DNA from: Sinomonas mesophila
GTDB lineage: Bacteria; Actinomycetota; Actinomycetes; Actinomycetales; Micrococcaceae
Assembly: GCF_001999765.1 (NCBI RefSeq)
Contig: NZ_KV908326.1
Coordinates: 122,239 to 186,238 of the forward strand
Direction of reading: 5' to 3'
Length of the DNA: 64,000 nt
Below the pieces are notes generated by a model. It did no database searches. It was not told where the DNA came from and saw only the letters and a list, made by a program, of their open reading frames with translations. Shown here piece after piece: positions 1 to 64,000 of this stretch (position 1 is its first letter; each line of letters starts with the position of its first letter). Position numbers and translations under genes: made by a program.

Positions 1-1344
1 GGCGTTGACCTGCTCGTTGGCCTGGCTCAGCGAGCTGGCCGGGGCCTTGCCCGAGACGACCGCGTCCATGGCGGGCTTCATGATGCCATCAACCTTCGCG
101 GCATTGTCCGCGATGGGGAAGAGGAAGGTCGTCTTGTCCTCGACCTGCTGGGTGAAGGCGGAGACGTCCACGCCCTTGGCCTTGAACGCCTCGGCGGCCT
201 TCTCGGAGGAGGACTTCACGGCCGGGAAGACGACGGCCTTGGACGCGACGACGTCCTGGCAGGCCGCCGAGCCGAGGTATTCGACCCACTTGAGGGCGGC
301 GTCCTTCTTCTTGGTGCCGGCCCAGATCGAGTCTGCGAGGCCGTTGAACATCGACGCACGCTCGCCGCTCGGGCCCGTGGGGGTCGGGGCGATGCCGACC
401 TCGACGCCCTGGTAGCCCGTGTACTGCCCGATCATCCACGATCCGTTCGTGTTGATCGCGGCCTTGCCCGCGGCGAAGGTGTCCGCGACGGACGCCCCGA
501 CGGTCGTCTCGAGCTTGGGCATGTAGCCCTTCTCGGCCAGGCCGGCCCACCACGCGATGGCCTCCTGGAACGCGGGGTCGTCGTACTGGAACTCGGTGCC
601 CCACGGGTTCTTGTCCGTGTGCGTCCAGCCGAGCGTTGCGGCCAGGAAGCTCCACTGGGTCTGGCCCTGGCCGGAGCCGGAGGACTCGAGGCCGAGTCCG
701 TAGACCGCGACGTTGTTCTTGTCGAAGCCGGGCTCGTCGCCGCGGACGCCGTTCTTGTCCACCGTCAGGTGGGCGATGACCTTCTCGTAGGAGCCGCCGT
801 CCTGGGGGTTCCAGGTGAGGCTCCGCATCTGCTCCTCGGAGATCCCGGCATCGGCGAGCATCTTCTTGTTGTAGAACAGGGCCACGGTGTCCCAGTCCTT
901 CGGCAGGCCGTAGCGCTTGCCGTCCTGGCCGACCCACAGGTCGGCGAGGCCCTCGTTGTACTGGCCGAGGTCCACGTTGTCCTTGGAGACGGCGTCGTCG
1001 AGGGCCAGGAGCTGCTTCTTGCCGGCATACTCGGGGTACTTCGAGAGGTGGTCGGTGAAGACGTCCGGGGCGGTTCCGGCCACGAAGGAGTTCGTCAGCG
1101 TGCCCCAGTAGTCGTCCCAGCCGCGCTGGGTGACCTTGACCGTGATGTCCGGGTTGGCCTTCGTGAAGTCCTCGGCGCACTGCTCGTAGGCGGGGAGCTG
1201 GTTCGCGTCCCAGAGCCAGTAGCTGATTTCTCCCGCGGCCGAGTCGCCGCCGCCGGAGCTTCCGCTCCCGCAGGCGGAGAGGGCGAGGGAGGCGGCGGCC
1301 GCGAGGGCGACGGCGCCCCAGGCCTTGTGTGCCAGCTTGTTCAT
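1..1344 (-). CDS. Sugar ABC transporter substrate-binding lipoprotein (3' end beyond window)
   Basis: This is an extracellular binding protein that captures a sugar for an ABC importer. The start at 1344 follows a strong AAAGGA ribosome site. The first 27 residues form a lipoprotein signal with lipobox LSAC, followed by a Gly/Ser linker. The rest resembles family-1 (MalE-type) binding proteins: aromatic-rich start (SYWLWDANQLPAYE), a YGLPKDWDTVALFYN segment and a GSWMIGQY segment. 448 codons are visible and no stop is reached, so only a short C-terminus is missing. It is the third gene of a leftward operon, 72 bases after the MalG-type permease. The substrate is unknown; a neighbouring LacI regulator and an oxidoreductase suggest a carbohydrate or polyol. 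Confidence 0.93.
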   Translation of the reverse strand, partial: MNKLAHKAWGAVALAAAASLALSACGSGSSGGGDSAAGEISYWLWDANQLPAYEQCAEDFTKANPDITVKVTQRGWDDYWGTLTNSFVAGTAPDVFTDHLSKYPEYAGKKQLLALDDAVSKDNVDLGQYNEGLADLWVGQDGKRYGLPKDWDTVALFYNKKMLADAGISEEQMRSLTWNPQDGGSYEKVIAHLTVDKNGVRGDEPGFDKNNVAVYGLGLESSGSGQGQTQWSFLAATLGWTHTDKNPWGTEFQYDDPAFQEAIAWWAGLAEKGYMPKLETTVGASVADTFAAGKAAINTNGSWMIGQYTGYQGVEVGIAPTPTGPSGERASMFNGLADSIWAGTKKKDAALKWVEYLGSAACQDVVASKAVVFPAVKSSSEKAAEAFKAKGVDVSAFTQQVEDKTTFLFPIADNAAKVDGIMKPAMDAVVSGKAPASSLSQANEQVNA

Positions 1345-1416
1345 CTTCCGGGGTCCTTTCAGGACATGGGTGTGGTGGGTGAGGGGGTGGGGGTCTGGTC
1401 TGGGGAGCTTGACGGG

Positions 1417-2355
1417 CTACTTGATGCCCGAGAAGCCGATGGAGTTGACGATCTTCTTGCCGAAGGCCGCGAAGAGGATCAGGACGGGAAGGGCCGAGAC
1501 GAGGGTCGCTGCCATGAGGCCCGACCAGTCGGGTGCGCCCTGCGGGGACTGGGACTTGAAGACGCCGAGGCCGACCTGGAGGACGCGGGCGTCCGGCTCC
1601 GTGGTGACGAGGAGCGGCCAGAAGTACTCGTTCCACTGGCCGATGAAGGTCAGGAGCGCAAGAGTCGCGATCGGGGCGGCGGCGTTGGGCAGGATGATCT
1701 GGAAGAAGATCCGCAGGTGCTTCGCGCCGTCGAGCATCGCCGCCTCCTCGACCTCGCGGGACATGTTGAGGAAGAACTGGCGCAGGAAGAAGATCGCGAA
1801 CGGCGTCATGAACACATACGGCAGCACGAGCCCGAGCATCGAGTTGAGCAGGCCGAGGTTCTTGATGAGCAGGAAGTTCGGCAGCGCGGTGAAGATCGGC
1901 GGGACGAGCATCGTGCCGAGGAAGAGGCTGAACACCAGGTTGCGTCCCCTCCAGCGGAGGCGGGCGAAGGCATAGGCGGCCATCGCGCTGAAGAAGACCG
2001 CGCCCGCCGTCGTGATCGAGGCGAAGAGGACCGAGTTCCGCAGGTAGACCCAGAAGTCGATCGCGGCGCCGGAGCCGCCCTCGGCGATCGCCTCGGAGGC
2101 GGTCTGGAGGCCGAAGACGCGCTTGAACGCGCCGAGGCTGAACTCCGCCGGGAACAGGCTGCCGGAGCTCGCGGCGAGCGCCCCGTTGGTGGACAGGGAC
2201 GTGCGCAGCACCCAGTAGAACGGCAGCACGGTGACGAGGATGGCCAGGACCAGGAGGGCCCAGGCGCCGGCGCGGCCCCAGGGGACCGGACGACGGCGGG
2301 CGGCGGCCGGGCGGCCGGCCGCGGCCCGCGGTGCGTGGCTGGTGGCGGTGGTCAT
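1417..2355 (-). CDS. Sugar ABC transporter permease, MalG type
   Basis: This is one of the two inner-membrane subunits of the importer, 312 residues. An Arg/Ala/Pro-rich cytoplasmic N-terminus precedes the first membrane helix (GAWALLVLAILVTVLPFYWV), and about five more helices follow. The EAA loop that contacts the ATPase is clear at EVEEAAMLDGAKHLRIF, where MalG-family proteins have EAAxxDGA. It starts 10 bases after the MalF-type gene ends, so the two are almost certainly co-transcribed. No ATP-binding subunit is encoded nearby. Actinobacterial CUT1 importers often share one MsiK-type ATPase, which is the likely arrangement here (inference). Confidence 0.94.
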   Translation of the reverse strand: MTTATSHAPRAAAGRPAAARRRPVPWGRAGAWALLVLAILVTVLPFYWVLRTSLSTNGALAASSGSLFPAEFSLGAFKRVFGLQTASEAIAEGGSGAAIDFWVYLRNSVLFASITTAGAVFFSAMAAYAFARLRWRGRNLVFSLFLGTMLVPPIFTALPNFLLIKNLGLLNSMLGLVLPYVFMTPFAIFFLRQFFLNMSREVEEAAMLDGAKHLRIFFQIILPNAAAPIATLALLTFIGQWNEYFWPLLVTTEPDARVLQVGLGVFKSQSPQGAPDWSGLMAATLVSALPVLILFAAFGKKIVNSIGFSGIK

Positions 2356-2365
2356 GCTGGGCTCC

Positions 2366-3337
2366 TTAGTCCAGGTCCGACTCGTTGCCCTTGAGGAACT
2401 TCATCTGGATGAAGGCCACGAGGGCGAGGATGAGGAAGAGGATGACGGCGATCGCCGAGGCGTAGCCGAAGTCCGACTCCGTGAACGCCTTCTGGACGAT
2501 GTAGTACTGGATCACGCGGGTCGCGTTGACCGGGCCGCCGCCAGTCGTGACGGCGACCGTGTCGAAGACCTGGAATGAGCCGATGACGGTCACGACGAGC
2601 ACGAGGACGAGCACGGGCCGCAGGAGCGGGAGCGTGATCTTCCGGAAGGTCTGGAACGGCGAGGCGCCGTCGAGGTTCGCGACCTCGTAAACGTGCCTCG
2701 GGATGGCCTGGAGTCCCGCGAAGATCAGCAGGGCCGTGTAGCCCATGTGCCGCCACGTGTTGATGAGCGCCTGGGTGGGGATGGCCCAGGCCTCGCTGCC
2801 GAAGAAGGCGACGCGGGGCAGGCCGAGGCCCTCGATGAGCTGGTTCACGATGCCGATCTGGTAGTCGAGCATCCAGAACCAGAGGAGGGCCGCGATGACG
2901 TTGGACATGAGGTACGGCAGCAGGAGCGTGCCGCGGATGAGGGTGGACCGTGCGACGCGGTCCATGAGGAGTGCGATCCCGAGGGCCAGGACGGTCTGGA
3001 GGGCGATGTTGATCACGACGTACTGGGCCGTGACCCCCAAGGCGTTCCAGAAGAGCGGGTCCTTCGCGAGAGTCGCGTAGTTCTTCGCCCCGACCCATTC
3101 CGGGTCGCCGAGGATGCTGTACTCCGTGAAGCTCAGGTAGATGCCGCGGAGGGTGGGGACGAGGAAGAAGGCGACGAAGCCGATCATCGCCGGGGCGATG
3201 AAGAGCATGGCGACCTTGAAGTCCCCGCCGAAGGGCCGTGCGCGGCGTGGTGTCTCCGCCCCCGAGGGCGTACTGCGCGAGGCCCTCCCGGGCGCCCTGC
3301 GGGCCGGGGCGCCGCTGGCGGTGGTGGTGGTCATCAT
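2366..3337 (-). CDS. Sugar ABC transporter permease, MalF type
   Basis: This is the first gene of the importer operon and the partner permease, 323 residues. About 45 hydrophilic residues precede the first helix (FKVAMLFIAPAMIGFVAFFL), with about five later helices. The EAA loop reads YEVANLDGASPFQTFRKIT. The start (tandem ATGs at 3337/3334) has a GGAGG site four bases upstream. It diverges from the oxidoreductase gene at 3491 across a 153-base region with two similar candidate operators, so the importer and the enzyme are probably regulated together. Confidence 0.94.
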   Translation of the reverse strand: MMTTTTASGAPARRAPGRASRSTPSGAETPRRARPFGGDFKVAMLFIAPAMIGFVAFFLVPTLRGIYLSFTEYSILGDPEWVGAKNYATLAKDPLFWNALGVTAQYVVINIALQTVLALGIALLMDRVARSTLIRGTLLLPYLMSNVIAALLWFWMLDYQIGIVNQLIEGLGLPRVAFFGSEAWAIPTQALINTWRHMGYTALLIFAGLQAIPRHVYEVANLDGASPFQTFRKITLPLLRPVLVLVLVVTVIGSFQVFDTVAVTTGGGPVNATRVIQYYIVQKAFTESDFGYASAIAVILFLILALVAFIQMKFLKGNESDLD

Positions 3338-3490
3338 CGATCCTCCGGGTGTGATGTGGCTAACAGCTGGTGAAGAATCTACACGAGTAACCGACCGCCA
3401 TGCAAGGGTTGATCCCCGGAATCATGCCTACTGTCCGGTCGGTCGGCGCAAGGCATTGACTCGAGTAGAAAACCTTGCGAGACTCAGCGC
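3338..3490. promoter_or_regulatory. Divergent promoter region with two related operator-like sites
   Basis: This region separates the importer operon from the oxidoreductase gene. Two related sequences lie here in opposite orientation: ATCTACACGAGTAACC at 3377-3392 and TTGACTCGAGTAGAAA at 3456-3471, whose complement begins TTTCTACTCGAGT. Both share CTAC-N-CGAGT, and the second contains the perfect palindrome ACTCGAGT (3459-3466). Palindromes with a central CG are typical LacI-family operators, and a LacI gene lies just downstream at 4752. Binding by that regulator is an inference. Confidence 0.5.
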
Positions 3491-4750
3491 ATGACCTTCA
3501 CCCTCGGCATCGTCGGCGCGGGGCAGTTCGCCGGCCAGTTCGCCAAGCTCTTCGCCGCCCATCCGCAGATCTCCGCCGTCCACGTCACGGACGTCCTTCC
3601 CGAGCGCGCGGAGGCGCTCGCGGGGCGCCTAGGCCTCGCCGGCACCTACCCGAGCTTCGGCGCGATGCTCGACGACGACGGCCTGGACGCCGTCGCGATC
3701 TTCACCCAGCGCTGGACGCACGGCCCGCTCGTCGTCGAGGCCCTGCGGGCCGGCAAGCACGTGTACTCGGCCGTGCCCATGGCGATCAGCGAGGGCGAGG
3801 TCGCCGAGATCATCGAGGCCGTCCGCGAGAGCGGCCTGACCTACATGATGGGCGAGACGAGCTACTACAACCCCGCGACCGTGTATGCGCGCCGCCGCCA
3901 TCACGAGGGAGCCTTCGGCCGCATCTTCTACGCGGAGGGCGACTACGTCCACGACATGGACCTCGGCTTCTACGAGGCCTACCAGTACTCGGGCGGTGCG
4001 GACTGGAAGCGGACCGCGAGCTACCCACCCATGCTCTACCCGACCCACTCGGTGGGCGGTGTGCTCGGGGCGATCGGCGGACATGCCGTGAGCGTGAGCT
4101 GCATCGGGGTGCCGGACGAGCGCGGGGACGGAGTCTTCGACCGCGGGGTGAGCATGTTCGGCAACGACTTCTCGAACGCGACCGCCCTCTTCGAGCTCGC
4201 GGGGGGCGGCTCGATGCGCATCAACGAGTTCCGCCGCGTCGGCTACCCCTCCCACGTGCGCGAGAGCCGCTTCCGCTACTTCGGCACCGAGGGCAGCTTC
4301 GAGCAGCTCGTCGAGTCCGCGGTGTGGCAGGACAGGGAGGGCTTTGAGGACGTCTCGGCCCAGCTCAGGGCCGAGCGCGCGGTGGACCTCGACGACCCCT
4401 CGCTCGCCGACGTCGCCCCCGCCCTGCGCGAGGCCTTCGTCTCGGGCCTCGCCCCGGTGCACGACGCCGGGCGGCTCCCCGCCGAGCTGCGCGGGCTGCC
4501 CAACGGGCACGAGGGCAGCCACCACTTCCTCGTCGACGACTTCGCGACCGCCGTCGTGAACGGCACCCTCCCGGCGGTCAATGCCTGGGAGGCGGCCCGC
4601 TACACGCTCCCGGGAATCGCCGCCCACGAATCGGCCCTCCGCGGCGGCGAGCGGATCCCCGTCGCGGACTTCGGCGACGCCCCCGCGGCGCCCGGGAGCC
4701 GGGGCCTCGCAGCGGAGGCCCCGCGCGAGGCCGTGCAGGAACGCCGATAG
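3491..4750 (+). CDS. Gfo/Idh/MocA family oxidoreductase
   Basis: This is a predicted NAD(P)-dependent sugar or polyol dehydrogenase, 419 residues. The N-terminal Rossmann fold opens with LGIVGAGQFAGQFAKLF, a GxGxxA dinucleotide site. The AGKHVYSAVPMAIS segment corresponds to the family EKP region, but P is preceded by V rather than K, so the usual catalytic Lys is not obvious. The remainder is the C-terminal alpha/beta domain, with a conserved-looking YPTHSVGG segment. No strong ribosome site precedes the ATG. The gene ends one base before a LacI regulator and diverges from the sugar importer, so it probably acts on the imported compound. The substrate cannot be told from sequence. Confidence 0.88.
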   Translation: MTFTLGIVGAGQFAGQFAKLFAAHPQISAVHVTDVLPERAEALAGRLGLAGTYPSFGAMLDDDGLDAVAIFTQRWTHGPLVVEALRAGKHVYSAVPMAISEGEVAEIIEAVRESGLTYMMGETSYYNPATVYARRRHHEGAFGRIFYAEGDYVHDMDLGFYEAYQYSGGADWKRTASYPPMLYPTHSVGGVLGAIGGHAVSVSCIGVPDERGDGVFDRGVSMFGNDFSNATALFELAGGGSMRINEFRRVGYPSHVRESRFRYFGTEGSFEQLVESAVWQDREGFEDVSAQLRAERAVDLDDPSLADVAPALREAFVSGLAPVHDAGRLPAELRGLPNGHEGSHHFLVDDFATAVVNGTLPAVNAWEAARYTLPGIAAHESALRGGERIPVADFGDAPAAPGSRGLAAEAPREAVQERR

Positions 4751-4753
4751 CAT
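4748..4753 (+). promoter_or_regulatory. Candidate -10 box (TAGCAT) for leaderless LacI transcript
   Basis: TAGCAT fits the actinobacterial TANNNT -10 pattern and lies 7 bases before the second in-frame ATG (4761) of the LacI gene. This spacing is typical of leaderless transcripts and would favour 4761 over 4752 as one start. Co-transcription from the upstream gene is equally possible. Confidence 0.35.
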
Positions 4754-5774
4754 GGTCGCCATGCCGCACCAGCCCGCTCCCGCCAAGCCGGCCGTCACCC
4801 GCAAGGACGTTGCCCGGCTCGCCGGCGTGAGCACCGCCGTCGTCAGCTATGTGATGAACGGCGGGCCGAAGCGGGTCTCGCCCGCGACGGAGGCCAAGGT
4901 GCGGCAGGCCATCGCGGCCCTCGGCTACCGGCCCAACGCGGCCGCACGTGCGCTCAAGCTGGGCTCGTCGGAGATGCTTGGCATGGTGGTCCCGGATGCG
5001 ACCAACCCGTTCTTCGCCTCGCTCGCCCGGGCCGTGGAGGTTGCCGCCGCGGAGCGCGGCTACGCGATGCTTCTGGCCGACTCCGACGGCTCCCTGCGCA
5101 CCGAGCGGCGGCTCGTCGAGAACCTCGTGGGGCGCAGGGTCGACGGCGTCTTCCTCTGCAGCGTGCTCTTCGAGCCGGACCTGACGGACCTCGAGCAGGC
5201 CGAGATCCCCGCCGTTCTGCTCAACCACAGCGCCGAGAGCCCCGGCTTCAACTCGGTCGGCGTCGCCTTCCAGGACGGCGGGCGCCTGGCCGTCGAGCAC
5301 CTCGTGGGCCACGGCCACCGGCGGGTCGGGCTCGTCATGGGCACGAACACCGGCGGCGACCTCGATGCGCGCGAGGTCGGCTGGCGCCAGGGCGTCCGGG
5401 AGGCCGGGCTGCCGGAGGGGCCGGTGCTGCGGGTGCCGTTCACGCGCGACGGCGGCTACCGCGCAGGGCAGGACCTCATCGCCTCCGCCGACAGGCCCTC
5501 CGCCGTGTTCGTCAGCTCCGACCTCCAGGCCGTCGGGCTCCTGCGCGCGGTCCATGAGGCCGGTCTGCGGATCCCCGAGGACCTCGCGATCTTCTCCTTC
5601 GACGGCTCGGCCGAGGCGGAGTACAGCTGGCCCCCGCTGAGCACCGTCGCGCAGCCGGTCGAGGCGATGGCGCGCGCCGCCGTGGACGCCCTCATCGACG
5701 CCGAGACCGGCAAGCCCACCCAGAGCCAGATCTTCCCCGTCGAGCTCGTGCTCAGGAGCTCGTGCGGCTGCTGA
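4752..5774 (+). CDS. LacI family transcriptional regulator
   Basis: This DNA-binding regulator is 340 residues from the ATG at 4752, or 337 from the ATG at 4761. The helix-turn-helix is at about residues 14-35 (VTRKDVARLAGVSTAVVSYV), followed by the hinge region YRPNAAARAL. A periplasmic-binding-protein-like effector domain follows, with VPDATNPFFASLARAVE, FVSSDLQAVGLLRAV and a C-terminal TVAQPVEAMARAAVDALI. An upstream extension to 4581 in the same frame overlaps the preceding gene and is not needed. It lies one base after the oxidoreductase gene, so it probably controls this gene and the divergent importer. Confidence 0.94.
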   Translation: MVAMPHQPAPAKPAVTRKDVARLAGVSTAVVSYVMNGGPKRVSPATEAKVRQAIAALGYRPNAAARALKLGSSEMLGMVVPDATNPFFASLARAVEVAAAERGYAMLLADSDGSLRTERRLVENLVGRRVDGVFLCSVLFEPDLTDLEQAEIPAVLLNHSAESPGFNSVGVAFQDGGRLAVEHLVGHGHRRVGLVMGTNTGGDLDAREVGWRQGVREAGLPEGPVLRVPFTRDGGYRAGQDLIASADRPSAVFVSSDLQAVGLLRAVHEAGLRIPEDLAIFSFDGSAEAEYSWPPLSTVAQPVEAMARAAVDALIDAETGKPTQSQIFPVELVLRSSCGC

Positions 5775-5804
5775 ATTCGCCCTTCCGGCCTGTGCCCTGC
5801 GGCC

Positions 5805-6848
5805 TCAGCGTTCGGGGGAGGGCGGTCTCATGGCCTGGACCGACGGCGGAAGTCCGGCGCGCGTGGGCTGCGGGAACGGTACAGACGCTGCTGGCCAGGA
5901 GCTGGTCTTGAACTTCTCCCGGAGCGCATCGAACTCGCGGACAGTTGCGAGGTCGTTGGATGCGAATGCGACGCCGATGCGGAGGTTGTCCCAATACTCG
6001 TCCCAGCTTGAGAAGAGTCCGGTCGCGATCCGCGCGACATCCTCGATCCTGTCCCAGGCCTCCTCTTCAGTGAGGACACCCGCCATGTAGTAGACGCGGG
6101 CCAGATCGACGGCCCGCTGGACGTCGAGGGCCCACGCGAGCTTTGGCGGGCGCCCGGGCTCGCTCGAGGCAACGTCCACCACGTGATCGGGCGACGTTGA
6201 GAGGATGCGTGCCAGTCTCGCCGCAGCCTCCGCGCGGCCCGGTCCCTCAAGGGTGCCGAGGAGTTGCCAGCTCACGCTTTCGTCCGCAAGTTGGCTGCCC
6301 AGACGCTCGTCGAAGGCCGTCAGTCTGCCGGTCTCGTGGTCCAGCAGGCCCATCCGCAGGGCCTCCGGCTCGATGGGGCGCAGGAGGGTGAGGCCCTTCG
6401 GCGCTTCGTCCCCGGGCTTCCAACCTGACACCGCTACCGCTGCGGGTCTGTACTCGAGCGACGAGTTCCACAGGCCGCGCGCAAAGTCGTCCTGCGCACT
6501 GAGTGCGAGGAGCTGCTGCTGGCGCCCGGAGAGCGCGCGATGGCCCGTGATGTCGATGTACCGTCGCTGCTCTCGCAGTGGCTGCCCTGCGACCGTGGCG
6601 TCCTCGATCAGGTCCACGATCCAATAGGCCCACATGGCGGCCACGATGACCACCAGGAAGGTTGAGGACGGTAAGGCCAGCAGCTTCAGGACGAGCACGG
6701 TGACAAACGCGGCGGCCGCTGCCGAGATCTTCACGCCTCGCCAGATCTTGGCCTCGCGGGGCTGGATCGCGTCTGCGCGGAGCTTCCGGAAGCGCCAGCG
6801 CCATGCGACGGGGAACTCCCGATCACCCGGATGATTCTGCAGCGTCAT
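5805..6848 (-). CDS. Membrane protein with DUF1266-like C-terminal domain (copy 1)
   Basis: 347 residues, function unknown. The start at 6848 has an AGGAAGG site and overlaps the end of the upstream paralogue by 26 bases, so translation is probably coupled. Layout: a short N-terminal motif LQNHPGDREFPV, a basic stretch, two predicted membrane helices (about residues 43-84), then a soluble region. Its end resembles DUF1266 proteins: RAVDLARVYYMAGVLTEEEA, a tryptophan/acidic segment AWDRIED and SSWDEYWDNLRIG. It shares several blocks with the gene upstream: LQNHxGxxEFPV, WNSSL, RPPxLxWAxDVxRAV and YMxGxL. The DUF1266 assignment comes from remembered family patterns and is moderately sure. Confidence 0.8.
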   Translation of the reverse strand: MTLQNHPGDREFPVAWRWRFRKLRADAIQPREAKIWRGVKISAAAAAFVTVLVLKLLALPSSTFLVVIVAAMWAYWIVDLIEDATVAGQPLREQRRYIDITGHRALSGRQQQLLALSAQDDFARGLWNSSLEYRPAAVAVSGWKPGDEAPKGLTLLRPIEPEALRMGLLDHETGRLTAFDERLGSQLADESVSWQLLGTLEGPGRAEAAARLARILSTSPDHVVDVASSEPGRPPKLAWALDVQRAVDLARVYYMAGVLTEEEAWDRIEDVARIATGLFSSWDEYWDNLRIGVAFASNDLATVREFDALREKFKTSSWPAASVPFPQPTRAGLPPSVQAMRPPSPER

Positions 6849-7890
6849 GCCCCACCTTCCTCTGTGATGGTCTGAAGTGTGGATGGACCGTTGCGGCTGG
6901 CCATCCGCAGCGGGTCAGGATCTCCATGACAGCGCCGCTGGCCACGCCGTTTCCCGTGCGGGCTATATCAGCCAGACGCACATGCTCGAGGTATTCCTCG
7001 AAATCGCTGTAGAACTCATTCGCCACGGCCTGGCATTCAGCCAGAAAGTCCCACGCCTGGGGTTCGTCCAGAAGCCCCGTCATGTAGCACGTGCGGATCA
7101 TCCGCACCGCCCGTTCGACATCCCCGGCCCAGAGGAGACGCGGCGGCCGGCCATCCACGGCTTCGGTCAGGGAACGGATCCGATCCGGGGGCCATCCGGA
7201 GCGCTCGGCGAGGTCGTTCACGACGGTCGGGCCCTGATGTTCGTCCGAGACGGCCGAGAGGAATCTGGCGCTGATGCTGTCGGAGGCCAAGACCCGGTCC
7301 AGAGCGGGCCTGACGCCGGCGGGCCGCGTGATGCGGAACGCTGCGTCCAGGCTGTCGCGCAGCAGGTCAGGGTCGACAAGGTCAAGAAGCCGATAGGGCG
7401 ACCACCCGGCTTCTGCCCGATGCCGCGAACGGGACTCCTCGTCCATGAACTGCCATGTCGGGCCCCACGCGAGAGACGAGTTCCAGGTTCCGTCGGCGGC
7501 GTCGCCCGCGGCGCCGAGCGAGAGGAGGCGTTGCTGCTCGTCGGTCACGGGCTTCCGCCCGCTGCGCCTGATGTAGTCCTCCTGTTCGCGCTTGGCCAGA
7601 CCCCAGAGCCCCATGCCGTAGGTCTTCAGGTAGAGCACGGGGAGTGCTGCGGCGCCGGCGAACGCAACGATGCCGAGCATCAAGCCAACCGGGCCGCTGA
7701 CCGGGCTGCGCAGATCCACCACGAGCACGAAGCCGACGAAGATGAGGACGAGCGCCCCGAGGCGGGTTGCCACGTTGAGAAGGATGCGGCGGCGTCGCTC
7801 GGAATCGCTCATCCGTGCAGAGACCTCATCGGCGTACCGCCGCCGACGACGGACCGGAAATTCCTGTTCACCGTAGTGGTTCTGAAGCAT
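6823..7890 (-). CDS. Membrane protein with DUF1266-like C-terminal domain (copy 2)
   Basis: 355 residues, function unknown and paralogous to the following gene. I chose the ATG at 7890 because it places MLQNHYGEQEFPV exactly as in the paralogue (MTLQNHPGDREFPV) and has a GGGG-rich ribosome site; an in-frame GTG at 7902 is also possible. An Arg-rich segment (VRRRRRYADEVSARM) precedes two predicted membrane helices (LGALVLIFVGFVLVV and VGLMLGIVAFAGAAALPVLY). The C-terminal part has RPPRLLWAGDVERAVRMIR, CYMTGLLDEPQAWDFL and FYSDFEEYLEHVR. The pair form a two-gene operon with no recognisable neighbour that suggests a role. Confidence 0.8.
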   Translation of the reverse strand: MLQNHYGEQEFPVRRRRRYADEVSARMSDSERRRRILLNVATRLGALVLIFVGFVLVVDLRSPVSGPVGLMLGIVAFAGAAALPVLYLKTYGMGLWGLAKREQEDYIRRSGRKPVTDEQQRLLSLGAAGDAADGTWNSSLAWGPTWQFMDEESRSRHRAEAGWSPYRLLDLVDPDLLRDSLDAAFRITRPAGVRPALDRVLASDSISARFLSAVSDEHQGPTVVNDLAERSGWPPDRIRSLTEAVDGRPPRLLWAGDVERAVRMIRTCYMTGLLDEPQAWDFLAECQAVANEFYSDFEEYLEHVRLADIARTGNGVASGAVMEILTRCGWPAATVHPHFRPSQRKVGHDAAESSG

Positions 7891-7922
7891 GACTACCCCC
7901 ACAAGCCGTGCGCTAGGTCACA

Positions 7923-7928
7923 CACTAT
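7923..7928 (-). promoter_or_regulatory. Possible -10 (TATAGT) for the DUF1266 pair
   Basis: On the minus strand TATAGT lies about 33 bases before the chosen start at 7890. No clear -35 element is visible, so this is a weak call. Confidence 0.25.
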
Positions 7929-7959
7929 AAGGCTGAAGCCACACAGATTGATACAGGAC

Positions 7960-8005
7960 GACGACGGCGGCGACCCACCCACTCGGGTGAGGCGCCGCCG
8001 TCGTC
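7960..8005 (-). terminator. Terminator-like hairpin after acs
   Basis: GACGACGGCGGCG (7960-7972) pairs perfectly with CGCCGCCGTCGTC (7993-8005), giving a 13-bp GC-rich stem with a 20-base loop. It starts 27 bases past the acs stop codon. The U-run is poor, as is common in high-GC actinobacteria. Confidence 0.6.
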
Positions 8006-8031
8006 CGTAAGACTTAGCCCGGGGCGGGCGG

Positions 8032-10008
8032 CTACTTCCGCAGGTCCGCCGCGATCTGCTGCATGACGCTCGGGTCGGCGAGGGTCGTGGCGTCGCCGGG
8101 GTCGCGGCCCTCCGCGACGTCCTTGAGGAGGCGGCGCATGATCTTCCCGGAGCGGGTCTTGGGCAGCTCGGGGACGATGAGCACGTGCCTGGGCTTGGCG
8201 ATCGGGCCGATCTCCTTCCCGACGTGCGCCCGCAGCTCGGCGGAGGCGTCGTCGGCATTGTCAGTGCTACGGGTCTGGGCGTCGGCGCGCAGGATGACGA
8301 ACGCGACGACGGCCTGGCCGGTGGTCTCGTCCGCGGCGCCGACGACGGCGGCCTCGGCGACCCACGGGTGGGAGACGAGCGCGGACTCGATCTCGGTCGT
8401 CGAGAGGCGATGGCCGGAGACGTTCATGACGTCGTCGACGCGGCCGAGGAGCCAGATGTCGCCGTCCTCGTCCTTCTTCGCGCCGTCTCCGGCGAAGTAC
8501 ATGCCCTCGAACCGGGACCAGTAGGTGTCCTTGAACCGCTCCGGGTCGCCCCAGATCGTGCGGAGCATGGAGGGCCAGGGCTCGCGCACCACGAGGAAGC
8601 CGCCGTGGCCGTTGGGCACGGAGTTCCCGGACTCGTCGACGACGTCCACCGCGATCCCGGGGAGCGGGACCTGCGCGGATCCCGGCTTGGTCGCGGTCAC
8701 GCCGGGGAGCGGGGCGATCATCATCGCCCCTGTCTCGGTCTGCCACCACGTGTCAACGATCGGCGCGGCACCGCCCCCGATCACGTCCCGGTACCACATC
8801 CATGCCTCGGGGTTGATCGGCTCGCCGACCGTGCCGAGGACGCGGATGCTGGAGAGGTCGTACTTGTCCGGGATCTCGCGGCCCCACTTCATGAAGGTCC
8901 GGATCGCCGTGGGGGCGGTGTAGAGGATCGAGACCTTGTACTTCTGCACGATCTCCCACCAGCGGCCCTGGTGCGGCGAGTCCGGGGTGCCCTCGTACAT
9001 GACCTGAGTCGCGCCGTTGACGAGCGGCGCGTAGGCGACGTACGAGTGCCCGGTGACCCAGCCGACGTCGGCCGTGCACCAGTACACGTCGGTCTCGGGC
9101 TTGAGGTCGAACACCGCGGAGTGCGTGAACGCGGTCTGGGTCAGGAAGCCGCCGGTCGTGTGCAGGATGCCCTTGGGCTTCCCGGTCGTGCCGGAGGTGT
9201 AGAGGATGAAGAGCGGGTGCTCGGCGTCGTGCCCGACGGCGGTGTGCTCCGGCGAGGCGTCGGCGAGGAGCTCGGACCAGTGCAGGTCGCGGCCCTCGGT
9301 CCAGGCGATGTCCTGGCCGTTGCGGCGGACGACGACGACGTGCTCGACCGTGTGCCCCGGGGCGGAGAGGGCCTCGTCCACGGCCGGCTTGAGCGAGGAC
9401 GGCTTGCCGCGGCGGAACGTGCCGTCCGCGGTCACGACGAGCTTCGCCTCGGCGTCGTCGATCCGGCTGCGGAGCGCGTCCGCGGAGAAGCCGCCGAACA
9501 CGACCGAGTGGACGGCGCCGATCCGCGCGCACGCGAGCATGGTCACGACGGCCTCGGGGATCATCGGCAGGTACACCGCGACGCGGTCGCCCTTGGCCAC
9601 GCCGAGGGACTCGAACGCGTTCGCCGCGCGCTTGACCCGCTCGGTCAGCTCGGCGTAGGTGATGGTCTCGGAGTCGCCGGGCTCGCCCTCGAAGTGGATC
9701 GCGACCCGGTCCCCGAGCCCGTTCTCGACGTGCCGGTCCAAGGCGTTGTACGCGGCGTTGACCTCGCCGCCGACGAACCACTTCGCGAAGGGCGGCTCCG
9801 ACCAGTCCAGGGCCTGGCCGAAGTCCTTCGACCAGGTCAGCAGCTCGCGGGCCTGCTGCGCCCAGAACGCGGCCCGGTCCCCGGAGGCCTCGGCGTAGAT
9901 GCCCTCGCCGAGGTTGGCGGCTGCGGCGAACTCGGGCGACGGCGGGAACTGGCGCTCCTCGTGGAGCAGGTTCTCGAAGGCGTCTCCTTTGACGGTTTCC
10001 TGGGACAT
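8032..10008 (-). CDS. acs: Acetyl-CoA synthetase (AMP-forming)
   Basis: This enzyme activates acetate to acetyl-CoA through acetyl-AMP in the cytoplasm. It has 658 residues, the normal family length. The start at 10008 has an AAAGGA site; a longer reading to 10113 lacks homology-like sequence. Clear elements are the AMP-binding P-loop [18 protein letters not shown], the core [12 protein letters not shown], the hinge/adenylate region [20 protein letters not shown] with [12 protein letters not shown], and the C-terminal [13 protein letters not shown]. The Lys there is the catalytic residue that is reversibly acetylated in characterised Acs proteins. A short stretch near [11 protein letters not shown] has lower-GC codons and looks like a small insertion. 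It is followed by a hairpin. Confidence 0.97.
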
Positions 10009-10307
10009 GGGAGTCCTTTCGGCTCGTTCCTCGCGGTCTCCAGCGGCGCCGTCCCGCCGCACGGGACGGACCCGCGCGGCTGTGAGGTCGAGCACACCGC
10101 TGCCTGCTCCCACCCTAGCGCCAACTGGGTAGCCCGGACGTTGCGTGCATCACACCTCGGCGCCCGGCGGCCCCTGCCCTGCGGTGGGCGGTAGACGCAC
10201 GACGGCGAGCGGTCGCCTTCCGCGCAGTGGCGGCTTCGAAACGGCGTCTAGGTGGGGCCCGCGCGGTTGGCTAGGCTGACCATAGAGGATAAGGCGAAGG
10301 AGTGACC
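10009..10307. other. Divergent intergenic region acs / membrane protein
   Basis: About 300 bases without a gene. TAGGGT on the minus strand (10113-10118) and TAGGCT on the plus strand (10272-10277) are possible -10 boxes for acs and the rightward gene. GAAGGAG, five bases before the ATG at 10308, is the ribosome site. A TGTGAT half-site on the minus strand near 10150 lacks its partner. Nothing else is evident. Confidence 0.3.
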
Positions 10308-11996
10308 ATGTCTGAAGCGAGCCACGGCCCGTCGGAGCAGTCCCGGCCCGGGGGACCCGGCGCCGGCCAGCACGGCGCGGCGGGCCACCCCGGCCCCGGC
10401 GAGCGCCACCGGAACGAGGCGGTCCTCGGGCCGTTCACCGTCCGCGACCTGACCCTGCTGGGCGGCGTGCTCATCACGTTCGTCGGTTCGCTTCTGCCGC
10501 TCCTGCAGCGCAACGTGCTGCTGAACCTGTGGAACGCGCAGAACATCTTCTTCCTCGCCATCGGGTTCCTGCTCCCGGCCGCCGCGGCGGGGCTCTTCGT
10601 CTGGCGCCGGCTCGAGCCGCGGCGCTCACTGCGCGTCGGCTCGCTGTCCGTGGACCAATTCGCGTCGGTCGCGGCGGTGCTGTCCGGGTCGTACTACTTC
10701 GTGTTCACGGTCACGACGTTCACGCCCGGGGCCGTCGTCGGGCTCCTCGGCGGCATCGCGCTCGTCGCCGCGACGACCGCCGCCCGCGTCATCCCGCCCT
10801 TCGCCGGTGACTTCGACGGTCGCACCGCGACCCCCGCCCACGTCGTGGCCCGGGACGCCGTCCAGCCCGTCCACCGACCCGTCGGCTCGGAGGCGCCCGC
10901 GCCGGTGGGGGCGGTCTCCGGCCCCGCCCGCCCCCAGAAGTCCCCGACGGATGACGACGAGCGGTCCGCCGCGTGGTTCGGCGCCGGCTGGGGCGCCTCT
11001 GCCGCGGGGGCGGGTGCCGCAGCGGCTGGTGCCGGCGTCGCCGGAGCCGGTGTCCGCGAGGCCGGCGAGACGCCGCGCGCGGCCGCCGCCGCGGTCACAC
11101 CGTCGGCCGACGACGTCGGCCGGCCCGACTCCGCCCACGAGACTGCGGCCCAGGAGGCCGCGGACGTGCGCGGTGCCGCTGCCCCTGAGCCCGTCGAGTC
11201 CGAGGAGCCCGAACGTACGGCCGGCCTCGGGGCCCCCGAGGGTGCGGGCGCGGAGGCAGCCGACGTCCGGCGTCCGGCGCCCGCCCAGAAGCCCGTTCAG
11301 GAGCCCGCCGAGGCGGCGCCGGCCGCTGCTGGCGGTGCACCCGAGGTGCCCGCGCCCGAGGCCGCGGGCCCGGAGACCGTGGCCATGCCCTCGGGGGCCC
11401 CCCACGCGGACGTCGAGCGGGAGAACGGCAGGCAGCTGCTGGACCGGATCGCAGAGGACGCACGGGCGGCGGCCGCCGCCCCCGGCACCGCCCCGAGCGC
11501 GGTCAGTGCGCCCGGAGAACCCGAGCAGGTCGCCGAGCCCGCGCCAGTCGCCGAGCGCGAGCCCGCGCCGATCCCGGAGCCGGAGCGGGAGCCTGAGCCG
11601 GTCGCCGGGCGCGCGCACGAGCAGGTCGACCCGATGCTCGGCGGGGGCACGTACGCGCAGGCCGACGGCGAGGCCTATGGCGCGCCCGAGACCGCCGCCC
11701 CGGCGACGGCGGTGTTCCCGTCCGCCGCGGGTGCCGGGGCCGGAACCGTCGGGGGACCCGAGAGCATCGGGGCCAGCCGTCCGTTCGAGGAGCCCGCCCA
11801 GCACTACGAGGCCTTCTGGTTCGCCGTGAGCCAACCGCGCACGGCCGTGGACCCGATGACCGGCGAGCCGCTCTTCGTCCTCGAGCCGGGGCAGTGGATC
11901 CTCGCCCTGCAGGACAGGGGGCACGAGTTCGTCGTGCAGAACACGGACGGGCGCGTCGGAGTCCTGCGGGAGCTCTCCGGAATCGAGCGGGGCTGA
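10308..11996 (+). CDS. Large Ala/Pro/Glu-rich membrane protein of unknown function
   Basis: 562 residues. The ATG at 10308 has a GAAGGAG site; a GTG two codons earlier is less likely. A hydrophilic head (about 40 residues) precedes four predicted membrane segments: [59 protein letters not shown] and [17 protein letters not shown]. Then comes a low-complexity Ala/Pro/Glu/Gly tail of about 350 residues, and a conserved-looking C-terminal module with [30 protein letters not shown] and ELSGIERG. The layout suggests a membrane anchor, a disordered spacer and a small folded end. It directly precedes nth with overlap or no gap. I recognise similar proteins in Arthrobacter-type genomes but no function. 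Confidence 0.75.
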
Positions 11997-12853
11997 GCGC
12001 GACGGCGGCGCAGGCCCCCCGCGGGCGCCGGCTCAGTCCGGACGAGTCGCCCCTCGCCCTCAAGCGGCGGGCCCGAAGGATCAACCGCGTGCTCGCCGAG
12101 GCGTACCCTTACGCCCACGCCGAACTCGACTTCAGCGACCCCTTCGGTCTGCTCGTCGCGACAGTGCTCAGCGCGCAGACCACGGATGTCCGGGTGAACC
12201 AGGTGACGCCTGTCCTGTTCGCCCGGTACCCGGACGCCCGAGCCATGAGCGAGGCCCAGCTCGTCGATCTCGAGGAGATCATCCGCCCGACAGGCTTCTT
12301 CCGTGCCAAGGCCAAAAGCCTGCACGCCCTGTCCGCCCGGATCGTCGACGAGTTCGACGGCGTGGTCCCCGGAACCCTGGCCGAGCTCGTCACCCTCCCA
12401 GGGGTCGGGCGCAAGACGGCGAACGTCGTGCTGGGCAACGCCTTCGGTGTCCCGGGCATCACCGTCGACACCCACTTCGGGCGGCTCGCCAAGCGGTTCG
12501 GCTGGACGGCCTCGGACGATCCGGTCGTCGTCGAGCGTGACGTCATGGAGCTCTTCGAACCGGCCGACTGGACGATGCTCTCCCACCGCGTCGTCTTCCA
12601 CGGACGCCGCGTGTGCCTGGCACGCCGGCCGGCCTGCGGCGCGTGCCCGGTGGCCTCCCTGTGCCCCTCGTACGGCTCCGGCGAGACCGACCCGGAGAAG
12701 GCGCGGCGGCTCCTGCGCTTCGAGCTGGCTCCCGGCAAGGAGGAGCTGAGAGCGGAGATGGTCGCCTCCTCGGACCGGGCGGCCGCGATCCGGCAGCGCA
12801 CTGAGGCCGCCGCTGCCGTGCGCCCCGCCGACGGGTCGGGGGAGAACGTGTGA
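11894..12853 (+). CDS. nth: Endonuclease III (DNA glycosylase/AP lyase)
   Basis: This base-excision repair enzyme removes oxidised pyrimidines and cleaves AP sites. The HhH motif [18 protein letters not shown] carries the catalytic Lys, and VDTHFGR holds the catalytic Asp. The C-terminus has the iron-sulfur ligands C-X6-C-X2-C-X5-C ([17 protein letters not shown]), followed by a roughly 50-residue tail not found in the E. coli enzyme. The start is uncertain. The GTG at 11894 overlaps the previous gene by 103 bases, the next in-frame GTG (12089) would cut into the fold, and a CTG at 11993 overlapping the upstream stop would match homologue lengths best. The Nudix gene starts inside its stop codon. 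Confidence 0.93.
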
Positions 12854-13527
12854 GCGCCCGCGCGGACCTCGAGGCGCTCGTCGCGGACATCACCGCCGGC
12901 AGGAGGGACCCGTTCGACCGCCGCTGGCACCCGAAGACGCTCAAAGGACCCTCTCGCGCCGCGGCGGTCCTCGTGCTCTTTGGGGCCCTCGACGACGTCC
13001 CCGCGGTCTCGCAGCGGCCGCTGGCCCCCGCGGAGCTCGACGTGCTCCTGCTCGAGCGGGCAGCAACGCTCGGATCGCATCCCGGACAGGTGGCCTTTCC
13101 CGGGGGAGGCCGGGACCCGGAGGACGCCACGCTCGTGGAGTGCGCCCTCCGCGAGGCCCAGGAGGAGACGGGCCTCGACCCGAAAGGCGTGGACATCCTG
13201 GGCGAGCTGCCACCGCTCGGCATGGCGTTCACGGGCTTCCTCGTCTCCCCGGTCATCGCGTGGTGGTCCTCGCCGTCGGCGGTCGGCGTCGTCGACTATG
13301 GGGAGTCGGCACAGGTGTTCCGCACGCCCGTGCGGGACCTCCTGGATCCGGAGAACCGTGTCATGGCCGTCCTGCACCGCGGCGGTGCCCGGTTCGCGAG
13401 CCCGGCGTTCACGGTCAACGGAGTCCTCGTGTGGGGCTTCACGGCCATGGTGCTCGACTCCCTCTTCGAGGCCCTCGGCTGGGCCGTGCCGTGGGACCGC
13501 AGCCGCGAGCATCCCGTCCGGCCCTAG
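12850..13527 (+). CDS. Nudix hydrolase, CoA pyrophosphohydrolase type
   Basis: 225 residues. It probably cleaves CoA or its derivatives into 3',5'-ADP and 4'-phosphopantetheine. Evidence is the CoA-Nudix signature [14 protein letters not shown] directly before the Nudix box (GGGRDPEDA ... [10 protein letters not shown], with the metal-binding REAQEE glutamates). The GTG start at 12850 overlaps the nth stop by 4 bases, so the two are translationally coupled. It ends 41 bases before the stop of a convergent gene. The pairing of nth and this hydrolase recurs in actinobacteria (from memory). Confidence 0.88.
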
Positions 13528-13568
13528 CGCTGCAGGGGGGTCCGCTGTGCGACGGCGCCCGCGGCGGG

Positions 13569-15236
13569 CTACTTCGCCTGGTCGTACGACTCGACGACGG
13601 CGACGCTCAGCGGGAATTCCACGGGCACGCCCGGGAACAGCAGGCGGCCCGCGGACCGCGCGGCTTCCTCGACCGCCTCGGCGCACGCGTCGGCGGCCGC
13701 CGCCTCGGCGTGGAGCATGACCTCGTCGTGGAGGAAGTAGACGAGCTCGGCGCGCAGGCCCTTGCGCCGGAGCCCGAGCAGCCGGAGCCGCAGCTCGGCG
13801 ATCCAGCATTCGGCCCACTCGGCCGCGGTGCCCTGCACGACGAAGTTGCGGGTGAAGCGCCCCCGGTCCCGCGCGATCGTGTCGGCCCGGCGCTGCTCCT
13901 CGGAGGTGGCCGTGCGCTGTGAGGCAAGCCAGCGCTCCGACGGCGCGGGGGTGCTGCGTCCGAGGTGGGTCGTCACGGTGAGGCCGCGCTCGCCGTCGCG
14001 CGCCGCCTGCTCGACGAAGCCGACGGCGCGCGGGTAGAGCCGCGCGAGCTGGGGCATGAGCCGGCCGGACTCGCCCGTCGTCGCGCCGTAGATCGCACCG
14101 AGCAGCGCGACCTTCGCCCGGCCCCGGTCGCCGCCGAAGCCCGCGGCGGCGATCCCCGCATACAGGTCTCTGCCGCGGGCCGCGGAGGCCATCGCCTCGT
14201 CGCGGGCGAGGGCCGCGAGGACCCGCGGCTCGAGCTGAGAGGCGTCCGCGACGACGAGCCGGTGCCCGGGAAGCGCCCGCGCCGCGGACCGGACCTGGGC
14301 CGGGATCTGCAGCGCCCCGCCGCCCCGGGACGACCATCGGCCGGTCACGACCCCGCCCACCACGTACTCGGGCCGCAACCTCCCGTCGGAGACCCACGCG
14401 TCGAGCCAGGCCCAGCCGTTGGCCGTGAGGAGCCGCGCCATCTTCTTGTACTCGAGCAGCGGGGCGATGGCCGGGTGCGAGTACTCCCTGAGCTCCCACG
14501 CTCGGGTCGTGCGCGCCTCGATCCCGGCCCGGTGCAGGGCGCGCATGAGCTCCTGGGGGGAATCCGGGTTCATGCCGGGGGCGCCCAGGAGGGCCCGGAG
14601 CTCGGCAGCCTTCGCCTCGAGGAGGGCCGGCCTCGACCCCGCAGGCGGGCGCGGGCCGAGCCGTTCGGCGAGGACGCCGTCGTGCACGCGTGCGTCCCAG
14701 GGCACCCCAGCGTGCTGCATCTCGGCGGCGGCGAGCGATCCGGCGGACTCGGCGGCGAGGAGGAGGGCGAGCCGCGGCCGGTGCGGCGACCGGGAGACGG
14801 CTGCCAGCTGCTCGGCGAACTCGGCCGCGAGCGCCTCGGGTGGCGGACCGGCCGGCGCGGCGTGATCGAAGAGCGAGCCCTGGTGCGGCGAGAGCGGCGC
14901 GGGGGGCAGGGCATGGGGCGGTGCAGGATGGCCCGCCGCCGCGACCGCGGTCCCGGGGACGTAGCCCGTGGTGTAGGACGAGTGCGCGAGGATGCCTGCG
15001 CACAGCGACAGGTCGTGGCAGCGTCCTAGCGGAACATCCCCGGCGAGGAGCTGGGAGTACCAGTCGGGCGTCCTCCGCCAGACCCAGCGGGGCCGTTCTG
15101 CCGCCTCGATCCTGCGCACAGCACCCGCGAGGCCGTCCCGCGCGAGGTGCTCGGGCGGAGCGGCCGGGCGGCCCGCGGCGTCGAGCCGCTGCAGGAACAC
15201 GCTGCCGTCCGGGGCGGAGGCGACGAGCACATGCAT
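13569..15236 (-). CDS. DNA polymerase I-like protein lacking the 5' nuclease domain
   Basis: About 555 residues of family-A polymerase, annotated in related genomes as bifunctional 3'-5' exonuclease/DNA polymerase. Motif A is present as VVADASQLEPRVLAAL (replacing DYSQIELR), motif B as RGRAKVALLGAIYGATTG and motif C as VYFLHDEVMLHAE. The N-terminal 250 residues occupy the exonuclease position but show no clear DEDD residues, and no 5' nuclease is attached. ATGs at 15236 and 15245 are both possible starts. The reading frame stays open to 17744, but that part is antisense to real genes. Its role is presumably auxiliary repair synthesis, since the housekeeping PolA is not in this window. Confidence 0.88.
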   Translation of the reverse strand: MHVLVASAPDGSVFLQRLDAAGRPAAPPEHLARDGLAGAVRRIEAAERPRWVWRRTPDWYSQLLAGDVPLGRCHDLSLCAGILAHSSYTTGYVPGTAVAAAGHPAPPHALPPAPLSPHQGSLFDHAAPAGPPPEALAAEFAEQLAAVSRSPHRPRLALLLAAESAGSLAAAEMQHAGVPWDARVHDGVLAERLGPRPPAGSRPALLEAKAAELRALLGAPGMNPDSPQELMRALHRAGIEARTTRAWELREYSHPAIAPLLEYKKMARLLTANGWAWLDAWVSDGRLRPEYVVGGVVTGRWSSRGGGALQIPAQVRSAARALPGHRLVVADASQLEPRVLAALARDEAMASAARGRDLYAGIAAAGFGGDRGRAKVALLGAIYGATTGESGRLMPQLARLYPRAVGFVEQAARDGERGLTVTTHLGRSTPAPSERWLASQRTATSEEQRRADTIARDRGRFTRNFVVQGTAAEWAECWIAELRLRLLGLRRKGLRAELVYFLHDEVMLHAEAAAADACAEAVEEAARSAGRLLFPGVPVEFPLSVAVVESYDQAK

Positions 15237-15357
15237 GCCCACCATTCTCCCGGGCGCGCGGACAGGATTCGTCCTCCACAGCAGTCGCTCCGGCGTGTTG
15301 TCCACATAGCCGCGGGGGCCGGTTCCGCGTCCTGGCGACCGAGGCGAGGGTTGGGGC

Positions 15358-16503
15358 ATGGCAACGGAACAGCTGGGCACGGGGACCATCGGGGAGGCCT
15401 GGATCCCCGACGACGGGGCAGTGGTCTGCTGCATCACTGCCGACGCCGCGCTCCGCGAGGACTGCGCCCGCGTCGCCGCCGCGGCCGGGCTCGGCTTCGA
15501 TGCGGTGTCGACGGCGGAGGAGGCAGGCCACCTGTGGGCGGGCGGCGCGCTCGTGCTCCTCGGGGCCGACGTCGGGGACCTACCGCCGCAGCGGCGCCAC
15601 GACGTCATCCTCGTGGGGCGCGGCGAGGACCGGGCGCTGCTGTGGACGCGGGCCGCGTCCCTCGGCGTCGAGCACGTCGCCGAACTCCCGGAGGCGGCCG
15701 GCTGGCTCGCTGAGTTCCTCGGGCGCCGGCACACGGGCATCGTCCAGGGGAGTGTCCTCGGCATCGTCGGCGGCTGCGGCGGCGCGGGCGCGAGCACAAC
15801 GGCGGCCCTGCTCGCCGGAGCCGCTTCCCTCGCCGGCAGCCGCACGCTTCTCGTCGACGGTGACCGCCTCGGGGGAGGGCTCGAGCTTGGCGTGAGCGCC
15901 CGCGCGCCGGAGGGTCTCCACTGGCCCGACGTGGCGGCCGCGAGCGGCCCGATCAACCCGGACCAGCTCGAGGCCTCCCTCCCGCGGGTCGGCGGCCTCG
16001 CCCTCCTGTCCTGGCCCGCTGGGGCGGGCCGGGCTGCCATGGTGCCGTCTGCCGCCGTCGTCGGGGCTCTCGACGCCGCCCGCTCGGCCTTCGACGTCGT
16101 CATCGTGGACGTGGGCCGCGGCCGCGAGGCCATCGAGGACTTCGCCTGGGCCAGCGACCGCCTCCTCGTGGTGGTCCCCAGCCGGCTGGGCGGCGTGCTC
16201 TCGGCGTCGCAGCTGGTCCACGAGCTCCCGCCTGCCCCGGTCGGGGCTCTCGTGCGCGGCCGCGGCGCCGACGGCGTGGACGCAGAGCAGCTCGCCGACG
16301 CCATCGGCTGCCCCCTCGTGGGGCGAATCCCCACCCTGCGGCGAGCGGTCTCGGCCGCCGAGTCCGGCCGGCTCCTCGAGCTCTCCCGGCGCCGCGACGT
16401 GCGCAGGCTCGCCGAGGCCGTCGCAGCACCTGTCCTGTCAGCGGATGAGGATGACGCACTGCGCCCCGGGCGCGGGCCCGCCAGCCGCAGGAGGCGGCCA
16501 TGA
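15358..16503 (+). CDS. ssd: CpaE/MinD-like septum-site determining protein of the Tad locus
   Basis: 381 residues, first gene of the pilus/secretion cluster. The C-terminal two thirds form a ParA/MinD-type fold with LGIVGGCGGAGASTTAALLA in place of the deviant Walker A, then TLLVDGDRLGGGLE and FDVVIVDVGRG. Both lysines of the classical KGGxGKT motif are absent, so ATP hydrolysis may be weak or missing. This matches the actinobacterial 'helicase/secretion neighborhood CpaE-like' family and Ssd (Rv3660c type). The N-terminal 130 residues resemble a degenerate receiver-like domain. The stop overlaps the start of the next gene by 4 bases. It probably positions or regulates the pilus ATPase and may influence septation. 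Confidence 0.88.
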   Translation: MATEQLGTGTIGEAWIPDDGAVVCCITADAALREDCARVAAAAGLGFDAVSTAEEAGHLWAGGALVLLGADVGDLPPQRRHDVILVGRGEDRALLWTRAASLGVEHVAELPEAAGWLAEFLGRRHTGIVQGSVLGIVGGCGGAGASTTAALLAGAASLAGSRTLLVDGDRLGGGLELGVSARAPEGLHWPDVAAASGPINPDQLEASLPRVGGLALLSWPAGAGRAAMVPSAAVVGALDAARSAFDVVIVDVGRGREAIEDFAWASDRLLVVVPSRLGGVLSASQLVHELPPAPVGALVRGRGADGVDAEQLADAIGCPLVGRIPTLRRAVSAAESGRLLELSRRRDVRRLAEAVAAPVLSADEDDALRPGRGPASRRRRP

Positions 16504-17693
16504 GGCCGCAGGGCGTCGTCGACGACGAGCTCCTCGACGCCGTCCGGAGCTCTGTGCTGGCCGAACCGGGGCCGGTGACACCGGCGAGGATCGCGGCCGC
16601 CGTGCAGGCGAGCGGCCGACTTCTTGGCACGGCCGGGACCCTCGCAGCGATCGATGCCATCGCCGCCGAGCTCCGGGGGCTGGGCCCGCTCCAAGGCCTG
16701 GCGAACGATCCTCACGTCACGGACATCTTCGTCAACGGGCCCGGGGATGTGTGGGTCGACCGTGGACGCGGGCTTGAGCGTGCCAGCGGTGCATCCTTCC
16801 CCACGGAGGACGCGGTGCGAGCGCTCGCCGTCAGGCTTGTCGCCGTCGGCGGACGCCGCCTCGACGACAGCAGCCCGTGTGTTGACGTGCGTCTGCCCGG
16901 CGGGTACCGCGTCCACGCCGTCCTGCCGCCCGTCTCGATCACAGGCACACTCCTGTCGGTGCGGATCAGCCGCGAACGGACCCTGACCCTGGACGAGCTC
17001 GAAGCGGCGGGCACGGTGCTGCCGGCCCAGCGGGAGGTCCTCGAGGCCCTCGTCGTCCAGCGGCGCAGCTTCCTCGTCAGCGGAGCCACGGGCGCAGGCA
17101 AGACGACGCTCCTCAGCACGCTCCTGGGCCTCGTGCCGGGCGACGAGCGCGTCGTCCTCGTCGAGGACGCCGCCGAGCTCGTGCCCGCCCACGGTCACAC
17201 GGTGACCCTCGAGGCACGGCATGGGAACGTGGAGGGCGCGGGCCGCGTCGACCTGGCCGAGCTCGTCCGCCAGGCCCTGAGGATGAGGCCAGACTGGCTC
17301 GTGGTGGGGGAGTGCCGCGGCGCCGAGGTCAGGGAGCTCCTGGCCGCCCTCAACACAGGCCACAGCGGGGCCGGGACCATCCATGCCAACGCTGCCGAGT
17401 CCGTCGTCGCCCGGCTCACGGCCCTCGGGGCCCTCGCCGGACTGACCCCGGAGGCGACTGCGCTCCAGGCCGCCAGCGCGCTCGAGGCTGTCGTGCACCT
17501 CGAGCGCACTCCCGCGGGCCGCCGGGTCGCCAGCATCGCCGTCGTGGGCGAGGGACGGGGCCGTCTGGCCATCCGCGACGCCCTCGTCCGCGAGGGCGAC
17601 GGCGGAAGCGGCGCGTGCCGGCAGGGTCCCGGATGGGCTGACCTCGCGTCGATGCTGGGGCTGGGGCTGCGCCGCCTCGGAGCTGTCGCATGA
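16500..17693 (+). CDS. tadA: Tad pilus/secretion ATPase, CpaF/TadA type
   Basis: This hexameric ATPase powers Flp-type pilus assembly or secretion, 397 residues. It has an N-terminal domain with GPLQGLANDPHVTDIFVNGP typical of CpaF, Walker A SGATGAGKTTLLSTLL, an Asp box around VVLVEDAAELVP, and a Walker B/His region (LVVGECRGAEVRELLAALNTGHSG). ATG 16500 overlaps the ssd stop by 4 bases and its own stop overlaps tadB the same way, so seven genes form one tight operon. It fits the 'helicase/secretion neighborhood ATPase' family. Confidence 0.94.
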   Translation: MRPQGVVDDELLDAVRSSVLAEPGPVTPARIAAAVQASGRLLGTAGTLAAIDAIAAELRGLGPLQGLANDPHVTDIFVNGPGDVWVDRGRGLERASGASFPTEDAVRALAVRLVAVGGRRLDDSSPCVDVRLPGGYRVHAVLPPVSITGTLLSVRISRERTLTLDELEAAGTVLPAQREVLEALVVQRRSFLVSGATGAGKTTLLSTLLGLVPGDERVVLVEDAAELVPAHGHTVTLEARHGNVEGAGRVDLAELVRQALRMRPDWLVVGECRGAEVRELLAALNTGHSGAGTIHANAAESVVARLTALGALAGLTPEATALQAASALEAVVHLERTPAGRRVASIAVVGEGRGRLAIRDALVREGDGGSGACRQGPGWADLASMLGLGLRRLGAVA

Positions 17694-18583
17694 GCGCCCT
17701 CGCCTCGGCGGCCATCGTCGCGTCGGCCCTGTTCGGCGCCGCACTGCTCCTGCGCCCCGTCCGGCGGGGACCGGCCGCGGTGCCGGCGGCCGGCCGCCCC
17801 GGCGCTCTGCCGCCCGGACGGCTCGGTACAGGGCGGGGCCGCTCGGGCGTCCGGCGCCGGGGATCCTACGGGCTCGCGGAGGACCTCCAGCGGGCCTCGC
17901 TCCTCGTTGCCCAGATCGCGGCGCTCCTGAGGGCCGGACGTTCCCCCGCCCACCTGTGGGCCCAAGCCGCGGCCATCAGCGCCTCGGACGCCGGAGCGGG
18001 CCGCGGCGGCGGGGACCGTCGGGGCCGGGAGAGGATGCTCCGCGGCGCGGCGACTCCACCCCCAGGAGGGCGCCCCGGCCGCGTCGGCCGGACGGGTGCC
18101 ACGTGGGAGGAGACGAGTTCGAAGGTCCTTGCAGGCGCTGCCCGGGCGGCATCCCTCGGCCGCCCGGTGGGCGCAGCCATCCGGACTGCGGCCGGAGCCG
18201 CCCCCGGGGCGGTGCCTCTCGGCGGCGCGGGCGGGCGCCCTGCCGCAATCTGGGGCAACGTCGCGGCGTGCGTCGAGACAGCGGAGGCTTCAGGCTCGCC
18301 GCTGGCGGCAGTGCTCGACCGGCTCGCTGCCCACTTCGAGGCAGACGCCGACGCCGCCGCGGCCCGCGCCGTGGCGCTGGCCGGGCCGAAGGCGACGGCG
18401 AAGGTCCTGAGTGTGCTCCCGGTGGCTGGCCTCGGTCTTGGCATCCTCATGGGTGCAGACCCATTCGGGCTCCTGATCTCGACGCCCCTCGGGGCAGGCT
18501 GCCTCGGCCTCGGGGCCCTCCTCATGCTTGTGGGCCGATGGTGGTCCTCAAGGCTCGTGAATGCGGCATCGGAGGAGCGATGA
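17690..18583 (+). CDS. tadB: Tad inner-membrane protein TadB (T2SSF family)
   Basis: 297 residues. One N-terminal membrane helix (LASAAIVASALFGAALLL) is followed by a long variable Gly/Arg-rich cytoplasmic stretch, then the T2SSF core (NVAACVETAEASGSPLAAVL, FEADADAAAARAVAL). Two C-terminal membrane segments follow (VLSVLPVAGLGLGILMGADPF and GCLGLGALLMLVGRWW). It forms the membrane platform with TadC. Start and stop overlap both neighbours by 4 bases. Confidence 0.88.
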   Translation: MSALASAAIVASALFGAALLLRPVRRGPAAVPAAGRPGALPPGRLGTGRGRSGVRRRGSYGLAEDLQRASLLVAQIAALLRAGRSPAHLWAQAAAISASDAGAGRGGGDRRGRERMLRGAATPPPGGRPGRVGRTGATWEETSSKVLAGAARAASLGRPVGAAIRTAAGAAPGAVPLGGAGGRPAAIWGNVAACVETAEASGSPLAAVLDRLAAHFEADADAAAARAVALAGPKATAKVLSVLPVAGLGLGILMGADPFGLLISTPLGAGCLGLGALLMLVGRWWSSRLVNAASEER

Positions 18584-19212
18584 GCATCCTCCCCCTGTGC
18601 GTCGGGATCGCTGCAGCCATCGCGGCCGCAGCCCTGTGGCTAGCCGCTCCGTCGCGCGGGCTTCGCCGGGGGCTCGGCCTCGGGACCGGGACCCGTCGGG
18701 GGCTGGCCCGACGCCACTGCGAGGGCGCCTCGCCGGATCCGGTGCCACCGCGCCTTTCACGCCGTCTTCAGGCCAGCTGGCCCAGCGGCCACGAGGACGC
18801 CTCGCTCCTGCTCGAACTCATCGGTTCCATGCTCCAGGCAGGCCTGCCCGTTGCCCGCGCTCTCGAGGTCGTGGCTCCGGCGGCGGGTGCCTCAGCACGC
18901 CCCCTCGCACGCGTCGCGGCGGCACTCCGACTCGGCGTGGGCTGGGACAGCGCCTGGCCGCAAACCGAGCCCCGGACCGTCCTCGGCGAGCTCAAGGACG
19001 CCCTGCATTTCGCCGCAGGGACCGGGGCCCCTTCGGCTGAGCTCCTCTTCGCCCGTGCGAGGCAGCTCCGCCGGACCCGCCATCGGGAGCTCGAGCGGCG
19101 GGCGGCGGCCCTCGGAGTCAGGCTCGTCGTCCCGCTCGGCGTGTGCTCCCTCCCAGCCTTCCTGTGCCTCGGAGTCATCCCCGTGCTCCTCGCGATGCTT
19201 CCCGGCGGCTGA
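18580..19212 (+). CDS. tadC: Tad inner-membrane protein TadC (T2SSF family)
   Basis: 210 residues, the second platform subunit. The start is the ATG inside the tadB stop. There is one N-terminal helix (LCVGIAAAIAAAALWLA), then the T2SSF core with LLLELIGSMLQAGLPVARAL and LKDALHFAAGTGAPSAELL. The C-terminal membrane helices are LGVRLVVPLGVCSLPAFLCL and GVIPVLLAML. The longer reading frame upstream is antisense or out of phase with tadB and should be ignored. Confidence 0.86.
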   Translation: MSILPLCVGIAAAIAAAALWLAAPSRGLRRGLGLGTGTRRGLARRHCEGASPDPVPPRLSRRLQASWPSGHEDASLLLELIGSMLQAGLPVARALEVVAPAAGASARPLARVAAALRLGVGWDSAWPQTEPRTVLGELKDALHFAAGTGAPSAELLFARARQLRRTRHRELERRAAALGVRLVVPLGVCSLPAFLCLGVIPVLLAMLPGG

Positions 19213-19312
19213 CCGCCACACACACGTCCTGCCGCATCACGCGGCAGGAGGCGCCGCTGACCGCGGTGCGCCCGTCCCCGCCATCCGGCGGGGCTGCGAT
19301 GAAGGAGGAACC

Positions 19313-19753
19313 ATGTCCATGCCCACCACTTCCTGCGAGCCTCCCGCCTCACCCGAGGCCAGCCCCGTTCTCGAGCCCTCCCGGTCCGAGGGCCTCGCCC
19401 AGGTCATCGAGCTCTACCCCGGCTCCGGCGACGCTTGGCGGCCCGTGGCTGGTGCCGACTCCGCCCGACCCCACACCCCAACGCGCAGCCGTGCCACAGC
19501 CGCGCAGGGGGCCTCAGGGGCTGCATTCCGCGGCCTGCGCCGGGCCCGCCGCCGCTGGGCGGTGCGCGCGCAACTCCTCCGGCTGTGGCTCGGCACACGC
19601 GCGTCCGGCCAGCACGGCATGGCGACCGCGGAGTACGCCATCGCCACCCTCGGCGCCGTGGCCTTCGCCGGACTCCTCGTGGTCATCCTGCGCAGCGACG
19701 AGGTCCGGGGCTTCCTCCTGGGCATCATCCGCGCGGCGCTGGCAATGCCGTGA
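19313..19753 (+). CDS. Flp-pilin-like DUF4244 protein with long N-terminal extension
   Basis: 146 residues. The C-terminal 45 residues (GMATAEYAIATLGAVAFAGL then LVVILRSDEVRGFLLGIIR) match the DUF4244/Flp-pilin pattern: a short polar segment, a Glu at the processing region and one hydrophobic helix. The AAGGAGG-like ribosome site four bases before the ATG supports the long form, which adds about 95 hydrophilic residues not usual for this family. An internal start closer to the pilin part is possible but has no equally good site. It is the likely major pilin. The 100-base gap before it is the largest inside the operon and may allow separate translation. Confidence 0.85.
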   Translation: MSMPTTSCEPPASPEASPVLEPSRSEGLAQVIELYPGSGDAWRPVAGADSARPHTPTRSRATAAQGASGAAFRGLRRARRRWAVRAQLLRLWLGTRASGQHGMATAEYAIATLGAVAFAGLLVVILRSDEVRGFLLGIIRAALAMP

Positions 19754-20133
19754 GGCGCCTCCGTGGGGCCGCCGGGCCCGCCGGCGGTCCGTCAGCCTCG
19801 CGGGGCGCCGTCACGGCAGAGTTCGCGGTGGCCATCCCGGCCGTGATCGTCCTCCTCGGGGTGCTGCTGAGCGCCGCTGCCGCCGGTGTGTCCGCGGTGC
19901 GCGCCGAGGAGGCGGCTCGGGCCGGCGCACGCAGCGTGGCCAGAGGGGAGGGAACGGACGGGGCAGGCCGCGAGGTGGCCAGGGTGGCCGGGCCGGAGGC
20001 CACCCACACGGTCGAGGCGGCAGGCAGAATCGTCACCGTCCGGGTGACGCTTCCGGTGCCCGGTTCGGTCGCCGCCGCGGCGGGCCTCCGGGCCAGCGCG
20101 GCGGCGAGCCTGGCCGTCGAGGGAACGCCATGA
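19750..20133 (+). CDS. TadE-like pseudopilin
   Basis: 127 residues, starting at GTG 19750 which overlaps the pilin stop by 4 bases. It has the TadE pattern GAVTAEFAVAIPAVIVLLGV, with a Glu five residues into the hydrophobic helix as in processed pseudopilins, then a periplasmic/extracellular part of about 80 residues. It is a likely minor component of the Tad structure. Confidence 0.85.
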   Translation: MRRLRGAAGPAGGPSASRGAVTAEFAVAIPAVIVLLGVLLSAAAAGVSAVRAEEAARAGARSVARGEGTDGAGREVARVAGPEATHTVEAAGRIVTVRVTLPVPGSVAAAAGLRASAAASLAVEGTP

Positions 20134-20537
20134 GCCGCCATGATCTGCACGGGGACGGCGTAGCCCGGCCCCCGACGCCGGGCCGTCCGAGCCGCCTCGG
20201 CGAGCGGGGCGCAGGAACGATCCTGGCACTCGGCCTCGGCCTGCTGATCATCGCCGCGTGCGGGGCCGTCGGCCTTCTCGGGCAGGCGCTCGCAGTCTCG
20301 TCCCGGTCGGCCTCCGCGGCGGACCTCGCGGCCCTTGCGGCGGCCGACGCCGAGCGCGGCCTCAGGCCCGGCAGTGCGTGCGCCGTGGCGTCGGAGGCGG
20401 CCGGCCTGAACGCGGCGTCGGTGGTCTCGTGCGAGGTCGAGATTCCGGGCAGCACCGTCAGGGTCGTCGTGAATGTCGACGGCGGGCCGCTCTTGGGTCC
20501 CGTGCTTGGCCGAGCCCGGGCAGGGCCGCCGCCGTGA
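20130..20537 (+). CDS. TadE/TadG-like protein of the helicase/secretion neighbourhood
   Basis: 135 residues, starting at an ATG inside the previous stop. The hydrophobic N-terminal region ERGAGTILALGLGLLIIAAC and the following ALAVSSRSASAADLAALAAA match the actinobacterial family called helicase/secretion neighborhood TadE-like (Rv3654c type). The secreted part is short, with two cysteines (SACAV, VVSCEVE) that could form a disulfide. It is the last gene of the Tad operon and faces the helicase gene. Confidence 0.85.
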   Translation: MSRHDLHGDGVARPPTPGRPSRLGERGAGTILALGLGLLIIAACGAVGLLGQALAVSSRSASAADLAALAAADAERGLRPGSACAVASEAAGLNAASVVSCEVEIPGSTVRVVVNVDGGPLLGPVLGRARAGPPP

Positions 20538-20733
20538 GCGCCTCCGACCGGCGCCGGTTCGGATCGGTCGCGCGGCGGTCTCACCGTTCAAGAGGGAACG
20601 CCTTTGCTGCGGCCCTCGCGGGACGTGCGGTCAGGCTCACCGGCCGCGCCCGGCTTGCGGTCGGCCGCCGTCCGCGGGAGTTGGGGCCCTCGCGGGGCGC
20701 GGGGTCAACTCGCCGCCGATGGCCGGGGTGCGG

Positions 20734-23085
20734 TCAGCCCGCCGCCCGTGCTGGGGCGGACCCGGCGTGGCTCAGCACAGCGCCGAGGAGCGTCACGGCT
20801 CCGGACTTGTCCAGGGGGTTGTTCTTGTTCCCGCACTTGGGGCTCTGGACGCACGACGGGCAGCCCGACTCGCATTCGCAGCCCTCGATGGCCTGCTTGG
20901 TCGCGGTGAGCCATTCCCGGACCCTGTCGTAGCCGCGTTCGGCGAAGCCAGCCCCGCCCGGGTGTCCGTCGTACACGAAGATCGTGGGTTCCTCCGTGTC
21001 CGCGTGCAGCGCCGTGGAGACGCCGCCGACGTCCCAGCGGTCGCTCGAGGCGACGAGCGGGAGGAGGCCGATGGCGGCGTGCTCGGCCGCGTGCAGGGCG
21101 CCCGGGAACTGCGCCTCGATGAGCCCGGCGCTGGCAAGCGTACGGCCAGGCACGGTGATCCACACGGCCTTCGTGAAGAGGTCCCGTGCCCCCAGGTCGA
21201 GGGGCTCCTCGCCGAGGACCTCGTTGGAGATCAGCGCCTTGCGCTGGAAGGAGACAACTTGAGTGGTGACCTTGACCTCGCCGAAGTGGACGCCGACCGG
21301 GCCCCACTGCTCGGAGCGCAGTCCGCTCAGGACCTCAACGGTCGTGACATCCCGTGCCGTCGTGTAGTAGTCCGGGTTAACCCGCCGGACGACGACGCAG
21401 TGCTCGGCCTCGTTGAGCTCCTCGACGAGGTAGCTCGCACCCTGGTGCACGTAGATCGCGCCCTGATGGGCCTGGTAGTGCGTCTGGGGCGAGTCCATCG
21501 AGCCGAGGACCAGCCCGGTGTCGGCTTCGATGATGCTCACGGGCCCGCCGCCGCTGGCGCGCAGGTTCACCATGGCCGCGGCGCTCTCGGGGTGGGTCCA
21601 GAACCAGCCCGAGGGCCGCCTCCGCAGATAGCCCTGTGCCTCGAGCTGGCCGAGCAGGGACTCCGCGGTGGGCCCGAACAGGTCGAGATCCGCGGCCGCT
21701 ATGGGCTTCTCCGCGGCCGCCGCGCAGAGGTGCGGGCCGAGCACGTACGGGTTCGATGGGTCGAGGACCGTGGCCTCGACCGAGACGTCGAAGATGGCCT
21801 CGGGGTGGTTGACGAGGTACGTGTCGAGCGGGTCGTCGCTCGCCACGAAGGCGGCCAGCGCCTCCTGCCCGGTCCGCCCCGCGCGGCCGATCTGCTGGAA
21901 GAGCGACGCACGGGTCCCGGGCCAGCCGGCCACGAGGACGGCGTCGAGGCCGGCGATGTCGATCCCGAGCTCGAGGGCCGAGGTGCTCGCGACGCCCAGG
22001 AGCTCGCCCGAGCGCAGCCGCTGCTCGAGCTCGCGCCGCTCCTCGGGGAGGTATCCCGAGCGGTAGGCCGCGACTCGTCCCGGCAGGCTCGGGTCGACCT
22101 CGTCGAGGAGGCGCTGGGAGATCGATGCGATCGCCTCGGCACCGCGGCGCGACTTGATGAAGGCGATGGAGCGGACGCGCGAGGAGACGAGGTTCGTCAG
22201 CAGGTCCGCGGTCTCCGCGATCGCCGTGCGGCGCTGAGGGGCACCGTTCTCGCCCTTGGCCTCCGTGAGGCCGGGCTCCCAGAAGGCCACCTCGGTAGAC
22301 CCGTGCGGCGAGCCGTCCTCGGTGACCGCCGTGACGGGGGCGCCGATGAGCCGCGAGACAGAGGCTTCGGGATCCCCGGACGTGGCCGACGCGGCGACGA
22401 AGATCGGCTCCGAGCCGTAGTGGGCGCAGACCCGCCGCAGCCGGCGCAGGAGGTTCGCCACGTGGGAGCCGAACACTCCGCGGTACGAGTGGGCCTCGTC
22501 GATGACCACATAGCGCAGACGGCGGAAGAACCCGGCCCACCAGGCGTGGTTCGGCAGGATCCCGAAGTGGAGCATGTCGGGGTTGGCCAGGATGACGTTC
22601 GCGTGCTCGCGGATCCAGCGCCGCGCGGAGGGGTCGGTGTCGCCGTCGTAGGTCTCGGCGCGCACCGTCTGGAGCCGGAGGGCCCGGATGGCGGCGAGCT
22701 GGTCCGCGGCGAGCGCCTTGGTCGGCGAGAGGTACAGGACCACGGCCCCGTCCGCATGGAGGCGGCCCGGCTCGGCCGCGACCCGCAGCTCTGCCCGGTG
22801 CACGGCGTCCAGCGCGGGAAGCTGGTAGGCCAGGGACTTCCCGGAGGCAGTCCCCGTGGCCAGCACGACGTGCTCGCCCGCGTGGGCGCGGGCCGCCGCC
22901 TCGGCCTGATGCGTGTACGGCTCGTGGATGCCCAGCCGCGAATACGCCTCAATGAGGTCGGGGTGCGCCCACTCCGGCCACGGTGCATGCAGGGCCTCGC
23001 GGGCGGGGATGGTGTGGACGTGCCGCAGCTGCTCCGGGGCCGGGGAACGGCCCAGAAGGGGGATCAGCGAGTCGTGCGCGGCCAC
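20734..23085 (-). CDS. DEAH-box helicase of the helicase/secretion neighbourhood (DUF1998 type)
   Basis: 783 residues. Superfamily 2 helicase motifs are clear: Walker A ATGTASGKSLAYQLP, DEAH box YVVIDEAHSYRGVFG, motif III SATSGDPE, and motif VI QQIGRAGRTGQEALA. The C-terminal third is a DUF1998/MZB-like domain ending with a four-cysteine cluster C-X3-C-X2-C-X5-C (CESGCPSCVQSPKC), a probable zinc site. It resembles the YprA/MrfA group, linked in Bacillus to DNA repair. The gene lies convergent to the Tad operon, a linkage conserved in many actinobacteria. Whether it serves the pilus is unknown. Confidence 0.93.
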   Translation of the reverse strand: MAAHDSLIPLLGRSPAPEQLRHVHTIPAREALHAPWPEWAHPDLIEAYSRLGIHEPYTHQAEAAARAHAGEHVVLATGTASGKSLAYQLPALDAVHRAELRVAAEPGRLHADGAVVLYLSPTKALAADQLAAIRALRLQTVRAETYDGDTDPSARRWIREHANVILANPDMLHFGILPNHAWWAGFFRRLRYVVIDEAHSYRGVFGSHVANLLRRLRRVCAHYGSEPIFVAASATSGDPEASVSRLIGAPVTAVTEDGSPHGSTEVAFWEPGLTEAKGENGAPQRRTAIAETADLLTNLVSSRVRSIAFIKSRRGAEAIASISQRLLDEVDPSLPGRVAAYRSGYLPEERRELEQRLRSGELLGVASTSALELGIDIAGLDAVLVAGWPGTRASLFQQIGRAGRTGQEALAAFVASDDPLDTYLVNHPEAIFDVSVEATVLDPSNPYVLGPHLCAAAAEKPIAAADLDLFGPTAESLLGQLEAQGYLRRRPSGWFWTHPESAAAMVNLRASGGGPVSIIEADTGLVLGSMDSPQTHYQAHQGAIYVHQGASYLVEELNEAEHCVVVRRVNPDYYTTARDVTTVEVLSGLRSEQWGPVGVHFGEVKVTTQVVSFQRKALISNEVLGEEPLDLGARDLFTKAVWITVPGRTLASAGLIEAQFPGALHAAEHAAIGLLPLVASSDRWDVGGVSTALHADTEEPTIFVYDGHPGGAGFAERGYDRVREWLTATKQAIEGCECESGCPSCVQSPKCGNKNNPLDKSGAVTLLGAVLSHAGSAPARAAG

Positions 23086-23149
23086 GGAAGCATTCTGCCA
23101 GCAGGGGGAGGTCCCCGACTCGTGCGAGGGGATCGACCCTCGGACGGCG

Positions 23150-23200
23150 GGGGTCCAATCCCCGGGGACGGGACCCCAGGAATCAGTTCCCCGCGCGGGG
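23150..23200. terminator. GC-rich hairpins downstream of the acetyltransferase gene
   Basis: GGGGTCC (23150-23156) pairs with GGACCCC (23171-23177) around a CCCCGGGG loop, and CCCCGCGCGGGG (23189-23200) is a perfect 12-bp palindrome. Both lie just after the GNAT gene stop on the minus strand. GGAATCAGT also occurs twice (23179-23187 and 23213-23221). They probably act as a terminator. Confidence 0.45.
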
Positions 23201-23216
23201 GATAGGACGCCCGGAA

Positions 23217-23915
23217 TCAGTCGCTGAGCGACGCGCCCTCGGTCGTGCCGGGGTTGGTGAGCATCAGGACGCCGGAGACGTCGCTCCAGCCGAGGTGGTG
23301 GTACAGGTGCTGCCCGTCGGTCGAGGCGATGAGGAGGCCCTGCTCGAGGTCGTGCTCGCTCATCGCGGCCGTGAGGGCCCGCATGACGAAGCTGCCGAGG
23401 CCCCGACGCCGGAACGCGGGCTCGGTGACGATCCGGTCGAACACCGCATAGCCGTGGGCCACGGCCACGTGGCCGCGGGCGGCGAGCACGCCGGCGTCGG
23501 TCGTGACGGTCACGGTCGCGCTGTGGTCCTCGATGTCAGTCGTGAGCTTGAGATCGTCGTCGTTGAGCCATGGCTCTTCGACGTCCTTGCCCTCGAAGTC
23601 CATGACCATCAGCTCCTGGTCGGCGCCGAGGACGACGAGGCCGTGCTGCTCGGCGAGGGCCCGGTAGCGGACATGGTCCTCGGTGAGGACGGTGAGGATC
23701 CGCGGCGGGGCCTCCGCGACGAATGCCGCGAGGGTCGCAAACTCCTCGTCGCTGGGATCGGCCGCGAAGGCCTCCCAGTCCCCGGACTTGTCGGCGAGGT
23801 GGACGGCCCTGAAGGAGCCCACGCTGCGCACGTCGTAGCGGCGCGTGGAGGCCCACCCGTCGACCCAGATGTCCAGAAGTTCGCTCAGCGATGCCTCTCC
23901 CATAGCGATGACCAT
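23217..23915 (-). CDS. GNAT family N-acetyltransferase
   Basis: About 232 residues from ATG 23915; ATG 23903 and GTG 23960 are alternatives and none has a strong ribosome site. The C-terminal GNAT core shows the acetyl-CoA binding pattern EPAFRRRGLGSFVMRAL and a final IASTDGQHLYHHLGW segment typical of these enzymes. The N-terminal half (IWVDGWASTRRYDVRSVGSF) may be a second, degenerate GNAT fold. The substrate is unknown. It is transcribed away from trhO. Confidence 0.82.
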   Translation of the reverse strand: MVIAMGEASLSELLDIWVDGWASTRRYDVRSVGSFRAVHLADKSGDWEAFAADPSDEEFATLAAFVAEAPPRILTVLTEDHVRYRALAEQHGLVVLGADQELMVMDFEGKDVEEPWLNDDDLKLTTDIEDHSATVTVTTDAGVLAARGHVAVAHGYAVFDRIVTEPAFRRRGLGSFVMRALTAAMSEHDLEQGLLIASTDGQHLYHHLGWSDVSGVLMLTNPGTTEGASLSD

Positions 23916-23985
23916 ACCGGCCGGGATGGGGCCTGATAAGCCCCGTGACTCAACTGTCACCGGCGGTTCATGGCGCCCGCACGCG

Positions 23986-23991
23986 TACCCT
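23986..23991 (+). promoter_or_regulatory. -10 box of a leaderless trhO transcript
   Basis: TACCCT lies exactly 6 bases before the GTG start of trhO, with no ribosome site between. This is the TANNNT arrangement of actinobacterial leaderless promoters. Confidence 0.55.
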
Positions 23992-23997
23992 TGATGG

Positions 23998-24927
23998 GTG
24001 GCCCTGCACCGAATCGTCCTCTTCTACTGCTTCACTCCGCTCCCCGATCCGGAGGCCGTCCGGCTGTGGCAGCGCACCCTGTGCGAGGGCCTCGGGCTCA
24101 CGGGCCGCATCATCGTCTCCCCGGACGGCATCAACGCCACCGTGGGCGGGGAGCTCGGCGCCGTCAAGCGCTACGTGCGCACCACGAAGGAGTACCCCGG
24201 GTTCCGCGGCATCGACGTCAAATGGTCCGAGGGAGGGGCCGAGGACTTCCCCCGGCTGTCCGTCAAGGTCCGCCCCGAGCTCGTCACCTTCGGGGCTCCG
24301 GGGGAGCTCGTCGTGGACGAGGGCGGGGTCGTCGGTGGGGGAGAGCGGCTCACGCCGCGGCAGCTCCACGAGCTCGTCGACGAGGGCCGTGCTTCGGGCC
24401 GCGAGGTCGTCTTCTTCGACGGGCGCAACGCGTTCGAGGCACAGATCGGCCGGTTCAAGGGCGCCGTCGTCCCCGACACCTCCACGACGCACGACTTCCT
24501 GGCCGAGCTCGACTCGGGCAAGTACGACGCCCTCAAGGACCAGCCGGTGGTCACGTACTGCACGGGCGGGGTCCGCTGCGAGGTCCTCACGGCGCACATG
24601 CGCCGCCGCGGCTTCCGGGAGGTCTACCAGCTCGACGGCGGGATCGTCCGCTACGGCGAGCAGTTCGGGGACGCGGGGCTGTGGGAAGGGTCGCTGTACG
24701 TCTTCGACCGGCGCATGCGCCTCGAGTTCAGCCCGGAGGCGGCCACGATCGGCAGCTGCGCCCGGTGCGAGTCGCCCGCGAGCGACTTCCACAACTGCGC
24801 CAATCCGGCCTGCCGGGAGCTGACGCTCTACTGCGCAGGCTGCGCCGCCTCGCGCGAGCCGCTCGTGTGCCCGGGCGGCTGCACGGGCGCGGACGCGCCC
24901 GCGCCCGCCGCGCTCAGGGGCGAGTGA
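23998..24927 (+). CDS. trhO: tRNA uridine(34) hydroxylase, rhodanese family
   Basis: 309 residues. The characterised family makes 5-hydroxyuridine at tRNA position 34. N-terminal acylphosphatase-like domain: [26 protein letters not shown] and [14 protein letters not shown]. Then comes a rhodanese domain with [20 protein letters not shown] and the active-site loop [10 protein letters not shown]. The C-terminal tail has a cysteine cluster ([31 protein letters not shown]), possibly metal-binding, which is common in UPF0176 proteins. GTG start with no leader. It overlaps the convergent lipoprotein gene by 14 bases. Confidence 0.92.
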
Positions 24928-25543
24928 GCCGGAAGGCGACGTTCGACGGCGCATCCCCGACGGCGGCGAAGACGATCTCGACGGTGCCCGCCTCCGGCAC
25001 CGTGATGACGCGCGCGTGGGCACGGCCGCAGCCGAAGTCCAGCGCGAGCGGCACGGCGTCCCCGACGCGCACTGTCACGCTAGCGGCCCCGGGGCCCCGG
25101 CACACGAACCGCACGGTCGCCGTCCCCGCGGGGGCCGCGGCATGGAGGGTCTGGGGCGGGGTGCCCGGCCGCAGGGCGGCCGCGCCGAAGTCGAGCGACA
25201 GGCCGCTCTCGTCCGGGAGCATCGCCCGCGCCCACGATCGCAGGACGCGGCCCTCGAAGAGCTCGTCGAGCGGGGCGTTCTGCGGGTACCAGCCCCGGCC
25301 CCGGCCCTGCGCCGCCGCCGACGCCGCAGCTGCAGCCGCCGACGCGCTGGCCTCGGCCGCCGCGCTCGCGGACGCCTCGCGCTGCCCGAGGGGAGGGAGG
25401 CCGTCGTCGTACGTGTAGGCGCACCCGGTGAGCCAGGCAGCCGCGCAGGCCGAGAGCACCGCCATGGTCGCGGCTTCCGCCGCGGCGCGCGCACGACGGC
25501 GGGGACCGCTCCTGCGGAACCCGTGCTGGCTCTGACCGACCAC
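24914..25543 (-). CDS. Putative secreted lipoprotein of unknown function
   Basis: About 209 residues. A basic N-terminus ([12 protein letters not shown]) precedes a hydrophobic stretch ending in lipobox LTGC, giving a mature protein starting CAYTYDDG. An Ala/Ser repeat linker ([20 protein letters not shown]) follows, then a beta-rich domain of about 120 residues with [16 protein letters not shown] and [11 protein letters not shown]. Two cysteines could pair. The start is uncertain: GTG 25543 is a choice and upstream starts to 25579 exist. It overlaps trhO by 14 bases tail to tail. No family recognised. Confidence 0.65.
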
Positions 25544-25619
25544 ACGTCCATTCTGCGCACGCAGCGCACCGCCACGCACGCGGCCACCACGTGCGGGCCG
25601 CCCCCGCCGGCGCGCCGCC

Positions 25620-25625
25620 TAGACT
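25620..25625 (+). promoter_or_regulatory. -10 box of a leaderless methyltransferase transcript
   Basis: TAGACT ends 7 bases before the GTG at 25633 and no ribosome site intervenes, so the transcript probably begins at or next to the start codon. Confidence 0.55.
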
Positions 25626-25632
25626 TTCCCGG

Positions 25633-27300
25633 GTGAACAGCGCAGAGCCCGTGCACCCGGCTCCCCTCGATGCCCCCGCCTCCGACCGGCCCGCGCTCCT
25701 GCGCGCGCTCGCGACGGACCTCGCGGCCGCGGGCTTCACCGTCGACGGAGTCGCGGACCTCCTCGGCCCGTCGGCCCACGCGGCCCTCGCCCGCGACCAG
25801 ATCGTCCCCGCCCTCCTGGCGACCGCCCGGTCCGGCGACGACCCGCGCCGGGCCCGGCTCGCCGCCGTCGTGCGCTTCTTCCTCCTGGCCCGGCCGCTGA
25901 CGGGCGGGGAGCTCGACGGCGCCCTGCCCGCCGTCCGCGCGGAGGGCCTCCTCGCGCTCAGGCTCGCCGCCCCGGACGACGGCGGCCGCCTCGCCTCCAC
26001 GGTCGACCTGCGCCCGTACGCGTGGGACGCCGCCGCGGGGCAGACCGAGCTCTGGGTCGCCTCGGACCTGGCCGCGCACCAGCGCCCGGGCGTGCTGCGC
26101 GCGGACCACGTCCTCGGGATCGGCCACGCATCCGCGACGCTCGTCCAGACCACGGCCCGACGGCCCGTTGCGCGGGCCCTCGACCTCGGCACGGGCTGCG
26201 GGATCCAGGCCTTCCACCTGCTCGAGCACGCCGAGCACGTCGTGGCGACGGACGTCTCCGAGCGCGCGCTCGCGTTCACCCGGTTCAACCTCCTGCTCAA
26301 CGCGCCCTCGCTCGGGATCGACCCCGAGGACCCGGAGGGCCGCGTTGAACTGCGGCTGGGGTCGCTCCTCGAGCCGGTCGCGGGGGAGCGGTTCGACCTC
26401 GTCGTCTCCAATCCGCCCTTCGTCATCACTCCGCGCACGGCGGGGGAATCGGCTGAGGAGCAGTTCACCTACCGTGACGGCGGCCTCCCCGGCGACCGGA
26501 TCGTCGCGGACCTCGTCGCGGGGCTCGGCGGCGTGCTCGCCGAGGGCGGGACGGCGCAGCTGCTGGGCAACTGGGAGATCCCCGAGGGCGCCGCGTGGCA
26601 CGAGCGCGTGCGCCGCTGGGTCCCCGAGGGGCTCGACGCGTGGGTCCTCCAGCGCGAGGAGCTGACCCCGGAGCAGTACGCCGAAACCTGGCTCGCGGAC
26701 GCGTCCCAGCAGCGCGACCCGGCCGCCTACGAGGCCTCGTACGCGGCCTACCTCGCGGACTTCGCGGCCCGCGGCACGGCCGCGATCGGTTTCGGCGCCG
26801 TGTGGCTCCGCCGTCCCGGCCCCGGGCAGGCGCGCCTGGACCGCTTCGAGGAGCTGACCCATCCGCTCGAGCAGCCGATCGGCCCCCACTGGGCCGCCGC
26901 CGTCGGGCGTGCCGACTGGCTCGCCGCGGTGGGGGACGGGATCGCGGGGCAGCGGCTCACCGTCGCCGACGACGTCACGGAGGAGCGGCACCAGCGCCCG
27001 GGCGCCGAGCATCCCGGCGTCATCCTCCTGCGGCAGGGCTCCGGTTTCCGCCGCACGAACCTCATGAGCACCGAGCTGGCAGGCTTCGTCTCCGCGTGCG
27101 ACGGCGAGCTCACGGCCGGGCAGATCGCCTCCGCCCTCGGCGCGCTCCTGGGCAGGGACGACGACGGGTTCCGCGCGGGCCTCCTCGGTGAGGCCGCGAA
27201 CCTCGTCCTCGACGGATTCCTCATTCCCGCTGCGCGGGAGGGTACTGCGCGTGGCGGCGTCGCTCCTGATAGCACCGCCGCGGACCTCGCCCAATTGTGA
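25633..27300 (+). CDS. Class I SAM-dependent methyltransferase, HemK/PrmC-like NPPF type
   Basis: 555 residues from GTG 25633. The middle holds a Rossmann methyltransferase: motif I LDLGTGCGIQAFHLLEHAE, acidic motif II VVATDVSERAL, and motif IV LVVSNPPFVITPR, the NPPF signature of enzymes that methylate amide or ring nitrogens. An alpha-helical N-terminal domain of about 150 residues and a C-terminal domain of about 200 residues (FGAVWLRRPG, FRRTNLMSTELAGFVSACDG) flank it. This three-part layout is a common actinobacterial family of unknown substrate, much longer than PrmC, so a release-factor role is not implied. Confidence 0.86.
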   Translation: MNSAEPVHPAPLDAPASDRPALLRALATDLAAAGFTVDGVADLLGPSAHAALARDQIVPALLATARSGDDPRRARLAAVVRFFLLARPLTGGELDGALPAVRAEGLLALRLAAPDDGGRLASTVDLRPYAWDAAAGQTELWVASDLAAHQRPGVLRADHVLGIGHASATLVQTTARRPVARALDLGTGCGIQAFHLLEHAEHVVATDVSERALAFTRFNLLLNAPSLGIDPEDPEGRVELRLGSLLEPVAGERFDLVVSNPPFVITPRTAGESAEEQFTYRDGGLPGDRIVADLVAGLGGVLAEGGTAQLLGNWEIPEGAAWHERVRRWVPEGLDAWVLQREELTPEQYAETWLADASQQRDPAAYEASYAAYLADFAARGTAAIGFGAVWLRRPGPGQARLDRFEELTHPLEQPIGPHWAAAVGRADWLAAVGDGIAGQRLTVADDVTEERHQRPGAEHPGVILLRQGSGFRRTNLMSTELAGFVSACDGELTAGQIASALGALLGRDDDGFRAGLLGEAANLVLDGFLIPAAREGTARGGVAPDSTAADLAQL

Positions 27301-27309
27301 AGAGATAGC

Positions 27310-27338
27310 TTGACACAATAGCGAGTGTGGCGTTAATT
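27310..27338 (+). promoter_or_regulatory. Strong promoter of the ArsR-type regulator gene
   Basis: A consensus -35 TTGACA (27310-27315), a 17-base spacer and -10 TTAATT (27333-27338). This is the best sigma-70-like promoter in the window and lies in an unusually AT-rich patch. Confidence 0.75.
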
Positions 27339-27344
27339 ACACTC
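27323..27344 (+). promoter_or_regulatory. Operator-like inverted repeat over the -10 box
   Basis: GAGTGT (27323-27328) and ACACTC (27339-27344) form a perfect inverted repeat spaced by 10 bases across the -10 element. A further ACAC just inside the -35 gives another half site. Repression of its own gene by the ArsR-type product is a reasonable inference. Confidence 0.5.
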
Positions 27345-27370
27345 AACATCGGAACGACGAAAAAAGCACC

Positions 27371-28033
27371 ATGACCGAGAAGAAGCGCAGCCCCCGCACC
27401 GAGAACCCGGTGCGGATCACCGATCCGAAGGCCATCCGGGCTCTTGCCCACGCGGCGCGGCTCGAGGCCATCAACGAGCTCTACTCCAGCCAGAAGAGCC
27501 GGACCGCCACGGAGCTCGCGGCCTTCACGGGGCTGACCCCGAGCGCCATGAGCTACCACCTCCGGGCCCTCAAGAAGTGGGGCATCGTCGTCGACGCGCC
27601 CAGCGACGGGGACGGCCGGGAGCGCCGCTGGAAGGCCGCCGGGACCGACCTCAACCTCGACACCGCGACGACCGGGCAGACCCCGGGCCTGGCGATCGTG
27701 GACATGGAGCTCGAGTCGCTCCGCCGGCGCATCGCCTCGCACGCGCGGCACCGCGAGGACGCCCTCCGCCACGGCGAGCCGGACGAGACGCCCGTCATGG
27801 TCGTCTCGGGCAACGTCCTCAAGCTCACGCTCGAGCAGCGCGCCGAGTTCAAGCGGCGCATGTCCGCGCTCCTCGACGAGTTCGAGCCCGAGGACACGCC
27901 CGGGAGCGAGGAACCCGAGGGCGCCGAACGGATGTACGTGCTGTGGTCGATGCTTCCCGAGGTGCGCGAGGGCACGGCCGCCCCCGCCAAACCGCGGACG
28001 CGGCGCACGAAGGCCGCCCCGCCCGAGGGCTGA
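27371..28033 (+). CDS. ArsR-like winged-helix transcriptional regulator
   Basis: 220 residues. The N-terminal winged helix is clear: ALAHAARLEAINELYSSQ, then TATELAAFTGLTPSAMSYHL RALKKWG as recognition helix, and a basic wing DGRERRWKAAG. No metal-binding cysteines of the ArsR type are visible, so the signal is unknown. The C-terminal half is predicted helical (LEQRAEFKRRMSALLDEFEP) and may mediate dimerisation. A strong promoter with an inverted repeat over the -10 suggests autoregulation. It lies 158 bases before topA, in the same direction. Confidence 0.87.
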   Translation: MTEKKRSPRTENPVRITDPKAIRALAHAARLEAINELYSSQKSRTATELAAFTGLTPSAMSYHLRALKKWGIVVDAPSDGDGRERRWKAAGTDLNLDTATTGQTPGLAIVDMELESLRRRIASHARHREDALRHGEPDETPVMVVSGNVLKLTLEQRAEFKRRMSALLDEFEPEDTPGSEEPEGAERMYVLWSMLPEVREGTAAPAKPRTRRTKAAPPEG

Positions 28034-28191
28034 GCGCGCGTCCCGCACGGGCGCGTGTCCACAGGCGGGACGGGCGGCGCTTGCGCTCCGGCCGCCGTCG
28101 TATGGTGAACTAGGGACTTGCGCGGCCTCCGCCGCGCCCCCAGCGCGCCCCTCAGGGCGGCCAGGAGTGTTGCAGTTTGGCGAGGAGTACC
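28034..28191. promoter_or_regulatory. topA upstream region
   Basis: 158 bases. TATGGT (28101-28106) is a plausible -10 box about 85 bases before the start, with no well-placed -35. GAGGAG four bases before GTG 28192 is the ribosome site. Supercoiling control of topA is known elsewhere but cannot be seen here. Confidence 0.35.
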
Positions 28192-30984
28192 GTGGCCACG
28201 AAGGCTAGAACCGGCAAGAAGCTCGTGATCGTCGAGTCGCCGGCCAAGAGCAAGACCATCGCCCAGTACCTGGGCGAGGGCTTCGAAGTCGATGCCTCGA
28301 TGGGCCACATCCGCGACCTCCCGCAGCCCTCGGACCTCCCCGCCGAGCTCAAGAAGACCTCGGTGGGCAAGTTCGCCGTCGACATCGAGCACGGCTTCGA
28401 GCCGTACTACGTCGTCTCCCCGGACAAGAAGAAGAAGGTCGCCGAGCTCAAGGCCAAGCTCAAGGACGCCGACGAGCTCTACCTCGCCACCGACGGTGAC
28501 CGCGAGGGCGAGGCCATCGCGTGGCACCTGCTCGAGGTGCTCAAGCCCAAGGTGCCCGTGCACCGCCTGACCTTCCCCGAGATCACCAAGGAGGCCATCC
28601 AGCGCGCGATGGCCGAGCTGCGCGATGTCGACGAGTCCCTCGTCGACGCGCAGGAGACCCGCCGCGTCCTCGACCGGCTCTACGGCTACGAGATCTCCCC
28701 TGTGCTGTGGCGAAAGGTCGCGGGCGGCCTCTCCGCGGGCCGCGTGCAGTCCGTGGCGACCCGCCTCGTCGTCGAGCGCGAGCGCGAGCGCATGGCCTTC
28801 CGCACGGCGGAATACTGGGACCTCACGGCGACGCTGGCGCCGGCGGCAGGAAAGGGCGCGGACGACGGCGGCGCGGGGCAGAGCTTCACGGCCCGCCTCG
28901 CGTCGGTCGACGGGAAGAAGGTGGCCAGCGGCCGCGACTTCGACGACCGCGGCCAGCTCATCGCGAAGAACGCCCAGCTGCTCGACGAGGCCGCCGCGCG
29001 GGCCCTCGCCGAGGGGCTCGAGGGCGCCGACTTCGCCGTCCGCTCGGTCGAGGAGAAGCCGTACACCCGCCGTCCCGCGGCGCCGTTCACGACCTCGACC
29101 CTCCAGCAGGAGGCCGCCCGCAAGCTGCGGTTCTCGGCGCGCGTGACGATGCAGCTCGCGCAGCGCCTGTACGAGAACGGCTACATCACCTATATGCGTA
29201 CCGACTCGACGGCGCTGTCCGATCAGGCCGTCACGGCCGCGCGCCGCCAGGCCTCCGAGCTGTACGGCGGCGAGTACATCCCGCGCTCGCCGCGCGTGTA
29301 CGCCTCGAAGTCCAAGAACGCGCAGGAGGCCCACGAGGCCATCCGCCCCGCGGGGGACTCCTTCCGCACGCCCGCCCAGGTCGCGAAGCAGCTCTCGGGC
29401 GACGAGTTCCGCCTCTACGAGCTCATCTGGAAGCGCACCGTCGCGTCGCAGATGGAGGACGCGAAGGGCTCGACCGCGACGGTCCGCCTCGGCGCCGTCG
29501 CCGTCTCCGGTGGGGCCGCTGGGCGGGACGCCGAATTCGCCGCCTCGGGCACGGTCATCACCTTCCGCGGCTTCCTCGCCGCGTACGAGGAGGGGCGGGA
29601 CGAGGCGCGGGAGGACACGGAAAACGGAGGAAGCGCGGCGGGCCAAGCGGCCTCCGGCGACGGGGGGCGCCTCCCGGCGCTCACGCAGGGCCAGGCCCTT
29701 CACGCCCTCGAACTCGCTCCGAACGGCCACCAGACGTCCCCGCCGCCGCGCTACACGGAGGCCTCGCTCGTCAAGACGCTCGAGGAGCGCGGCATCGGCC
29801 GCCCGTCCACGTATGCGGCGACCATCTCGACGATCATGGACCGCGGGTACGTGCGCTCGCGCGGCACGGCGCTCGTGCCGAGCTGGATCGCGTTCTCGGT
29901 GGTCCGCCTCCTCGAGGAGCACTTCCACGACTACGTCGACTACGACTTCACCGCCGAGATGGAGGAGGACCTCGACCGGATCGCTGCGGGCGAGCAGGCA
30001 GGCTCCGAGTGGCTCAGCCACTTCTATTTCGGCGACGACGACAACCCCGGCCTGACGCGGATCGTCAACGGCCTGGGGGAGATCGACGCCCGGGAGGTCA
30101 ACTCGGTCGAAATCGCCCCGGGCATCATCCTGCGCGTGGGCAAGTACGGCCCGTACCTCGAGAAGCCGCTGCCCGAGGGTGCCCCCGAGGGCACGGCGCC
30201 CGAGCGCGCCAACGTCCCGGACGACCTCGCCCCGGACGAGCTCACGGCCGAGAAGGCGCGCGAGCTCATGGAGACGGCGGGCCCTGAGGAGCGCGTCCTC
30301 GGCACCGACCCGCACACGGGGCACACCGTCGTCGCCAAGAGCGGGCGCTACGGCGCGTACGTGACCGAGGTGATCCCGGAGCCGACCCCCGAGCAGCTCG
30401 CCGCGCAGCCGGTCGAGTACTACAAGAACGGCAAGCCCAAGCCGCCGAAGAAGCCCGCCAAGGTCAAGCCGCGCACGGGCTCGCTCTTCAAGTCCATGAC
30501 CGTGGACTCGGTGACGCTCGAGGAGGCCCTGGCCCTCATGAGCCTGCCCCGCCGGCTCGGCGAGGACGCGGAGGGCAACGCCATCACCGTCCAGAACGGC
30601 CGCTTCGGCCCGTACCTGAAGAAGGGGACCGACTCGCGGTCGATCGGCAGCGAGGAGGAGATCTTCACGATCACCCTCGAGCAGGCCCTCGAGATCTACT
30701 CCCAGCCCAAGACCCGCGGCGGCCGCACCGCGACTCCGCTGCTGGCCGAGTTCGGCGAGGACCCGACGTCGGGCAAGCCGATCGTGGTCAAGGAGGGCCG
30801 CTTCGGCCCGTACATCACGGACGGGGTCACGAACATCACCGTGCCGCGCAGCACGGCCATCGAGGAGCTCACGCGCGAGCGCGCGATCGAGCTCCTCGCC
30901 GAGAAGCGTGCGAAGGGCCCGGCCAAGCGCCCGGCGTCGCGCGGCCGCTCCGGCGGAGGCCGGACGAAGGCAGGAGCGAAATGA
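28192..30984 (+). CDS. topA: DNA topoisomerase I (type IA)
   Basis: This essential enzyme relaxes negative supercoils; 930 residues. GTG 28192 is chosen because of the GAGGAG site and because the protein then opens with TGKKLVIVESPAKSKTI, the Toprim start. The Toprim acid triad is at LYLATDGDREGEAIAWHL, and the catalytic Tyr lies in NGYITYMRTDSTAL. The C-terminal third has repeated topoisomerase C-terminal modules (NGRFGPYLKKG, EGRFGPYITDG, each with GxYGPY-like cores) instead of zinc fingers. It ends in a basic Lys/Arg/Gly tail, as in mycobacterial and streptomycete enzymes. Its stop overlaps the next start by 4 bases. Confidence 0.97.
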   Translation: MATKARTGKKLVIVESPAKSKTIAQYLGEGFEVDASMGHIRDLPQPSDLPAELKKTSVGKFAVDIEHGFEPYYVVSPDKKKKVAELKAKLKDADELYLATDGDREGEAIAWHLLEVLKPKVPVHRLTFPEITKEAIQRAMAELRDVDESLVDAQETRRVLDRLYGYEISPVLWRKVAGGLSAGRVQSVATRLVVERERERMAFRTAEYWDLTATLAPAAGKGADDGGAGQSFTARLASVDGKKVASGRDFDDRGQLIAKNAQLLDEAAARALAEGLEGADFAVRSVEEKPYTRRPAAPFTTSTLQQEAARKLRFSARVTMQLAQRLYENGYITYMRTDSTALSDQAVTAARRQASELYGGEYIPRSPRVYASKSKNAQEAHEAIRPAGDSFRTPAQVAKQLSGDEFRLYELIWKRTVASQMEDAKGSTATVRLGAVAVSGGAAGRDAEFAASGTVITFRGFLAAYEEGRDEAREDTENGGSAAGQAASGDGGRLPALTQGQALHALELAPNGHQTSPPPRYTEASLVKTLEERGIGRPSTYAATISTIMDRGYVRSRGTALVPSWIAFSVVRLLEEHFHDYVDYDFTAEMEEDLDRIAAGEQAGSEWLSHFYFGDDDNPGLTRIVNGLGEIDAREVNSVEIAPGIILRVGKYGPYLEKPLPEGAPEGTAPERANVPDDLAPDELTAEKARELMETAGPEERVLGTDPHTGHTVVAKSGRYGAYVTEVIPEPTPEQLAAQPVEYYKNGKPKPPKKPAKVKPRTGSLFKSMTVDSVTLEEALALMSLPRRLGEDAEGNAITVQNGRFGPYLKKGTDSRSIGSEEEIFTITLEQALEIYSQPKTRGGRTATPLLAEFGEDPTSGKPIVVKEGRFGPYITDGVTNITVPRSTAIEELTRERAIELLAEKRAKGPAKRPASRGRSGGGRTKAGAK

Positions 30985-31532
30985 GCGAAGAGCAGACGCA
31001 CGGCACGGCGAACGGCCCTGCGACCGGCACACCGGCGGAGGACGGTGGCACCCCGCCGCACCTCGACCCGGCACCGCTCACGGAACTCGAGGAGGCCCTC
31101 GCGGCCGCCTCCGAGATTCAGGGCGGCGAGGGGGAGAACGCAGAGACGGCGCCGATCCTGGCGTTCCTCAACGGCCTCGTCTGCCTACTCGTGCCCGAGC
31201 CGGTGCCAGGCCAGACGGAGTATGTCGAGCCGCTCGTCCTGACCAACAGCGAGGGCAAGCCGCTCGTCGCGGCGTTCACGCACCGCGCGCGGATCCGGCC
31301 GGACTTCCTCGACCACGCGCCCACGGTCGTGGAGACGCAGGGCGCCGTGCTCCTGCAGAACCTCGGCACGGAGCTCGGCGTCGTGCTCAACCCCGGCAGC
31401 GCCTACGGCTTCGAGCTCAGCACGGAGCACGTCGCCGCAGTCCTGCGGGACTTCCGCCCGGCAGAGCCGGGGGAGACAGCGCCGGGAGGGGCCGGGCCGG
31501 ACGAGCTCGGCGAGGGCCGGGCCGGGGAATAA
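30981..31532 (+). CDS. SseB family protein
   Basis: 183 residues. The core ETAPILAFLNGLVCLLVPEP, VAAFTHRARIRPDF and GVVLNPGSAYGFELSTE match the SseB N-terminal domain (PF07179-like, from memory). Flanking regions are acidic and low in complexity. The ATG overlaps the topA stop (ATGA), suggesting coupled translation. The function of bacterial SseB-domain proteins is largely unknown. In actinobacteria it commonly lies next to topA. Confidence 0.72.
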   Translation: MSEEQTHGTANGPATGTPAEDGGTPPHLDPAPLTELEEALAAASEIQGGEGENAETAPILAFLNGLVCLLVPEPVPGQTEYVEPLVLTNSEGKPLVAAFTHRARIRPDFLDHAPTVVETQGAVLLQNLGTELGVVLNPGSAYGFELSTEHVAAVLRDFRPAEPGETAPGGAGPDELGEGRAGE

Positions 31533-31533
31533 T
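31528..31533 (+). promoter_or_regulatory. Possible -10 (AATAAT) for leaderless ppx
   Basis: AATAAT spans the stop of the previous gene and sits 6 bases before ATG 31540, with no ribosome site between. It deviates from TANNNT only at the first base. Confidence 0.4.
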
Positions 31534-31539
31534 GGGCTT

Positions 31540-32559
31540 ATGCGTCTAGGCGTCCTCGACATCGGTTCCAACACCGTGCACCTACTCCTGGTGGACGCCC
31601 ACCCCGGCGCGCAGCCCGTCGCGTACGCCTCGCACAAGCGCCCGCTCTCCCTGGTGAGGTTCCTCGACGCGGATGGGAGCATCAACGAGGCTGGCCAGCG
31701 CGAGCTCGTCGACTTCGTCCAGGAGGCCTGGGCGTTCGCGGGCAGGCACGACGCCGAAGACCTCCTTGCGTTCTGCACCTCGGCCATCCGCGAGGCCACC
31801 AACGGCGAGGCCGTGCTGGACCGGGTCCAGCGCGAAGCGCACGTGATGCTCCAGGAGCTCACGGGCCCGGAAGAGGCGGCCATGACCTTCTTCGCCGTCC
31901 GCCGCTGGTACGGCTGGGGCGCCGGGACGATCCTGGACCTCGACATCGGCGGGGGCTCCTTCGAGCTCGCGATGGGCCATGACTCCCTGCCCGCCGTGGC
32001 CACCTCGGTCCCGCTCGGCGCGCAGCGGCTCACCCGGGACTGGCTGCCCGAGGACCCGCCGAGCGCCAAGAGCGTCAAGGACGTGCGGCGGTACGTCAGG
32101 GACACGCTCAAGCCCGTCGTGAAGGAGTTCGCGCCGTTCGGGCCCCCCAACCTTGTCACCGGGACGTCGAAGACCTTCCGGTCCCTCGCCCGGATCGCCG
32201 GCGCCGCGCCGTCCGGCGCGGGACCCTATGTCCGCCGCGTCCTGACCCGCACTGACCTCGGCCTGTGGACGCAGCGGATCTCGGCGATGGCCGTGTCGGA
32301 CCGCATCCACCTCCCCGGCGTCTCGGAGGCCCGCGCCCGGCAGCTCCTCGCCGGGGCCCTCGCAGCCGAGGCCGCGATGGAGCTCTTCGAGATCGATCAG
32401 CTCGAGATCTGCCCCTGGGCGCTGCGTGAGGGACTCATCCTCCGCCGCCTCGACCAGCTCGTCCTCGAGGGCCCGCTCGAGCCGCCCGCGCACATCGAGC
32501 CCATCCAGAGCGAGCGGCTCCGCGCCGCGCGCCTCCACCCGTCGAGGGCGCGCGCATGA
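31540..32559 (+). CDS. ppx: Ppx/GppA phosphatase family protein
   Basis: 339 residues. It is a probable exopolyphosphatase or pppGpp phosphatase of the short actinobacterial type. The actin-like ATPase fold is visible: RLGVLDIGSNTVHLLLVDA (phosphate 1), CTSAIREATNGEAVL with the catalytic Glu, ILDLDIGGGSFELAMG (phosphate 2) and LVTGTSKTFRSLARI (adenosine motif). It lacks the C-terminal HD-like domain of the E. coli enzymes. The order ppx, TIM-barrel protein, proC resembles the Rv0496-Rv0500 region of M. tuberculosis. Which substrate it uses is open. Confidence 0.9.
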   Translation: MRLGVLDIGSNTVHLLLVDAHPGAQPVAYASHKRPLSLVRFLDADGSINEAGQRELVDFVQEAWAFAGRHDAEDLLAFCTSAIREATNGEAVLDRVQREAHVMLQELTGPEEAAMTFFAVRRWYGWGAGTILDLDIGGGSFELAMGHDSLPAVATSVPLGAQRLTRDWLPEDPPSAKSVKDVRRYVRDTLKPVVKEFAPFGPPNLVTGTSKTFRSLARIAGAAPSGAGPYVRRVLTRTDLGLWTQRISAMAVSDRIHLPGVSEARARQLLAGALAAEAAMELFEIDQLEICPWALREGLILRRLDQLVLEGPLEPPAHIEPIQSERLRAARLHPSRARA

Positions 32560-33452
32560 CCGGCGCCGAGCAGACGCCGTCGGACGCCGCCGAGGGGGAG
32601 CGCGCGACGTCGGACGCCGCGCAGTCGGCGACCGCTGAAGCCTCACGCGAGGCGGAGGACCGCCACATCCCCGTGGCCCTCTCGAGCGCGTCGGTGTACC
32701 CGCTGAGCATTCACGACGCGTTCGCTGTCGCCTCCGACCTCGGCTTCGACGGCGTCGAGGTCATGGTCACGAACAACGCCACGAGCCAGAAGGCGGACGA
32801 GCTCATCCACCTGGCGGAGCGCTACGGCCAGCCGATCGTCTCGATCCACGCCCCGACCCTCCTGCTGACCCAGCAGGTGTGGGGAGCGCCGTGGAACAAG
32901 ATCAGCCAGTCGTGCAAGATGGCGCTCGAGGTCGGCTGCGACACGGTCGTCGTCCATCCCCCGTTCCGGTGGCAGGGTGCCTACGCCGAGACCTTCGCCC
33001 ACGGCGTGCGTGATCTCGCGGAGGCGTTCGGCGTCCGGATCGCCGTCGAGAACATGTACCCGTGGCGTGTCCGCGGCCGCGAGACTCTCGCCTACCTCCC
33101 GCACTGGGACCCCGTCGGGCAGGGGTACAGCGACGTGACGTGGGACTTCTCGCACGCCGCGACCGCACGGGAGGACAGCCTCGCGGCGCTCAAGGCCCTC
33201 GGCAGCACGGTGCGCCACGTGCACCTCACCGACGGCTCGGGGCGGACCTTCCGCGACGAGCACCTCGTTCCAGGCCGCGGCACGCAGCAGGTGGCCGAAT
33301 GCCTGCAGTACCTCGCGGGCAACGGCTTCGAGGGCGCCATCGTGGCTGAGATCAGCACGCGCAAGGCCCGGGCCGCCGGGGACAGGGAGCGCCTGCTCGC
33401 CGAGACCCTCGAATTCGCCCGCACGCACCTGGGCCAGACCGTCTCACGGTAG
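32556..33452 (+). CDS. Sugar phosphate isomerase/epimerase-like TIM-barrel protein
   Basis: 298 residues. It opens with about 38 low-complexity residues, after which the TIM barrel starts (HIPVALSSASVYPLSIHDAF). Metal-ligand-type residues of the xylose-isomerase-like fold appear in VVVHPPFRWQG, IAVENMYPW, VTWDFSHAATA and VHLTDGSG, and GAIVAEISTRKARA provides a late Glu. ATG 32556 overlaps the ppx stop by 4 bases. Its biochemical reaction is unknown, although the gene is conserved next to ppx and proC in actinobacteria. Confidence 0.85.
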   Translation: MTGAEQTPSDAAEGERATSDAAQSATAEASREAEDRHIPVALSSASVYPLSIHDAFAVASDLGFDGVEVMVTNNATSQKADELIHLAERYGQPIVSIHAPTLLLTQQVWGAPWNKISQSCKMALEVGCDTVVVHPPFRWQGAYAETFAHGVRDLAEAFGVRIAVENMYPWRVRGRETLAYLPHWDPVGQGYSDVTWDFSHAATAREDSLAALKALGSTVRHVHLTDGSGRTFRDEHLVPGRGTQQVAECLQYLAGNGFEGAIVAEISTRKARAAGDRERLLAETLEFARTHLGQTVSR

Positions 33453-33949
33453 GCCGCCGGGCCGCGTCGTGCGGATGGCCACGCCGCCCAGTGCCGCTCG
33501 GCCCACATGCAGAGGCTTAAATGCAGAACGCCGGGACGGTTCTGCAGGAAACATTGGGGGAAATCTCCTGCACCGCCCCGGCGCCTGGGACCGATCCGGT
33601 GAACCGGATCGGTACCATCACTCGCACCTAATGAGTGGTTCCACGATACGCCCGCGTTCCAGAGGGACGCCACGAATTTGGCTGAGAGTACCCTGTGAAG
33701 CCGAGCCGCTGGCATCGCGACGGCGCATGCCCGCGACCACATGCGAAGGGCACCGGCAGCGGGGGAAGGCGGGGACCGATCCCATGCTGCCAGTGCCCGT
33801 GCGGCGGATCCGGGGAGACCCGCCGCTTCCATCACTCGCACCCTGTGAGGTGATCACCACCCTACGGAGGGCGCATGGGGGCATCCCGGACGAATCGTGG
33901 GAGCAAGCTGGGAATGCGCGTCGCTGCCTCGGCTGGCAGGATGGAGGGC
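33453..33949 (+). ncRNA. Long structured leader or RNA with duplicated blocks upstream of proC
   Basis: About 500 bases without a convincing gene but full of inverted repeats. They include CGCCGGGACGG (33529-33539) with CCGCCCCGGCG (33573-33583), enclosing GCAGGA/TCCTGC. ACCGATCCGGT-GA-ACCGGATCGGT (33590-33613) is a perfect 11-bp hairpin. GGCACCGGCAGC (33749-33760) pairs with GCTGCCAGTGCC (33786-33797) with one mismatch. GCGGCG/CGCCGC (33801-33826) and palindrome GGTGATCACC (33849-33858) follow. Two blocks occur twice in the same order: GGGACCGATCC (33587, 33772) and CCATCACTCGCACC (33615, 33829). This looks like two related RNA units in tandem. I recognise no known riboswitch class. Confidence 0.45.
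33590..33613 (+). repeat. Perfect 11-bp inverted repeat with 2-base loop
   Basis: ACCGATCCGGT, GA, ACCGGATCGGT. Too tight a loop for a good RNA hairpin as drawn, so a cruciform-like or protein-binding site is also possible. It forms part of the first of the two duplicated units upstream of proC. Confidence 0.8.
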
Positions 33950-34780
33950 ATGACCAACAAGATCGCGTTCCTTGGCTGCGGATCCATGAACGAAGCCATC
34001 ATGGCCGGCCTCCTGGCCTCGGGGGTCCACGCCACCGACGTCGTGGCCACCGTGCGCCGCTCCGAGCGTGCCGCCCAGCTCGCCGCCAAGCACGGCGTGA
34101 CCGTCATCGCCACGAGCGAGGAGGAGGAAGCGAACCTCGAGGCCGTCCGCGGCGCTGGGGTGGTGATCCTTGGCGTCAAGCCCGTCGGCATCGCAGACCT
34201 CGCCGCGTCCATCGCCCCCGCACTCTCGCCCTCGGCCGTCGTCGTGAGCGTTGCCGCCGCGGTCTCGATCGCCCAGCTCGAGCGCGCGCTGCCCGAGGGG
34301 CAGCCCGTGGTCCGCACGATGCCGAATACCCCCGCGCGCGTGGGCCGCGGTGTCGTCGCCATCGCCGGCGGCACGCACGCCGGCCCCGAACACATCGCCC
34401 GCACGACCGAGCTCTTCTCCGCCGTCGGCGTCGCGGTGAGGGTGCCCGAGGACCAGATCGACGCCGTCTCCGCGGTGAGCGGCTCCGGCCCCGCCTACGT
34501 GTTCTACCTCGCCGAGGCGATGGCGGCCGCGGGGGAGGCCCTCGGCATCGACCCGGAGCTTGCCCTCGTCCTCGCGCGCGAGACCGTGGTCGGCGCCGGG
34601 CTCATGCTCGCCGAGCCGGGCGCGGACCCGTCCGCCCTGCGCCGCGGGGTCACGAGCCCGAACGGGACCACCGAGCGCGCGATCGCCGTCTTCGACGAGC
34701 GCGGACTGCCGGGCATCATCGCCGACGGGGCCAAGGCGGCGACGGCGCGCGCCCAGCAGATCAGCGTCGACCTCGGCTGA
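33950..34780 (+). CDS. proC: Pyrroline-5-carboxylate reductase
   Basis: Last step of proline synthesis: reduces P5C to L-proline with NAD(P)H. 276 residues from ATG 33950, where the Rossmann motif IAFLGCGSMNEAIMAGLL begins immediately; a longer reading to 33875 adds no homologous sequence. Family signatures are VVRTMPNTPARVGRG, AVSGSGPAYVFYLAEAM and the C-terminal LRRGVTSPNGTTERAI. GGAGG lies only two bases before the ATG, so translation may use that site or a leaderless start (CAGGAT 7 bases upstream). The gene follows a highly structured intergenic region that could regulate it. Confidence 0.95.
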   Translation: MTNKIAFLGCGSMNEAIMAGLLASGVHATDVVATVRRSERAAQLAAKHGVTVIATSEEEEANLEAVRGAGVVILGVKPVGIADLAASIAPALSPSAVVVSVAAAVSIAQLERALPEGQPVVRTMPNTPARVGRGVVAIAGGTHAGPEHIARTTELFSAVGVAVRVPEDQIDAVSAVSGSGPAYVFYLAEAMAAAGEALGIDPELALVLARETVVGAGLMLAEPGADPSALRRGVTSPNGTTERAIAVFDERGLPGIIADGAKAATARAQQISVDLG

Positions 34781-34863
34781 AATCGCCCCAGCACCGGCCG
34801 CGGCAGGGGGCAGGCCCCCGCGGCGGCCTCCACCCCGTCACGGGCCAGCCCTTCGACTCGCCC

Positions 34864-35664
34864 GTGCCGCCGGGGTCTGGATGGCCTGGCGACCCCGCGA
34901 CCGCGGACACGCCCGTCGCGCGCTCGGCGTCCGACGCCGCGCGTCTGGCAGCGGCCGCAGCGACCGTGGGCGAGGTCGACGCGCTGAGCTCGGTCTGCCG
35001 CGCCTGCCCGCGACTCGTCGAGTGGCGGGAGGCCGTGGCCGTCTCGGGCCGCCGTGCCGCCTTCGCCGAGCAGCCCTATTGGGGACGGCCAGGCCCCTCC
35101 TTCGGCGACCCGTCAGCGCAGAAGCTCATCGTCGGCCTCGCGCCTGCGGCCAACGGCACCAACCGGACGGGGCGGATGTTCACCGGGGACCGCTCCGGCG
35201 ACTGGCTCTACGCCGCTCTCCACCGCACGGGCTACGCGAGCCAGCCCGTGTCGCTGGCCGCGGGGGACGGCATGGTGCTGACAGGGGTCCGCATCGTCGC
35301 GTCGGTGCGCTGCGCCCCGCCTGCGAACCGGCCGACGCCCGCCGAGCTCGCCGCCTGCGGGCACTGGCTCGACCGGGACCTCGCCCTCACTGCTGCCTCG
35401 CCGCAGGGCCTCGTCTCGGTGCTCGCCCTCGGCGGCATTGCCTGGAACTCCGTGCTCGCCGCGGTCCGGCGCCTGGGCTGGGACGTGCCGAAGCCCAAGC
35501 CCGCGTTCGGGCACGGGACCGAGGTGCTGCTCGGCCTCCCGGGCGAGGGCCCCACGGGACGCGGCGCTGTCCGACTCCTCGGCAGCTACCACGTGAGCCC
35601 GCACAACACCTCCACGGGGCGCCTCACCGCGGAGATGCTGGACGCCGCCCTGCTGCGGCTGTGA
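34864..35664 (+). CDS. udgB: Family 5 uracil-DNA glycosylase
   Basis: 266 residues from GTG 34864, the only standard in-frame start after proC. It removes uracil and deaminated purines from DNA. Motif A is GLAPAANGTNRTGRMFTGDR, typical of family 5, which has no catalytic polar residue at the usual place. Iron-sulfur ligands are the N-terminal CRACPRLVEW pair plus CAPPANRPTPAELAAC. Motif B is present as GSYHVSPHNTSTGRLT. It lies 83 bases after proC and converges on the K+ channel regulator with only a 5-base gap. Confidence 0.9.
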   Translation: MPPGSGWPGDPATADTPVARSASDAARLAAAAATVGEVDALSSVCRACPRLVEWREAVAVSGRRAAFAEQPYWGRPGPSFGDPSAQKLIVGLAPAANGTNRTGRMFTGDRSGDWLYAALHRTGYASQPVSLAAGDGMVLTGVRIVASVRCAPPANRPTPAELAACGHWLDRDLALTAASPQGLVSVLALGGIAWNSVLAAVRRLGWDVPKPKPAFGHGTEVLLGLPGEGPTGRGAVRLLGSYHVSPHNTSTGRLTAEMLDAALLRL

Positions 35665-35669
35665 TGGGC

Positions 35670-36374
35670 CTACGGCCTCGCGGCGAAGCGCTCGAGCAGG
35701 TCCACGTGTCCCGAGACGATGAGCATGTCCCGGCTGCTGACCTTCGTGTGCGGCTGCGCGTAGGTGAAGTCCTCGCCGGGACTCTTGACGCCGACGATCG
35801 TCACGCCGTATTTCGAGCGAACCTGCGACTCGGCGAGCGTGAAGCCCTGCGTCTCCTTGGGCGGGTACATCTTGACGATCGCGAAGTCGTCGTCGAACTC
35901 GATGAAGTCCAGCATGCGGCCGCTCACCAGGTGCGCCGCGCGCACCCCGGCGTCCGCCTCCGGGTAGATCACGTGGTTCGCCCCGATGCGCGTCAGGATC
36001 TTCCCGTGCGAGGGAGTGATCGCCTTGACCCACAGGTGCTCGATGCCGAGGTCCACGAGGTTCGCCGTGATGAGCACCGAGGACTCGATCGAGGTCCCCA
36101 CGCCGACGACGGCGGACTGGAACTCCTGCGCGCCGAGCTGGCGGAGGGCGTCGATGTTGGTCGCGTCCGCCTGGACGACGTGCGTCAGGGTCCCGGACCA
36201 CTTCTGGACGAGGGACACGTCGCGCTCGATCGCGAGGACCTCTCGGCCCTGCTTGACGAGCTGCTCGGCTGTCGCCGAACCGAACCGGCCGAGCCCAATC
36301 ACGAGCACGGGCACCGAGGGATGCGGGCGGCGGCTCGCCGGGCTGGCGCTGGGACTGGGACTGGGACTAGCCAA
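35670..36374 (-). CDS. K+ uptake regulatory subunit, TrkA/KtrA (RCK) family
   Basis: 234 residues. The cytoplasmic ring protein gates the K+ channel. RCK_N Rossmann domain: VLVIGLGRFGSATAEQLV, with nucleotide-binding acidic residue in VLAIERD, then HVVQADATNIDALRQLGA. The C-terminal TrkA_C domain ends IVSGHVDLLERF. The N-terminus carries a Ser-Pro run encoded by a CTGGGA-like tandem repeat (36346-36366). Its start overlaps the TrkH stop by 8 bases, so the two genes form a unit transcribed leftward with TrkH first. Confidence 0.93.
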   Translation of the reverse strand: MASPSPSPSASPASRRPHPSVPVLVIGLGRFGSATAEQLVKQGREVLAIERDVSLVQKWSGTLTHVVQADATNIDALRQLGAQEFQSAVVGVGTSIESSVLITANLVDLGIEHLWVKAITPSHGKILTRIGANHVIYPEADAGVRAAHLVSGRMLDFIEFDDDFAIVKMYPPKETQGFTLAESQVRSKYGVTIVGVKSPGEDFTYAQPHTKVSSRDMLIVSGHVDLLERFAARP

Positions 36375-37779
36375 TGATCGGCCTCTCTTCCGGGTAGTGG
36401 TAGAGCTGGATGCGCTGCCGGACCGTCAGCGCCGACGCGAGCGTGATCGTGCCGAGGCGGCCAGCGAACATGAGCGCCGAGAGGACATAGGCGCCCGCGG
36501 GCGGGGCCTCGGCGCTGAGGTTCGTGCTGAGGCCGCACGTCGCGAACGCCGAGATGACCTCGAACATGATCCTGTCCAGGGGCTCCGCCGTGATCGCCGC
36601 CATGAGGAAGCAGCCGACGAGGACCATGGTCGCGCCAGCGACGATCACGGAGATGGCCACGCGCAGGGCGCTCTCGGGGATCGTGCGGCCGTAGGCCTTG
36701 ACGTCCGCGTCGCCGCGCACCTCGGCCATGATGGCCAGGAACATGACGGCGATGGTGGTGACCTTGATGCCGCCGCCCGTCGACGCGGACCCTCCTCCGG
36801 CGAACATGAGGGCGTCGGTGAGCAGGAGGGTCGTGCCCTCCATCTGGTTCTGGTCCACGAGGTTGAACCCGCATGAGCGGGTCATGACCGAGGCGAAGAA
36901 CGCGTGCAGGATCTTGTCGCCCGCCGTCATGCCCGCGATGGTGCGCGTGTTGTCCCACTCCATCCAGCCCCACAGGACGGCGCCGAGGACCACGAGGATG
37001 GCCGAGACCTGGATCGTGAGCTTCACGTGAAGGCTCCAGCGGGACCACCGCAGCCCCGCCTGGCGCAGGCCGAGGATCACGGGGAAGCCGAGCGAGCCCA
37101 CGAAGGCCCCGATCATGAGCGGCCCGAGGATCCACAGGTCCTCCTCGTACGGGACGATCCCGTCGGAGTGCGGCGTGAATCCGGCGTTGTTGAAGGCGGA
37201 GACCGAGTAGAAGACGCCGTGCCACAGCGACTGCCACCAGCCCTCGCCGAGCGTGAGGAACCGGCCCGTGAGGACCACCGCGAGCGTCCCCTCGATCACG
37301 ACCGACGTCACGATCACGACGCGCAGGAGCTCGCCGACCTCGCCGAGCCGGCTCGAGTTGTTCAGCGCCTCCTGCGCGATGAGCTTGCTGCGCAGGCCCA
37401 GCCGGCGGGACACCATGAGGGTCAGGAGCGAGGCGATCGTGAGCGTGCCCAGACCGCCGACGAAGACCCCGAGGAGGATCACGAGCTGCCCGAAGAAGGT
37501 CCAGTGCACCGCCGTCGAGACCACGGTCAGGCCGGTGACGCACACGGCGGAGACGGCGGTGAACAGGGCCTGGTGGAGCGGGGTGACCTCGCCGCTCGTG
37601 GCCGAGATCGGCAGCGAGAGCAGGGCGGTGAAGACGAGGATCACAGTGGTGAACGCGAGCATCGCCAGCCTGGCCGGCGACGAGGCCGCGACCCGGTCCA
37701 CGAAGTCGCGCAGGCCTGTGAGGGGACCGAGCCCCTCGCGCTCGGGCGCAGGCTCCCACACCTGCGGGGTCTGTGCCAT
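36367..37779 (-). CDS. K+ uptake membrane subunit, TrkH/KtrB family
   Basis: 470 residues. ATG 37779 has a GGAGGG site 11 bases upstream; the frame stays open to 37881 without need. Four pore repeats are visible, each with a selectivity-filter-like Gly: SAVCVTGLTVVST, VSAFNNAGFTPHSDG, VMTRSCGFNLVDQ and FATCGLSTNLSAE. Membrane helices alternate throughout. The unit probably imports K+ (Ktr or Trk type), with the RCK protein downstream as regulator. Confidence 0.94.
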   Translation of the reverse strand: MAQTPQVWEPAPEREGLGPLTGLRDFVDRVAASSPARLAMLAFTTVILVFTALLSLPISATSGEVTPLHQALFTAVSAVCVTGLTVVSTAVHWTFFGQLVILLGVFVGGLGTLTIASLLTLMVSRRLGLRSKLIAQEALNNSSRLGEVGELLRVVIVTSVVIEGTLAVVLTGRFLTLGEGWWQSLWHGVFYSVSAFNNAGFTPHSDGIVPYEEDLWILGPLMIGAFVGSLGFPVILGLRQAGLRWSRWSLHVKLTIQVSAILVVLGAVLWGWMEWDNTRTIAGMTAGDKILHAFFASVMTRSCGFNLVDQNQMEGTTLLLTDALMFAGGGSASTGGGIKVTTIAVMFLAIMAEVRGDADVKAYGRTIPESALRVAISVIVAGATMVLVGCFLMAAITAEPLDRIMFEVISAFATCGLSTNLSAEAPPAGAYVLSALMFAGRLGTITLASALTVRQRIQLYHYPEERPIIG

Positions 37780-37936
37780 GGGGTGCGTGTCCCTCCGACA
37801 TCCTCGCCGCCCGAGGATGTGGGCGGCCACTATCTGTCTCAGTAAACCACCCCGGCGGCCCTCCCGCGGCACCGTGCGCACGACGGCGACCGCCCGCCGT
37901 CGTGCGCCTCCCGCCGGGCGCCTTCAGCCAGTCGGG

Positions 37937-37942
37937 TAGCCT
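37937..37942 (+). promoter_or_regulatory. -10 box of a leaderless acuC transcript
   Basis: TAGCCT, then exactly 6 bases, then ATG 37949. No ribosome site is present. Confidence 0.55.
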
Positions 37943-37948
37943 TGCAGC

Positions 37949-39193
37949 ATGTCCGATCCCGCAGCGCAGCCGGAGGCCGCCGGCCACCCCAGCGCCGCGG
38001 CACCCCAGGACAGTCACCGGACCAGGATCGCGTGGAGCGAGGAGCTCCTCGCCTACGACTTCGGCCCCCAGCACCCCATGAACCCCGCCCGGCTGGACCT
38101 CACCGCCCGCCTGTGCCGCGAGCTCGGCCTCTTCGGCCACCCGTCCGTGCACGTCGCTGCACCGCACGTGGCGGACGACGCCGAGCTGGGCACCGTGCAC
38201 ACGCGGGAGTACATCGCCGCGGTGCGCCGCGTGAGCGAGGACCCCGCGCAGGCGGCCCCCGAGCGGGGGCTGGGCACCGACGACGACCCGGCGTTCGCCG
38301 GCATGCACGAGGCGAGCGCGCGGATCGTGGGCGCGTCCCTCGAGGGGGCCGAGGCGATCCTCGACGGGTCCGCCCTCCACGCCGTCAACTTCGCCGGCGG
38401 CCTGCACCACGCCGCCGCGGACCGGGCGAGCGGCTTCTGCATCTACAACGATGCCGCCGCCGCGATCCGACGCCTCCTGGACGGCGGCGTCGGGCGCGTG
38501 GCCTACATCGACATCGACGCCCACCACGGCGACGGCACGCAAGGCATCTTCTGGGACGAGCCGCGCGTCATGACCATCTCGCTGCACGAGAGCGGGATGA
38601 GCCTGTTCCCGGGGACCGGCTTCGCGAACGAGACGGGTGGGCCCGGCGCGCCCGGGACGGCCGTGAACGCCGCCCTCCCGGCGCGGACCCGCGACGCCGG
38701 GTGGCTGCGCGCCTTCCATGCGATCGTCCCGCCGCTCGTCGGGGCGTTCCGGCCCGAGGTGATCGTGAGCCAGCACGGCTGCGACACGCACGGCCTCGAC
38801 CCGCTCACGAACCTCGCCGTCTCGGTCGACGCCCAGCGCGCGGCCGCCCTGTCCATCGCCTCGCTCGCGCGCCGGTTCTGCGAGGGGCGCTGGCTCGCCA
38901 CGGGCGGGGGAGGCTACGAGCTCGTCGAGGTCGTGCCGCGGGCGTGGGCGCACGTGGTGGGGATCGCCGTCGGGCGTCCCCTGCAGCTGGGCGCGCCGAC
39001 GCCACCGGCGTGGCGGGACTACGTGCACGAGCGCTACGGCCGCTCCGCTCCGGCGACGATGGGGGAGGGCGCGGACCTGTGGTGGCGCTCCTGGGACGTC
39101 GGGGTCGACCCGAACGACGCCCTCGACCGCTCGATCATGGCCACGCGCAGGGAAGTCTTCCCGTTCCACGGGCTCGACCCGTGGTTCGACTGA
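37949..39193 (+). CDS. acuC: AcuC-like histone-deacetylase-family protein
   Basis: 414 residues. Zinc-dependent lysine deacetylase fold. Landmarks are LLAYDFGPQHPMNPARLDL at the N-terminus, GGLHHAAADRASGFCIYND, the active site YIDIDAHHGDGTQGIFW (His-Asp charge relay and zinc Asp), QHGCDTHGLDPLTNL and GGGGYELVE. In Bacillus, AcuC deacetylates acetyl-CoA synthetase; acs is present in this window at 8032-10008, so the same role is plausible here. A GC-rich hairpin follows. Confidence 0.9.
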   Translation: MSDPAAQPEAAGHPSAAAPQDSHRTRIAWSEELLAYDFGPQHPMNPARLDLTARLCRELGLFGHPSVHVAAPHVADDAELGTVHTREYIAAVRRVSEDPAQAAPERGLGTDDDPAFAGMHEASARIVGASLEGAEAILDGSALHAVNFAGGLHHAAADRASGFCIYNDAAAAIRRLLDGGVGRVAYIDIDAHHGDGTQGIFWDEPRVMTISLHESGMSLFPGTGFANETGGPGAPGTAVNAALPARTRDAGWLRAFHAIVPPLVGAFRPEVIVSQHGCDTHGLDPLTNLAVSVDAQRAAALSIASLARRFCEGRWLATGGGGYELVEVVPRAWAHVVGIAVGRPLQLGAPTPPAWRDYVHERYGRSAPATMGEGADLWWRSWDVGVDPNDALDRSIMATRREVFPFHGLDPWFD

Positions 39194-39209
39194 CGCGGGC
39201 GTCGGCTGG

Positions 39210-39234
39210 CCCCGCTGCCGTGCCTGCGGCGGGG
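39210..39234 (+). terminator. Terminator-like hairpin after acuC
   Basis: CCCCGCTGC (39210-39218) pairs with GCGGCGGGG (39226-39234), one U-G wobble, 7-base loop, 17 bases past the acuC stop. No U-run. Confidence 0.5.
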
Positions 39235-39269
39235 GCATGCGCGCGGACGGACACATGCAGAGGAATGGG

Positions 39270-39275
39270 TAGGCT
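39270..39275 (+). promoter_or_regulatory. -10 box of leaderless ArsR-type gene
   Basis: TAGGCT, then 6 bases, then ATG 39282. No ribosome site lies between. Confidence 0.55.
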
Positions 39276-39281
39276 GGGGAT

Positions 39282-39839
39282 ATGGTGACAGACATCTTCG
39301 CCGTCATCGCGGACCGGACGCGCAGGGACATCCTGGACACGCTGCGCACGGGCGACAAGGCGGTCGGCGAGCTGGTCGAGGCCCTCGAGGCCAGCCAGCC
39401 CACGGTGTCCAAGCACCTCAAGGTCCTGCGGGACGCGGGCCTCGTCACGACCCGCGCGCAGGGCCAGAAGCGCTACTACGCGCTGCGCATCGAGCCGCTC
39501 GGGGAGGTCGGCGGCTGGATCGCGGGGCTGCGTACGACGGCGGGAGCCCCGGCGCCCGCTGCCGTCGCGCCGGGCGCTTCCGTCGCCGAGCCTCTTGCCG
39601 AGAGTCTCGCCGAGACAGCGGCGACGGCCGACGACGAGCGGCCGGGCGCCGTCGTCGGCGAGCATCCGCGGCCGGAGTCTGGCGCCGCCGCCCCTGGCGT
39701 GAGCGGGCCCGTGCCCGCGGCCGCGGACGAGAGCCGCCCCGCGCAGATCCAGCGGACCGTCGAGCGAACGGTCGAGCGGGCCGCGGCGCGTGCGACGGAG
39801 CTCATGGCCAATCTGCCGAAGTTCGGCCGGCGCCGGTAG
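39282..39839 (+). CDS. ArsR family transcriptional regulator with long tail
   Basis: 185 residues. The first 85 are a compact ArsR winged helix: FAVIADRTRRDILDTLRTGD, KAVGELVEALEASQPTVSKH LKVLRDAGLV and wing GQKRYYALRIEPL. No metal-binding cysteines. The remaining 100 residues are Ala/Pro/Glu-rich, then a basic heptad-like helix (VERTVERAAARATELM) and LPKFGRRR. Such tails occur in Arthrobacter relatives (from memory). The signal is unknown. The 31-bp repeats follow 36 bases after the stop. Confidence 0.85.
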   Translation: MVTDIFAVIADRTRRDILDTLRTGDKAVGELVEALEASQPTVSKHLKVLRDAGLVTTRAQGQKRYYALRIEPLGEVGGWIAGLRTTAGAPAPAAVAPGASVAEPLAESLAETAATADDERPGAVVGEHPRPESGAAAPGVSGPVPAAADESRPAQIQRTVERTVERAAARATELMANLPKFGRRR

Positions 39840-39875
39840 CGCGTCCGCCCGGCCGGGCGGACACCCGCGGGTCGT

Positions 39876-39906
39876 TGTACCCGGAACGCCGGATCGGCGT
39901 CGAGAT
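39876..39906 (+). repeat. 31-bp intergenic repeat, copy A
   Basis: Starts TGTACC and ends GGCGTCGAGAT. It carries an inverted core: ACGCCG at 39886-39891 and CGGCGT at 39895-39900. Copy B begins 32 bases later. Confidence 0.7.
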
Positions 39907-39907
39907 C

Positions 39908-39938
39908 TGCACCAGGAACGCCGAAAGGGCGTCGGGAT
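39908..39938 (+). repeat. 31-bp intergenic repeat, copy B
   Basis: Starts TGCACC, ends GGCGTCGGGAT, with ACGCC and GGCGT around a CGAAAG loop. GCGTACC follows, like the start of another unit. Copies A and B differ at 6 of 31 positions by eye. Confidence 0.7.
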
Positions 39939-39964
39939 GCGTACCCGAAACATCTCCCGGAGGG

Positions 39965-40741
39965 TCAGGGGCGGGGGTGGGCTATCGCCGTCGTGAGGCG
40001 GTGGGCCTCGGCCAGGAGGAGCTCGCCGAGCTCCTCCCGCCGGCCGAGGCGGAAGCGGGGCTCGATGCCCGTGAGCGAGAGCGCCCAGGCGGGGCGGCCC
40101 GCAGGGTCGAACACCGCCGCCCCGAGGCCGTACGAGCCCTCCACGACGAGGCCGGGGTTGACCGAGTACCCGAGCTCGCGGGTCTCGGCCAGCCGCTCCC
40201 GCAGCGGCCCGGCGGCGTGGGCGGGGCCGAAGAGGGCGGTGCGCTCGGCGTCGTCCGCGATGATCGGCTCGGCCTCCTCCTCCGGGAGGAACGCGAGGAT
40301 CGCGAGTCCGGCCGAGGCGACCCCGAGCGGGAACCGCACCCCCTCGTAGAGCACGAAGGAGCGGACGGGGAAGCTGCCCTCCTCGCGGGCCAGGCACACG
40401 GTCTCGTCGCCGCGCCGGATCGAGAGGAACGCCGACTCGCCCGTGGCCTCGGCGAGGCGGCGCAGGGCGGGGCGGGCGAGGTGTTCGACGGCGAAGCGGC
40501 CCGCCGCGACCGTGCCCATGACGTACAGCTCGGGCCCGAGGTGCCAGCGGCCCGAGTCCTCGTCGAGGTCGAGGAGCCCCTCGGCAGCGAGGGCGCGCAG
40601 GAGCCGGTGGACGGTGGGGCGGGTCAGGCCGGACGCGCGGACGATCCCCGCGAGCGAGAGCCCCGCGCCACCCGTGCGCGCGACGATGCGCAGCAGCTGG
40701 GCCACCCTGCCCACGACCTGCGTCCCCTGGACCTCCGCCAC
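39965..40741 (-). CDS. IclR family transcriptional regulator
   Basis: 258 residues from GTG 40741, which has a GAAGG site; an upstream GTG at 40768 lies inside the operator-like palindrome. The winged helix is VGRVAQLLRIVA, then GLSLAGIVRASGLTRPTVHR LLRALAAEGLL. The effector domain is typical (GAFLSIRRGDE-like SAFLSIRRGDETVC, GVASAGLAILAFL, RELGYSVNPG, GLGAAVFD). The gene lies 84 bases after the LacI gene of the galactosidase operon, in the same direction. Its targets are unknown. Confidence 0.92.
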   Translation of the reverse strand: MAEVQGTQVVGRVAQLLRIVARTGGAGLSLAGIVRASGLTRPTVHRLLRALAAEGLLDLDEDSGRWHLGPELYVMGTVAAGRFAVEHLARPALRRLAEATGESAFLSIRRGDETVCLAREEGSFPVRSFVLYEGVRFPLGVASAGLAILAFLPEEEAEPIIADDAERTALFGPAHAAGPLRERLAETRELGYSVNPGLVVEGSYGLGAAVFDPAGRPAWALSLTGIEPRFRLGRREELGELLLAEAHRLTTAIAHPRP

Positions 40742-40762
40742 GCGACCGCCTTCCCCGGAATG

Positions 40763-40783
40763 GACCACAATGTGGACAGTCTA
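40763..40783 (-). promoter_or_regulatory. IclR promoter with overlapping palindrome
   Basis: CCACAATGTGG is a perfect palindrome around one base, extending to GACCACAATGTGGAC (40763-40777) with one mismatched pair. It sits next to a TAGACT -10 box on the minus strand (40778-40783), a position suited to autorepression. Confidence 0.5.
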
Positions 40784-40825
40784 CGATCCCCGGGAGAGCG
40801 CGTGCCGAGTCCTGAACCCGGCGCG

Positions 40826-41875
40826 CTAGCCCCGGCCGACCGTCGAGGCCCGTACCACGAGCTCGGGCTTGAACACGACCTGCCGCGGCTCGATCGACGG
40901 GTCGGCGGCCTCCTCGCGCAGGATCCGCACGGCGGTCTGGCCGATCCGCTCGCGCGGCTGGCGCACCGAGGACAGCGGCACGACGGCCGCCGAGGCGAAG
41001 TCGATGTCGTCGTAGCCGACGATTGCGACGTCCTCGGGCACCCGCAGGCTGCCCTCGCCCATGAGGGCCTGGAGGACCCCGATCGCCACCAGGTCGTTGC
41101 CCGCGAAGATCGCGTCGGGCCGCTCGCCGGCGGGCCTCGCGAGGAGCTCGAGCGCCGCGCGGCGTCCGTCCGCAAAGCCGAGCCCCGGCGTCTCGACCGC
41201 CTCGACCCGGGCGTCCGGGATGGCGTCGGCCTCCTCCCGCGCCCCGGCGAGGCGGTCGCGCATCTGCTCGAGGCCGAGTGGGCCGCCCACGAACGCGAGC
41301 CGCCGCCGGCCCAGCCCGAGCAGGTGCCGAGCCGCGAGCCGGCCGCCCTCGACGTCGTCGACCGCGACCGAGCTGAGCGCGCGCGTGCCCGCGGTCCGGT
41401 CCACGAGCACGGCCGGGGTCCCGGCGGCGCGGAGCCGCTCGAGCCGCTCGCCCATGTCCCCGATCGGGGACATGAGCAGGCCCAGGACCCGCTGCGTCTC
41501 GAAGTAGTCCACGTGCGCGGCCTCGCGCTCGGGGGACTCGTCGCTGTTGGCCATGACGACCGAGAGCCCGTCCTGCGCGGCCTCGTCCTCGGCGCCGCGC
41601 GCGACGTCGGTGAAGAACGGGTTCCGGACGTCGAGCACGACGAGGCCGATGGTGGTCGAGCGCCCGGCGCGCAGCTGCCGGGCGGCGTCGTTGCGGACGA
41701 AGCCGAGCTCGCGGATCGCGGCGTGGACCCGCTCGACCGTCGCGGCGCGGACGATGTCCGGCCGGTTGAGCACGTTCGAGACGGTGCCCACCGAGACTCC
41801 CGCGCGCTCGGCGACGTCGCGGATGCTCGCCGAGCCCGGGGCAGCCGGGACGTGCGGGGTGCGCGTGCTGCTCAT
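40826..41875 (-). CDS. LacI family transcriptional regulator
   Basis: 349 residues. HTH: SIRDVAERAGVSVGTVSNVL, hinge FVRNDAARQLRAGRS, effector domain LDVRNPFFTDVARGAEDEAA, then GNDLVAIGVLQAL and the C-terminal SVRQPRERIGQTAVRIL. Its ATG overlaps the galactosidase stop by 4 bases, so both are in one leftward transcript. It probably represses this transcript and the divergent ABC importer through the operator-like site near 44094-44107. Confidence 0.93.
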   Translation of the reverse strand: MSSTRTPHVPAAPGSASIRDVAERAGVSVGTVSNVLNRPDIVRAATVERVHAAIRELGFVRNDAARQLRAGRSTTIGLVVLDVRNPFFTDVARGAEDEAAQDGLSVVMANSDESPEREAAHVDYFETQRVLGLLMSPIGDMGERLERLRAAGTPAVLVDRTAGTRALSSVAVDDVEGGRLAARHLLGLGRRRLAFVGGPLGLEQMRDRLAGAREEADAIPDARVEAVETPGLGFADGRRAALELLARPAGERPDAIFAGNDLVAIGVLQALMGEGSLRVPEDVAIVGYDDIDFASAAVVPLSSVRQPRERIGQTAVRILREEAADPSIEPRQVVFKPELVVRASTVGRG

Positions 41876-44010
41876 GCTGGGAGACTACCCCCTTCCCCCT
41901 GCGCGGCATCGGTCCGCGGGCTCGCCGGGGCCGGCTCCTCGCGGACGACGGCGGCGCCTCCCGCCGCGACGATCCCGCCGAACGCCTCGCCCGAGAGCAG
42001 CTCGGTGCCGGTCGCGGCGAGGGGCAGGTCGCGGTCCGTGTGGTTGAGCGCGAAGAGCCAGCCAGTGCCGTCCGTGCCGCGGCGGCGCACAAGCTCGAGC
42101 CCGGGCTCCACGGGGCGCGCGCCAGCGCCCGCCGTGTCCGACGCGCCCGCCCAGGCTGCGGGGGCGACGCCGGACTCGGCCACGAGCGCGTCGACGAGCG
42201 AGGCGAGGCCGGCCGCGTCCGGGCGGGTCGCCAGGTACCAGGCCGCGCCCGAGCCCACCTCGCGCCGGGTGAGGGCCGGCACCCCGGCGAGCGGCCCGCC
42301 GTCGACCTTCCGCACCGCCGTCGCGCCCTCGAGCCGGAGGTCCTCGGCCCACAGCGTCGCGGACGTGCCGTCGTCGAGCGCGAGCGCCTCGCCCGCCAGG
42401 AGCGGGAAGAACTCCTCGCTCCGCACGCCGAGGAGCTCCCGGAACGCCCCGGGGTAGCCGCCGAGGCGCACGCGGTCGTCGGGGTCCACGATCCCGCTGA
42501 AGTAGGTCACGAGGACGGTGGCGCCGGCCTCGGCGGCGGCGGCGATGCGCCCCGCGGCGTCGTCGTGGACGAGGTAGAGCGTGGGGACGAGGACGAGGGA
42601 GTAGCCCTCGAGCCTCTGGGAGGGGTGCACGAGGTCGGCCGTGATGCCCCGCCGCCACAGCTCGCGGTGCAGCGCGCGCACGAGGTCGAGGTAGCGCACC
42701 TCCTGGCTCGGGTGCGAGTCGAGCTCGGCGGCCCACCACGCCTCGTAGTCGACGACGATCGCGGCGCGGGACTCGACGCGGCTGCCCACGACCTCCTCGA
42801 GGCGGCGCAGCGCGCCGCCGAGCGCGACGACCTCGCGCCACACCCGGGAGTCGGTCCCCGCGTGGGGGACCATGGCCGAGTGGAACTTCTCCGCGCCGGC
42901 GGCGCTCTGTCGCCACTGGAAGAACATGACGGCGTCGGCGCCGCGGGCCACGTGCGCGAGTGAGTTCCGCAGCATCTGGCCAGGGAGCTTGGGGCGGTTG
43001 CGGGGCTGCCAGTTCACGGCCGAGGTCGAATGCTCCATGAGCATCCACGGCGCGCCGCCCGCGACGCCGCGCGTGAGGTCGGCGCTGAAGGCGAGCTCGA
43101 TCTCGCTCTCCGGGTCGGCGGCGACGAGGTAGTGGTCGTTGGCGACGACGTCCATCGCGGGCGCCCAGTTGAAGTAGTCCAGGAGCTTGGTCGCGGACGT
43201 GGCCATGAAGTTCGTTGTCGCTGGGATGCCCGGCGCGGCCTCGGCCAGGACGGCGCGGAGGGCGAGGTAGAAGTCCTTGAAGGCCCACGAGCTGAAGCGG
43301 TGGAAGTCGAGCTGCTGGGTCGGGTTGAGTTGGGCCGGGGCTGCGCGGGGCGGCTCGACTTCGTCGAAGGACGCGTAGTGCTGGGACCAGAAGGCCGTGG
43401 CCCAGGCGCGGTTGAGCTCCTCGACGGTCCCGTAGCGGCGCTCGAGCCACGCGCGGAAGGCCGCGGCGTCCTCCTCGCCGTAAAAGTGGCTCACGTGGCA
43501 GCCGAGCTCGTTGTCCACGTGCCACAGCGCAAGGGCGGGGTGGTCGCGGTAGCGCTCGGCGAGGGCGCGCGTGATGCGCAGGGCGTGCTCGCGGTAGGCG
43601 GCGGCGTTGGGGGAACAGTGGCGCCGGGACCCCTGGCCGAGCACCGTGCCCTCCGCCGTGACCGGGAGGATCTCGGGATGCTTGCGCACGAGCCACGCGG
43701 GCGGGGCCGCCGTGGGCGCGGCGAGGGCCGCCTTGATGCCGGCCGCGGCGAGCCGGTCCACGACGGCGTCGAGCCAGGCGAAGTCGTAGCTGCCCTCCTC
43801 GGGCTCGAGCAGCGCCCACGCGAAGATGCCCACGCTCACGAGGCTCACGCCCGCCTCGCGCATGAGCGCGATGTCCTCGATCTGGACGTCCTCGGGCCAC
43901 TGCTCCGGGTTGTAGTCGCCGCCGAAGGCGATGCCCGCTGGGAAGGTGCGCAGCGTGGCGAGTGAGGCGTGCGGGGGACGCGCCGGAAGGGGCGGGGGAA
44001 CCGGTGCCAT
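41872..44010 (-). CDS. Beta-galactosidase, GH42 family
   Basis: 712 residues, ATG 44010 with a GAGAGGA site. The GH42 TIM barrel starts FGGDYNPEQWPEDVQIED. The general acid/base Glu is in WHVDNELGCHVSHFYGEE and the nucleophile Glu in PWMLMEHSTSAVNWQ. A trimerisation domain (VVDYEAWWAAELDSHPSQEV) and a C-terminal beta domain follow. It has no signal peptide, so it acts inside on imported galactosides, or possibly on arabinosides as some GH42 enzymes do. Coupled to the LacI gene and divergent from the sugar importer. Confidence 0.94.
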   Translation of the reverse strand: MAPVPPPLPARPPHASLATLRTFPAGIAFGGDYNPEQWPEDVQIEDIALMREAGVSLVSVGIFAWALLEPEEGSYDFAWLDAVVDRLAAAGIKAALAAPTAAPPAWLVRKHPEILPVTAEGTVLGQGSRRHCSPNAAAYREHALRITRALAERYRDHPALALWHVDNELGCHVSHFYGEEDAAAFRAWLERRYGTVEELNRAWATAFWSQHYASFDEVEPPRAAPAQLNPTQQLDFHRFSSWAFKDFYLALRAVLAEAAPGIPATTNFMATSATKLLDYFNWAPAMDVVANDHYLVAADPESEIELAFSADLTRGVAGGAPWMLMEHSTSAVNWQPRNRPKLPGQMLRNSLAHVARGADAVMFFQWRQSAAGAEKFHSAMVPHAGTDSRVWREVVALGGALRRLEEVVGSRVESRAAIVVDYEAWWAAELDSHPSQEVRYLDLVRALHRELWRRGITADLVHPSQRLEGYSLVLVPTLYLVHDDAAGRIAAAAEAGATVLVTYFSGIVDPDDRVRLGGYPGAFRELLGVRSEEFFPLLAGEALALDDGTSATLWAEDLRLEGATAVRKVDGGPLAGVPALTRREVGSGAAWYLATRPDAAGLASLVDALVAESGVAPAAWAGASDTAGAGARPVEPGLELVRRRGTDGTGWLFALNHTDRDLPLAATGTELLSGEAFGGIVAAGGAAVVREEPAPASPRTDAAQGEGGSLPA

Positions 44011-44093
44011 GTGTTCCTCTCGGGAGGCCACGGGCCCGGCGGAGGGGCTCCTGCCCGTGGAGCGGTCACGGGTTTCGGCTCCGGGAATTTCTC

Positions 44094-44131
44094 GGAAAAC
44101 GCTTGCCCGTGATGGGTACCTCAGTTATTGT
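44094..44131 (+). promoter_or_regulatory. Importer promoter with LacI-type operator
   Basis: -35 TTGCCC (44103-44108), 17-base spacer, -10 TATTGT (44126-44131). GGAAAACGCTTGCC (44094-44107) overlaps the -35 and resembles a LacI-family operator (central CG, 5 of 7 paired positions). It resembles the better palindrome at 51901. Confidence 0.55.
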
Positions 44132-44199
44132 AACGATTCAGAGTGGTCCACGCCACAGTGGAGCAGGCCACCCGCACCCATTCGAGCAAGGAGGCTCCC

Positions 44200-45489
44200 A
44201 TGATCAGCAGAAGGTCCTTCCTCACCACCGTCGCCCTCGGTGCCGGCTCCGCCGTCGCCCTCTCCGCGTGCGGCGGGGGCGGCTCCTCCGCCGGCCAGAC
44301 CGGCAGCGCCGGGAACCCCGTGACCATCAACTACACGTGGTGGGGCAACGACGATCGCGCGGAGCGCACCCGCAAGGCCATCGCCCTCTTCGAGTCCAAG
44401 AATCCCGACATCAAGGTCAACGGGAACTTCACCGACTTCGCCGGCTACTGGCAGAAGCGCGCCACCGAGGCGGCCGGCGGCGGCCTCCCGGACGTCATGC
44501 AGTGGGACCTCTCCTACCTCCGGGACTACGCCCAGCGGAACCAGCTCATGGACCTCGGCCAGCTCAGGATCGACACGAGCGGCTTCGAGAAGACCCTTCT
44601 GCCCTCTGGCCAGATCCGCGGCAGGCAGTATGGCATCCCCACGAGCACCAACGCCTTCGCCGTCTACTACGACCCGGCCAAGCTCGCCGAGATCGGCGTC
44701 GCCGAGCCGGGCGGCACGTGGACGTACTCCGAGTACAAGGCCTGGCTCGCCGAGGTCGGCACCAAGGGCGGCGGCAGGTACTTCGGCAGCACCGACTTCA
44801 CGGGCATCTGGTGGCAGTTCACCATCTGGCTCCGCCAGCGGGGCATAGAGGCCTTCACCGAGGACGGCAAGCTCGGCTTCTCGAAGGACGACCTCAAGCA
44901 GTGGTGGAGCCTCGCCGGCGACCTGCGAGGCACGGGCGCCATCGTCCCGGCCGACCGCGCCGTCCAGCTCAAGCCCAAGAGCCCCTTCGGCTCCAACGTC
45001 TCCGCCTCGGAGAACACGTGGGACAACTTCATGGCCGGCTACCTCAAGGACTCCGGCGCGAAGGAGCTCAAGCTCGTCCCGGTCCCCTCGGACGACGCCG
45101 ACGATCTGGGCCTGTTCCTCAAGCCGACGATGCTCATGGTCGCGAGCGCCAAGACCAAGTTCAAGGACGCCGCCGGCCGGTTCATCGACTTCATGGTCAA
45201 CGACCCCGAGGTCGGCCAGATCTTCAAGACCTCCCGCGGCGTCCCCGCGTCCAAGACCCAGCGCGAGGGCACGACCTTCGAGGGCGCCGACAAGGCCGTC
45301 GTCGACTACGAGACCTCGATCGCCAAGTACCTCAAGGACGCCCCGGAGCCGCCCATCGTCGGCTTCGGAACGCTCGAGGCCGCGTTCCTGCGGGTCAACG
45401 AGGAGCTCAACTACGGCAAGCAGACCGTCGACAGCGCCGTGGACCAGTGGTTCAAGGAAGCCGAAGACGTCATCAAGCAGAACTCCTGA
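44200..45489 (+). CDS. Sugar ABC transporter substrate-binding lipoprotein
   Basis: 429 residues from ATG 44200, with AAGGAGG five bases upstream. The N-terminus ISRRSFLTTVALGAGSAVAL followed by SACGGG shows a twin-arginine motif and a lipobox, so it is likely a Tat-exported lipoprotein. The body is a family-1 binding protein (TINYTWWGNDDRAERTRKAI, QWDLSYLRDYAQ, YGIPTSTNAFAVYYD). It is the first gene of the importer operon and probably binds a galactoside or oligosaccharide cleaved by the divergent GH42 enzyme (inference). Confidence 0.94.
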   Translation: MISRRSFLTTVALGAGSAVALSACGGGGSSAGQTGSAGNPVTINYTWWGNDDRAERTRKAIALFESKNPDIKVNGNFTDFAGYWQKRATEAAGGGLPDVMQWDLSYLRDYAQRNQLMDLGQLRIDTSGFEKTLLPSGQIRGRQYGIPTSTNAFAVYYDPAKLAEIGVAEPGGTWTYSEYKAWLAEVGTKGGGRYFGSTDFTGIWWQFTIWLRQRGIEAFTEDGKLGFSKDDLKQWWSLAGDLRGTGAIVPADRAVQLKPKSPFGSNVSASENTWDNFMAGYLKDSGAKELKLVPVPSDDADDLGLFLKPTMLMVASAKTKFKDAAGRFIDFMVNDPEVGQIFKTSRGVPASKTQREGTTFEGADKAVVDYETSIAKYLKDAPEPPIVGFGTLEAAFLRVNEELNYGKQTVDSAVDQWFKEAEDVIKQNS

Positions 45490-45538
45490 GCCTGCCCAGG
45501 ACCCCTCCCACAGCGACCCCCCGACCTAGGAACCTCTC

Positions 45539-46486
45539 GTGACACTGACCCTGACCCGACGCAGGGGCGTGGAGACCGCCCCGCCGGCCCGCCGAGCCGG
45601 CCAGCGGGGCGCGGACATCCGCGCCGGATACACGTTCCTGCTGCCCTGGCTGCTGGGCTTCATCCTCCTCGCGGTGGGGCCCATGCTGTCCTCGCTGTAC
45701 CTGTCCTTCACGGACTACAACCTCTTCGAGGCGCCCACGTGGATCGGCCTCGAGAACTACACCGACCTCTTCGCCGACGACCGGTTCCTCCAGTCGGTCC
45801 AGGTCACCCTCTCCTACGTGGTCTTCGGGACCCCGCTCAAGCTCGCCGCCGCGCTCGCCGTCGCCCTCCTGCTCAACAACGCGACGCAGGGCCAGGGCTT
45901 CTACCGCTCGGCCTTCTACGCGCCGAGCCTCATCGGCGCGTCGGTCTCGATCGCGATCGTGTGGAAGGCGATGTTCGGGGACGACGGCCCCGTCGACCAG
46001 GGCCTGGGCTTCTTCGGCATCCACCTCGGCGGCTGGGTCGGCAACCCGTCCATGACGATGCCGATGATGATCCTGCTCACCGTGTGGCAGTTCGGCGCCC
46101 CGATGGTCATCTTCCTCGCGGGCCTCAAGCAGATCCCGACGGAGCTCTATGAGGCGGCGTCGATGGACGGCGCCGGCCCCTGGCGGAAGTTCGTGAACAT
46201 CACGTTCCCGATGCTCTCCCCGGTCGTGTTCTTCAACCTCCTGCTCGAGACGATCCACGCGTTCCAGATCTTCGCCTCGGCCTACATCATCTCCAACGGC
46301 GAGGGCGGCCCGGCCGGATCGACCCTCTTCTACACCCTCTACCTCTACCTCAGGGGCTTCAGCGACTTCAGGATGGGCTACGCGTCCGCGATGGCCTGGC
46401 TGCTGGTGATCGTCGTCGGCGTCATCACGCTCCTGTTCTTCCGCACGTCGAAGTCCTGGGTCCACTACGGCGGTGACGCACGATGA
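45539..46486 (+). CDS. Sugar ABC transporter permease, MalF type
   Basis: 315 residues, GTG start. Six membrane helices begin with YTFLLPWLLGFILLAVGPML. EAA loop: LYEAASMDGAGPWRKFVNIT. It lies 49 bases after the binding-protein gene, with its stop overlapping the next permease by 4 bases. Confidence 0.94.
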   Translation: MTLTLTRRRGVETAPPARRAGQRGADIRAGYTFLLPWLLGFILLAVGPMLSSLYLSFTDYNLFEAPTWIGLENYTDLFADDRFLQSVQVTLSYVVFGTPLKLAAALAVALLLNNATQGQGFYRSAFYAPSLIGASVSIAIVWKAMFGDDGPVDQGLGFFGIHLGGWVGNPSMTMPMMILLTVWQFGAPMVIFLAGLKQIPTELYEAASMDGAGPWRKFVNITFPMLSPVVFFNLLLETIHAFQIFASAYIISNGEGGPAGSTLFYTLYLYLRGFSDFRMGYASAMAWLLVIVVGVITLLFFRTSKSWVHYGGDAR

Positions 46487-47427
46487 GCACCATGACCCCT
46501 ACGAGGCGGGAAGCGATGTCCGCACCGAGCACGGTCCCCGCGGCCGAGTACAGCACCACGGCCGAGTACAACCCCAAGCCGGAGACCACGCTGGGCCGGA
46601 CCCTGCGGTCGGTGGCCTTCCACACCGCGGCCCTCGCGCTCGTCGCCGTCGTGCTCTACCCGGCGCTGTGGATGATCACCTCCTCGCTCAAGCCCAACAG
46701 CGAGATCATCGGCAACCCGGCCCTGTGGAGCGAGAACTTCAGCCTCGACAACTTCGTCACCGCGCTCGACGGGATCGGCGGCGTCACGACCGCGCAGTTC
46801 TTCACGAACTCGCTCATCCTCGCCGTCGGCTCCGTGATCGGCACCGTGCTCTCGGCGTCGGTCTCCGCCTACGCGTTCGCCCGGATCACCTTCCCCGGGC
46901 GGAGCATGTTCTTCGGGATGATGATCGCGACGCTCCTGCTGCCGTTCCACGTCGTGATCATCCCGCAGTACATCATCTTCCAGCAGCTCGGCCTCGTGGA
47001 CACCTACGTCCCGCTGCTGATCGGCAAGTTCCTCGCCGCGGACGCGTTCTTCGTGTTCCTCATGGTCCAGTTCATGCGCAACCTGCCCCGCGACCTCGAT
47101 GAGGCGGCCCGCATCGACGGCGCCGGGCACGTGCGGATCTTCGGCTCGATCATGCTCCCGCTCATGAAGCCGGCGCTCATCAGCTCCTCGATCTTCGCGT
47201 TCATCTGGAGCTGGAACGACTTCCTCGGCCCCCTGCTGTACCTCAACACGCCGGAGAAGTACCCGCTCCCGCTCGCGCTGCGCCTCTTCGTGGACCAGAC
47301 GCAGAGCTCGGACTACGGGGCCATGATCGCCATGAGCGTGCTCGCGCTCCTGCCGGTGCTCGCGTTCTTCCTCGTGTTCCAGCGCTACATCGTCGAGGGT
47401 GTCTCGACCCAAGGGCTCAAGGGCTGA
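46483..47427 (+). CDS. Sugar ABC transporter permease, MalG type
   Basis: 314 residues. After a variable N-terminus the first helix is FHTAALALVAVVLYPALWMI. EAA loop: LDEAARIDGAGHVRIFGSIM. It ends 1 base before the DUF624 gene. No ATPase gene is present in this operon either. Confidence 0.94.
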   Translation: MSTMTPTRREAMSAPSTVPAAEYSTTAEYNPKPETTLGRTLRSVAFHTAALALVAVVLYPALWMITSSLKPNSEIIGNPALWSENFSLDNFVTALDGIGGVTTAQFFTNSLILAVGSVIGTVLSASVSAYAFARITFPGRSMFFGMMIATLLLPFHVVIIPQYIIFQQLGLVDTYVPLLIGKFLAADAFFVFLMVQFMRNLPRDLDEAARIDGAGHVRIFGSIMLPLMKPALISSSIFAFIWSWNDFLGPLLYLNTPEKYPLPLALRLFVDQTQSSDYGAMIAMSVLALLPVLAFFLVFQRYIVEGVSTQGLKG

Positions 47428-47428
47428 C

Positions 47429-48067
47429 ATGGCCGCCGCAGCCCGCGCTGACCGTCCCGGTTCGCACCGTCCCGCCGGCCGCATCCCGCGGCCGGCGGGC
47501 GACGCCGTCGTCAACCGCTTCGCCCTCTTCTCCGAGATGCTGCTCGGAGGGGTGATCGTCCTCGTGCTGTCCCTGCCGCTCGTCACGGCGCCGGCCGCGT
47601 TCGCCGCCGGCGCCGAGCAGCTGCGCCGGCACCTCGAGGGCCGCGCGGACTCCCCGCTCGTGCTCCTGCGGCTCTTCCGCGAGGCGCTCGCGGACACGTG
47701 GCGCCTGGGCGCGGCGACCGCAGGGGCGGGCGCCGTCGTCGTGCTCAACCTCCTGCTCGCGCTCACGGGCATGCTGCCCGTGCGCGGCCTCGTGCTGCCG
47801 GCGACGGCGGTGCTCGCCGCCGTGCTCCTCGTCGCCTTCCTGCGCACGACGGCGTCGTGGCGCCCCGAGCGCGGATGGCCGGCCGCGCGCGCCGAGGCCC
47901 GGGCGATGCTCGGGCGCGACTGGACCGGGAACGTGCTCCTGGCCGCCGCGGTGGGCCTCGCGGCCGTGTTCGTGTGGATGCTGCCGGCGCTGCTCGCCGT
48001 CGCCCCGGGGACCCTCGTGCTCGCGGCGGTGTCCGTCCGCTACCGGGCGCTGTCCCGGTCGGCGTAG
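47429..48067 (+). CDS. DUF624 (YesL-like) membrane protein
   Basis: 212 residues, about five membrane helices (FSEMLLGGVIVLVLSLPLV, AGAGAVVVLNLLLALTGML and others). DUF624 proteins are frequently encoded in sugar ABC operons; their role is unknown. ATG 47429 follows the permease stop by one base and has CAAGGG upstream. Family assigned from layout and context. Confidence 0.72.
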   Translation: MAAAARADRPGSHRPAGRIPRPAGDAVVNRFALFSEMLLGGVIVLVLSLPLVTAPAAFAAGAEQLRRHLEGRADSPLVLLRLFREALADTWRLGAATAGAGAVVVLNLLLALTGMLPVRGLVLPATAVLAAVLLVAFLRTTASWRPERGWPAARAEARAMLGRDWTGNVLLAAAVGLAAVFVWMLPALLAVAPGTLVLAAVSVRYRALSRSA

Positions 48068-48072
48068 GCGGC

Positions 48073-49386
48073 GTGCGCCCCGACCCGCGCCTCGCCGACG
48101 ACCCTGCCCGGCAGCGCTGGCACCATGTGCTGCGCCTGCGCGACTATCGCCTCTACCTCGTCCTCCAGCTCGTGGCCTCGGCCGGCGTGTGGATCCAGCG
48201 CCTCGCCCAGGACTGGCTCGTCCTGCAGCTCAGCGGCAGCCCGGCCGCCGTCGGCGTGGCCGTCGCCGCGCAGTTCATCCCCATGCTCGTGCTCGGGCCA
48301 GCGGCCGGCGTGCTCGTGGACGCCCTGCCCAAGCGCCGAGTCCTCGCGTGGACTCAGGGCATCGGCCTGAGCCTCGCGGCGGCCCTCGGCATCCTGGCCG
48401 CCATCGGCCAGCTCGGGCTCCCCGCCGTGTACGCGAGCTGCGTGCTCCTCGGCGTCGTCGCCGCCGTCGACGGCCCCGCCCGGCAGGTCCTCGTGAGCGA
48501 CGTCGTCGGCGACGCGATGCTGCCCACCGCCGTCGCCCTCAACAACGCCATGGGCCAGCTTGGCGCGATGCTCGGCCCCGCGCTCGGCGGGCTCATCCTC
48601 GCGGGGCCGGGCGCGGCGGCCGCGTTCGGGGCGAATGCCCTGTGCGGGGTGGCGGGGATCGCCCTGCTGCTGTCGCTGCGGAGCCCGGCGCTGCGCCTCC
48701 CCGCCTCGCGGAGGACGGGGACGCGGACGACGGCGCCGCCCGGCCCGGGCGGGGACGGCGCCGCTCGCTCGGGGAGGGCGCCTGCGATCCTGGCCGGGAC
48801 CGTGTACATCCTCCGGCGGCCAAGGCTGCTCGCGACCGTCGCGCTCTCGGGGTGCATGGGGGCGTTCGGCATGAACGGGCCCGTCGTGCTGACGGCCTTC
48901 GCCGAGGACGTGTGGCACAGCGGTGCCGCGGGCTTCGGCCTGTACAACACCGTCGCGGCCGTGGGTGCGGTGGCCGGGTCCCTGCTCGGGGCCCGGCTCC
49001 GGCTCACGACCCAGCCGCGGCTCGTCCTCGCGGCCGCCGGCTTCGGCCTGGCCCAGGGAGCCGCGGCGCTCATGCCGACGGAGGGGCTCTTCGTGGCCGT
49101 GCTCGTCCTGGTCGGGGTCGCGACCCTCGTGTACCTCTCGGCCGCCGGGACGAGCGTCCAGCTCGCGGCCGAGCCCGCCGTCCGGGGCCGCGTCATGGCC
49201 GTGTACCTGCCGCTGCTCATGGGTGGGCACGCCCTCGGCGGCCTCCTGACCGGGTGGCTCACGGAATGGCTCGGCGTGCGTGCGGGGCTTGTTGCGACGG
49301 GAGCCCTCGCGGTGTTCGCGGCGGGTCTGACTGCCGCGGCGCTGTGGCGGCTGCGCCGGTCTGCGGGCAGGTTTCCCCAGAACTAG
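48073..49386 (+). CDS. MFS transporter, MFS_3/EntS-like
   Basis: 437 residues from GTG 48073, six bases after the DUF624 stop. It has about twelve membrane helices, with typical EntS-type segments LRDYRLYLVLQLVASAGVWI, LAQDWLVLQLSGS, DGPARQVLVSDVVG and AEPAVRGRVMAVYLPLLMGG. It probably exports a small compound. The substrate is unknown. The last codons contain the left arm of a long inverted repeat. Confidence 0.87.
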   Translation: MRPDPRLADDPARQRWHHVLRLRDYRLYLVLQLVASAGVWIQRLAQDWLVLQLSGSPAAVGVAVAAQFIPMLVLGPAAGVLVDALPKRRVLAWTQGIGLSLAAALGILAAIGQLGLPAVYASCVLLGVVAAVDGPARQVLVSDVVGDAMLPTAVALNNAMGQLGAMLGPALGGLILAGPGAAAAFGANALCGVAGIALLLSLRSPALRLPASRRTGTRTTAPPGPGGDGAARSGRAPAILAGTVYILRRPRLLATVALSGCMGAFGMNGPVVLTAFAEDVWHSGAAGFGLYNTVAAVGAVAGSLLGARLRLTTQPRLVLAAAGFGLAQGAAALMPTEGLFVAVLVLVGVATLVYLSAAGTSVQLAAEPAVRGRVMAVYLPLLMGGHALGGLLTGWLTEWLGVRAGLVATGALAVFAAGLTAAALWRLRRSAGRFPQN

Positions 49387-49462
49387 ACTCTGGGCGGCGG
49401 GGTGCCGGGGGATTCTCCCGGTGTGTCGGCCACGGCGGGGCGCTTTTTGTGGGGAAACCTGC
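49367..49462. repeat. Inverted repeat with 13-bp perfect arms
   Basis: GCAGGTTTCCCCA (49367-49379) and TGGGGAAACCTGC (49450-49462), 70 bases apart. The left arm is inside the end of the MFS gene. A T-run (49444-49448) just precedes the right arm. CCGGG/CCCGG pairs inside the loop. Confidence 0.7.
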
Positions 49463-49534
49463 ACGGCCTGAGGCGTCCGACCGCCGCCATGCGGATGACA
49501 GTAGCGTCCGATGACCGGACCGCGGCGGACGGAA

Positions 49535-49575
49535 CTCCCCGGCTTGGGCGTACTGAGCTCCCCAACTTTAGGCGT
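49535..49575. repeat. Two-copy imperfect tandem repeat
   Basis: CTCCCC-N2-CTT-N-GGCGT occurs at 49535-49551 and CTCCCC-N2-CTT-N2-GGCGT at 49558-49575, a 23-base period. Similar phrases occur in other Arthrobacter-type intergenic regions as far as I recall. Function unknown. Confidence 0.4.
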
Positions 49576-49659
49576 CAGCCCGCGTCGCTGCTGGGTTCGC
49601 GATGCTGCGCAGCGGCCGGGAGGACTCGAAGGAGGGGGAGCTCCGGCAGGGGTAGAGGC

Positions 49660-49719
49660 GCCCCGTGTTTCGGAGAATGCCCCGTCCCAGAGCAGGGGGT
49701 TTTCTCCGAAACACGGGGC
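49660..49719. terminator. Bidirectional terminator-like hairpin, 18-bp perfect arms
   Basis: GCCCCGTGTTTCGGAGAA (49660-49677) and its exact complement (49702-49719) around a 24-base loop that itself pairs CCCC with GGGG. It lies between the convergent MFS and oxidoreductase genes and probably ends both transcripts. Confidence 0.7.
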
Positions 49720-49730
49720 ACAAGGCGCCC

Positions 49731-51857
49731 TCAGCCGCGGGCCACGAGGGCGGCGGCGAGGCCGGCGTCGACGGGGCCGTCGACGAACCAGACCCGGAAG
49801 GTCCGCTCGAGGGACTCGCCGGCGCCCAGCTCGACCGCCCGCTCCCACGCGAGCGCCGAGCCGATGCCCGGGTAGCCGGCGAGCCGCACGAACCACGGGT
49901 CCTCGGGAGCCTCGGGCGCCGCCGCGATGACGACGCCGGCCTCCGAGCCGACCGTCTTGGCGCCAACCGTCTCCGCACCGCCGAAGCGCGCGCTCCACGC
50001 GATCCACGGGGCGGCAGAGCCGTGGACGGCGGCCTCGCCCTCGGCGTCCGGGGTCAGGACGCGCGCGTCCGTGCACGCCGCGAGCCGCAGGAAGAAGCCG
50101 CCGTACCCGCCGCTGACGTTCCCATTCGAGCCGGGCCCGCCGAGGCTCACCGGGCGCTCGGCAGTGAGCCGCGTGTGCAGCGTGAGGAGCCACGCCCGCG
50201 CGTCGGCACCGCCCACGCCGGGGGCACCGCCGTCGTCGTTCGCGGCCGCGGTCCCAGCCGGCACCAGCTCCGCGCGCGAGGTGCGCTCCTCGCGCAGGAG
50301 GACGCCGCCGTCGTGCGCCTCCCAGCGCAGGCGCTGCTCGAGGAGGCCCGGCTCCCGGGCGGCGCGCTCGGTGACGATGCGGCCGTGGTCCGGGCGCCAC
50401 ACGTAGCGGCCGGCCTCGCGCGTGTAGGTGCGCCCGCCCCACAGGTTGGTTCCGGAGACGTCCTGGAGGGCGAGGCCGAGCCCGAGGTGCCAGACGTGGT
50501 CCAGCGGCAGGTGGTCCGTCACGGCGGTCCCGGCGAGGGTGCGCACCGGGTGCAGGTAGGGCCGCGGCGAGAGGGTCGGGGCGACGGCGGCGCCGTCGCG
50601 GAGCTCGGCGACGGGGCGCCCGTCCGGGAGGGCCAGGACCGCGGCCGGCGCGGCGGGTGCGGCCCACGGCAGGCCGAGCTCGGCGAAGGTCGCCTGCGCC
50701 CTGACGGCGCGCTCGAGGTCCGCCTCGATGCCGCGCACGATCGGCCGGGCCTGCTGGCCCTCGCCGACCCAGTCCACGCTCGCGGCGGGGATCTGCCGCG
50801 GGGCGGGCGCCGTGCGCACGGCCTCGAGGACGCGCATGAACGCCCCGGCATCCTCGAGCGAGCTCAGCAGCTCGGCCTCGCCGCGCAGGTGCTCGAGCAG
50901 GTTCTCGGTCAGGTCGGTGCGGCCGAGGAGCTCCTCGCGCTCGCCGTCCGCGGTCCGCACGACGAGCCGGTCCTGGGTGTAGAAGAACTGGGCCTCGCCC
51001 TCGGTGCCGTAGACGGTCACCCACGGCTCGGCGGACTCGGTCGCGCACAGCGTCAGGGCGCACGTGACCGGGATGCCGGCGGCGGTGACGAGGCGCACGA
51101 CGGACGTGTCGTCGGCGTCGATCGCGTGGGCGTGGTAGAGGTCGACGTCGATGCGCGCGACGTCCTCCTCGCGGAGCGCCCCAGCGATGCGCAGGGCGGT
51201 TGCGACGGCGTGGGCGAGCGGGTTGGTCACGACGCCGTCGACGACCTCGACCCCGTCCAGGACGCGCTTGCCGGCCCAGCGAGACCGAGAGTAGTAGGCG
51301 AGGTCGCGGGTCCACACGCCGATCGCGCCGACGGCCCGGAGCGACCCGATCTCGCCCGAGGCCAGCAGGGCCTCGATCGCCGCGAGGGCGTGCGAGCCCA
51401 GGCTCTGGAAGCCGACCTGGACGGCGGCGCCGCGGGACTGGGCGTGCTCGAGCAGGCGCCGGTAGGCCGTGAGCGACGGCACGGGCGGCTTCTCGAGGTA
51501 GAGCTGCGCGCCGGTGTCGAGCGCGGCGGCGGCGAGGGGGCCGTGGGTCTGGATCGGCGTCGCGACGATCGCGACATCCGGGGCGGGCCGGTCCGCGAGC
51601 AGCTCCTCGAGCGAGGCGTACGACGGCGTGCCCTCCGGAACGCTGCCGGCCTCCGGAGGGCGGGGGTCGGCGACGGCGTCGAGCACGACGGCGCCCGCCT
51701 CGGCCAGGCGCGAGAGGTTGCGCAGGTGGTGGAGGCCGAAGCCGTGGGCGCCGACGAGGGCGATGCGGGCCGGGGACTGGGCGGCGGCCAGGGTCTCCGC
51801 TGGAGCTTCCGTGGGCTGTGCAGCGGGGTGGGCCGTGGGGGAGGAGGGGCTGCTCAT
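49731..51857 (-). CDS. Fusion: Gfo/Idh/MocA oxidoreductase + DUF6807 (PmoA-like)
   Basis: 708 residues. ATG 51857 has AAAGGAG seven bases upstream. After a Ser/Ala/Pro-rich head, the first domain (about 30-370) is a Rossmann oxidoreductase: RIALVGAHGFGLHHLRNLS, LYLEKPPVPSL with the EKP catalytic-Lys motif, and VQVGFQSLGSHAL. The second domain (about 400-708) resembles DUF6807/methane-oxygenase-PmoA-like: YLHPVRTLAGTAVTDHLPLD HVWHLGLGLALQDVSG, and FRVWFVDGPVD at the end. In other genomes these are often separate neighbouring genes. It diverges from the rhamnose operon, across an operator-rich region. Confidence 0.85.
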   Translation of the reverse strand: MSSPSSPTAHPAAQPTEAPAETLAAAQSPARIALVGAHGFGLHHLRNLSRLAEAGAVVLDAVADPRPPEAGSVPEGTPSYASLEELLADRPAPDVAIVATPIQTHGPLAAAALDTGAQLYLEKPPVPSLTAYRRLLEHAQSRGAAVQVGFQSLGSHALAAIEALLASGEIGSLRAVGAIGVWTRDLAYYSRSRWAGKRVLDGVEVVDGVVTNPLAHAVATALRIAGALREEDVARIDVDLYHAHAIDADDTSVVRLVTAAGIPVTCALTLCATESAEPWVTVYGTEGEAQFFYTQDRLVVRTADGEREELLGRTDLTENLLEHLRGEAELLSSLEDAGAFMRVLEAVRTAPAPRQIPAASVDWVGEGQQARPIVRGIEADLERAVRAQATFAELGLPWAAPAAPAAVLALPDGRPVAELRDGAAVAPTLSPRPYLHPVRTLAGTAVTDHLPLDHVWHLGLGLALQDVSGTNLWGGRTYTREAGRYVWRPDHGRIVTERAAREPGLLEQRLRWEAHDGGVLLREERTSRAELVPAGTAAANDDGGAPGVGGADARAWLLTLHTRLTAERPVSLGGPGSNGNVSGGYGGFFLRLAACTDARVLTPDAEGEAAVHGSAAPWIAWSARFGGAETVGAKTVGSEAGVVIAAAPEAPEDPWFVRLAGYPGIGSALAWERAVELGAGESLERTFRVWFVDGPVDAGLAAALVARG

Positions 51858-51900
51858 CGTGCTCCTTTGCGACGCTGTCCGCGGGGGAGGCGCGGGAGTT

Positions 51901-51916
51901 TGGAAAGCGTTTTCCA
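51901..51916 (-). promoter_or_regulatory. LacI-family operator
   Basis: TGGAAAGCGTTTTCCA is a 16-base palindrome with one mismatched pair and a central CG, 43 bases before the start of the fusion gene. It fits the LacI-family consensus. Confidence 0.65.
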
Positions 51917-51961
51917 TCAAGTGTGGCACGTGCGGGGGCGGGCGTCCAGAGCGCCTGATGC

Positions 51962-52024
51962 CCCTGCGATGCGGGGTCACCTCCCTGCGATGCGGGGTCA
52001 CCTCCCTGCGACGCGGGGTCAGCG
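51962..52024. repeat. Three tandem 21-bp repeats
   Basis: Units 51962-51982 and 51983-52003 are identical; 52004-52024 differs at three positions. Core CTGCGATGCGGGGTCACC. No spacers of the CRISPR kind. Confidence 0.85.
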
Positions 52025-52043
52025 TGACACGTGCTGGCCTCCC

Positions 52044-52117
52044 CCGCTTCTCCTTGTTGGGGCAGGCAAGGAGGCGCGCTCCAGGCAAGGAGAAGCGGAT
52101 CAGGCAAGGAGAAGCGG
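52044..52117. repeat. Cluster of CAGGCAAGGAG repeats with inverted partner
   Basis: CAGGCAAGGAG occurs at 52063, 52082 and 52101 (19-base period). CCGCTTCTCCTTG (52044-52056) is the exact complement of CAAGGAGAAGCGG at 52086-52098 and at 52105-52117, so alternative hairpins are possible. Confidence 0.75.
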
Positions 52118-52264
52118 GCGAGACAGGGAGGTGTGGGCGAGGGCATGCGATCGAGGCGAGAACCTGGGTGAGGTGGCCGCCGAATCCGACAAGGATCCCA
52201 CGGCAAGTTGTCCGCGCGGAGTGCACGGCTTGCTCCCCGGAAACAACGGAAGGAGGGCGGGATC

Positions 52265-52295
52265 TGTACCAAAAATGGCAGAAAGGCGTCGAGAT
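52265..52295 (+). repeat. 31-bp intergenic repeat, copy C
   Basis: Starts TGTACC and ends GGCGTCGAGAT, same length as the copies at 39876 and 39908, then followed by GCGTACC as in copy B. The middle (AAAAATGGCAGAAA) has diverged and its hairpin is weaker. Confidence 0.65.
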
Positions 52296-52349
52296 GCGTA
52301 CCTGAATCGGTGATGAGTTGAACGTTTCAAAACCGTCCGCCCCGGGACG

Positions 52350-52406
52350 TTGACCCGACGCTCGGGCTGGCCTATGCTGCTAGCAGAGCCTTCTTGAATC
52401 GATTCA
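52350..52406 (+). promoter_or_regulatory. Rhamnose operon promoter and operator
   Basis: -35 TTGACC (52350-52355), 17 bases, -10 TATGCT (52373-52378). The perfect 12-base palindrome TGAATCGATTCA (52395-52406) lies just downstream of the expected start point, a good place for a LacI-type repressor. A second inverted repeat, TTGAA-CGT-TTCAA, lies at about 52319-52331, upstream of the -35. No rhamnose regulator gene lies next to it. Confidence 0.7.
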
Positions 52407-52448
52407 TTTCGCCTGGCCGCAGGGCCCGTCCCGACAATCAGGAGCAGC

Positions 52449-52874
52449 ATGGCCGTGACCGCCCCCCAGCGGAAGAGGGTCTGCTTCCAGCAGTGGATCC
52501 AGCCCGAGCGCATCGAAGAGTACAAGCGCCGTCACGCCGCCGTGTGGCCCGAGATGCTCGAGGCGCTCGAGGCCGCCGGCTGGCACAACTACTCGCTCTT
52601 CCTCCGGCCCGACGGCCTGCTCATCGGCTACGTCGAGACCGACAGCCTCGAGGCCGCGACCGCCCGGATGGCCGCCTACGAGGTCAACGCCCGCTGGCAG
52701 GCCGAGATGGCGGACCTCTTCGAGGGCATCGACACGCCCCCGGACGAGGCCTTCGTCCCCCTCGGGGAGGTCTTCAACCTCGAGTCCCAGCTCGCCGCCG
52801 CCCGCGCCGCGCGCGCCCACCACGCGCCGTCGGCCGCCGGCACCACCACGCAGACCGCAGGAGAACCCGCATGA
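52449..52874 (+). CDS. rhaM: L-rhamnose mutarotase
   Basis: 141 residues. It interconverts alpha and beta anomers of L-rhamnose. The RhaM pattern is clear: RVCFQQWIQPERIEEYKRRH with the active-site His before AAVWPEM, then WHNYSLFLRPDGLLIGYVE and NARWQAEMADLF. First gene of the operon. Its stop overlaps the rhaI start by 4 bases. Confidence 0.94.
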   Translation: MAVTAPQRKRVCFQQWIQPERIEEYKRRHAAVWPEMLEALEAAGWHNYSLFLRPDGLLIGYVETDSLEAATARMAAYEVNARWQAEMADLFEGIDTPPDEAFVPLGEVFNLESQLAAARAARAHHAPSAAGTTTQTAGEPA

Positions 52875-54037
52875 GCACCACCGTCACCGTCCCGGCAGCC
52901 CTCGACGGGCTCGCGATCGAGGTCCCGTCCTGGGCCTACGGCAACTCGGGCACGCGCTTCAAGGTCTTCGGCACGCCGGGCACCCCGCGCACCGTCGAGG
53001 AGAAGATCCAGGACGCCGCCAAGGTCCACGAGCTCACGGGCCTCGCCCCCTCCGTCGCCCTGCACATCCCGTGGGACAAGGTCGAGGACTACGGCCGGCT
53101 GCGCTCGTACGCGGAGGGCCTCGGCGTCAAGCTCGGCACGATCAACTCGAACACCTTCCAGGACGACGTCTACAAGTTCGGCTCGCTCACCTCGTCCGAC
53201 GACGACGTGCGCCGCCGCGCGATCGAGCACCACCTCGAGTGCATCGACATCATGGACGCCACCGGCTCGCGCGATCTCAAGGTCTGGCTCGCGGACGGCA
53301 CCAACTACCCCGGCCAGGACGACATCCGCTCCCGCCAGGACCGCCTTGCGGACTCGCTGCAGGAGATCTACACGCGCCTCGGCGAGGACCAGCGCATCGT
53401 GCTCGAGTACAAGTTCTTCGAGCCGGCGTTCTACCACACGGACGTCCCGGACTGGGGTACCTCCTACGCCCAGACGCTCGCCCTCGGCGAGAAGGCCTTC
53501 GTGTGCCTCGACACGGGCCACCACGCCCCGGGCACCAACATCGAGTTCATCGTCGCCCAGCTCCTGCGCCTCGGGAAGCTCGGCTCGTTCGACTTCAACT
53601 CGCGCTTCTACGCCGACGACGACCTCATCGTGGGCTCCGCGGACCCGTTCCAGCTCTTCCGCATCATGGTCGAGGTGGTCCGCGGCGGCGGCCTCGGGCC
53701 GGACTCGGGCGTGGCCCTCATGCTCGACCAGTGCCACAACCTCGAGGAGAAGATCCCGGGCCAGATCCGCTCGGTGCTCAACGTCCAGGAGATGACCCTG
53801 CGCGCGCTCCTGCTCGACCGCGCCGCGCTCGAGGACGCCCAGCGGAACCGCGACGTGCTCGGCGCGCAGGCCGTCTTCATGGACGCCTTCTACACCGACG
53901 TCCGCCCGGCTCTGGCCGCGTGGCGCGAGGAGCGCGGCCTCCCCGCAGACCCGATGGCCGCCTACGCCGCCTCCGGCTACCAGAAGCTCATCAACGACAC
54001 CCGAGTCGGCGGCACCCAGGCCGGCTGGGGCGCCTGA
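52871..54037 (+). CDS. rhaI: L-rhamnose isomerase
   Basis: 388 residues. It converts L-rhamnose to L-rhamnulose. It is of the Pseudomonas stutzeri RhaI type (xylose-isomerase-like barrel), unlike E. coli RhaA. Metal and catalytic residues lie in SVALHIPWDK, VWLADGTNYPGQDD, VLEYKFFEPAFYHTDVPDWG, CLDTGHHAPGTNIEFIVA and FDFNSRFYADDDL. The ATG overlaps the rhaM stop. It lies 12 bases before the aldolase-dehydrogenase gene. Confidence 0.95.
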   Translation: MSTTVTVPAALDGLAIEVPSWAYGNSGTRFKVFGTPGTPRTVEEKIQDAAKVHELTGLAPSVALHIPWDKVEDYGRLRSYAEGLGVKLGTINSNTFQDDVYKFGSLTSSDDDVRRRAIEHHLECIDIMDATGSRDLKVWLADGTNYPGQDDIRSRQDRLADSLQEIYTRLGEDQRIVLEYKFFEPAFYHTDVPDWGTSYAQTLALGEKAFVCLDTGHHAPGTNIEFIVAQLLRLGKLGSFDFNSRFYADDDLIVGSADPFQLFRIMVEVVRGGGLGPDSGVALMLDQCHNLEEKIPGQIRSVLNVQEMTLRALLLDRAALEDAQRNRDVLGAQAVFMDAFYTDVRPALAAWREERGLPADPMAAYAASGYQKLINDTRVGGTQAGWGA

Positions 54038-54049
54038 GAGGAACCCGAT

Positions 54050-56107
54050 ATGACGAAGAACCAGCAGAACCCGCAGAATCCTGCTATCGCCCAGCTCATC
54101 GCCCGCTCCAACCGCCTCGGCGCGGACAAGCGCACCACCAACTACGCCGGCGGCAACACCTCCGCCAAGGGCACCGAGACCGACCCGGTCACCGGCGAGC
54201 CCGTCGAGCTCCTGTGGGTCAAGGGCTCCGGCGGCGACCTCGGCACCCTGACCGAGAAGAACCTCGCCGTCCTGCGCCTCGACCGCCTCCGTGCGCTCAA
54301 GGATGTCTACCCGGGCGTCGAGCGCGAGGACGAGATGGTCGCCGCGTTCGACTACTGCCTGCACGGCAAGGGCGGCGCCGCGCCGTCGATCGACACCGCC
54401 ATGCACGGCCTCGTCGACGCCGCGCACGTGGACCACCTGCACCCGGACGCCGGGATCGCGATCGCCACGGCCGCCGACGGCGAGGCCCTCACCGAGAAGA
54501 TCTTCGGCGGCAGGGTCGTGTGGGTCCCGTGGCGCCGCCCGGGCTTCCAGCTCGGCCTCGACATCGCGGCGATCAAGGCCGCCAACCCCGAGGCGATCGG
54601 CACGATCCTCGGCGGGCACGGCATCACCGCGTGGGGCGCGACGAGCGAGGAGGCCGAGGCCAACTCGCTCTGGATCATCGCCGAGGCCGAGAAGCACATC
54701 GCGGAGAACGGCCGCCCCGAGCCCTTCGGCCCCGCCCTGCCGGGCTACGCCGCCCTCCCCGAGGCCGAGCGCCGCGCCAAGGCCGCCGCGCTCGCCCCCG
54801 TGATCCGCGGCCTCGCCTCCACGGACCGGGCGCAGGTGGGCCACTTCGACGACGACGAGCGCGTCCTGGAGTTCCTCGCCTCCGCCGAGCACCCCCGCCT
54901 CGCGGCCCTCGGAACGTCCTGCCCGGACCACTTCCTCCGCACCAAGGTCGCCCCGCTCGTCCTCGACCTGCCCGCAGACGCGGGCATCGAGGAGAGCATT
55001 GCCCGGCTCGGGGAGCTGCACGCGGCCTACCGCGGGGAGTACGCGGCCTACTACGAGCGCCACGCCGCCGAGGACTCCCCAGCCATGCGCGGCGCCGACC
55101 CGGCCATCGTCCTGGTCCCGGGCGTCGGCATGTTCTCCTACGGAAGGGACAAGCAGACCGCCCGCGTCGCCGGCGAGTTCTACCTCAACGCGATCAACGT
55201 CATGCGCGGCGCCGAGGCCATCTCCACCTACGCCCCGATCGAGGAGAGCGAGAAGTTCCGGATCGAGTACTGGTCCCTCGAGGAGGCCAAGCTCGCCCGC
55301 ATGCCCCAGCCCACGTCCCACGCGACCCGCATCGCGTTCGTGACCGGCGCGGCCTCGGGCATCGGCAAGGCCATCGCCGCCCGCCTCGCCGCCGAGGGCG
55401 CGTGCGTCGTCATCGCCGACCTCGACCTCGAGAAGGCCCAGGCGGCCGCGGCGGAGCTCGGGAACACCGACGTCGCCGTCGGCGTCCGCGCGGACGTGAC
55501 CGACGCCGCCCAGGTCGCCGCCGCCGTCGACGCCGCGGTCCTCACCTTCGGCGGCCTCGACCTCATCGTCAACAACGCCGGCCTGTCCATCTCCAAGCCG
55601 CTCCTCGAGACGACCGAGAAGGACTGGGACCTCCAGCACGACGTCATGGCCAAGGGCTCGTTTCTCGTCTCCCAGGCCGCCGCGCGGGTCCTCGTCGCGC
55701 AGCGCATGGGCGGGGACATCCTCTACATCTCCTCGAAGAACTCCGTCTTCGCGGGCCCGAACAACATCGCCTACTCCGCAGTCAAGGCCGATCAAGCCCA
55801 CCAGGTGCGCCTCCTCGCGGCCGAGCTCGGCGAGCACGGCGTGCGCGTCAACGGCATCAACCCCGACGGCGTCGTCCGCGGCTCGGGCATCTTCGCCGGC
55901 GGCTGGGGCGCCAAGCGCGCCGCAGTCTACGGCGTCGAGGAGGAGAAGCTCGGCGAGTTCTACGCCCAGCGCACGCTCCTCAAGCGCGAGGTCCTGCCCG
56001 AGCACGTCGCCAACGCGGCCGCCGTCCTGACCTCCGCCGAGCTCTCCCACACCACGGGCCTGCACGTGCCCGTCGACGCCGGCGTCGCCGCCGCCTTCCT
56101 CCGATGA
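54050..56107 (+). CDS. Bifunctional rhamnulose-phosphate aldolase / short-chain dehydrogenase
   Basis: 685 residues, two domains. The first (about 1-420) is a class II aldolase: GGNTSAKGTETDP, LWVKGSGGDLGTL and zinc-ligand histidines in DAAHVDHLHPDAGIA. It splits L-rhamnulose-1-phosphate to DHAP and L-lactaldehyde. The second (about 425-685) is a short-chain dehydrogenase: AFVTGAASGIGKAIAARLAA, NNAGLS, catalytic Ser in ILYISSKNSVF and YSAVKAD. It probably oxidises L-lactaldehyde to lactate. This fusion is known as RhaD/RhaEW-type in several bacteria. Stop overlaps rhaB by 4 bases. Confidence 0.94.
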   Translation: MTKNQQNPQNPAIAQLIARSNRLGADKRTTNYAGGNTSAKGTETDPVTGEPVELLWVKGSGGDLGTLTEKNLAVLRLDRLRALKDVYPGVEREDEMVAAFDYCLHGKGGAAPSIDTAMHGLVDAAHVDHLHPDAGIAIATAADGEALTEKIFGGRVVWVPWRRPGFQLGLDIAAIKAANPEAIGTILGGHGITAWGATSEEAEANSLWIIAEAEKHIAENGRPEPFGPALPGYAALPEAERRAKAAALAPVIRGLASTDRAQVGHFDDDERVLEFLASAEHPRLAALGTSCPDHFLRTKVAPLVLDLPADAGIEESIARLGELHAAYRGEYAAYYERHAAEDSPAMRGADPAIVLVPGVGMFSYGRDKQTARVAGEFYLNAINVMRGAEAISTYAPIEESEKFRIEYWSLEEAKLARMPQPTSHATRIAFVTGAASGIGKAIAARLAAEGACVVIADLDLEKAQAAAAELGNTDVAVGVRADVTDAAQVAAAVDAAVLTFGGLDLIVNNAGLSISKPLLETTEKDWDLQHDVMAKGSFLVSQAAARVLVAQRMGGDILYISSKNSVFAGPNNIAYSAVKADQAHQVRLLAAELGEHGVRVNGINPDGVVRGSGIFAGGWGAKRAAVYGVEEEKLGEFYAQRTLLKREVLPEHVANAAAVLTSAELSHTTGLHVPVDAGVAAAFLR

Positions 56108-57600
56108 GGTGCTTCGTCGCGGTCGACGTCGGCGCCTCCTCGGGCCGCGTCATCCTCGCCACGGTGGGGGAGGCGCCCGGGGAAGAGGCGCACGACGGCC
56201 GCCCCCGGGTCGCGCTCGAGGTGGTCCATCGCTTCCCGAACGGGGTGATCGACGACGGCGTGACGGCCGACGGCGCGCGGGTGCTGCGCTGGGACGTGGC
56301 CGGGATCTTCACCGAGGTCCAGGCCGGGCTCGCGAAGGCCCAGACGGCCGCGGCCGCGCGCGGGCTGAGGATCGAGAGCATCGGGATCGACACGTGGGCC
56401 GTGGACTACGGGCTCGTCGACGCGGCCGGCCGGCTGCGGATCCCCGTCTACGCCTACCGCGACCGGCGCACCGAGGCCACCGTGCCGCTGGTGCACGGGA
56501 AGGTCGCGCCCGAGCGGCTCTACGCCATCAGCGGGCTCCAGTTCCTGCCCTTCACGACCCTCTACCAGCTCGCCGCCGAGTCCGAGCTCGAGGGCCTGCA
56601 GGCCCTGCTCATCCCAGACCTGCTCGCGTTCTGGCTCACCGGAACCCGGCGCACGGAGGAGACGAACGCGTCCACGACAGGGCTCCTCGACGCGAGCACG
56701 GGCACGTGGTCCCGCGAGCTGTTCGCCGCGCTCGGCCTCCCGCACGGGCTGTTCGGCGAGCTCATCGCCCCCGGCGAGGCGTACGGGACGCTCCTGCCGG
56801 AGGTGGCCGCGCGGACCGGCCTGCCCGCGGACACGCCGGTGGTGGCGGTCGGCTCGCACGATACGGCCTCGGCCGTGGCGGCCGTGCCCGCCGCCCCGGC
56901 GGAGGATCGGCCGGGGGAGGACGTCGCGTACATCTCCTCGGGCACGTGGTCCCTCGTGGGCGTCGAGCTTCCCGCGCCGGTCCTGACCGAGGCGAGCCGC
57001 GAGGCGAACTTCACGAACGAGCGCGGCGTGGACGGCACGATCCGCTACCTGCGCAACGTGGGCGGACTGTGGCTCCTCTCCGAGTCCCAGCGCCACTGGG
57101 CCGCGGAGGGCCGCGGGCTCACGCTCGCGGGCCTGCTCGAGGCCGCCGCCGCGCTGCCCGCTGGTGGGCCCCAGGTCGACGCCGACTCGGACGAGTTCCT
57201 CGCCCCCGGGGATATGCCCGCGCGCATCATCGCCGCCGCCCGTCGTTCTGCCTCCGGCGGTGACACACTCGCGGACGAGCCCGCCGCCGTCGTCCGCTGC
57301 ATCCTCGACAGCCTCGCCGCGGCCTACGCGCGCACGCTCGCCGCGGCCGCGGAGCTCTCGGGCCGGCGACCGCGCGCCGTGCACGTCGTCGGCGGGGGAT
57401 CGCAGAACGAGCTCCTGTGCCGGCTCACCGCCGCCGCGACGGGCCTGCCCGTCCTGGCCGGGCCGGTCGAGGCGACGGCTCTCGGGAACGTGCTCGTCCA
57501 GGCCCGCGCGGCCGGGGCGCTCGACGGCGGGCTGGCCGCCCTGCGCTCGGCGGTGCGCTCGAGCGTCGGGCTGCGGGAGTACGCGCCCGCGGGGGTGTAG
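56104..57600 (+). CDS. rhaB: Rhamnulokinase
   Basis: 498 residues, FGGY kinase family. It phosphorylates L-rhamnulose. The N-terminal phosphate motif is FVAVDVGASSGRVILATVG; substrate region SIGIDTWAVDYGLVD; second ATPase motif VAVGSHDTASAVAAVP with YISSGTWSLVGVELP; and C-terminal VHVVGGGSQNELLCRLTAAA. Last gene of the rhamnose operon. Confidence 0.94.
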   Translation: MRCFVAVDVGASSGRVILATVGEAPGEEAHDGRPRVALEVVHRFPNGVIDDGVTADGARVLRWDVAGIFTEVQAGLAKAQTAAAARGLRIESIGIDTWAVDYGLVDAAGRLRIPVYAYRDRRTEATVPLVHGKVAPERLYAISGLQFLPFTTLYQLAAESELEGLQALLIPDLLAFWLTGTRRTEETNASTTGLLDASTGTWSRELFAALGLPHGLFGELIAPGEAYGTLLPEVAARTGLPADTPVVAVGSHDTASAVAAVPAAPAEDRPGEDVAYISSGTWSLVGVELPAPVLTEASREANFTNERGVDGTIRYLRNVGGLWLLSESQRHWAAEGRGLTLAGLLEAAAALPAGGPQVDADSDEFLAPGDMPARIIAAARRSASGGDTLADEPAAVVRCILDSLAAAYARTLAAAAELSGRRPRAVHVVGGGSQNELLCRLTAAATGLPVLAGPVEATALGNVLVQARAAGALDGGLAALRSAVRSSVGLREYAPAGV

Positions 57601-57606
57601 CCCGGG

Positions 57607-57744
57607 CTAGTGCGCCTCGCCGATCCGGCGGGGACTCACCCGCTGGTGCGCCATGCCGTCTCTGCCGGCGAGGTTCTCCGTCGAGTGGTGGTAGCGCGTG
57701 CCGGCCACGTCTACCCAGGCGTGCGGCGAATGCTCGCTGGCCAC
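57607..57744 (-). pseudogene. Small ORF or gene remnant after rhaB
   Basis: A minus-strand frame, open from 57792 to the TAG at 57607, has strongly GC-rich third positions and reads plausibly (ASEHSPHAWVDVAGTRYHHS, then TENLAGRDGMAHQRV). A GTG at 57744 would give 45 residues; no ribosome site is clear. It may be the C-terminal remnant of a lost gene. No family recognised. Confidence 0.3.
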
Positions 57745-57854
57745 AACCCACAGCCCCTTGCCGTCCGCGGCAAGGGCCCGTGCTCTCTGACGCTACTCCT
57801 CGGAGCGCGCGGCCAGAAGGCCTGCCGCGACGGCGCGACAGGCCGCGGGCGGAC

Positions 57855-58583
57855 TCAGGCGAGGCGCGCCACAGTGCGCCGCGTGGGCCGGGCCGGCTCG
57901 CTGCCCGCGAAGAGCTCGGGGGAGGCGGCCTGGATGCGCTCGATGTCGTCGAAGACCGCGCGCAGGTGCGTCCGGAGCGCGTCGATCGCGCCCGAGGTCT
58001 CCTGCGCCTCGATGCCGTCGACGACGGCGGTGTGCTGCTCGAGCAGGACGGCGAGCGGGCGCGTCCCGGACAGGCTCAGGCGGCGGGCCCGGTCGAGGTG
58101 CGCCTTGGCGGAGTTCACGGCCGCCCACGCCGAGACGTGGCCGCCGAGCCGGAGGAGCTCGCGGTGGAACTCCTCGTCGAGCTCGAAGAACCGCTCGGCG
58201 TCGCTCGCGTCGACGGCCTCGCGCTGACGGGCGAGGTTGCCGCGCAGGGCGGCAAGCTCGTCGGGGCCGCGCCCGGTCGTGTCCGCGAGCGAGGCACACT
58301 CGATCGCCTCGCGGACGAACTGGGCCTGCGAGACCCGCGCGATGTCCACGAGCGAGACGAAGGACCCCACCTGCGGGTAGACCTCGATGAGCCCCTCCTC
58401 GCGCAGGAGGATGAGGCTCTCGCGCACCGGCGTCCTGCTCACGCCGAGCTCCTTGGCCAGGTCGTTCTCGGAGAGGGGCTGGCCGGGCGGGAGCTCGAGC
58501 GAGATGATGCGCCGGCGCAGGGTGTCGAGCACGCTGTCCCGGGTCGAGGAGCGCGACGACCGCTGCTCGGCTGGTGTTCGCAT
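57855..58583 (-). CDS. GntR family transcriptional regulator, FadR/FCD type
   Basis: 242 residues. N-terminal winged helix: LDTLRRRIISLELPPGQPLS, ENDLAKELGVSRTPVRESLI, GLIEVYPQVGSFVSLVDIAR. The C-terminal FCD domain is all-helical, with metal-ligand-type residues in DEEFHRELLRLGG and HTAVVDGIEAQ. It diverges from the symporter operon and probably represses it in response to a sugar acid (UxuR/ExuR-like role, inferred). Confidence 0.93.
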   Translation of the reverse strand: MRTPAEQRSSRSSTRDSVLDTLRRRIISLELPPGQPLSENDLAKELGVSRTPVRESLILLREEGLIEVYPQVGSFVSLVDIARVSQAQFVREAIECASLADTTGRGPDELAALRGNLARQREAVDASDAERFFELDEEFHRELLRLGGHVSAWAAVNSAKAHLDRARRLSLSGTRPLAVLLEQHTAVVDGIEAQETSGAIDALRTHLRAVFDDIERIQAASPELFAGSEPARPTRRTVARLA

Positions 58584-58600
58584 GCAACGAGTCTAACCTG

Positions 58601-58635
58601 TTGACACACTAGAATGGTAGTGCTTGTATGGTAGT
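58601..58635 (+). promoter_or_regulatory. Promoter of the sugar-acid operon with direct repeats
   Basis: -35 TTGACA (58601-58606), 17 bases, -10 TTGTAT (58624-58629). ATGGTAGT occurs at 58614-58621 and 58628-58635, flanking the -10, and may be recognised by the adjacent GntR protein. Confidence 0.55.
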
Positions 58636-58710
58636 CGTCAGCGCCCTCAGGGGCCAGATGTCCGTTCCCAGACCCCGCACCCAGACTCATCGCCTGCAAA
58701 GGAGCACCTG

Positions 58711-60078
58711 ATGACCAAAAGCATCGCGCCGCCCACTGTGGCAGAGCGCAGGAGTACCCGCGAGCTTGCGAAGGTCGCAGCCTCGGGCTGGCTGGGCACC
58801 GCCATGGAGTTCATGGATTTCCAGCTCTACTCGCTCGCCGCTGCCATCGTCTTCAACAAGATCTTCTTCCCCGACGTCAGCCCGGTGATCGGCCTCATCG
58901 CCGCTATGGCCACCTACGGGGTGGGATACGTGGCCCGCCTCGCCGGCGGCATCTACTTCGGCCGCATGGGCGACCGGCTGGGCCGGAAGAAGGTGCTGGT
59001 CATCACGATCGCGCTCATGGGCCTGTCGACCACGCTCATCGGCGTGCTGCCGACCTACGCGATGATCGGCATCTGGGCGCCGATCCTCCTGGTCGCCCTC
59101 CGTCTGGCCCAGGGCTTCGGCGCCGGCGCCGAGATCGCCGGTGCCACGGTGATGCTCGCCGAGTTCGCCCCAGTGCGGCGCCGCGGCCTGATCGCCTCCC
59201 TCGTGTGCCTCGGCACGAACTCCGGCACGCTCGCCGCCTCAGCCCTCTGGGCGATCCTCGTGGCCGTGCTCTCCGAGGAACAGCTCCTGAGCTGGGGTTG
59301 GCGCATTCCGTTCCTCGGCAGCCTCCTCATCCTCGTCTTCGCCCTGTGGATCCGCCGCTCGCTCAAGGAGAGCCCCGTCTTCGAGCAGCGCGAGGACGTC
59401 GTCGACGGCGTTGCCCTCTCCCGCAAGGAGGCCGTCGCCGCCCATGAGGGAACCCTCGAGAAGGCGCTCCACCAGCGCAAGGGCAAGGCCTTCCTCATCG
59501 CGCTCGCCCTGCGCTTCGGCCAGGCCGGCAACTCCGGGCTCGTGCAGACGTTCCTCGTCGGCTACCTCGCGACCGTGCTGCTCATGGACAAGACTGTCGG
59601 AACGACGGCCATCATGTATGGCTCCATCATCGGCTTCGCCACGATCCCGCTCGTCGGCATCCTCGGCGACCGGTACGGGCGCCGTCCCCTCTACCTCGCC
59701 CTCACCGCGGCGACTGCCGTGTTCGCGATCCCGATGATCCTGATGATCACGAGCGGCAATACCGTCCTCGCCACCGTCGCGATGATCGTCGGCCTGAACC
59801 TCGGCGTGCTGAGCCTGTTCTCGATGGAGAGCGTCACGATGGCCGAGTTCTTCGGCGCCCGCACGCGCTTCACGCAGCTCGCGCTCGCCAAGGAGATCGG
59901 CGGCATCCTCGCCACGGCCATCGGCCCGCTCCTCGCCGCGACCCTCACCGCCGTCACGAGCCACTGGTGGCCGCTGGCCGCGATGCTCATCGGCTACTCG
60001 CTCATAACCCTCGTCGCCGCCTTGGTCGGCCCCGAGGTCCGCGGGCGCGACCTCGTCCGCCTCGAGGACGCCGTATGA
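58711..60078 (+). CDS. MFS metabolite:H+ symporter (sugar-acid transporter)
   Basis: 455 residues from ATG 58711, with AAAGGAG six bases upstream; a TTG at 58624 overlaps the -10 box and is rejected. It has the MHS family pattern: ASGWLGTAMEFMDFQLYSLA, then RLAGGIYFGRMGDRLGRKKV (loop 2-3 signature), RLAQGFGAGAEIAGATVML and a second GDRYGRRPLYL loop. About twelve membrane helices. Operon context with mannonate dehydratase and KDG kinase points to a hexuronate or aldonate as substrate. Stop overlaps the dehydrogenase start. Confidence 0.9.
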   Translation: MTKSIAPPTVAERRSTRELAKVAASGWLGTAMEFMDFQLYSLAAAIVFNKIFFPDVSPVIGLIAAMATYGVGYVARLAGGIYFGRMGDRLGRKKVLVITIALMGLSTTLIGVLPTYAMIGIWAPILLVALRLAQGFGAGAEIAGATVMLAEFAPVRRRGLIASLVCLGTNSGTLAASALWAILVAVLSEEQLLSWGWRIPFLGSLLILVFALWIRRSLKESPVFEQREDVVDGVALSRKEAVAAHEGTLEKALHQRKGKAFLIALALRFGQAGNSGLVQTFLVGYLATVLLMDKTVGTTAIMYGSIIGFATIPLVGILGDRYGRRPLYLALTAATAVFAIPMILMITSGNTVLATVAMIVGLNLGVLSLFSMESVTMAEFFGARTRFTQLALAKEIGGILATAIGPLLAATLTAVTSHWWPLAAMLIGYSLITLVAALVGPEVRGRDLVRLEDAV

Positions 60079-61136
60079 GGGCCGTCGTCGTCCACGGCCC
60101 CCGCGACCTGCGCGTCGAGGAGCGGCCGGACCCCGTGCCCGGACCGGGCGAGGTGGCCATCGCGGTCGAGTGGGGCGGAATCTGCGGCTCGGACCTCGCC
60201 TATTTCAAGCACGGCGCCTCCGGCACTGCCAAGCTCACGTCCCCGCTGGTCCTGGGCCACGAGATCGCTGGCCGTATCGCGCGGGTCGGCACGGGAGTGA
60301 GCGGTATCGAGGTCGGCCAGCCCGTCACCGTGCACCCGGCCCAGCTCGTGGGTGATGGCGTCATGGATCCCCGCCTCGAAGGCCGCACCAACCTCTACCC
60401 CCGGGTGCGCTACTTCGGCTCGGCGGCCTTCGACCCGCACACCGACGGCGGCTTTGCCGGGGTCACGCTTGCCCGGGCCGAGCAGCTGCGCGCCCTCCCG
60501 GAGTCCGTGGACACGCTCCGCGGGGCGCTCGCCGAGCCGCTCGCCGTCGCGATGCACGCGGTTCGGCGGGCCGGCTCGCTTGCCGGGAAGGACATCCTCG
60601 TCAACGGCGCAGGCCCGATCGGCGCCCTCGTCATCGCCGCGGCGCGGCACGCGGGGGCCCAAAGCATCACTGCCGCGGACATCAGCGACGCCTCGCTGGC
60701 CCGCGCGAAGGCCATGGGCGCCGACGCGACCGTCAACGTCTCGGCGGCGGCCCTACCCGACGACGTCGAGGTGGTCTTCGAAGCCACCGGCCTCCCCGCA
60801 GTCCTCGGCGCAGTGTTGCGAGCGACGGCCCGCGGCGGAACCCTCCTCCAGGTGGGCAACCTGCCCGGGACACCTGCGCCGTCGGTCCTGGGCGACCTCG
60901 TGACTCGCGAGATCACGTGGATCGGCTCTTACCGCTTCATTGACGAGATCAGCGACGCCGTGCGGGTCATGGCCGAGGGGCTCGACGTTGGCCCCGTCAT
61001 CAGCCACCGCTTCGAGGCCGAGGACGCCCTGGCCGCCATGGAACTCGCCGCCGACCCGGCCGCGGAATCGGGCAAGGTCATGCTCCACTTCGGCGGCCCG
61101 CACAGCCCCGCCCCTGACACCGCAGCCAGCGCCTGA
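60075..61136 (+). CDS. Zinc-type alcohol dehydrogenase, L-idonate 5-dehydrogenase-like
   Basis: 353 residues. MDR fold: catalytic zinc residues in GGICGSDLAYFKHG and LVLGHEIAGRIARVG. NAD site in DILVNGAGPIGALVIAAARHAG. YPRVRYFGSAAFDPHTDGGFA matches idonate dehydrogenases. The structural-zinc loop, where relatives carry four cysteines, reads HPAQLVGDGVMDPRLEGRTN with no cysteine, so that zinc is absent. It probably oxidises a sugar acid such as L-idonate or L-gulonate. ATG overlaps the transporter stop. Confidence 0.87.
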   Translation: MRAVVVHGPRDLRVEERPDPVPGPGEVAIAVEWGGICGSDLAYFKHGASGTAKLTSPLVLGHEIAGRIARVGTGVSGIEVGQPVTVHPAQLVGDGVMDPRLEGRTNLYPRVRYFGSAAFDPHTDGGFAGVTLARAEQLRALPESVDTLRGALAEPLAVAMHAVRRAGSLAGKDILVNGAGPIGALVIAAARHAGAQSITAADISDASLARAKAMGADATVNVSAAALPDDVEVVFEATGLPAVLGAVLRATARGGTLLQVGNLPGTPAPSVLGDLVTREITWIGSYRFIDEISDAVRVMAEGLDVGPVISHRFEAEDALAAMELAADPAAESGKVMLHFGGPHSPAPDTAASA

Positions 61137-61154
61137 ACCAGCAGAAGGACCACC

Positions 61155-62363
61155 GTGAAGATCACCGATGCACGCGTCGTCGTGTCATCCCCCGGCAGGA
61201 ACTACGTCACCCTCGTCATCGAGACTGAGGACGGGCTGACCGGCGTCGGGGACGCGACCCTCAACGGCCGCGAGCTCGCCGTCGCCGCGTATCTCAGCGA
61301 GCACCTGTGCCCCATGCTCATCGGCCGCGATGCGCGCCGCATCGAGGACACGTGGCAGTACTTCTACAAGGGCGCCTACTGGCGCCGCGGCCCGGTGGCC
61401 ATGACCGCGATCGCCGCGATCGACGTTGCCCTCTGGGACATCAAGGGCAAGGCCGCGGGCATGCCCGTGTACGAGCTCCTCGGCGGGGCGGCCCGCGACG
61501 GCGTCATGGTCTACGGCCACGCGAGCGGCAGCACGCTCGAGGCGCTCAGCGCGGACTTCCAGGCCCATCTGGACCTCGGCTACAAGGCGATCCGCGCCCA
61601 GGCGGCCGTGCCCGGCCTCGACAAGACCTACGGGATCGCCCCGGCGGACAATATCTACGAGCCTGCGAGCGGCAACGTCCCGCAGGAGGACCGCTGGGAG
61701 ACCTCGGCCTATCTCGACTTCGCGCCGGCCATGATGCGGCACCTCCGCGACGAGTTCGGCTACGGCGTGCACCTCCTGCACGACGTCCACCACCGGCTCA
61801 CGCCGATCGAGGCCGGTCGGCTCGGCGCGGCGCTCGAGCCGTACCGCCCGTTCTGGATGGAGGACCCGACGCCGGCCGAGGACCAGTCCGCGTTCCGGCT
61901 CCTCCGCAGCCACACGACGACGCCGGTGGCCGTGGGCGAGGTATTCAACTCGATCTGGGACTGCCAGCAGCTCATCACCGAGCGCCTGATCGACTACATC
62001 CGCACGTCGGTCTCGCACGCGGGCGGCATCACGCACCTGCGCCGGATCTTCTCCCTCGCGGACCTGTACGGGGTCCGCTCGGGCTCGCACGGGGCCGGGG
62101 ACCTGTCCCCGGTCTCGCTCGCCGCGGCGCTGCACGTGGACCTGTCCATCCCGAACTTCGGGATCCAGGAGTACATGGGCCACCGCGAGCCGGCGTCAAA
62201 GGTGTTCCGCACCTCGTACACCTTCGCCGACGGCTACATGCACCCGGGCGACGCCCCGGGACTCGGCGTCGAGTTCGACGAGGAGGCGGCCGCCGCCTAC
62301 CCGTTCGACCCGAAGTACCTGCCGATCAACCGCCGGCTCGACGGGTCGGTGCACGACTGGTGA
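61155..62363 (+). CDS. manD: D-mannonate dehydratase family protein (enolase superfamily)
   Basis: 402 residues. It probably dehydrates D-mannonate or a related aldonate to 2-keto-3-deoxygluconate. ManD/RspA-type landmarks: [50 protein letters not shown] with metal ligands, [11 protein letters not shown] and [28 protein letters not shown] and [16 protein letters not shown] come at the end. Members vary in substrate and efficiency, so the exact acid is uncertain. Followed by an overlapping kinase gene. Confidence 0.92.
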
Positions 62364-63370
62364 GCGCGAGAGAAGCCGCCGCCGGCGGCACCCAGCCGTT
62401 CGACGTCGTCGTGCTCGGCGAAGTCCTCCTCGAGATCGCGACCGACGTGCCCGCCGCCCAGGGTACCCCGGCGACGCTCGGCGTCTCCGGCGACGCGCTC
62501 AACGTCGCGGCCGCCTCGGCCGCGGCGGGCGCCCGGGTGGGCCTCGTGGCGGTCCTGACCGACGACGAGCTCGGCCGCTCGATCGCCACCCGGGTCGCGG
62601 AGCTCGGCGTCTCGACCGAGCTGCTGCGCTTCCGCCGCGGCCAGCAGGGCATGTACCTCCTGCACTGCGACCCGAGCGGCCAGCGTGAGTTCTCCTACGC
62701 CCGGGCCGGCAGCGTCGGCTCGACCCTCGGCCCCGCGGACCTCGACCGGGACGTGCTCGCCGCGGCCGGAGCCGTCGTGGCCAGCGGCATCACGTGCGCC
62801 ATCTCGGCGACGGCCCGCGCGGCGGTGCTCGAGGCCGCCCGCCTCGCGCGGCGGTTCGTCTACGACCCGAACCACCGGCCCCGGCTCGCGTCCGCCGAGG
62901 CCGCCGCGGCCGACCTGCGCGAGATCGCCCCGCGCGCCTTCCTCGTCACTCCGTCCTCGCCGGGGGAGACCGCCGCGCTGCTCGGAGCCGGCACGCCTAC
63001 CGAGGCGGCCGCCGTCCTGCGCGGCTGGGGCGCGCGGAACGTCGCCGTCACGTGCGGCGCCGAGGGCGTGCACGTGGAGGGGGAGAGCCTGGGAAGCGCG
63101 CACGACGGCGGGGCCTGGGTCGAGGCGGTCCCCGCGCCGGCCGTCGTGGACCAGACGGGGGCCGGGGACGCGTTCCTCGGGACCGTCACGGCCCGCCTCG
63201 TGCTCGGCGACGGCCTGCTCGACGCGGTCCGGCTCGGCGCGGCGGCGGCCTCGCTCGTCGTCGGGGGCAGGGGCGGCACGTCCTCGCTGCCGAGCCTCGA
63301 GGCGACCCGTGCACACGCGGGCGCGGCCGGCACTCACTTGGGGAAGGGGTCCGCGGCATGGAGCGCCTGA
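62360..63370 (+). CDS. kdgK: PfkB family sugar kinase, probable 2-keto-3-deoxygluconate kinase
   Basis: 336 residues from GTG 62360, overlapping the dehydratase stop. Ribokinase fold: [49 protein letters not shown], and the catalytic ATP site [20 protein letters not shown]. Its product would be 2-keto-3-deoxy-6-phosphogluconate, for aldolytic cleavage. The substrate is inferred from context; the family also contains fructokinases. It overlaps the following gene by 13 bases. Confidence 0.87.
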
Positions 63371-64000
63371 GCTACGCGTCGCTCGCGCGCACCTCCGGCC
63401 CGCAGCCGCGGTTCGGGCCCGGCGAGGTCACGCCGGGGATCGTGCATCTGGGCGTCGGGAGCTTCCACCGCGCCCACACCGCGGTCTTCACCGAGGACGC
63501 GATGGCGGCCACGGGCGAGCACGCGTGGGGGACCGTCGGGGTCACCCAGCGCTCGGACGCCGTCGTGCGCCAACTCGCCCCGCAGGACTGCCTCTTCACC
63601 CTCTCCGAGCGCGGCGACGGCGCGGCCCCGCTGCGCGTCGTCTCGGGCATCACCGGGATGCTCGCGGGGCGGGCCGAGCCGGGTGCCGTCGTGGCCAGGA
63701 TCGCCGACCCCGGCATCCACGTCGTGACGCTGACGGTCACCGAGAAGGGCTACCGGATCGACCCGCTCACCGGCGGGCTCGGCCTCGACGACCCCGAGGT
63801 CCGGGCCGACCTCGCGGGCGCCCCGCCGGTCACGGCGATCGGGCAGCTCGCCCGCGGCCTCGAGGCGCGGCACCGCGCCTCGGACGCCCCGCTCACCGTG
63901 GTCCCGTGCGACAACCTCCCGGGCAACGGCGCGCTCACCCGGCGCCTCGTGCGGGCGTTCGTCGAGGCCCTGCCCGCCGGCGCCGCCCCCGGCCTGGCCG
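63358..64000 (+). CDS. Mannitol dehydrogenase family protein, probable fructuronate reductase (3' end beyond window)
   Basis: 214 codons visible. ATG 63358 has a GAAGGGG site. Long-chain polyol dehydrogenase N-terminus: IVHLGVGSFHRAHTAVFTED, WGTVGVTQRS, VTLTVTEKGYRIDP and VVPCDNLPGNG, where fructuronate and mannitol enzymes share the pattern. The operon (mannonate dehydratase, KDG kinase) favours D-fructuronate to D-mannonate reduction. The C-terminal half lies outside the window. Confidence 0.88.
   Translation, partial: MERLSYASLARTSGPQPRFGPGEVTPGIVHLGVGSFHRAHTAVFTEDAMAATGEHAWGTVGVTQRSDAVVRQLAPQDCLFTLSERGDGAAPLRVVSGITGMLAGRAEPGAVVARIADPGIHVVTLTVTEKGYRIDPLTGGLGLDDPEVRADLAGAPPVTAIGQLARGLEARHRASDAPLTVVPCDNLPGNGALTRRLVRAFVEALPAGAAPGLA

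Follow-up and report, generated by a model that had tools for sequence, protein, structure and literature searches.

What does the DNA between proC (33950..34780, plus strand) and its upstream neighbour encode in the window, by which we mean the whole 64-kb stretch of Sinomonas DNA analysed here? An earlier note on this DNA saw tandem related RNA units upstream of proC, and suggested that they form a two-aptamer riboswitch, an attenuator or a small RNA. It placed them in a ppx–proC intergenic region; however, the gene upstream of the element lies at 32556-33452 and is one that we take to encode a TIM-barrel, sugar-phosphate-isomerase-like protein, and ppx precedes that gene. Our comparison bore out the tandem units as two copies of one gene type, both divergent from proC. 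The region very probably consists of sRNA genes reading away from proC toward the TIM-barrel gene. The fuller reading, i.e. two tandem minus-strand sRNA genes of an apparently uncatalogued Micrococcaceae family that is switched by a PhoP-type regulator and acts through C-rich loops, is quite probable when judged as a whole. Comparison of sequences establishes the predicted gene anatomy, which strand the genes lie on, that their hairpins covary, how far the family extends taxonomically and that it is linked to proC.

Each unit contains, in minus-strand order, upstream direct repeats, a -10 box TANNNT, a leader, two hairpins and, mostly, a short T-rich tail. The leader is nearly invariant (..CTCA..GGTGCGAGTGATG) and ends in GGTGCGAGTGATGG or close to it; among 22 compared sequences, the -10 box was TANNNT except for one CATAGT. 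The proC-proximal sRNA gene, unit 2 (approximate predicted transcript 33748..33852, minus strand), was present in 15/15 genus genomes and covaries. On the minus strand it comprises the upstream half-sites TTCCCAGC (33907-33914) and CTCCCA (33898-33903), which are 11 bp apart (33898..33914), the -10 box TAGGGT (33859..33864; letters checked), the leader CACCTCACAGGGTGCGAGTGATGG (33829..33852), hairpin 1 (33801..33826) and hairpin 2 (33748..33798). Both hairpins were obtained by folding, covary within the genus and carry CCCC in their loops. The start of unit 2 was estimated at about 7 nt past the -10 box and its end is uncertain; the U-rich tail of its relatives is not evident in the window. 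Unit 1 (approximate predicted transcript 33516..33636, minus strand; start estimated, end placed at the tail) has the same plan, with the half-sites TTCACAG (33693-33699) and CTCTCAG (33682-33688), again 11 bp apart (33682..33699), the -10 box TATCGT (33643..33648), the leader ACTCATTAGGTGCGAGTGATGG (33615..33636), hairpin 1 (33590..33613), hairpin 2 (33529..33583) and the 3′ tail TTCTGCATTTAAG (33516..33528), all on the minus strand. Both hairpins of unit 1 appeared in the fold; a C-rich loop (CCCCC) is found only in hairpin 2, and similar tails occur in relatives. The letters of all these parts of unit 1 were checked, as were those of the half-sites and hairpins of unit 2 and of proC. The sequence-only model R1, which covers the -10 box and leader and was built from 22 sequences, matched unit 2 at 33829-33871 (41.4 bits) and unit 1 at 33615-33649 (30.4 bits). 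A small ORF within the leader was considered and rejected, since its ATG is not kept in all members (by eye).

Two repeats had been reported to occur in the same order in both halves of the region. The 14-mer CCATCACTCGCACC is indeed present at 33615 and 33829, with no other copy in the 64-kb window (0.00 expected from shuffles), and it is a homologous repeat, namely the RNA leader. The 11-mer GGGACCGATCC is likewise present at 33587 and 33772 and nowhere else in the 64-kb window (0.14 expected), but at non-equivalent places: in unit 1 it lies in hairpin 1, but in unit 2 it falls within hairpin 2, on the side of the loop. It was not retained among the relatives inspected. The GGTGATCACC described near the gene exists at 33850-33859, overlapping the start region of unit 2, but the palindrome is not conserved in relatives. 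The stems claimed at 33590-33613 (a perfect 11-bp inverted repeat, hairpin 1 of unit 1), 33529-33583 and about 33748-33798 all appeared in the folds, and their letters were verified. The region folded more stably than dinucleotide shuffles on both strands (z = -7.5 for the minus strand and -3.9 for the plus strand). A scan for sigma-70 promoters and terminators found none. A search of Rfam 15 with the window and 16 member loci returned no counterpart at gathering score; sub-threshold matches in the window to mir-722, glutamine-riboswitch, MIR1846 and Vax2os1_2 were taken as chance.

At E ≤ 0.1, a scan with R1 found a match in 177 of 197 family genomes. These represent 31 of 32 genera, and a single genome had as many as eight matches. 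The best E value was ≤0.001 in 145 of the 197 (hand count) and above 0.001 in 32 of the 177; 20 family genomes had no match at E ≤ 0.1, and 12 of these belong to one genus (g6). When the scan was extended to the order at E ≤ 0.01, 13 of 198 genomes matched, 12 of them Micrococcaceae, and the other was a partial match over 24 positions. Applied to the fetched loci, with locus L165 left out, R1 gave 118 matches in 89 sources, or 116 after removal of two duplicates. As the -10 box and leader lie inside R1, their presence in its matches is no independent evidence; the upstream array, the hairpins and the C-rich loops lie outside the model, and a separate scan of named genomes used the leader alone. 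This leader-only pattern, without the -10 box, was found in at least 117 stretches, and 78 of 80 among the matches listed were from Micrococcaceae (Arthrobacter, Paenarthrobacter, Pseudarthrobacter, Glutamicibacter, Paeniglutamicibacter, Sinomonas, Auritidibacter, Micrococcus and unnamed Micrococcaceae). Membership of the family was checked for Auritidibacter and Sinomonas and is presumed for the other named genera. The two exceptions among the matches listed, L322 (Sporosarcina beigongshangi) and L339 (an Acidobacteria MAG), carried the element together with proC and TIM genes that share 60-72% identity with those of the window, and these contigs are likely to represent contamination or mis-binning in public records. 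TANNNT stood close upstream of 90/90 leader-only matches (a loose test), and CCCCC occurred within 120 bases downstream of 75/90. Viral contigs scanned for the leader gave no match. A 16-base leader with two mismatches was discarded as a search pattern because it was too loose, matching 113 of 118 genomes. Among the open-licence papers listed on sRNAs of Arthrobacter and Micrococcaceae, judged by titles, term counts and opening abstract lines, none was recognised as describing the family. The family appears to be uncatalogued and is often multicopy.

Conservation and covariation in relatives, on which the earlier note had staked its proposal, were both found. For unit 2, 97.1% of cells were paired among 14 distinct genus sequences and 11 of 25 pairs had changed on both sides, giving a covariation score of 0.377, compared with 0.169 for shuffled sequences; with the partner strand slid, the score did not exceed 0.091. 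Forty members, chosen mainly from proC-linked copies, were then folded across the family. Most were built alike, with a mini-hairpin at the 5′ end, then hairpin 1, a long hairpin 2 whose loop is C-rich, and a tail; some had a single hairpin. Alignment A6 holds 30 of these 40 members, all shorter than 132 nt and from 10 genera, including hairpin 2 of unit 1; the 10 longer members were dropped, among them unit 2 of the window. In A6, 98.0% of cells pair, with changes on both sides in 95 cells versus 24.1 in shuffles and a covariation score of 0.576 versus 0.256; sliding the partner left 37-47% of cells paired and a score of at most 0.122. The z-score was lower on the sense strand than on the antisense strand in 28 of 30 members (mean, -6.4 versus -4.0), and the predicted folds of the 30 contained 150 GU pairs in sense versus 59 in antisense. 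The hairpin sequences vary with pairing kept, the -10 box and leader are conserved, and the loops vary more than the leader does. A strong hairpin with a CCCC loop was present in 72 of 116 distinct members (shuffles, 18/348) and one with a GGGG loop in three; the loop test found no CCCC hairpin loop in 44 of the 116. The -10 box, the leader and the better fold all lie on the strand leading away from proC, which supports the third suggestion of the earlier note, a small RNA.

A DNA search gave a match in all 15 Sinomonas genomes, in each of which proC was also found, and unit 1 could be recognised by its exact leader motif in six. In three of the 15 (G006, G007 and G010; loci L030, L028 and L029), proC and unit 2 have been flipped as one segment with respect to the TIM-barrel gene. 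Unit 1 did not move with them in G006 and G010 but kept its place at the TIM-barrel gene, and the "leader" is therefore composed of two separable units. Locus L030 also contains a long array of near-identical short repeats beyond the unit. Among the 118 R1 matches, proC was present in the fetched stretch for 44, a count that left out the window's own two (also divergent) units. The member was divergent from proC in 43 of these 44, in 12 genera, and the exception was unit 1 of G006, after the inversion. Similarly, 57 of 90 leader matches in the named-genome set lay no more than 700 bp from where proC starts, and 57/57 were divergent; for many other family copies, the fetched stretch contained no proC. 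Constant orientation combined with changing hairpins is the behaviour of a gene and not of a 5′ UTR. In locus L121 (G064, of a G050-type genus), the space between proC and the TIM gene holds an additional ORF with a family member on either side, which suggests an insertion between tandem copies. The putative promoter element of proC itself is the -10-like CAGGAT at 33937..33942 (plus strand), 7 nt upstream of the ATG. Because this motif lies 6-7 bases before the ATG in 15/15 genus genomes (by eye), the proC mRNA is probably leaderless. An effect of the regulator on proC transcription is possible, since the regulator sites sit between the two start points.

The promoters of the family share a uniform, phased arrangement upstream of the -10 box. 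A TANNNT stands where this box is expected in 113 of 116 members, a partly circular figure; the array was counted on these 113, after three members without TANNNT in range had been set aside. Pairs of TCNCA half-sites at exactly 11, 22 and 33 bp were observed 25, 16 and 22 times, respectively, where mononucleotide shuffles predict 0.1-0.2, and peaks of CAG lie 13, 24, 35 and 46 bp upstream of the -10 box. Steps of 11 bp between such putative half-sites are the spacing of OmpR/PhoB-family boxes, and the sRNA genes are probably controlled by a response regulator. Mycobacterium tuberculosis PhoP is described as binding TCACAGC-N4-TCACAGC, a 7-bp repeat with a 4-bp spacer (PMC4832192), and the predicted TCNCA array at 11, 22 and 33 bp resembles such TCACAGC-like repeats. 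The Corynebacterium glutamicum PhoR box, read here in reverse, is TTCACAGG at 11-bp steps (PMC3353115), which is also close to the half-sites of the family. A close homologue of PhoP in the genome, L248, scored 286 bits against the solved PhoP, with PrrA next at 190.6. Its recognition helix, IVESYISYLRRK, keeps the VESY of the solved PhoP (VVESYVSYLRRK). A PhoP homologue was found in 40/40 genomes, including 20/20 without R1 matches; its presence is therefore non-discriminating and the assignment rests on the box. That PhoP in particular controls the sRNA genes may be proposed, tentatively, from this resemblance.

The strongest competitor, possible but on balance unlikely, is that the sRNA genes are under another regulator of the OmpR family (L250-type, MtrA or other) and that their products act mainly via the leader, not the C-rich loops. 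An L250-type regulator (200-256-bit match) occurred in 17 of 20 genomes with R1 matches and in 7 of 20 without (hand count), and for this reason it stays a rival, although the split is confounded by phylogeny, 12 of the 20 genomes without matches being from one genus. All eight second-tier regulator hits that were fetched were 64-81% identical to L250. The mycobacterial MtrA motif, reported as GTCACAgcg (PMC13189361, PMC2945938), is also similar to the half-sites, and both the stronger conservation of the leader and the 44 members without a CCCC loop would suit action through the leader. However, VESY in the recognition helix is kept by L248 and not by L250, which has IVELYISYLRKK, and no TCNCA pair at 11, 22 or 33 bp was found before mtrA in the 10 loci examined of 15. 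The pstS promoters likewise had no such pair in the 10 loci examined of 15, where GTTCACC-type boxes were seen by eye, and both promoters were rejected as carriers of the repeat. The exact double box TTCNCAG-N4-TTCNCAG led nowhere as a regulon finder, with seven sites in 5 of 15 genus genomes. Elsewhere in the genus, exact double TTCNCAG boxes adjoin genes for secreted proteins, which we take to be S53 (acid) protease-like (L138, L142, L143 and L144) and phosphoesterase-like (L139); a wider regulon of the same regulator is possible.

Under the preferred reading of PhoP-type-switched, C-loop-acting sRNAs, an OmpR/PhoB-family response regulator, most likely of the PhoP type, would bind the tandem TCNCA half-sites and recruit RNA polymerase to a promoter that has no recognisable -35 box, and the two-component system would thereby switch the sRNAs on. 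The resulting RNA, of roughly 100-120 nt, would terminate beyond hairpin 2. The UUCCCCCCAA-type loop that it exposes would pair with G-rich mRNA stretches, e.g. ribosome-binding sites, which would be occluded, and translation of the target mRNAs would be lowered; the near-invariant leader would be a common handle for a shared partner. We lean toward action through the C-rich loops. The pattern TTGGGGGGA-N3-14-ATG was set aside as a target finder, its 28 sites versus eight for the reversed control being suggestive at most.

C-rich loops also call to mind the 6C RNA (Rfam RF01066), a short actinobacterial RNA whose hairpins likewise expose runs of C; in M. tuberculosis it reportedly pairs with mRNAs through these loops. 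That the family is a divergent branch of 6C is nevertheless improbable. 6C, on the same strand as the element, was the best-placed weak Rfam hit (window, 21.4 bits; L109, 27.4 bits), but the gathering score of 47 bits was not reached in the window or at members in 16 loci, and 6C membership is not claimed because this defining score fails. A 6C hit fell at the element in only one of six genus loci searched. In C. glutamicum, 6C is described as having two C-stretch stem-loops (PMC4046766). Set against the two stem-loops of about six C residues in RF01066, unit 2 has CCCC in both loops, which favours a relationship, but unit 1 has a C-rich loop in hairpin 2 only, many members have one such loop or none, and some have a single hairpin. 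The leader, promoter array and locus of the new family also differ from those of 6C, and the family is often multicopy. A related genome with an above-cut-off 6C (L048) has it in a different gene context, its neighbours presumably not being those of the element. At L054 (G023), a 6C match of 49.6 bits lies above the cut-off between ORFs that we take to be rplA- and rplJ-like; it is doubtful and may be a spurious match that the 6C model produces when a genome is GC-rich.

It is very improbable that the units are a mobile or repeat element (REP/MITE-like) or bidirectional terminators spread by chance: several copies per genome, tandem pairs and strong stems would fit, but the -10 box and leader are conserved while the hairpin sequences change with pairing kept, the orientation beside proC is fixed in 12 genera and a phased 11-bp array lies upstream. 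Least likely of all is a plus-strand cis-regulatory leader of proC (tandem riboswitch, attenuator or similar), in favour of which are the structure and duplication of the element, its place just before a biosynthetic gene, a plus strand that is likewise more stable than shuffles, and two genus sequences that fold about as well or better in antisense. Against it, the conserved sense signals face the other way, 43 of 44 proC-linked members are divergent, many members are located away from proC, the -10-like CAGGAT adjoins the proC ATG and no Rfam riboswitch reached the gathering score. The two-aptamer riboswitch and the attenuator are thus not supported: the conserved -10 box, the leader and the better fold all sit on the strand opposite to the one that had been proposed.

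In organisation, the units of the preferred sRNA reading resemble several regulated sRNA sets. The CiaR-dependent csRNAs of streptococci, as far as their descriptions go, are related sRNA genes, several in each genome, that answer to a single two-component system of the OmpR type. The LhrC sRNAs of Listeria are described as multicopy (five), dependent on LisRK and blocking translation through redundant CU-rich sites (PMC4132741). In the family described here, too, the related copies (118 matches in 89 sources) have a common type of promoter, with direct repeats phased in 11-bp steps. Both comparisons are with another phylum, the boxes of the csRNAs are different, and the likeness is one of functional class with no sequence relation claimed. 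Mcr7 of M. tuberculosis, compared by description only, is a PhoP-dependent actinobacterial sRNA proposed to block an mRNA start, but it is about 350 nt long and reported as restricted to the M. tuberculosis complex (PMC4038636). The promoter of the new family suggests that control of sRNA by a PhoP-type regulator may extend beyond mycobacteria.

To our knowledge, few trans-acting sRNA families have been recognised in Actinobacteria. With sRNA genes spread across the family, often in several copies and behind a uniform phased promoter, Arthrobacter-type soil bacteria would have a regulatory layer comparable to the csRNAs and LhrC. More than 100 members carry the near-invariant leader on otherwise different hairpin bodies, and bacteria of this family, as far as we know, lack Hfq. 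A speculative idea, to which we give little weight, is that the leader, in which GCGAGUGAUG comes after a 5′ mini-hairpin ACCUCA..AGGU, serves all members as a docking tag for an sRNA partner, either a matchmaker protein or the ribosome. If so, the family would be a plug-in platform in which one regulated promoter and tag are combined with exchangeable C-rich-loop bodies. The constant leader is a ready bait for an RNA partner. In the mtrA leaders of 10 loci (L216-L220, L224-L226, L229 and L230), TTGGGGGAG was seen by eye shortly before the ATG in five and GGGGGAGAG in seven; these motifs are complementary to UCCCCCAA-type loops, and mtrA is a possible target.
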